Origin: a virus
Virus record (IMG/VR): IMGVR_UViG_3300017757_000174
Span: 1 to 22,888 of that record
Strand: one strand, 5' to 3'
DNA length: 22,888 nucleotides
A model generated the notes under the pieces. The model saw only the letters and a program-made list of their open reading frames with translations, had not been told where the DNA came from and made no database searches. Below, one piece after another: positions 1 to 22,888 of the stretch (its first letter is position 1; every line of letters begins with the position of its first letter). Position numbers and translations under genes: made by a program.

Positions 1-1
1 A

Positions 2-3000
2 GAAGTAGGGCAGCATTGGACACTTACTAATGGTTGGTCAGTAGATGACACTAAAGCAACTAATGATGGTACAGGTGGACAAATATACCCTACATCAAAT
101 AATTGGACAAGTGGTGCTACAATAAAATTTCAAATAACAGTATCAGATAGAACAACAGGGCATATAAGAATACAAAACCCTAGTTCAACAATTTATTATC
201 AAAACAATATTAATACAAATAATACTTTTGAATATAGCTTTACCACTATAGATGCTGATGGTTGGAGAATTGAAGCAGTAAGTGGTTTTGATGGTAGTAT
301 AGACAACATAGTAGTACAAGAACTAAAGCACGATGCTACAAACCTTATGCTTAATGCAGGTGCTTATCAGTCAGCTAATCCACTAATCACTTCTACTAAG
401 AGTATGGAGTTTGATGGTACAGATGATTACTTAGAAGTTGGAGATGTAGGAAGTGTAAAATCTATGTCTTTTTGGTTTAATCCTGATGAAAATATAACTG
501 CTTCAACTACACAACAAAGAATGTTTGGTTTTAATGGTAGTTCTTATAATGGTATTCATTTAGGTTCTGCTACAAGTTTACTTACAGGAGAAACTTTAAC
601 AGTTATGGAAAGTGGTGGTAGTTTTGGAAGAACTGCTACAACTAAAGAATTTGATGCAGGTAGATGGTATAATATAGTTATAGCTTGGAACGATACTGCT
701 ACATATTTTGATATATATGTAGATGGTGTATTAAGTACAGATTTAGTTAATAATACTTTTAATTTAGTAAATTGGACTGATTTTAAAATAGGAGTTGATA
801 ATACTTTAGCTGATGAATTTAATGGTAAAATAACAGAAGTAGGTAATTGGGATAGAACACTTACTGCATTAGAAGTAGCATCACTATACAATCAAGGTAT
901 GCCTACTAATCTACTTGTAAATAGAAACAACTATCAGTCAGGTAACCCTACAGTATTTAATACTAAGCAAGTTGATTTTGATGGTACTGATGACCATTTA
1001 AAAGTTACAAATGCTTATGGAAGTTTTACAGGTTCTTTTTCATTTTGGGTAAATAGAGATAGTAATACAGGAAATCATTATTTATATGATGCAAGAGGTA
1101 CAGGTAATACAGGTACAGGTTATGCTTATGTAAGTAATGGAACAGATAATATTTCAGTAAGTTCAGGAACAGTATATGTAGATGGAGTTGCTTCTACAGT
1201 AACAACATCAGATGGAAATTGGCATAATGTAGTAATTACAGGAATAACATTAAATGTAACAGAAGATATTAAATTTGGTAGTAGTGATGCAGTTACAAAT
1301 GAACTTAATGGTAAATTAAGCCAAGTAGGTTTATGGAACTCTACACTAACTGCTAATGAAGTATCTTCTTTATACAATCACGGATTACCTATTGACTTAA
1401 CGACAGACCAAGCAGCTTATGAATCTTCATCTAACTTAGTAGGTTATTGGAGAATGGGTAGTGGTACACTAGATTCTTATCCATTGATTGCAGACCAAAC
1501 AAATGCTACTTTAGGTAGTGAAGAAGTATCTTGTGGTAATTTTGAATGTGCTAATCCTGATGGTGTTTGGAATAGTAATGCAGGTGCAGGTTGGGGTATA
1601 AGTGGTGGAACAGCTACTTATGATGGTAGTGGGGGTACACAACCAATAACTCAAAATATAACAAATATACAATTAGGAAAATTGTGTAAATTAACTATTG
1701 ATGTTTTAGCAAATCAAGGTGGTGGGGCTAATACTATTTTTTTTGGTGGAACAGTTGTAAATAGCAGTCATTTAAATGTTGGTTCTTATACTTTTTATGG
1801 TTCTTTTAGTAGTAATACAAATCTTTACATATACGGAAGAAGTGGAGAAGTTTTTCAAATAGACAACGTATCAATAAAACAAGTAAATGGCAATCCTGCA
1901 ATAATGACAAACCAAACATCAAGTGATATTGAGAATGGTAGTCCTTATGCTCAATTAGTACAAGACAGTGATTTTACTCTAACAGGCACACAAGCAGAAA
2001 ACATAACAGGTGCATATTGGATAACAGGTGCAGGTTGGACTATTAGTGGTGGTAAAGCTACACTTGTAGCACAAGCAGGTAGTTCATCTTTAAGTTTTGC
2101 TCTTTTGTCAGTAACAGCAGGTAAAACACATAAAATTACTGTTAACGTATCTGCAACATCTTCAGGTTTTAGACTTTATGATTCTGCAGGTGTTGTTAGT
2201 TATGGATTACAACTTGGTGAAAATGTTTTTTATACAATACCATCTTCTTCTAGTTATCAAATAACTCCTTTAGGACTAGCAGGTGCATCAGGTTCAATAG
2301 ACAGCGTAACATTAGAAGAAGTAAACACAGGATTACAAGGATATTGGAAGATGGGAGATGGTACTAATGATGAGTACCCTGTTATCTATGACCAAACTAA
2401 TCCTACAATAAGTGCAGAACTTGTTACTAATGGAGATTTTTCTGATGGTACAACAGGTTGGACAACAGGTAATTCAGGTGTTTTAAGTATTGTTGATGGT
2501 GCTTTAGTTGTTACAGGAGATGGTGGTAGTTTTGCTTCTGCTAAACAAATAATAACAGGTATTGTTGGTAAAACTTATAAATTAACAGGAAAGGTAGCAG
2601 TAGTTTCAGGTTCTTATAATATAAGAGTAGAAACAGACCAACCATCTTGGTTAAATTTATTTACAACTTCAAGTACAGATTTTGTAAATTTTGAAGCATA
2701 TTTTGTTTGCGTAAACACAAGTATAGATTTAAGGTTTACTATTTATAATGTAGTAACCACATCATCAGATAAAATAAAAATAGATGATATATCACTTAAA
2801 GAATTAGGTGGCAATCCTGCAACTATGACAAATATGGTAGAGGGTAATATCACTAACCAATATCCACTAACAAAGATTAGAAACTACTATAGAATGGGAG
2901 ATGGTATATTAGATGGTTATCCTATCATACAAGACCAAACAAGTCCTAATCTTGCACATATACCTACTACTAATCTTTTTACTTACAGTGAAGATTTAAC

Positions 3001-4054
3001 ACAATTTAACTTATCTTCTTTTGGTACAGGTGCTTTAAATCCAACTGTAACATCTAATTATGGTATTAGTCCTGATGGAACTCAAAATGCGGATAGAGTA
3101 CAATTAAATGCAGGTACAGATAGTTCAGGAAATTCTAGGATTACACAATCTTTTACAATTTTTGGAACTCCTGATTTTGCAACAAGTGTGTATTTAAAAA
3201 GTAACGATGGTCAAGAACATACTATTGATATTATACAATCAAATCAACCACGAGATATTGTAACAGTAACAAATCAGTGGCAAAGGTTTAGTTTTACAAG
3301 ACCTAATGCTTCTCCTGATAAATATGGTATTGGTTTAACAGGTGATAATGGACAAACTGCTGATATACTTGCTTGGGGTTTGCAACTAGAAGAACAATCA
3401 CAAGCTACTGCATACATAAAGTCAGATGGTGTAGCAGCAGTAAGAAAATCATCTACTACTAACTTACTAGATTATAGTGAAGATTTTAGTCAAGCTATAT
3501 ATCTTAAAGCAAATGTTACATTAGAAAGTGGATTTGTTTCTCCATTTGGAAATTCTACTGCTAAAAAGTTAATTGAGGGTACAAATAATGGTTCTCATTT
3601 TATTTATGCAAATGTTTTTTTAAGTGGTTTAAGATTTTTTTCTGTTTACTTAAAAAAAGCAGAAAGAGATTATGCTTGGATTACAGATAGTCAAAATGGT
3701 AATGGAATAAATATAAATTTAACAAATGGAACTTTTACACCAATTAATAATCCTACAAATCCAAAAATAGAAAATGTCGGTAATGATTGGTATAGGTGTT
3801 CTTTTGGTTCAAATGTTTCTAGTGTTTGGCAATTAAGAATTGATACTGCAATAGATAGTGGTAGGGACTATCAAGGAGATGGAGTTAGTGGAATATATAT
3901 ATTTGGCGCACAGTTAGAAGAACAAACACAAGCAGAAACGTATGCTAAGACAACAGGATTACCTGTAACAATAGATTTATTTACAGAAAATAATTACGGA
4001 ACAATGACAAATATGAGTGCTTCTGATATAGTAGAAGATACTCCAAACAATTAA
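2..4054 (+). CDS. Giant modular tail adhesin (LamG and carbohydrate-binding-like modules), 5' end outside window
   Basis: The frame is open from base 2 with no stop, so the ATG at 347 is internal and the true start lies upstream; 1,350 codons are visible. It is probably a tail fibre or tail-tip adhesin that binds surface polysaccharide. Modules in order: the end of a carbohydrate-binding-like domain (2 to about 325); two LamG/concanavalin-like domains (404-900 and 971-1390) each opening with a FDGTDD strand; three jelly-roll-like modules (about 1527-1880, 1957-2325, 2412-2800) with motifs such as GWxISGG and a closing IDxVSxKxx strand; two phage-type modules beginning TNLxxYSED (2966-3430 and 3455-3957) and ending near QLEEQxQAxxY. 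A short scaffold (GYWRMG...DQT, then MTN...DI..P) recurs around these inserts and ends the protein. There is no visible enzyme motif. Domain calls are by eye; the adhesin role is inferred from module type and its place among tail genes. Confidence 0.85.
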   Translation, partial: EVGQHWTLTNGWSVDDTKATNDGTGGQIYPTSNNWTSGATIKFQITVSDRTTGHIRIQNPSSTIYYQNNINTNNTFEYSFTTIDADGWRIEAVSGFDGSIDNIVVQELKHDATNLMLNAGAYQSANPLITSTKSMEFDGTDDYLEVGDVGSVKSMSFWFNPDENITASTTQQRMFGFNGSSYNGIHLGSATSLLTGETLTVMESGGSFGRTATTKEFDAGRWYNIVIAWNDTATYFDIYVDGVLSTDLVNNTFNLVNWTDFKIGVDNTLADEFNGKITEVGNWDRTLTALEVASLYNQGMPTNLLVNRNNYQSGNPTVFNTKQVDFDGTDDHLKVTNAYGSFTGSFSFWVNRDSNTGNHYLYDARGTGNTGTGYAYVSNGTDNISVSSGTVYVDGVASTVTTSDGNWHNVVITGITLNVTEDIKFGSSDAVTNELNGKLSQVGLWNSTLTANEVSSLYNHGLPIDLTTDQAAYESSSNLVGYWRMGSGTLDSYPLIADQTNATLGSEEVSCGNFECANPDGVWNSNAGAGWGISGGTATYDGSGGTQPITQNITNIQLGKLCKLTIDVLANQGGGANTIFFGGTVVNSSHLNVGSYTFYGSFSSNTNLYIYGRSGEVFQIDNVSIKQVNGNPAIMTNQTSSDIENGSPYAQLVQDSDFTLTGTQAENITGAYWITGAGWTISGGKATLVAQAGSSSLSFALLSVTAGKTHKITVNVSATSSGFRLYDSAGVVSYGLQLGENVFYTIPSSSSYQITPLGLAGASGSIDSVTLEEVNTGLQGYWKMGDGTNDEYPVIYDQTNPTISAELVTNGDFSDGTTGWTTGNSGVLSIVDGALVVTGDGGSFASAKQIITGIVGKTYKLTGKVAVVSGSYNIRVETDQPSWLNLFTTSSTDFVNFEAYFVCVNTSIDLRFTIYNVVTTSSDKIKIDDISLKELGGNPATMTNMVEGNITNQYPLTKIRNYYRMGDGILDGYPIIQDQTSPNLAHIPTTNLFTYSEDLTQFNLSSFGTGALNPTVTSNYGISPDGTQNADRVQLNAGTDSSGNSRITQSFTIFGTPDFATSVYLKSNDGQEHTIDIIQSNQPRDIVTVTNQWQRFSFTRPNASPDKYGIGLTGDNGQTADILAWGLQLEEQSQATAYIKSDGVAAVRKSSTTNLLDYSEDFSQAIYLKANVTLESGFVSPFGNSTAKKLIEGTNNGSHFIYANVFLSGLRFFSVYLKKAERDYAWITDSQNGNGININLTNGTFTPINNPTNPKIENVGNDWYRCSFGSNVSSVWQLRIDTAIDSGRDYQGDGVSGIYIFGAQLEEQTQAETYAKTTGLPVTIDLFTENNYGTMTNMSASDIVEDTPNN
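350..1390 (+). repeat. Tandem linker-LamG repeat, two units
   Basis: Two diverged copies of a linker plus LamG unit lie in tandem inside the adhesin. Linkers read TNLMLNAGAYQSANP and TNLLVNRNNYQSGNP, followed by FDGTDDYLEV and FDGTDDHLKV. Both units end with a similar segment, LTALEVASLYNQG and LTANEVSSLYNHG. The pattern indicates in-frame duplication followed by divergence. Confidence 0.8.
1442..1945 (+). repeat. Split WRMG/MTN scaffold, copy 1, with an inserted carbohydrate-binding-like module
   Basis: Begins GYWRMGSGTLDSYPLIADQT and resumes after about 125 residues with NPAIMTNQTSSDIENGSP. The intervening segment is a jelly-roll-like module ending in IDNVSIKQV. Compare copies 2 and 3, split at the same place. 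Confidence 0.65.
2339..2866 (+). repeat. Split WRMG/MTN scaffold, copy 2, with an inserted carbohydrate-binding-like module
   Basis: Begins GYWKMGDGTNDEYPVIYDQT and resumes with NPATMTNMVEGNITNQYP. The insert of about 130 residues starts ELVTNGDFSDGTTGW, a typical opening for carbohydrate-binding-like modules, and ends IDDISLKEL. Confidence 0.65.
2882..4051 (+). repeat. Split WRMG/MTN scaffold, copy 3, with two YSED-type modules inserted
   Basis: Begins NYYRMGDGILDGYPIIQDQT and resumes only at the C-terminus as YGTMTNMSASDIVEDTP. About 345 residues lie between, made of two paralogous modules that start TNLFTYSEDL and TNLLDYSEDF. Confidence 0.65.
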
Positions 4055-4058
4055 AATT

Positions 4059-4307
4059 ATGATATATACAACACCAAACACAAGTTTATTGACTGAAGTA
4101 GATGCAGAAGGAAATCCTGTATGCGACTTTTCACAAATCGTAGAGGATAGTCCTGCAACTGTTAGAAGGTCTTTAGATGGTACATTATTTATTGCTAAAT
4201 TTATGGGCGAAACTCCTACTTTTTTAGAGGGCTTAGACCAATATACTCACGAGGAGATATTAGCAATAGTAAGAACAGATGCTTGGACACCTGAAAACCC
4301 TGAATAA
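4059..4307 (+). CDS. Small protein behind the tail adhesin, unknown function
   Basis: An 82-residue acidic protein that starts four bases after the adhesin stop, with an AATT leader before ATG and no Shine-Dalgarno sequence. It has no signal peptide or membrane segment. Visible blocks are RRSLDGTLFIAKF in the middle and YTHEEILAIVRTDAWTPENP at the end. I recall small proteins with similar C-terminal blocks directly after tail-fibre genes of other phages, so a fibre-assembly or fibre-tip role is possible, but nothing in the sequence proves it. The next gene starts one base after its stop, which suggests translational coupling. Confidence 0.7.
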   Translation: MIYTTPNTSLLTEVDAEGNPVCDFSQIVEDSPATVRRSLDGTLFIAKFMGETPTFLEGLDQYTHEEILAIVRTDAWTPENPE

Positions 4308-4308
4308 T

Positions 4309-5004
4309 ATGCCTTGTTTAGAATGTGAAAACGGATTATGGAGATTTGGAGAAAGTGGCAAGTGCCAATATTCTTCAAAGTCTGAGTGCGAAACTGCTAA
4401 TGCTGATTATTATGCAGAAGAAACGTATAATGACTATCCACAATCTGCTACTAACAATGCTAAAAAAGCTATAAAGTATAAAGAAGAAAATGGTAGTTCT
4501 TGTGGGACTAACGTAGGGTGGACAAGAGCAGGCCAATTAGCAAGAAAAGAAAAACTTTCAAGAAGCACTATTGCTCGTATGGCTTCTTTTAAGAGACATC
4601 AACAACACAAAGACGTTCCTTATGATGAGGGTTGTGGAGGTATAATGTGGGATTGTTGGGGAGGAACAAGTGGAATTAATTGGGCAATAAAAAAGTTAGA
4701 GCAAATAGATAAAAATAATAATATGGCAGAAAAGAAAAAGTATTACGGAGACGAAGAACACGATTATCATTTTAACTTTACTACTGATATGATGGAGAAA
4801 TTACATTCAGAAGGAGAATTAGAAGTAAGAGTTGAAGAAGATGGTAGAGAAATGTTAATTTTATTTACCTTTGAGGGTGGTCGTAAAGAAGAAGAAGAAG
4901 AAGTAATAATTGATAAAAATGACGACAAAATGATTACTTCAATGTTAGATGAAGAATTAGATGAGTATATCAATAAATTAACAGACTCTATTAAACAACT
5001 GTAA
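4309..5004 (+). CDS. Cys-rich phage protein with GTNVGWTRAxQLA-type domain and acidic C-terminal region
   Basis: I chose the ATG at 4309 (231 residues) over an in-frame ATG at 4279, because 4309 follows the previous stop by one base and gives a natural MPCLEC N-terminus. Residues 1-30 hold four cysteines (C3, C6, C19, C27) in a zinc-finger-like arrangement. Residues about 45-135 hold a domain with GTNVGWTRAGQLA, IARMASFKRHQQHK and MWDCWGGTSGINWAIKKL. I recall this domain in many phages, alone or fused to head proteins such as portal or prohead protease; its function is not established to my knowledge. Residues about 139-231 are very acidic (a run of glutamates, then DDKM) and begin with an internal ATG at 4723 in a start-like context. 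It lies just before the terminase genes, so a head or packaging role is plausible but inferred. Confidence 0.75.
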   Translation: MPCLECENGLWRFGESGKCQYSSKSECETANADYYAEETYNDYPQSATNNAKKAIKYKEENGSSCGTNVGWTRAGQLARKEKLSRSTIARMASFKRHQQHKDVPYDEGCGGIMWDCWGGTSGINWAIKKLEQIDKNNNMAEKKKYYGDEEHDYHFNFTTDMMEKLHSEGELEVRVEEDGREMLILFTFEGGRKEEEEEVIIDKNDDKMITSMLDEELDEYINKLTDSIKQL

Positions 5005-5408
5005 TGTCAGACGAAGAAAGAAAAAAGTTACAAGAAAAAAACATTAATAAACTCAATCCATATAAGGAGAGAGTAAAGAAATATTTTCCTAATGGTGGGG
5101 AGATTTGTACTGAAGGTAGAAAAAAAGGAACAAAAATAGTTAGAAAAACTACGCAAATTAGCAGAAATGCCTTAACTTGGGCGTTAGAAGGACATTCAAC
5201 AAAAATTAGAATGGCATTAGATTCTTTATTTGCTGAAAATCCTGAAGCATATATTAACGCTGTATCTAAATTGCTTAATTACACAGTTCCAAAACTTTCT
5301 TCTTCAGAGATAAACGATAACACAACCAAGAAAGTCAAAATTGAACTTAATGATGATGTAAGCATTGAAGATTTAAGAGCAAAAATTGACGAAATTGACA
5401 ACAACTGA
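5004..5408 (+). CDS. Probable terminase small subunit
   Basis: A 134-residue protein whose ATG overlaps the previous stop by one base (TAATG). It is very basic in the first half (residues 1-55, KERVKK, EGRKKGTKIVRK), as expected of a DNA-binding region, and acidic at the C-terminus, where a small terminase would contact the large subunit. The middle block ENPEAYINAVSKLLNYTVPK resembles a segment I associate with small-terminase-like phage proteins. Its place directly before the large terminase, with a 23-base overlap, is the main support. Small terminases recognise the packaging site and regulate the motor. I see no clear helix-turn-helix, so this remains a context-based call. Confidence 0.6.
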   Translation: MSDEERKKLQEKNINKLNPYKERVKKYFPNGGEICTEGRKKGTKIVRKTTQISRNALTWALEGHSTKIRMALDSLFAENPEAYINAVSKLLNYTVPKLSSSEINDNTTKKVKIELNDDVSIEDLRAKIDEIDNN

Positions 5409-6840
5409 TAACGCACTTAAGTTTGCATTAGAAAAAAAGATTTGCGAACTTTCATTCTACGAATTTTTTAAACAAGCTTGGCACATTGTTGAACCTTCTA
5501 TTGAGCTATCTACTAATTGGCATCATAAATATCTGTGTGACTTATTACAAGAAGAAGCAGAAAGAATAATTGACAATAAACCAAAGACAAAGGACATTGT
5601 AATCAACATACCCTTTCGTTCTACCAAGTCACTTTTAGTTACTGTTATGTTTCCTGTATGGGCTTGGATAAAGAATCCTAAGTTTAGATTTATAACAGCA
5701 TCATATTCAGCAGAATTATCTATAGAACACGCTACAAGAAGTAGAGATGTAATAAATTCTGAGTGGTTTAAAGACAGGTGGTCAGATGTTTTTCATATAA
5801 AGAGAGACCAAAACTTAAAAGCAAGATACGAGAATAACTTTTTAGGAGTAAGAAGGGCGACATCAGTTGGGGGTACGGTAACAGGGCAGGGGGGAGATTT
5901 TTTATTGGTAGATGACCCTGTATCACCTCAACACGCTGCTTCAGAAGTAGAAAGAGAAAATGCTAACGAATGGTATAGAACAACATTCTATTCTCGTTTA
6001 AATAATCCATTAACAGGAGTAAGAATTGTTATTATGCAAAGAATACACGATAACGATTTAAGTGGTTTCTTGTTAAGTGGTGGCGAGAGTAGATTAAAAT
6101 ACAAACACATTTGTATACCTGCAGAATTATCTGATGATTTAAAACCTAAAATACTAAAAGACAACTATGATGAAGATGGTTTGTTTTGGACAGATAGATT
6201 TAGCAGAAGTATTTTAGATGATTATAAGCAGGCTTTAGGAAGCTATGGTTATGCAGGTCAGCTTATGCAGACGCCTACACCTCTTAATTCAGGTATGATA
6301 AGGTCAGATTGGTTTAAGATAGACCAATTTAAGCATACTACAGAGCATACAACAGTAGATTTTGTTATAGACCCTGCATATACAGCAAATGAGAAGAACG
6401 ACCCCTCAGCTATGCTAGCTTATACTTATAAAGACAATAAATGGCAAATAATAGATTGTATCAATGTATATAAAGAATTTCCTGATTTAGTTAAGTTTAT
6501 ACCTCAATGGGTAGCTAAAAATGGATATACTAACAGAAGTAGAGTATATGTAGAGCCTAAAGCGTCAGGAAAATCTATTGTGCAGACATTAAAAAAAGAA
6601 ACAGGCTTAAATGTTAGAGAAGATAAGCCGCCATCAAAAGATAAGGTAGCAAGAGTACAAGATATTAGTGCTTCTTTAGAAACAGGAAGGGTTAGTTTAT
6701 TAAAGGGAGATTGGAATGAAGAATTTTTACAACAGCTTGTTAAATTTCCATCAGCTAAACACGACGATATGGTTGATTGTTTGGTAATGGCAATCAATAA
6801 ACATATGTGGAATAACTCTAAAATATTATATTTTTCCTAA
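5386..6840 (+). CDS. terL: Terminase large subunit (packaging ATPase and nuclease)
   Basis: The motor that pumps and cuts phage DNA at the portal. The ATPase domain has a P-loop-like NIPFRSTKS (residues 74-82, R78, K81, S82), in which the usual Gly before Lys is Thr, and a Walker B DFLLVDDP (171-178, D176, D177). The RNase H-type nuclease domain shows DFVIDPAYT (D329), E390 in VYVEPKASGKS and the closing KHDDMVDC (D460, D461, D464). At 484 residues it is a normal length for the Terminase_6/6C type. The first in-frame ATG is at 5647, beyond conserved N-terminal sequence, and an in-frame stop ends at 5376, so translation must begin at a non-ATG codon: TTG at 5386 (or TTG at 5395). This overlaps the small terminase gene by 23 bases. 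Confidence 0.93.
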   Translation: MTKLTTTDNALKFALEKKICELSFYEFFKQAWHIVEPSIELSTNWHHKYLCDLLQEEAERIIDNKPKTKDIVINIPFRSTKSLLVTVMFPVWAWIKNPKFRFITASYSAELSIEHATRSRDVINSEWFKDRWSDVFHIKRDQNLKARYENNFLGVRRATSVGGTVTGQGGDFLLVDDPVSPQHAASEVERENANEWYRTTFYSRLNNPLTGVRIVIMQRIHDNDLSGFLLSGGESRLKYKHICIPAELSDDLKPKILKDNYDEDGLFWTDRFSRSILDDYKQALGSYGYAGQLMQTPTPLNSGMIRSDWFKIDQFKHTTEHTTVDFVIDPAYTANEKNDPSAMLAYTYKDNKWQIIDCINVYKEFPDLVKFIPQWVAKNGYTNRSRVYVEPKASGKSIVQTLKKETGLNVREDKPPSKDKVARVQDISASLETGRVSLLKGDWNEEFLQQLVKFPSAKHDDMVDCLVMAINKHMWNNSKILYFS

Positions 6841-6842
6841 AA
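6831..6842 (+). promoter_or_regulatory. TTTTTCCTAAAA motif shared with 18120-18131
   Basis: A 12-base match found in both of the longer gaps within the structural block. Here it overlaps the terL stop codon and lies 46 bases before a TATAATTG box. Whether it is an operator, an upstream promoter part or chance is not decided by sequence alone. Confidence 0.3.
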
Positions 6843-6886
6843 TTTCTTGGATTTCCAAAAACTTCTAGTATAGTAATTAAAAAAAT

Positions 6887-6908
6887 CTTATAATTGCGAA
6901 ATTATAAG
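6887..6908 (+). promoter_or_regulatory. Perfect 9-bp hairpin with GCGA loop, overlapping a promoter-like box
   Basis: CTTATAATT (6887-6895) and AATTATAAG (6900-6908) are exact reverse complements around the loop GCGA, which fits a GNRA tetraloop. The left arm includes TATAATTG (6889-6896), one base off the Bacteroidota -7 consensus TAnnTTTG. The right arm runs into AAGGA (6906-6910), a possible ribosome-binding site for the ATG at 6915. It could be an operator dyad or an RNA hairpin that limits translation. There is no T-run after it, so it is not a standard terminator. Confidence 0.45.
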
Positions 6909-6914
6909 GATAAT

Positions 6915-7343
6915 ATGAAGTTGCAAAGTATAAATGAAGAACACGAAGTCTTAATAAGGCGTTATGTTAACTTTATTAAAGGTATAGCATACGAGGCTAC
7001 TGAACATTGTGAGTATGGTAAGTTTGATGACTATAATGATATTTTAAATAACATTATTAAATATACAAATGAGTTTCAAGAAATCATTGAATACAATAAT
7101 CAAACTAAAGAATGGGTATATATGTCGCCTAATCTAATGCTTTACTCTTGTATGGGTTTTTTGACAGGTATAAAGAACAAAGATAATTACGAAATTATTG
7201 ATTCTTTGTCAGAAATACTTTTTGAAAAGACAATAGATGTTGTAGAAAAAACCTCAACAATTATTGACAACTTAGAATACGAGCAATCTAAAAAAGAAAA
7301 AATAGAACTTATAAAAATAAAAAGAAATGAGCATAGTAATTAG
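6915..7343 (+). CDS. Hypothetical protein between terminase and tail-chaperone genes
   Basis: The frame can be read from TTG at 6894, but I prefer the ATG at 6915 (142 residues) because AAGGA sits just before it and the hairpin at 6887-6908 would otherwise be coding. I do not recognise the family. It appears mostly helical and mildly charged, with no signal peptide. A short semi-hydrophobic stretch (MSPNLMLYSCMGFLTG, around residues 74-89) is too polar for a confident membrane segment. The C-terminal 30 residues are lysine-rich. The gene ends 17 bases inside the next gene, so the two are probably co-translated. By position it is a tail or packaging accessory protein, but this is inference. 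Confidence 0.65.
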   Translation: MKLQSINEEHEVLIRRYVNFIKGIAYEATEHCEYGKFDDYNDILNNIIKYTNEFQEIIEYNNQTKEWVYMSPNLMLYSCMGFLTGIKNKDNYEIIDSLSEILFEKTIDVVEKTSTIIDNLEYEQSKKEKIELIKIKRNEHSN

Positions 7344-8028
7344 TCTAAAGCAAGGTGATGAGCAAAGAGATGTTACAATCCCTACAGAATGGAAGGATAT
7401 GACATTAGAATATTGGTGTGGTATGACAACAATAATTAAATCACATTTTGATAGAGCTAAATTAAGAAGAAACTCTCAAAATGAAAAGCAAGAAGAAATA
7501 GACCATACTGTAGAGTATTTAGAATTTGTAGATAATCAATTAGAGGATTTTCAGAATATACAAATGAATAGAGATTTGTTTGGCTATATGACAGGCTTAG
7601 ACAAAGAATCTATGAAGCTAATAGACATAAATAGCGTAAACAAAGTAATTAGCGTTTTAGATGGTCTTGTAGAGGAATACAAGCCAAAAGGTATGCGTTC
7701 TTTTGAATGTGAAGGAGAAACATACTTTTTCCCATCAGAATTTCTAAGACAAAATACTTATGGCGATTATATAGAGGCTACACAACTTGAAATGTATATA
7801 GAATCAATGAAGCACGGTAAGTTTGATGTATTGCCTGAGCAGATGGCTATATTATGCAGAAAATTAGAAGAAGAATATGATGATGATGTTATTCCTCAAA
7901 AAACAGAAATGTTTAAGAAGTTAACAATGGACGTCGTTTGGGAGTTCGGTTTTTTTTTGACTCAGCAAAACATAAAATTAGCGAAACTTTCAAATATGTA
8001 TTCGGCGAAAAAAGAGCTAGCGAAATGA
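7327..8028 (+). CDS. Putative tail assembly chaperone, gpG-like
   Basis: A 233-residue protein beginning with an IPTEWKDMTLEYW block. Openings of the form PxxWxxxTL are common, as I recall, in tail-chaperone-type proteins of Bacteroidota phages. It overlaps the previous gene by 17 bases. Near its 3' end (7950-7958) is a run of nine T, read as GGT TTT TTT TTG. A slip back by one base there joins codon 210 to the next frame, giving a fusion of about 311 residues with the gpT-like region that follows. Without slippage the protein ends LAKLSNMYSAKKELAK. Chaperones of this type coat the tape-measure protein during tail assembly. Here, unusually, other tail genes lie between it and the tape-measure gene. 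The function rests on the overlapping-pair architecture and weak motif memory. Confidence 0.6.
   Translation: MSIVISLKQGDEQRDVTIPTEWKDMTLEYWCGMTTIIKSHFDRAKLRRNSQNEKQEEIDHTVEYLEFVDNQLEDFQNIQMNRDLFGYMTGLDKESMKLIDINSVNKVISVLDGLVEEYKPKGMRSFECEGETYFFPSEFLRQNTYGDYIEATQLEMYIESMKHGKFDVLPEQMAILCRKLEEEYDDDVIPQKTEMFKKLTMDVVWEFGFFLTQQNIKLAKLSNMYSAKKELAK
7950..7958 (+). promoter_or_regulatory. Candidate -1 ribosomal frameshift slippery site (T9)
   Basis: Nine consecutive T. In the upstream frame the codons are GGT TTT TTT TTG, so tRNA-Phe can re-pair perfectly after a -1 slip and continue TTT GAC TCA. The -1 frame is open from 7917 to the stop at 8259-8261, across and well past the end of the upstream gene (8028). 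A GGGAG lies at 7940-7944, just upstream, but its spacing is short for a known stimulator. I found no convincing stem-loop downstream. The same run could also permit transcriptional slippage. Confidence 0.6.
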
Positions 8029-8261
8029 TAGTAAAGACTAAAAGCCTATATGATGTATATGTAAAGCCATTTGGTTGGCTTAACAGCCTTTATATGCTTG
8101 CTGAGAAGGGTATATTTAAAACAGAAGGTATGAACGGTATAGATAGTGTTAAGAATACTAACCTATATAAAGTTTTAAGTTACTTAAGTTGGATAACAGC
8201 TACAAACGAATACGAATCTAAGGTACAAGAAAAAATACACAATCCAAATAAAATAACTTAA
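8025..8261 (+). CDS. gpT-like tail chaperone region, expressed by frameshift or from its own ATG
   Basis: From the ATG at 8025, which overlaps the previous stop as ATGA, this encodes 78 residues. The same frame is open back to 7917, so a -1 slip at 7950-7958 would instead give a fused gpG-gpT protein. The central sequence FGWLNSLYMLAEKGIF followed by LYKVLSYLSWITATNEYES fits the pattern I associate with gpT-like domains (a GWxxxLYxLA opening, then a helix ending in a short charged tail). The fused form would bridge the tape measure and tube subunits. If the ATG is used instead, a short separate protein is made. I favour the frameshift but cannot exclude coupling. The stop overlaps the next ATG by one base. 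Confidence 0.6.
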   Translation: MIVKTKSLYDVYVKPFGWLNSLYMLAEKGIFKTEGMNGIDSVKNTNLYKVLSYLSWITATNEYESKVQEKIHNPNKIT

Positions 8262-9400
8262 TGGCAATAAGACTTACAGACATAGTAACAGTAATGAAAA
8301 GCAAATGGACTTATGGGGATAAGTTCTTTGGTTATACAGAAGAATTTAACGATAATCATAATACACAATACCCATCAATACTTATAACGCCTCCATCTTC
8401 AGTATTTCCTGAAGTATCTATAAATAATGGTTGGGAGCTTTACACTTTTGAAATATATTTTTCTGATTTATATAACAGAACAGCACAAGCAAATGTTAGC
8501 TTAGACCAAAGATGGGATAACTTGCAAGATTTGGGTAATGAGTGGTTAGATATGTTTCTAAAAAATTATCAAGATGGTGTAGTTACAGGATTTTTAGAAG
8601 GTGAAGATGTTTCTGTAGAAAGAGTTAAAGAAGTGGCTAATGACCAATTAATTCAAATAAGAATGAACTTTACTTGGAAGGTATTTAGTAAATGCTTTAG
8701 ACCTCAGTCTGTTTACCCTACAGACATAGCTAATCTTGTAACTTGGTTAAGGGCAGATAGCGGATTAACTTTTGACATACCAACTAAAAGAATTTCTGCT
8801 TGGGCAGACTATTCAGGTAGTAATAATGGTTTAGTACAGGCAACTAAAACTAAACAGCCTTTAAGATATACTTATGATGGAGCAAACGATAAATCAAGAG
8901 TAGAATTTAATGGCACAACTGATTTATTTAATTCTGTAAACAATATACCTATAACATCTGATTTTACAATATTTCAAGTAAGTAAAAATAGTGGCAATAC
9001 AAGCTCAGATATTTTAGAATATACTGATGGAAGTAAAATTATAAAATTATCTTATGCTGCTAATTCAGAATTAGTTGCACAAGTAAGTGACGGAACAACA
9101 GCAATAGATGTAACACTAACAGGCTCAAATGCTTCTAATTATCATATAGGAACATACAAATTACACAACAAAAGATTATATGTAGATTACGATTCTTTAG
9201 GAAGTTCATTATCAACAAGTGTTCAAGAGTCTGCATATAATAATTCTACAACATTTAATGATGCAGTATATACTATAAGTAGTGCAACATTACCTATGAA
9301 TGCTAATTTACAAGAGTTTATAATATTTAACGCATCATTAGATGATTATACTATAGGACAAATAAAAAGTTACTTAAACAAAAAATACAATATATATTAA
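8261..9400 (+). CDS. Tail-terminator-like protein fused to a C-terminal LamG-like lectin domain
   Basis: A 379-residue protein in two parts. Residues 1-150 resemble a small tail terminator or completion protein: an alpha/beta pattern with WELYTFEIYFSDLYNR (58-73), then a helix DQRWDNLQDLGNEWLDMFL (82-100) and a final strand block ending about 145. Residues about 155-379 are a concanavalin/LamG-like domain opening LVTWLRADSGLT, with ISAWADYSGSNNG, VEFNGTTDLF and a closing LQEFIIFNASLDDYTIGQI. Terminators usually cap the tail at about 130-150 residues, so the lectin half is an addition of about 225 residues. It follows the chaperone genes (TAATG overlap), which supports a tail role. The lectin could decorate the tail-head junction. 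The lectin fold call is firmer than the terminator call. Confidence 0.7.
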   Translation: MAIRLTDIVTVMKSKWTYGDKFFGYTEEFNDNHNTQYPSILITPPSSVFPEVSINNGWELYTFEIYFSDLYNRTAQANVSLDQRWDNLQDLGNEWLDMFLKNYQDGVVTGFLEGEDVSVERVKEVANDQLIQIRMNFTWKVFSKCFRPQSVYPTDIANLVTWLRADSGLTFDIPTKRISAWADYSGSNNGLVQATKTKQPLRYTYDGANDKSRVEFNGTTDLFNSVNNIPITSDFTIFQVSKNSGNTSSDILEYTDGSKIIKLSYAANSELVAQVSDGTTAIDVTLTGSNASNYHIGTYKLHNKRLYVDYDSLGSSLSTSVQESAYNNSTTFNDAVYTISSATLPMNANLQEFIIFNASLDDYTIGQIKSYLNKKYNIY

Positions 9401-9402
9401 TT

Positions 9403-11127
9403 ATGGCAGGATTTAATGGTACAATAGCGGCAGGAATACAGCCTTTTGACAACTCTAGTTCTAATTTAGGAACAATGAGTTATAATTGGAGGGCAAATTA
9501 TGTAAAAAGTGCGCATACACAAATGAGATACCAAGTTATTTGGGACGGTTTAAATGAAAATCAAGAACCTCTTGCTAGTAATTTTTCTACACCTGATGGT
9601 GATATAATAAATATAATTTTTAGAGTATATGCAAGCACTCAATTTCCTTATCCTGTGACCTCTGAAGATTGGGATTTAGTAGGTACAATAAGAAAAACTA
9701 GGGATATAGCAAATAGAAGCTATGTAAATGGTCAAGCAAATCTAAGCGGACAAAGATTTACTATTGAAATTAGTCAATTATGTCAAGATTTATTATCATA
9801 TAGCTTAGTCCCTATTAACAAGGGTACTTGGCAAAACTCTGAGTGGGGTGGTATGAATGGAGGAGAAACAAAACAAGATAATGTTACACAAGGCATAAGT
9901 TTTTATAATGTAACTCCAAATGGAACATATAGACATATTTGGGTAACTGCTACTCCTGAAGTATTATTGGCTAATGGTACTGTTGAAGAAGCAACAGGTG
10001 CAGGTGCAAGCTTGTCTTTTAATAAAATAGCTGTTATAAACTCTGTAGCACAATTTGAAAAAGATGCAATTTATTATAACCTAAAATATATAATACAAAA
10101 ATCTTTAGCTAATACAAACAACCCTAGGGGTTTTATGAGTTTATGTCCTAACTACACTCAAACAACTAATGCTCCATTTTTAAAACAAGTTAGAGAAGAT
10201 GAAGAAGCAGAGTGGTTATATTGGTGGCAAAGAAATATGGGTAATGCGGGTGACCAAACAGAAAAAGCAAGATTAAAAGTAGAAACATATTTAAGTAATG
10301 GCTCTGCTCAAAACACAATGTATTTAACTGATTTTAATTCTAATTTAGACACAGAAGTACAAGGAACAACAGTTTTTAAATTAAATCAAAATAGAGTATG
10401 CGTGCAAAATGTTTCGCCTACTTACATAAATGCTAATGCTGTAGATAACTCAGGAAGTACAATTACAAATCAAATAGATAGCTCTACATCATATTACAAA
10501 ATACATTTAGAATATACAAGTCAAACAAGCGCTGTTATTAGAGCAACAGAATATAGATATTTTGGTATAGATAGAGAAACTGCTAACATACCTTATGGCT
10601 TTGTAAGATTTCATTGGTTAAATAGAATAGGTGGTATAGATAGCTATACAGCTAAAAGAGATGTTATTGAAGGACTGTCTGTAAGCAGAGATACAATAGA
10701 AACAAAATCTGCTGATAGAACTTGGTATCAAGATAATCAAACTAACATACCTTCAGCAGGAACTAATTTAGCAGACGCTGCTTATGTTTCTAATACTATG
10801 CGAGGTGGTAATTTATATAAAGGAGGTAGAGAGGTTTTAAATGTAAAAGCACAAAGAAACAATAGTGTATTTACAGAGCCTTTAAACAAACAAACTGCAG
10901 AATGGTTAGAAGAAATAATGACTTCTCCAAATGTGTGGATAGAGATGGGCACAGAGGCTACTGCAAGAGGTAATACTGTAAACCCATATCAAAGACCATC
11001 TACAAAAGAATACATACCTGTTATAATAACAAATAGTGAGGTTGAGACTTTAAATCAAGAGGCAGGTTTAGTTAAGTTTAATATTGAATATACTTTAGCT
11101 CATAAAGTACAAACACAAAGAAATTAA
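9403..11127 (+). CDS. Large tail/baseplate structural protein
   Basis: A 574-residue protein starting two bases after the previous stop, with an ATTAATT leader. It is rich in Asn, Thr, Tyr and beta-strand-like segments and has no enzyme motif or signal peptide. Distinctive blocks are VRFHWLNRIGGIDSYTAKRD (about residues 398-417) and, near the end, WLEEIMTSPNVWIE followed by EYIPVIITNSEVETLN. I recall WLNRxGGxDSYT-like blocks in conserved structural proteins of Bacteroidota phages whose exact position in the virion I cannot name. Its location between the terminator-like and hub-like genes suggests a tail-tip, distal-tail or baseplate role. It overlaps the next gene by one base. Confidence 0.65.
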   Translation: MAGFNGTIAAGIQPFDNSSSNLGTMSYNWRANYVKSAHTQMRYQVIWDGLNENQEPLASNFSTPDGDIINIIFRVYASTQFPYPVTSEDWDLVGTIRKTRDIANRSYVNGQANLSGQRFTIEISQLCQDLLSYSLVPINKGTWQNSEWGGMNGGETKQDNVTQGISFYNVTPNGTYRHIWVTATPEVLLANGTVEEATGAGASLSFNKIAVINSVAQFEKDAIYYNLKYIIQKSLANTNNPRGFMSLCPNYTQTTNAPFLKQVREDEEAEWLYWWQRNMGNAGDQTEKARLKVETYLSNGSAQNTMYLTDFNSNLDTEVQGTTVFKLNQNRVCVQNVSPTYINANAVDNSGSTITNQIDSSTSYYKIHLEYTSQTSAVIRATEYRYFGIDRETANIPYGFVRFHWLNRIGGIDSYTAKRDVIEGLSVSRDTIETKSADRTWYQDNQTNIPSAGTNLADAAYVSNTMRGGNLYKGGREVLNVKAQRNNSVFTEPLNKQTAEWLEEIMTSPNVWIEMGTEATARGNTVNPYQRPSTKEYIPVIITNSEVETLNQEAGLVKFNIEYTLAHKVQTQRN

Positions 11128-13763
11128 TGTCACAGGTTACTATTGAAATTTTAGATTATGTCTATGAGTCAAGTACAATAAATTTTGATTCTAGCATATT
11201 GGGAACGCTAGATGTTACATCACATTCAGAATTTCCTTTAGCTCTTACTTTTACTATATCAGATATTAAAGATATAAATGCTAGAAAAGGCAGCTTTAGT
11301 AAAACATTTAAAATACCTGCAACAAAAAATAACAATAGAATATATAAAAATGTTTATCTTTCTAATAGTACAAGCACAAACAATGTTTTAAATAAAAAAA
11401 ACTGTAGAATATTAGTAAATAATATCTTCGCTATAGAAGGGTTGTTACAGTTAAATGCTATTGGTGGTGTAGATAAGCCTGAGCATTATTCTTGTGTGTT
11501 TTATGGTAACAATATTAGTTGGGCAAATAAAATAGATGAAAAACTTTTAAAAGATTTAGGTACAGATGGTAGTGGTTGGGATAGTTTGAATGGTAAAACA
11601 GGAACAGGATTAGAAATAAATAAAACAAGCATAGTAGCTACATTTAGTGAAGATGATGCTTCAGGCACAAGCCCTGTTGTTTATCCTGTAACTTCTTATG
11701 GTGATTTTAACCCTACAGGAGAAAGTCAAACGCTACAACTTTTAGATACTGCTTATGACGCAGGACACGCAGGAACAACTGCAGCTTCCGTAGGATATGT
11801 AGGTAGCGTAACAAATACTAACAGATATAACACTCCTGAGCCTGTAGTAGATTGGAGGCCTTGTATTTGGGTTTATGATATATTTAAAGAAATATTTACA
11901 CAAACAGGATATAAAATTTCTTCTACTTTTATTGAAGGCAGTATGTTTAAAAAGTTGTTGTTTTCTCTACCTAATTTTAAATACAATAATGCAGGAGACA
12001 GATATGATGCTAATTCTTTAGAGTCTTCTTTTAAAGATAGTGCTTTTATAAAAACATTTAATTATAGTGCTGCCAACACAGGGGGCGTACAAACACAAAA
12101 TTATTTTGCAAATCTTAATAACACTTCTGCTAATTACGAATACACTTTAAACACTTCAAGTTTTAATGCAAGTACAGGAGCTTATACAATTCCTGAGTTT
12201 GGTTATTATAATATAAATTTATTAAGAATGGGATATATATATAAAAATCCTGTTTTTAATAACAGTCAAAGAATTACAATAACAAAATCTGTGTTACGAA
12301 TTATAGTAAAGACTGTTGGAGAAAACCATTGGAGAATATTGGCTCAAACATCAACATCTCCTGAAGTAGAAATAAGAAGTAGTGACTCATCAACATACCA
12401 AGGGAGAGGTTATTTTGGTAATGAAATAAATGATGATGCTAGATATTTTTTAAACAAAGGAGATATAGTTAGAACACAACTACACGTTAAATTTAAAATT
12501 TTATTATTAGCAGGAGGTTCTTATGATGCTTCTTTTGATATAGAGCTTTATGGCTCTCAAGAAATAAATGTTTCTAGTCCTACAGATAATGTTCCTAATG
12601 GTAGATATGATATAAAACTACAACCTGAGTACACCGCTTATGGTCAAACATATAATTTAAAAGATGTAATTAATAAAGAATACAAGCAAATAGATTTTAT
12701 TAAAGGAGTTGCTCACGCTTTTAACTTACAGTTTTCTACTGATGAAGGCTCTAAAATTGTTTACATAGAGCCTTTTAATAATTTTTACAGACCATTATCT
12801 GAAGCTATAGATTGGACATATAAAGTTGATAGAAGTAAAGATTATGTGGACACTTGGATAAAATCAAGTTTAAAAAGAGATTTAATTTTTAAGTATAAGT
12901 CTGATGGTAAAGATGCAAAAGTAAAACAAAGGTCTATAGATTATTTTAAAGAAATTCAAGACGAATACCCATACTTTGAAACATTAGATGATACCTTTGA
13001 AAAAGGTAAGGCTGAATATGAAAATCCATTTTTTGCAGGTACTTTTAACGCAGGAGATGTAGATATATCTAATAATCCTAATCCACAGCCATATATAGCT
13101 TGTGTATGGCAAGAAGCGGAAGGAAATGTATACTTGTCTCCAAACAGCACTACAAGACCTGACAAGGGATATGATTTTCAACCAAGACTTTTATTTTGGA
13201 AAAAATATAGTCCTGATTTAACAAGTAATCCGTTAGCAATTTGTTTAAAATATGCAGTAGCACAAACTTGGGATTCTACATTTTCAGGAATATTTGCTGA
13301 CCAAAATGCTACAGGTGTTATATCTCAAGTTTTTCCACAAGCTACATCTTACAATAGAGACGATAGCGGCTCACCTGTTTTATCTTATGCAAATGTATGG
13401 GTTAGAGATTATGATGACGCAAATAATACTTATGGTTCTTATAGCATAGGTAATGGTTTGTATCAAACTTATTATAAGCAAATGATAGAAATGGTAAAAG
13501 AAAATCCAAGAGTTAGAACCTTACAGGTAAATTTAAAAATTAAAGATATTATTAATTTAGATTTAAGAAAATTAGTTTATATAGATGGTGATTATTGGAG
13601 AATAAATAAAATATCCGACTATGCTCCATTAACAAATAAAACAACTAAAGTAGAATTAGTTAAGTGGATTAGCTATGGTGGTTTTGCAAGTGACGAACCA
13701 ACACTAAATCAAAATGATGGTAAATGGAATAATTCAACAGGTGTAAATTTTAGAAATATATAA
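11127..13763 (+). CDS. Large tail-tip / baseplate hub-like protein
   Basis: An 878-residue protein. The N-terminal region contains PLALTFTISDIKDINARKGS and SKTFKIPATKNNNRIY (about residues 37-69), then a FAIEGLLQLNAIGG segment near 100-113. I remember this pattern (a SDI...GSFSKT...IPGT block followed by a gxlqL strand) as typical of large tail proteins in Bacteroidota phages and prophages. Around residue 245-265 is WRPCIWVYDIFKEIFTQTGY, and the C-terminus has RKLVYIDGDYWRINKISDY, also part of that pattern. Beta-rich composition and the neighbourhood suggest a tail-tip or baseplate hub component. I see no peptidase or lysozyme motif. The gene is coupled to its upstream neighbour by a TAATG overlap. 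Confidence 0.7.
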   Translation: MSQVTIEILDYVYESSTINFDSSILGTLDVTSHSEFPLALTFTISDIKDINARKGSFSKTFKIPATKNNNRIYKNVYLSNSTSTNNVLNKKNCRILVNNIFAIEGLLQLNAIGGVDKPEHYSCVFYGNNISWANKIDEKLLKDLGTDGSGWDSLNGKTGTGLEINKTSIVATFSEDDASGTSPVVYPVTSYGDFNPTGESQTLQLLDTAYDAGHAGTTAASVGYVGSVTNTNRYNTPEPVVDWRPCIWVYDIFKEIFTQTGYKISSTFIEGSMFKKLLFSLPNFKYNNAGDRYDANSLESSFKDSAFIKTFNYSAANTGGVQTQNYFANLNNTSANYEYTLNTSSFNASTGAYTIPEFGYYNINLLRMGYIYKNPVFNNSQRITITKSVLRIIVKTVGENHWRILAQTSTSPEVEIRSSDSSTYQGRGYFGNEINDDARYFLNKGDIVRTQLHVKFKILLLAGGSYDASFDIELYGSQEINVSSPTDNVPNGRYDIKLQPEYTAYGQTYNLKDVINKEYKQIDFIKGVAHAFNLQFSTDEGSKIVYIEPFNNFYRPLSEAIDWTYKVDRSKDYVDTWIKSSLKRDLIFKYKSDGKDAKVKQRSIDYFKEIQDEYPYFETLDDTFEKGKAEYENPFFAGTFNAGDVDISNNPNPQPYIACVWQEAEGNVYLSPNSTTRPDKGYDFQPRLLFWKKYSPDLTSNPLAICLKYAVAQTWDSTFSGIFADQNATGVISQVFPQATSYNRDDSGSPVLSYANVWVRDYDDANNTYGSYSIGNGLYQTYYKQMIEMVKENPRVRTLQVNLKIKDIINLDLRKLVYIDGDYWRINKISDYAPLTNKTTKVELVKWISYGGFASDEPTLNQNDGKWNNSTGVNFRNI

Positions 13764-13765
13764 TT

Positions 13766-13951
13766 ATGGCAGAACAAAGAAATCAAATAAATAACGGTGG
13801 TGTTGCAAATATAAGTGGATTAGAAGTGTATATGACAGTAACAATAAATGGTGACGATTTTTTAATACCTATTGTAGCTGAAGATGATTATGGTAATTCT
13901 CATCAAGTATTAAGAAGGAGTGTAAACAACATAATAGAGGACGACGAATAA
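13766..13951 (+). CDS. Small hypothetical protein in the tail cluster
   Basis: A 61-residue acidic ORF, two bases after the hub-like gene and one base before the next, with the same A/T start context as its neighbours (TAATT then ATGGC). It has a short beta-strand-like block VYMTVTINGDDFLIPIV and ends in EDDE. I do not recognise a family. The tight spacing on both sides is the main reason to accept it as a real gene. Confidence 0.6.
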   Translation: MAEQRNQINNGGVANISGLEVYMTVTINGDDFLIPIVAEDDYGNSHQVLRRSVNNIIEDDE

Positions 13952-13952
13952 T

Positions 13953-14474
13953 ATGGCTAACGAAAATTATCCTATAATAGTTGGCGGTTTAAAAAAGATT
14001 GGAAACTTCTTTATTAAAGAATTAAAATTTGAGTTAAAAGAACAAGAGCATATAGCTACAGGAAAACTTTTTAATTCTTTTTATTCTGATATTTATGAGC
14101 AGTTTGGTAATCTTTATTTAGATGTAACTTCTGATTTAGATTATTTATGGATAGTTAATGATGGTGCTTCAATGGGTGTTGATGTAGATGAGGCAACTAT
14201 AAAAAGTTGGGCAGCGGCAAAAGGAATTAGATTTAACAATCCTAAAGAAGAAGCAAGATTTGCAGAGTCTGTTGTAAGACAATTAGCGTCACAATATTTA
14301 ACTAAAGGAGGAGAAATGGTTGCTCCTAGAAGATATAATTTTATAGGCTATGCTTTTGCAAGAGCAGAAGGGTCAGGAATAATAGAACAAATAGAAGAAG
14401 ATATTTATAATTCAGTAGAAAGAGAAATAGGATTAGGATTATCAGGTAAAGTAATACAATTAACAATAAGCTAG
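13953..14474 (+). CDS. HK97 gp10-like neck / tail completion protein
   Basis: A 173-residue protein with the order of elements seen in HK97 gp10-like proteins: an N-terminal amphipathic helix (KKIGNFFIKELKFELKEQ), TGKLFNSFYSDIY, a strand block LDVTSDLDYLWIVNDGAS (about 53-70) with the characteristic VNDG turn, and a C-terminal helical region with APRRYNFIGYAFARA. Such proteins sit in the neck or complete the tail. It lies directly before the tape-measure gene, with two bases between. The family assignment is from motif pattern and length, both of which fit. Confidence 0.65.
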   Translation: MANENYPIIVGGLKKIGNFFIKELKFELKEQEHIATGKLFNSFYSDIYEQFGNLYLDVTSDLDYLWIVNDGASMGVDVDEATIKSWAAAKGIRFNNPKEEARFAESVVRQLASQYLTKGGEMVAPRRYNFIGYAFARAEGSGIIEQIEEDIYNSVEREIGLGLSGKVIQLTIS

Positions 14475-14476
14475 AT

Positions 14477-17317
14477 ATGGCATTAAACAAGAAAGTAGCA
14501 ATAGAGGTAGAAATCAAAAACATTAAAAAAGTTGCTGATTTAAAAGAAGAATTAAAAAAATTAAGAAAAGAACAGATAGAAGCCGAAAAGTATGCTAAAA
14601 CAGGAATGTTTACCTCTAAAAAACAAGAGGAACAATATATAAAAAATTCTAGGGCAATAAAAGATAAGTCTACTCAATTAAGAAACTTAAATAAAAATTT
14701 AAAAGAGTCTACCACCAATACTACTAAGTCTACTAAGGCTACTAATGGTATGGCTAAACAAATTATAAAAGGCGCTGCAGCTATTGGAGTGATTGTAACT
14801 GCATTTAGAACTATAAACAGAGCTGTATCTGCTGTTGTAACTACTTTTACTGAGTTTGAATTTGTAATGGCTAAAGTAAATGCTATTTCAGGAGCTACTG
14901 AAAAAGAATTTATTGCATTAAACGATTCTGCTAAAGAGCTTGGTAGAACAACTTTTTTTACTGCAGAACAAGTTGGTCAATTACAATTAAATTTTTCTAA
15001 GCTAGGTTTTAGTGCAGACGAAATAATGAACGCACAAGAAGCTACTCTTGCATTAGCTACTGCAACAGGTAGTGATTTGGCTAGAAGCGCTACTGTAGCT
15101 GCTTCTGCTGTAAGAGGTTTTGGATTAGACGCTAGTGAAACACAAAGAGTTGTAGATGTTATGGCTGTGTCTTTTGCAACATCAGCACTTGATATAGAGA
15201 AATTTCAAACTGCTATGACCAAAGTTGCTCCTATTGCTAAAGCCGCAGGTTTTTCTATAGAAGATACTACGGCTATTATGGCAAAATTATCTGATGCAGG
15301 TATCGAGGCTTCTATTGCAGGTACGTCATTAAGAAATATATTCTTAAAAATGCAAGACCCTGCTTCTGATTTAAGTCAAGCCTTTGGAACTACAATACAT
15401 TCATTGGACGAGTTAATACCTGCTATGAGAGAATTTGTTGCTCAAGGTGGTGATATGGCTGAGATTATGGGGGTTGTTGATTTAAGGCAGGCTGCAGCAT
15501 TTGAGCTTATGTTGGCTAGTGCAGATGTTTTAACAAACTATAGAAATAAACTTGCAGATTCTACAGGAGAAGCCAAAAGAATGGCTGATATGATTGGTAA
15601 AACTTTACAAGGTTCATTTTTAAAATTAAAATCAGCGTTAGAAGGTGTGTCTATTGCTGTAATGGAACAATTTGCAGAAGGCTTAAAATCTGCTACAAAA
15701 ACCCTAACTACTTTTGCTACTTGGCTTTCAAAAAATAGCACAATAATTACTACTCTAATAAAAGGTTTAAGCTTCTTGGCTAAAACTATTGTTGTTATGT
15801 ATACTGCTCAAAAAATAGCTAATGCAGCCGCTATTGCAGGAAGAATTGCATTGGCTGCTTATTCAATAGCTACAGGTACAGCAAGTATGGCAACAAAAAG
15901 ATTTATAGTTAGTTTAAAAGTTTTAAGAGGCGCTCTAATAAGGACAGGGCTTGGCGCTCTTGTTGTTGTTCTTGGCGAGATTCTTTATGGTTTATTAGCT
16001 GTAAATGACGAAACAGACAAATATGTAGAAAAGCAGAAAAAACTACAAAAAGAAGCACAATCTTTTATAACTCTACAAGAAACAGAAATAGCTTATACTA
16101 AAGAACAATCAGATTTAAATATAAAATTATTTAAAGAGGAAAAGAAAAGAAGGGAAGATAGGCTTGAATTGCTAAGAAAAGAAATACAGTTTCTTACTGA
16201 CCCTGCAGCTATTGAAGAAATGCAAGATAGAATTGATGTAGACAAGGAGGCTATTAAAGTAATGGAAACCAAAATCAAACACGAAGAAGATTTTGAAAAA
16301 AGAAGGAGAGAAACTAGGGCAAGAGAAGCGGCTCTGCAAAGTGATTTGTTATATCAGTTAGAACAAGAATTAAAATTAATAAAAGAAACTCCTGCAGCCA
16401 CAGAACAAGAAGTTATGGCTAGAAATAAAAACATAGAAGCTATAGAAAAAGAAATAAAAAGGCTTAGTGAATTAGGAATAGAAAAAAAGAAAGAAGTAGA
16501 GAACAATGCTATTTTCTATCAAGATTTATACACAAGTTCTGTAGACCAATTAGATTTATTAAAGGCTGAAGATGAAAAATATTTTGCAGCACAAGAAGCA
16601 AAAGGTAAGCAGAGACTAGAAATGTTTAAAACATTTTCAGATAGTATTTTTACAATTATTGGTAATAATGCACAAAGAAGGGCAGATTCAGAGGCTAAAA
16701 TATTAGAAGAAAGAAAAGAAGCAGGCGTAATAACTGAAGAACAATATGAAAAACAATTAGAACAAGTACAAAAAAAAGCTTTTGAAAGAAAGAAAAAATT
16801 AGATATTGCAGAAGCAATTATTAATGGAGCCTTAGCTATGACAAAAGTAACGGCACAAACAGGGGTTTTAGCTTTTGCTTTCTCACCTTTTATTGCCGCT
16901 ATGACTGCCGCACAGATTGCAGTAATTGCATCACAAAAATTTGCAGACGGTGGCTTAATAGAAAAGTTTGCTGATGGAGGTATGGTAGTTGGTAAGTCAC
17001 ACGCACAAGGTGGAGAGAAGTTTGCTGTAGGCGGTAGGGTGGCAGAGCTTGAAGGTGGTGAGGCTGTTATAAATAAGCGTAGTACAGCTATGTTTAAAGG
17101 ACAGCTATCGGCTATGAACGCAGCAGGTGGTGGTGTTAAATTTGCAGATGGTGGCTTAATGAATATGCCTTCTTTTGCTAGCTCACAATTTAATGCAATA
17201 GGTCAACAAAATATGATGGGAGCAATGAATACAAGTAGTAGAGTAGTAGTGGTTGAGGCTGATATAACAAATAGCCAAAATACCGTAGGTTTAATAGAGG
17301 CGGAAGCCACATTTTAA
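14477..17317 (+). CDS. Phage tail tape-measure protein
   Basis: A 946-residue protein that sets tail length and is ejected with the DNA. Residues 1-80 form a charged coiled coil, 97-123 a hydrophobic stretch, and about 123-400 the TP901-type tail-length core (FEFVMAKVNAISGAT, TTFFTAEQVGQLQ, FGLDASETQRVVDVMA, AGTSLRNIFLKMQDP). Residues 425-508 carry several hydrophobic helices that could cross a membrane, followed by long coiled coils (about 515-680 and 735-775). Near the C-terminus FADGG appears three times (822-826, 831-835, 889-893), with SHAQGGEKF and ELEGGEAVINKRST, a Gly-rich end I recall from many tape measures. By the usual rule of about 1.5 angstroms per residue, a tail near 140 nm would be expected. 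The chaperone pair is not adjacent but over 6 kb upstream. Confidence 0.93.
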   Translation: MALNKKVAIEVEIKNIKKVADLKEELKKLRKEQIEAEKYAKTGMFTSKKQEEQYIKNSRAIKDKSTQLRNLNKNLKESTTNTTKSTKATNGMAKQIIKGAAAIGVIVTAFRTINRAVSAVVTTFTEFEFVMAKVNAISGATEKEFIALNDSAKELGRTTFFTAEQVGQLQLNFSKLGFSADEIMNAQEATLALATATGSDLARSATVAASAVRGFGLDASETQRVVDVMAVSFATSALDIEKFQTAMTKVAPIAKAAGFSIEDTTAIMAKLSDAGIEASIAGTSLRNIFLKMQDPASDLSQAFGTTIHSLDELIPAMREFVAQGGDMAEIMGVVDLRQAAAFELMLASADVLTNYRNKLADSTGEAKRMADMIGKTLQGSFLKLKSALEGVSIAVMEQFAEGLKSATKTLTTFATWLSKNSTIITTLIKGLSFLAKTIVVMYTAQKIANAAAIAGRIALAAYSIATGTASMATKRFIVSLKVLRGALIRTGLGALVVVLGEILYGLLAVNDETDKYVEKQKKLQKEAQSFITLQETEIAYTKEQSDLNIKLFKEEKKRREDRLELLRKEIQFLTDPAAIEEMQDRIDVDKEAIKVMETKIKHEEDFEKRRRETRAREAALQSDLLYQLEQELKLIKETPAATEQEVMARNKNIEAIEKEIKRLSELGIEKKKEVENNAIFYQDLYTSSVDQLDLLKAEDEKYFAAQEAKGKQRLEMFKTFSDSIFTIIGNNAQRRADSEAKILEERKEAGVITEEQYEKQLEQVQKKAFERKKKLDIAEAIINGALAMTKVTAQTGVLAFAFSPFIAAMTAAQIAVIASQKFADGGLIEKFADGGMVVGKSHAQGGEKFAVGGRVAELEGGEAVINKRSTAMFKGQLSAMNAAGGGVKFADGGLMNMPSFASSQFNAIGQQNMMGAMNTSSRVVVVEADITNSQNTVGLIEAEATF

Positions 17318-17328
17318 AATATAAACAT

Positions 17329-17529
17329 ATGATTGTTAGTAAAAAAGTAAAGCAAGATAGATTAGATACCTGTAAAAAGTGCGATTTTTATAGAAACTTC
17401 TTAATGTTAAGATATCCTAAGTGGGATAAAGGAGCAAGATGTGCTAAATGCACCTGTTTTTTAGATGCAAAAGCATCTCTAACCAAAGAGTACGCAGGAA
17501 AATGTCCTCTTGGTAAGTGGGAAGAATAA
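17329..17529 (+). CDS. Small Cys-rich putative zinc-binding protein
   Basis: A 66-residue basic protein with six cysteines: C15, C18, C38, C41, C43 and C59. The arrangement CxxC...CxxCxC...CPLGKW looks like a small zinc ribbon. I remember similar short proteins ending in CPxGKW in phage genomes but know no function for them. It follows the tape-measure gene by 11 bases and precedes two other small genes. It has no signal or membrane segment. DNA, RNA or protein binding are all possible. Confidence 0.75.
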   Translation: MIVSKKVKQDRLDTCKKCDFYRNFLMLRYPKWDKGARCAKCTCFLDAKASLTKEYAGKCPLGKWEE

Positions 17530-17533
17530 TTAA

Positions 17534-17794
17534 ATGCAACATATTATGACTATTGAAACTATTGCAAATAAAATAGAACAAGAAAGAAAAGAAGAAATAA
17601 TACAAGCGGTCAAACAAAATAATGATTCTATAGAAAAACAGGGTAAATACCATTCTAGGGGACTTAAACTTCTTTTTAACGAATGGCACAGACACTTTCC
17701 TCACATAAAACAACAATTAGGCTGCAGAGGCTGTAGAGAGGCTGTTACTAAGTTTTGGAATAATATAAATAAAATTTGGGAATCTAATAATTAA
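17534..17794 (+). CDS. Small hypothetical protein with HFPH...CRGCR segment
   Basis: An 86-residue protein; a second ATG at 17546 (82 residues) is an equally possible start. The N-terminal half is a charged helix. The C-terminal half has LFNEWHRHFPHIKQQ (48-61), CRGCR (64-68) and KFWNNINKIW (73-82). Four histidines and a CxxC in 30 residues suggest metal binding, without proof. The gene lies four bases after the zinc-ribbon-like gene and one base before the next, so the three are co-transcribed. Function not recognised. Confidence 0.65.
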   Translation: MQHIMTIETIANKIEQERKEEIIQAVKQNNDSIEKQGKYHSRGLKLLFNEWHRHFPHIKQQLGCRGCREAVTKFWNNINKIWESNN

Positions 17795-17795
17795 T

Positions 17796-18116
17796 ATGGC
17801 ATCAAGACAAAATAAAGTTGATGTAATATATGATTATATAGATATAGCTGAAAAAGAAATTATTAAAAGGTGGCACGAGCCTACTACAAAAGACATATTA
17901 AGACACTTAATAGAACGAGGCATAGTAGAGCCTAAGAGGTTAAGAAACTATATGATTATATATGACTTTGATTGTATGTTAAGAACTAATGAAGGCAACA
18001 GAACTTATACTTTTATGGACTTATCTATTAAATATAATATTTCTGAAAGACAAGCACAAAGTATAGTTTACAAAGAAAGAAGAAAGCAATCTCCATCTGA
18101 AAATATTACATACTAA
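17796..18116 (+). CDS. Putative helix-turn-helix DNA-binding protein
   Basis: A 106-residue basic protein. Residues 71-94 (YTFMDLSIKYNISERQAQSIVYKE) fit a helix-turn-helix of the kind seen in sigma-factor region 4 or Mor-like regulators: a first helix, a turn at YNIS and a recognition helix with RQAQS. The N-terminal 55 residues are helical and charged. It is the last gene before a gap with promoter-like sequence (18117-18171), so it could regulate the head genes that follow or an operator there. It might instead be a second small-terminase-like protein. The regulatory role is inferred. Confidence 0.55.
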   Translation: MASRQNKVDVIYDYIDIAEKEIIKRWHEPTTKDILRHLIERGIVEPKRLRNYMIIYDFDCMLRTNEGNRTYTFMDLSIKYNISERQAQSIVYKERRKQSPSENITY

Positions 18117-18119
18117 ATT

Positions 18120-18131
18120 TTTTTCCTAAAA
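18120..18131 (+). promoter_or_regulatory. TTTTTCCTAAAA motif shared with 6831-6842
   Basis: Exact 12-base match to the motif at the end of terL, here three bases after the stop of the helix-turn-helix gene and 27 bases before a TAGTTTTG box. The palindrome TGCGCA lies just after, at 18133-18138. Role unknown. Confidence 0.3.
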
Positions 18132-18158
18132 CTGCGCAACTTTTTGAAAACTAAAAAA

Positions 18159-18166
18159 TAGTTTTG
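18159..18166 (+). promoter_or_regulatory. Candidate promoter -7 box, TAGTTTTG
   Basis: Exact match to the Bacteroidota -7 consensus TAnnTTTG. AAAACT (18147-18152) and AGTTTT (18160-18165) form a 6-bp inverted repeat across it. I see no TTTG/TTG element at the usual 17-23 base spacing upstream; the nearest, ending at 18146, is only 12 bases away. If used, transcription would begin close to the ATG at 18172, giving almost no leader. Confidence 0.4.
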
Positions 18167-18171
18167 CGTCT

Positions 18172-19167
18172 ATGAATAAAAATTGGTATAACATTAAAGC
18201 AGAAGCGTCTAGCAAGTCTGCAGACGTTTACATTTTTGATGAAATAGGTACTTTTGGCTTAACAGCTCAAAGCTTCATTGAAGAAATTAAATCATACAAA
18301 GATACTCCAATGAGCTTACACATTAACTGTGTAGGTGGTGATGTGTTTGAAGGTATGGCAATCTACAATGTTCTTAAAAAAAGAACAGCAAGAACAACAG
18401 TATATATAGAAGGAATAGCTGCAAGTATGGGTAGTGTAATTGCATTAGCAGGTGATGAAGTCGTTATGGCTGAAAACTCACTATTTATGATACACAATGC
18501 TTGGGGTGGTGCTATGGGTGAGGCAACTGAGATAAGAAAGACTGCTGCATTATTAGATAAAATAAGCGGTGAAATTGCTGACATCTATACTAAAAAAACT
18601 AATCTACCTTATAACAGGGTAAAAGAAATGATGGACGAGGAAACTTGGTTAAGTGCTGATGAGGCTTTTAATTTGGGATTCATTGACTCTATCTCTGACG
18701 CTATTAAAGTAGCGGCTAAATATGACGTTTCTAAGTTTAAAAATATAACAGACAAGGAAATTCAAAATAAACTAAGTGTTAATTTAAAAAGTAAAAAAAT
18801 GACCGAAGAATTGAAAAATTGGTTTAACGCTAAAGTTGAAGAAATTATTACTAAAGTAAAAGCTAGTAATGAGTCTGAAACTGAAGATGTTAAAGAGGTA
18901 GAGGTGATGATGGCTGATGAAAAAGAAGTTTCTGAGAAACTTACAGGATTTGAAGCTAAAGTTACTGAACTAGATAGTTTTGTTGCTGAATTGGTAGGAG
19001 AAAAAGAAACTCTTACTCAGGAAGTAGAAAGACTAAACGCTTTATTAAGTAAAGCAGATGCTAAAGGAACTGAGCTATCAACTGATGGTGACCCTGTAGT
19101 TATTGAAAACAAAGTGGAGAACAAAGAAAGCAAGTTCTTCTCTGCATTAGCAGAAAAATTAAAATAA
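18172..19167 (+). CDS. ClpP-type prohead protease with scaffold-like C-terminal extension
   Basis: A 331-residue protein. Residues 1-185 are a ClpP/S14 serine protease fold: oxyanion GG at 55-56, catalytic Ser85 in GIAASMGS, His108 in MIHNAWGG, and a probable Asp155 before EETWLSADEA. In phages of this kind it trims scaffold and head proteins during prohead maturation. Residues about 210-331 are an acidic coiled-coil-like tail (KVTELDSFVAELVGEKETLTQ and beyond) that looks like a scaffold. This tail starts at an in-frame ATG (18799) after an A-rich stretch, so a separate scaffold of 122 residues could be made from the same gene, as lambda makes Nu3 inside C. No separate scaffold gene is visible before the capsid gene. 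The start at 18172 follows a promoter-like box. Confidence 0.88.
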   Translation: MNKNWYNIKAEASSKSADVYIFDEIGTFGLTAQSFIEEIKSYKDTPMSLHINCVGGDVFEGMAIYNVLKKRTARTTVYIEGIAASMGSVIALAGDEVVMAENSLFMIHNAWGGAMGEATEIRKTAALLDKISGEIADIYTKKTNLPYNRVKEMMDEETWLSADEAFNLGFIDSISDAIKVAAKYDVSKFKNITDKEIQNKLSVNLKSKKMTEELKNWFNAKVEEIITKVKASNESETEDVKEVEVMMADEKEVSEKLTGFEAKVTELDSFVAELVGEKETLTQEVERLNALLSKADAKGTELSTDGDPVVIENKVENKESKFFSALAEKLK

Positions 19168-19193
19168 ATATAAATAATTAAATAATATAAAAA

Positions 19194-20291
19194 ATGGCAA
19201 ATATAGCTTTAGACGGTTTAGGGGCAAATTACCAAGGAACTTATGCTTCAAAAATTTTATTAGAACCAATGTTTCGTTCTGATGATATTATGCGTAACTA
19301 CACAGTTTACCCTAATGTAAAATATAAACAAAATTTAATGTTAGCACCTAAATTATCAGGTATAACTGCATTAAACACAGGTTGTACAACAACTAATACT
19401 TGCGACCCTGCAGGATTTACTGTTGCTCCAAAAGTAATTACAGTTTCAAATGTTTCTGTAAAACAATCACAATGTTGGGACGAGTTCAAAGACCAATTTA
19501 TTGTTGAGTCTTATAAGAATGGATTAAATATGCCTGACTTAACAGGAACTCAGTTAGCAGAAGTAATTATTAACAGAGTAAGACACGGAATCCAATCAGA
19601 TGTTGTAAGAAATATGTGGGCAGGAAATACTGCAGCAGCAGTAGCAGACTGTACTTACACTTGGGCAGATGGATTATGGAAAACTATGTCAGCAGGTGGT
19701 GCAATTAATGGAACACAAATGAATGAGGTTACTGCTACAGGTACTGCGGCAGGAAACTTAATTGCAGTTGGTGCTACTATTGGTGCTTCAGATGCAGTAG
19801 CTCTTTTAACTAATGTATTTGATGGTGCTTCAGCAGAATTACAACAAATTCCTGCATCAGAAAAAAGAATGTTTGTAACTCCAAATATTTATAACGCATA
19901 CTATGGGGCATTAACTTCTATAGCTGTTGGAACTAATAATGGGGTTGATTATGGACATTCAGAAGCTCAATCAGGTGTAAACTATGCTAGATTAAGTTTT
20001 AGAGGTGTTGAATTAGTACCTATGTATGAGTGGGACGTAGCTTTAACAGCTTTAACAGGTGCTGATTTACCTGCACTATTTACTTGTGCTACAGCAGGAA
20101 TTCAAGCAACTCAAGGTTGTATCTATGCTGCAAAAGACAATTTAATTATTGGTTCTAATGTAACAGACCCTGATACTCAGCTTAAAATGTTCTATGATGA
20201 AGTTTCTGACAATATGTATATCCGTTCTAACTTTACAATGGGTTACCAATATGGCTTTAATTCATTAGTAAATGGAGCTTGTTTAGTATAA
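19194..20291 (+). CDS. Major capsid protein
   Basis: A 365-residue protein right after the protease/scaffold gene. The middle of the N-terminal half has APKVITVSNVSVKQSQCWDE (78-97), matching a pattern of strands followed by Cys and an acidic/aromatic segment that I recall from capsid proteins of Bacteroidota phages. The C-terminus ends with aromatic strands (NMYIRSNFTMGYQYGF). It has seven cysteines (64, 70, 94, 153, 298, 309, 363), many for a cytoplasmically assembled protein. The A-rich leader before ATGGC is a strong Bacteroidota translation start and suits a highly expressed gene. No long N-terminal scaffold-like domain is seen, which agrees with the scaffold being attached to the protease. 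Confidence 0.8.
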   Translation: MANIALDGLGANYQGTYASKILLEPMFRSDDIMRNYTVYPNVKYKQNLMLAPKLSGITALNTGCTTTNTCDPAGFTVAPKVITVSNVSVKQSQCWDEFKDQFIVESYKNGLNMPDLTGTQLAEVIINRVRHGIQSDVVRNMWAGNTAAAVADCTYTWADGLWKTMSAGGAINGTQMNEVTATGTAAGNLIAVGATIGASDAVALLTNVFDGASAELQQIPASEKRMFVTPNIYNAYYGALTSIAVGTNNGVDYGHSEAQSGVNYARLSFRGVELVPMYEWDVALTALTGADLPALFTCATAGIQATQGCIYAAKDNLIIGSNVTDPDTQLKMFYDEVSDNMYIRSNFTMGYQYGFNSLVNGACLV

Positions 20292-20317
20292 TTATTAACT
20301 TTAAAAAATAGAATAAA

Positions 20318-20899
20318 ATGGCAATAGATTCAGGATTATTAGTAGCTTGCGGAGATATGAACGCAGTAGGTGGTATTAGACAAATTCTTTTAACAGATTT
20401 ATCTAATATTGCAACTGCACTTCCAACTTCGTTAGCTGCAGACCACACTTTAACTAGCTTTATAGGGACTAACCCTTGGGCTAGATTTGAGTTTAAGAAT
20501 GAAACTGCCTCTCTAACAATAACAGGAGCAAAAGAAGGAGGAAGCACATCTTATGAGTGTGCTGTTTCTTTCTACATTCCTAATATTGACGCAGCAAGAT
20601 TTCACGAATTATCAAATTTGGAAAGCGCTTGTCCTGTAGCTCTTGTAGAGCTTAACTCAGGAAAAATGCTTGTTGTGGGTTGGAGTTATAAGTATGCTAA
20701 TCAATCACAAGCTTCTGCTTCGTGGACGAGAAACCAAACTTATGCAAACCTAACAAGTATAGAGGGTGGTAGTGGAGCTGCATATGCAGACGATAATGGA
20801 GTTACAGTTACTTTAACTGCAAGACAATTTGAATTACCTCTTGAGTATTCAGGAGCAATTACAGTTGTAGCAGGAGATTTAACAGCGACTACATCTTAA
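20318..20899 (+). CDS. Probable major tail tube protein
   Basis: A 193-residue beta-rich protein with an A-rich leader like that of the capsid gene, followed directly by a terminator. Blocks: VGGIRQILLTDLSNI (17-31), WARFEFKNETASLTITGAKE (54-73), CAVSFYIPNIDAARFHEL (80-97), ALVELNSGKMLVVGWSYKY (107-125) and SIEGGSGAAYADDNGVTVTL (148-167). The order (strand pairs, one helix, a nucleated GW strand, then a GG/DDNG loop) is what I expect for a tail tube subunit in Bacteroidota phages. The alternative is a capsid decoration or head-fibre protein, given its place after the capsid gene. No other tube candidate of suitable size is visible in the window. Confidence 0.55.
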   Translation: MAIDSGLLVACGDMNAVGGIRQILLTDLSNIATALPTSLAADHTLTSFIGTNPWARFEFKNETASLTITGAKEGGSTSYECAVSFYIPNIDAARFHELSNLESACPVALVELNSGKMLVVGWSYKYANQSQASASWTRNQTYANLTSIEGGSGAAYADDNGVTVTLTARQFELPLEYSGAITVVAGDLTATTS

Positions 20900-20911
20900 T
20901 AATTATAGATA

Positions 20912-20951
20912 AAGCAGGGGGTTATTAAAAGCTCCCTGCTTATATCTTTTT
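20912..20951 (+). terminator. Intrinsic transcription terminator after the capsid/tube genes
   Basis: AAGCAGGGGG (20912-20921) pairs with CTCCCTGCTT (20932-20941) as a 10-bp stem with one G-U pair and a 10-base loop. ATATC and five T follow (20947-20951). It is the GC-richest short segment in an AT-rich area and lies 12 bases after the tube gene stop. Confidence 0.8.
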
Positions 20952-20962
20952 AATATGTGTGA

Positions 20963-20990
20963 TTGTAGAGAAATAAATATATTATCTTTA
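20963..20990 (+). promoter_or_regulatory. Candidate promoter for the portal unit
   Basis: TTG (20963-20965) and TATCTTTA (20983-20990) are 17 bases apart, within the range for flavobacterial promoters (TTG, 17-23 bases, TAnnTTTG); the -7 box has one mismatch at the last base. It lies just after the terminator and about 28 bases before the preferred ATG at 21018. Confidence 0.45.
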
Positions 20991-21017
20991 CCTTCGTATT
21001 TAAAAATATATATAAAA

Positions 21018-21233
21018 ATGGCAAAGTATAAAGCAAAAGAAAATTATAAAGGTCTTAGAAGCTCAGTAGCAGATTTTGGTATAGTTTCTTGGGACGAAGC
21101 TTCACAAGAAGTTTTAGCTTATCTTTACGAAAAAAGAGGTTTTACATCTATAATTACTAAAATATCATCTAATGAAGAAAGCAGTATCAAAAAGACAAAC
21201 AAAAAAAATAAGTCAGTTAAGAAAGACGACTAA
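21018..21233 (+). CDS. Small hypothetical protein before the portal gene
   Basis: I prefer the ATG at 21018 (71 residues) to an in-frame ATG at 20955, because the segment before 21018 overlaps the candidate promoter, and 21018 has the A-rich leader and ATGGC start shared with the capsid and tube genes. The protein has a conserved-looking core (GLRSSVADFGIVSWDEASQE, then LAYLYEKRGFTSII) and a lysine-rich tail. The core resembles short head-associated proteins found near capsid or portal genes in other phages, from memory only. Its last 62 bases overlap the portal gene in another frame. Function unknown. Confidence 0.6.
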   Translation: MAKYKAKENYKGLRSSVADFGIVSWDEASQEVLAYLYEKRGFTSIITKISSNEESSIKKTNKKNKSVKKDD

Positions 21234-22494
21234 AAGTAATACATTTGAGTTTGGGGTATTTGATTTAGCTATCCCACCAAATATTACTGAACCAAAAAAT
21301 TTAAATAACATATCTACTAAGTGGGTTCCATTTGGTAATGATAATTTATTTCCTCAATACTTAGCAGAGCTAAAAAGAAAGTCATCTACACATAGAAGTG
21401 TACTTGCACAAAAAACCGTATTTACAAGTGGGGCAAAATTTGTTTGTGATAACGAACCTTTAAGAGAGTTTATAGAAGATGTAAATGCAAATCAAGAATC
21501 ATTAAGAGATGTATTTAAGAAATTAGCAGATGACTATTATACGTTTGGTAATGCGTATATGGAATGTGTAAAATATGATGGAGGTGTAAACCTTTATCAC
21601 TTAGACGCTACAACAGTTAGAATGTCTAAATCAAAAAAAGAAGTTTATGTAAATCCTGATTGGTGTAAATATTGGAACAATGAGGATAAAATGTATAGAT
21701 TACCTATATACCCAAGAGTAGCACATAATAAATTTGTAATACATTTTAAAGATTATGAGCCTACGTTTAACTTTTATGGGTTGCCTGATTACGTTGCTGC
21801 ATTAGAGCATATTGCAGTAGATTATGAAATCGGTAAATGGAATCATACTAAGTTTTTAAATGGCTTTCAACCTTCTGCTATTGTAGAAATTAGTGGAGAT
21901 ATGGGTGAAGAAGAAGCTCAGAAAATGGTTAAGGAAGCACAGAAGAAATTTGTTGGTGAAGGCAACAATGGTAAAATATTATTTATAGTTAAAAATGGTG
22001 ACACATCACCTGCTAACGTACAAATAATAAAAGATGACCAAGAAGGTAGTTGGATAGAATTACAACAGATTACAGACCAAAATATAATTACCGCTAATAG
22101 ATGGCAACCATCTTTATCAGGTATAGTAAGTTCAGGTAAAATGAACAATACAGGAAGTGAAATTAGAATAGCTTACGATTTAGTTATGACTACTGTAATT
22201 AGAGATACTTCTGAATTAATATTAAATGGAATTAGAACGGTTCTTTATAATGAAATGGGGTATGACCCTAGAGATTTGAAAATTCATTATGAGCCGCCAA
22301 TCTCATACGCTAATGACGTAGACATTAGAGAGGTATTAACTATTAACGAACAAAGAATGTTAATAGATGAAGATTTACCTATGTTAGAAGATGGCGATAT
22401 GTTTGTTGCAGACAGAGAAATTATTGTAACAGAGAGAGATGATGATGGAGATGGTGAAGTAGATGAATCAAAAGAAATAACAGTAGAACAATAA
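21172..22494 (+). CDS. Portal protein
   Basis: A 440-residue protein, the usual size for an HK97-type portal, the dodecameric ring through which DNA enters and leaves the head. Supporting segments: WVPFGNDNLFPQYLAEL (about 51-67), YYTFGNAYMECVKYDG (about 123-138), FYGLPDYVAALEHIAVDYEI (about 201-220) with the YGLPxY motif of portals, and NANRWQPSLSG-like text at 304-313 (TANRWQPSLSG). The first 22 residues are very basic (seven Lys, three Arg) and share DNA with the end of the previous gene. The C-terminus is acidic and includes DDDGDGEVDESK (423-434), similar to an EF-hand calcium loop. No alternative ATG lies near the start. Canonical maps put the portal just after terL; here it follows capsid and tube genes. 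Confidence 0.88.
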   Translation: MKKAVSKRQTKKISQLRKTTKSNTFEFGVFDLAIPPNITEPKNLNNISTKWVPFGNDNLFPQYLAELKRKSSTHRSVLAQKTVFTSGAKFVCDNEPLREFIEDVNANQESLRDVFKKLADDYYTFGNAYMECVKYDGGVNLYHLDATTVRMSKSKKEVYVNPDWCKYWNNEDKMYRLPIYPRVAHNKFVIHFKDYEPTFNFYGLPDYVAALEHIAVDYEIGKWNHTKFLNGFQPSAIVEISGDMGEEEAQKMVKEAQKKFVGEGNNGKILFIVKNGDTSPANVQIIKDDQEGSWIELQQITDQNIITANRWQPSLSGIVSSGKMNNTGSEIRIAYDLVMTTVIRDTSELILNGIRTVLYNEMGYDPRDLKIHYEPPISYANDVDIREVLTINEQRMLIDEDLPMLEDGDMFVADREIIVTERDDDGDGEVDESKEITVEQ

Positions 22495-22495
22495 A

Positions 22496-22888
22496 ATGGG
22501 AAATACAAAACAATACAAAACATTAGTTACAGCAGGAGAGGTTATTAGCAAAACATTTACTAATAAAAATACAGACCCTGTTTTAGTTTCTGAAAATACT
22601 CTTGTGTTGTCTGAGTTAGCTCATTTAAGACCATTGCTAGGAGAAAAGTTTTATGCAGAATTAAAATTGCAAAACGATACAGGAACTTTAAGTGTTGCAA
22701 ATCAAACATTTATGACTTATTATTTAGAAGATTGCTTGTGTTGGTTTACAAGATTTGAAGTAGTCAATGATATAATGAGCAATATAACATCTAGCGGTGT
22801 AGTTCATAATATAGATGAGTTTTCAAGAATAATTACACCATCTGACTATAATGCATTTAAACAAGACACATATAGAAAAGCTGAAATA
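22496..22888 (+). CDS. Head-tail connector-like protein, 3' end outside window
   Basis: The ATG lies one base after the portal stop and 131 codons are visible to the window edge with no stop. The visible part is alpha-helical: TLVTAGEVISKTFTNKNTDP, then LSELAHLRPLLGEKFYAEL (38-56), and a tyrosine-rich helix FMTYYLEDCLCWFTRFEVV (72-90). The pattern of a helical protein of this size next to the portal, with RPLLGexFY-type text, fits the head-completion (gp6-like) connectors of Bacteroidota phages as I remember them. The C-terminal part is not available to confirm it. Confidence 0.6.
   Translation, partial: MGNTKQYKTLVTAGEVISKTFTNKNTDPVLVSENTLVLSELAHLRPLLGEKFYAELKLQNDTGTLSVANQTFMTYYLEDCLCWFTRFEVVNDIMSNITSSGVVHNIDEFSRIITPSDYNAFKQDTYRKAEI

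Follow-up and report, generated by a model that had tools for sequence, protein, structure and literature searches.

A gene in the window, the 22,888-nucleotide stretch of viral DNA analyzed here (positions 1 to 22,888 of IMG/VR record IMGVR_UViG_3300017757_000174), would give rise to two tail assembly chaperones in unequal amounts by slippage at a run of nine T residues. Most of the product would terminate in the 0 frame as a G-like protein of 233 amino acids, and a fraction would gain a T-like domain encoded in the -1 frame (311 amino acids, G-T-like) via an extra nucleotide or a one-base slip at the run. The slip is tentatively attributed to RNA polymerase, a mechanism given a probability of roughly 0.55. 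The enzyme would add one U (U10) when its RNA-DNA hybrid of about 9 bp sits wholly in the run; a share of the mRNAs would then carry the fused frame, and ordinary translation would yield G-T. The programmed -1 fusion itself almost certainly exists.

The nine-T run and the overlapping frames

The 0-frame gene, a candidate for a gpG-like tail assembly chaperone, spans positions 7,327–8,028 (+ strand, as are the other parts of this locus, the terminase gene and the tape measure gene). The letters were read as GG at 7,948–7,949, the slippage tract of nine T's (T9) at 7,950–7,958 and G at 7,959, with GGT TTT TTT TTG as the codons of the gene at 7,948–7,959. The -1 frame is open from 7,917 to its stop at 8,259–8,261, and the T-like domain that a slip would reach (FFF-DSAKHKIS...GWLNSLYMLAEKGIF...YLSW) occupies positions 7,959–8,258. 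The predicted peptides that distinguish the two products are LTMDVVWEFGFFFDSAK for the fusion and LTMDVVWEFGFFLTQQNIK for the unshifted protein. The earlier note had described this T run, this open frame and products of 311 and 233 residues, all of which were correct on re-reading. The arrangement is that of lambda-type G/GT genes, with two overlapping ORFs, the second of them in the -1 frame, and a fusion sharing the N-terminus of the shorter protein. Additionally, an ATG at 8,025 overlaps the 0-frame stop codon (TGA, 8,026–8,028) and opens a possible separate short ORF of 78 amino acids (8,025–8,261). At the composition of the window (32% GC), about 0.6 runs of at least nine T's are expected by chance. 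Hence, a lone T9 is unremarkable, and the conservation of the run is the part that is not due to chance.

Conservation of the run in the family of the window

Relatives were collected by searching viral contigs at the protein level, with both the upstream and the downstream protein as queries, giving 280 loci including the window. These were collapsed to 157 distinct sequences (family A), and a tree was made from 151 sequences. The run was T9 in 150 of the 157 and T10 in the other 7, never shorter, and its 3′ end and reading phase were constant. The context GAGTTC-NN-T9-(G/A)A was found in nearly all sequences, although the identity of the fusion proteins to that of the window was as low as 32%. 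The earlier note had named two observations that would speak against its prediction, an interrupted T run in relatives and stops in the -1 frame between the run and position 8,025. Neither was encountered when the relatives were aligned: the slip site was conserved as an uninterrupted T9 or T10 in 157/157, the -1 frame was open past the run in all, and no relative had a stop from the run to the conserved core.

Furthermore, zero parsimony changes were counted at all nine T's in the tree of 151 sequences, which has a total length of 28 substitutions per site. The invariant positions include the 0-frame wobble positions 7,950, 7,953 and 7,956, while third positions upstream of the run changed 22.3 times on average in the same tree and conserved Phe codons elsewhere in the gene showed 4 to 23 switches between TTT and TTC. 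Judged from these sequences, the conservation of T9/T10 cannot be attributed to chance.

A second family and single-frame homologues

Sequence searches with the window proteins found no relatives in cultured phages, nor any in the bacterial genomes searched. When a structural model of the 0-frame protein was compared with a library of viral structures, it matched proteins of uncultured phages and gp38 of Nonlabens phage P12024S. In this phage, an ORF of 175 amino acids containing a T9 at 23,578–23,586 of its record directly follows the terminase gene and is accompanied by a -1 ORF of 86 amino acids, annotated in the record solely from a late ATG. This annotated product, gp39 (23,570–23,830 of P12024S), begins at an internal ATG, and the comparative data indicate that gp39 is the -1 extension of gp38.

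Among the relatives of P12024S (family B), T9 was present in 36/37 distinct contexts and T10 in the remaining one. A second scan, whose query was confined to -1 domain sequence some distance past the run and was hence not biased toward any slip sequence, recovered T9 in 77/78 distinct sequences. In the one T-domain relative without it (L396, near 1,400–1,500), G-like sequence appears to enter the T domain and the junction is missing. T9 also occurs in the cultured isolates P12024S and P12024L.

The fusion profiles of the two families align across the junction (hhalign, E 1e-17), by which family B is judged to be remotely homologous to family A. The run is read as xxT TTT TTT TTR (1+3+3+2) in family A and as xTT TTT TTT TRN (2+3+3+1) in family B. 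Relative to the codons, the family B run is thus displaced by one base in the 5′ direction: loss of a T at its 3′ end has been offset by gain of one at its 5′ end, leaving nine in all. Scans asking only for six or more T's next to the flanking motif returned, among genuine members, at least 93 T9 in family A and at least 108 T9 plus at least two T10 in family B, with no genuine T7 or T8 in either family among the matches listed. A single T6 match and T6/T7 matches were discarded as unrelated sequence, with stops or no domain.

In the Duneviridae, the homologous protein is encoded by one ORF of 293–301 amino acids (Flavobacterium phages FPSV-F7 and laban6-1, Cellulophaga phage Ingeline_1). It belongs to phrog_25418, a family of unknown function, and its homology was detected by hhalign (probability 95.6, E 1e-8). 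The existence of this uninterrupted ORF shows the fused form to be a real protein shape. Flavobacterium phage 6H was considered as a case of a different frameshift and rejected: its N375_gp10 stops early (10,352–10,361), with the C-terminal half in another frame, and its FPSV relatives, 99% identical, have one intact ORF. In 6H, the gene is probably either broken or affected by a sequencing indel.

Selection in the -1 frame

Upstream of the run, 2012, 1210 and 4556 changes were counted at codon positions 1, 2 and 3, and in the 17 codons after it the counts were 93, 203 and 169. The variable site thus shifts from the 0-frame wobble position to that of the -1 frame exactly at the run (chi-square 246, on parsimony counts that are not fully independent), a pattern indicating that the -1 frame is under selection immediately 3′ of the run. 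Together with the natural single-frame fusion, it supports the proposal of the earlier note that the T run drives a -1 shift joining the two frames.

Slippage by the ribosome or by RNA polymerase

Slippage by the ribosome and slippage by RNA polymerase would yield an identical fused protein. Programmed ribosomal -1 frameshifting, in which tRNAs would slip on T_TTT_TTT and/or T_TTT_TTR, helped in family A by a GGAG on the 5′ side, is a serious though less probable explanation. A 0-frame heptamer of the X_XXY_YYZ type, T_TTT_TTT, occurs in both families regardless of phase, and T_TTT_TTR in family A, where the T9 of the window amounts to two tandem heptamers (T_TTT_TTT and T_TTT_TTG). The experimentally studied tail chaperone frameshifts considered here, those of lambda and P2, are ribosomal, and the P2 E/E′ shift takes place on TTTTTTG, a heptamer contained in the run of the window (PMC3091744). 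The GGAG, which includes the G of a Trp codon and resembles a Shine-Dalgarno sequence, is found in 132/151 sequences of family A, and its synonymous G is conserved. In Bacteroidia, elongating ribosomes appear to make use of Shine-Dalgarno-like pairing at prfB (PMC8710568), and the GGAG could, from its sequence, act as a stimulator of this kind.

Nevertheless, seven T's would suffice for a ribosomal slip, and genuine runs of seven or eight were absent from the matches listed for both families. Family B offers one heptamer only, its listed contexts have no GGAG adjoining the run, and in E. coli U_UUU_UUU is reported to shift far less readily than A_AAA_AAG (PMC5009743). No downstream RNA structure that might stimulate ribosomes was detected in either family, in windows of 60 nt that began between 9 and 40 nt past the first T (mean z -0.63 to +0.15). 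Conservation of the TTC codon 5′ of the run is likewise not accounted for by Shine-Dalgarno pairing.

RNA polymerase slippage was preferred over a ribosomal shift, as we infer from the run length, the two phases and the lack of downstream structure. Nine is about the length of the RNA-DNA hybrid in RNA polymerase, and transcriptional slippage explains a homopolymer fixed at nine. In family A, no single overlapping heptamer accounts for the first T, a 0-frame wobble position, together with the ninth, a -1 wobble position; each of the two had 0 changes in the 151 sequences. The homopolymer has the length, about eight or nine or more, and the conserved size of a programmed transcriptional realignment site, and its length was kept across the only two phases sampled; a heptamer is also present in both. 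The change of phase was not taken as proof against the ribosome, since any T9 includes T_TTT_TTT however it is phased. The loss of one T would lead to an immediate stop in family A, since GA or AA comes directly after the run in all sequences (151/151), and in most of family B a stop would follow no more than four codons later. In Shigella mxiE, two frames are joined by slippage at a run of U, and in Thermus dnaX slippage operates at A9 (PMC1088944); programmed transcriptional realignment is usually recognized by a homopolymer of eight or more (PMC3711429).

Other points also count against polymerase slippage. Residue constraints in the two frames could help to fix the flanking T's, and the synonymous conservation of GAG TTC in family A is not predicted by slippage of the polymerase. 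This GAGTTC (7,942–7,947 in the window) stands out by its synonymous sites, Glu being encoded by GAG in 140 sequences and by GAA in 5, and TTC being present in 150/151. The same sites are kept even where the preceding GG is lost, and no role was found for them. As for the lambda-like G/GT logic claimed in the earlier note, the coding arrangement stands; the run, in contrast, exceeds what a ribosomal heptamer needs, and slippage of the polymerase is at least as likely. The broader scenario, in which polymerase stuttering at a T tract of hybrid length sets the chaperone ratio in a large group of Bacteroidota phages in place of the ribosomal frameshift of lambda, and the single-frame homologue of the Duneviridae represents the frameshift-free state, was held to have an even chance of being correct.

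The ATG at 8,025 and the integrity of the run

Two separate genes, with the downstream ORF translated from ATG 8,025 by coupled initiation and no frameshift, are a very improbable alternative. The ATGA at 8,025–8,028 would permit such coupling in the window, and an ATG is found at the same place (codon 24/25) in 23/151 relatives. However, ATG, GTG and TTG are all absent between the run and the conserved GW core in 58/151, and no start is conserved family-wide. The -1 frame is selected directly after the run, Flavobacterium and Cellulophaga phages carry a one-frame fusion, and two genes would leave the fixed T9 unaccounted for; the sequences of the family already contradict this reading. Several clades have the -1 frame closed immediately 5′ of the run. 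In general, only the shift gives access to the -1 domain.

A separate gene at ATG 8,025 would hence be a trait of the window's own subclade and not of the whole family. The suggestion that one locus makes three products was retained to this extent: a third product is possible in that subclade, with the ATG itself as its sole support, and does not extend to the family in general.

A homopolymer sequencing or assembly error inside one long gene is the least probable reading of all: homopolymers are error-prone and the cultured flavophage homologue is a single ORF, but the relatives already refute an error, with an identical run length across hundreds of independently assembled sequences as well as the isolates P12024S and P12024L, fixed synonymous sites, and a 0-frame tail of 21 to 45 codons overlapping the -1 frame.

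Putative function of the two proteins

The pair likely works like lambda G/GT, with a G/GT-like function in tail assembly, because of its coding logic, the tape measure gene downstream and a weak top match to the HK97 chaperone. This tape measure gene (14,477–17,317) was identified by phrog_1533 (E 2e-52) and PF10145 (E 2e-33). The model of the 0-frame protein, of moderate confidence (pLDDT 70), had the HK97 tail assembly chaperone 2ob9 as its top PDB row, a weak match (VIA-align Z 5.2 over 80 residues, rmsd 4.5; next row 4.2), and a Foldseek search of the PDB with this model gave nothing significant. The fold match is too weak to settle membership; we propose that the pair works like G/GT, not that it is a member. 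The AlphaFold2 (AF2) model of the -1 T-like domain is helical and returned chance rows only from the PDB. The chaperone candidates matched no PHROG or Pfam family, and the annotated small genes of the region provided no useful family names. The tail chaperone role of the proteins is, as we infer from the above, a putative one.

Comparison with known systems

A frameshifted chaperone is in itself already known; what is new is a homopolymer kept at nine residues in two remote families and likely to act at transcription. As in lambda G/GT (lambda, HK97 and many dsDNA phages), a short protein and a -1 extended version share their N-terminus, no start codon is conserved for the -1 domain even though the window's subclade has ATG 8,025, and the 0-frame model weakly resembles HK97 gp13 (2ob9). 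The pair differs from lambda in its nine-T tract, in the lack of a sequence match to any known chaperone family, and in the tape measure gene, which lies about 6.2 kb downstream with several genes between and not next to the pair, the typical though not strictly defining position. With P2 E/E+E′ (TTTTTTG) it shares a T-rich slip site, the -1 direction and no reported downstream structure, while the P2 site is a heptamer and the runs of families A and B stay at nine in either of two reading phases.

Programmed transcriptional realignment (mxiE, the A9 of dnaX, some IS transposases) likewise combines a homopolymer of nine, two overlapping frames and a maintained run length; mxiE and dnaX are known cases, and realignment at the T9 of families A and B is a predicted one. 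Homology to the Duneviridae protein extends through the G part and the greater part of the T domain, but this protein involves no frame change and is one product of 293–301 amino acids. In the literature searched, no case of programmed transcriptional realignment in a phage tail gene was found, nor any description of a homopolymer kept at nine residues in two distantly related families.

Among phage tails, transcriptional slippage would, if true, be unusual. With a run of nine in two phases, hundreds of genomes form a natural experiment on whether the ratio of structural proteins in a phage can be set at transcription and not at translation, and the cultured P12024S makes the mechanism directly testable. 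The analysis also offers a corrected gene model and a function for the unknown families phrog_32199, phrog_38404 and phrog_25418, and for the window's own family, which has no PHROG.

Genome context and hosts

The chaperone candidate closely follows the gene for the large terminase subunit (5,386–6,840; phrog_38, E 7e-95), as in P12024S. The cultured members infect Nonlabens, Flavobacterium and Cellulophaga, and the nearest terminases from isolates include those of Croceibacter phages; the hosts are therefore probably Bacteroidota. Between 5,386 and 22,494 the modules run in the order terminase, chaperone pair, tape measure, head protease and portal, unlike in lambda. Laminin_G_3 domains (PF13385, E 1e-17) are present in the protein encoded at 347–4,054. 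The protein encoded at 8,261–9,400 matches the virion structural family phrog_10356 in its C-terminal half.
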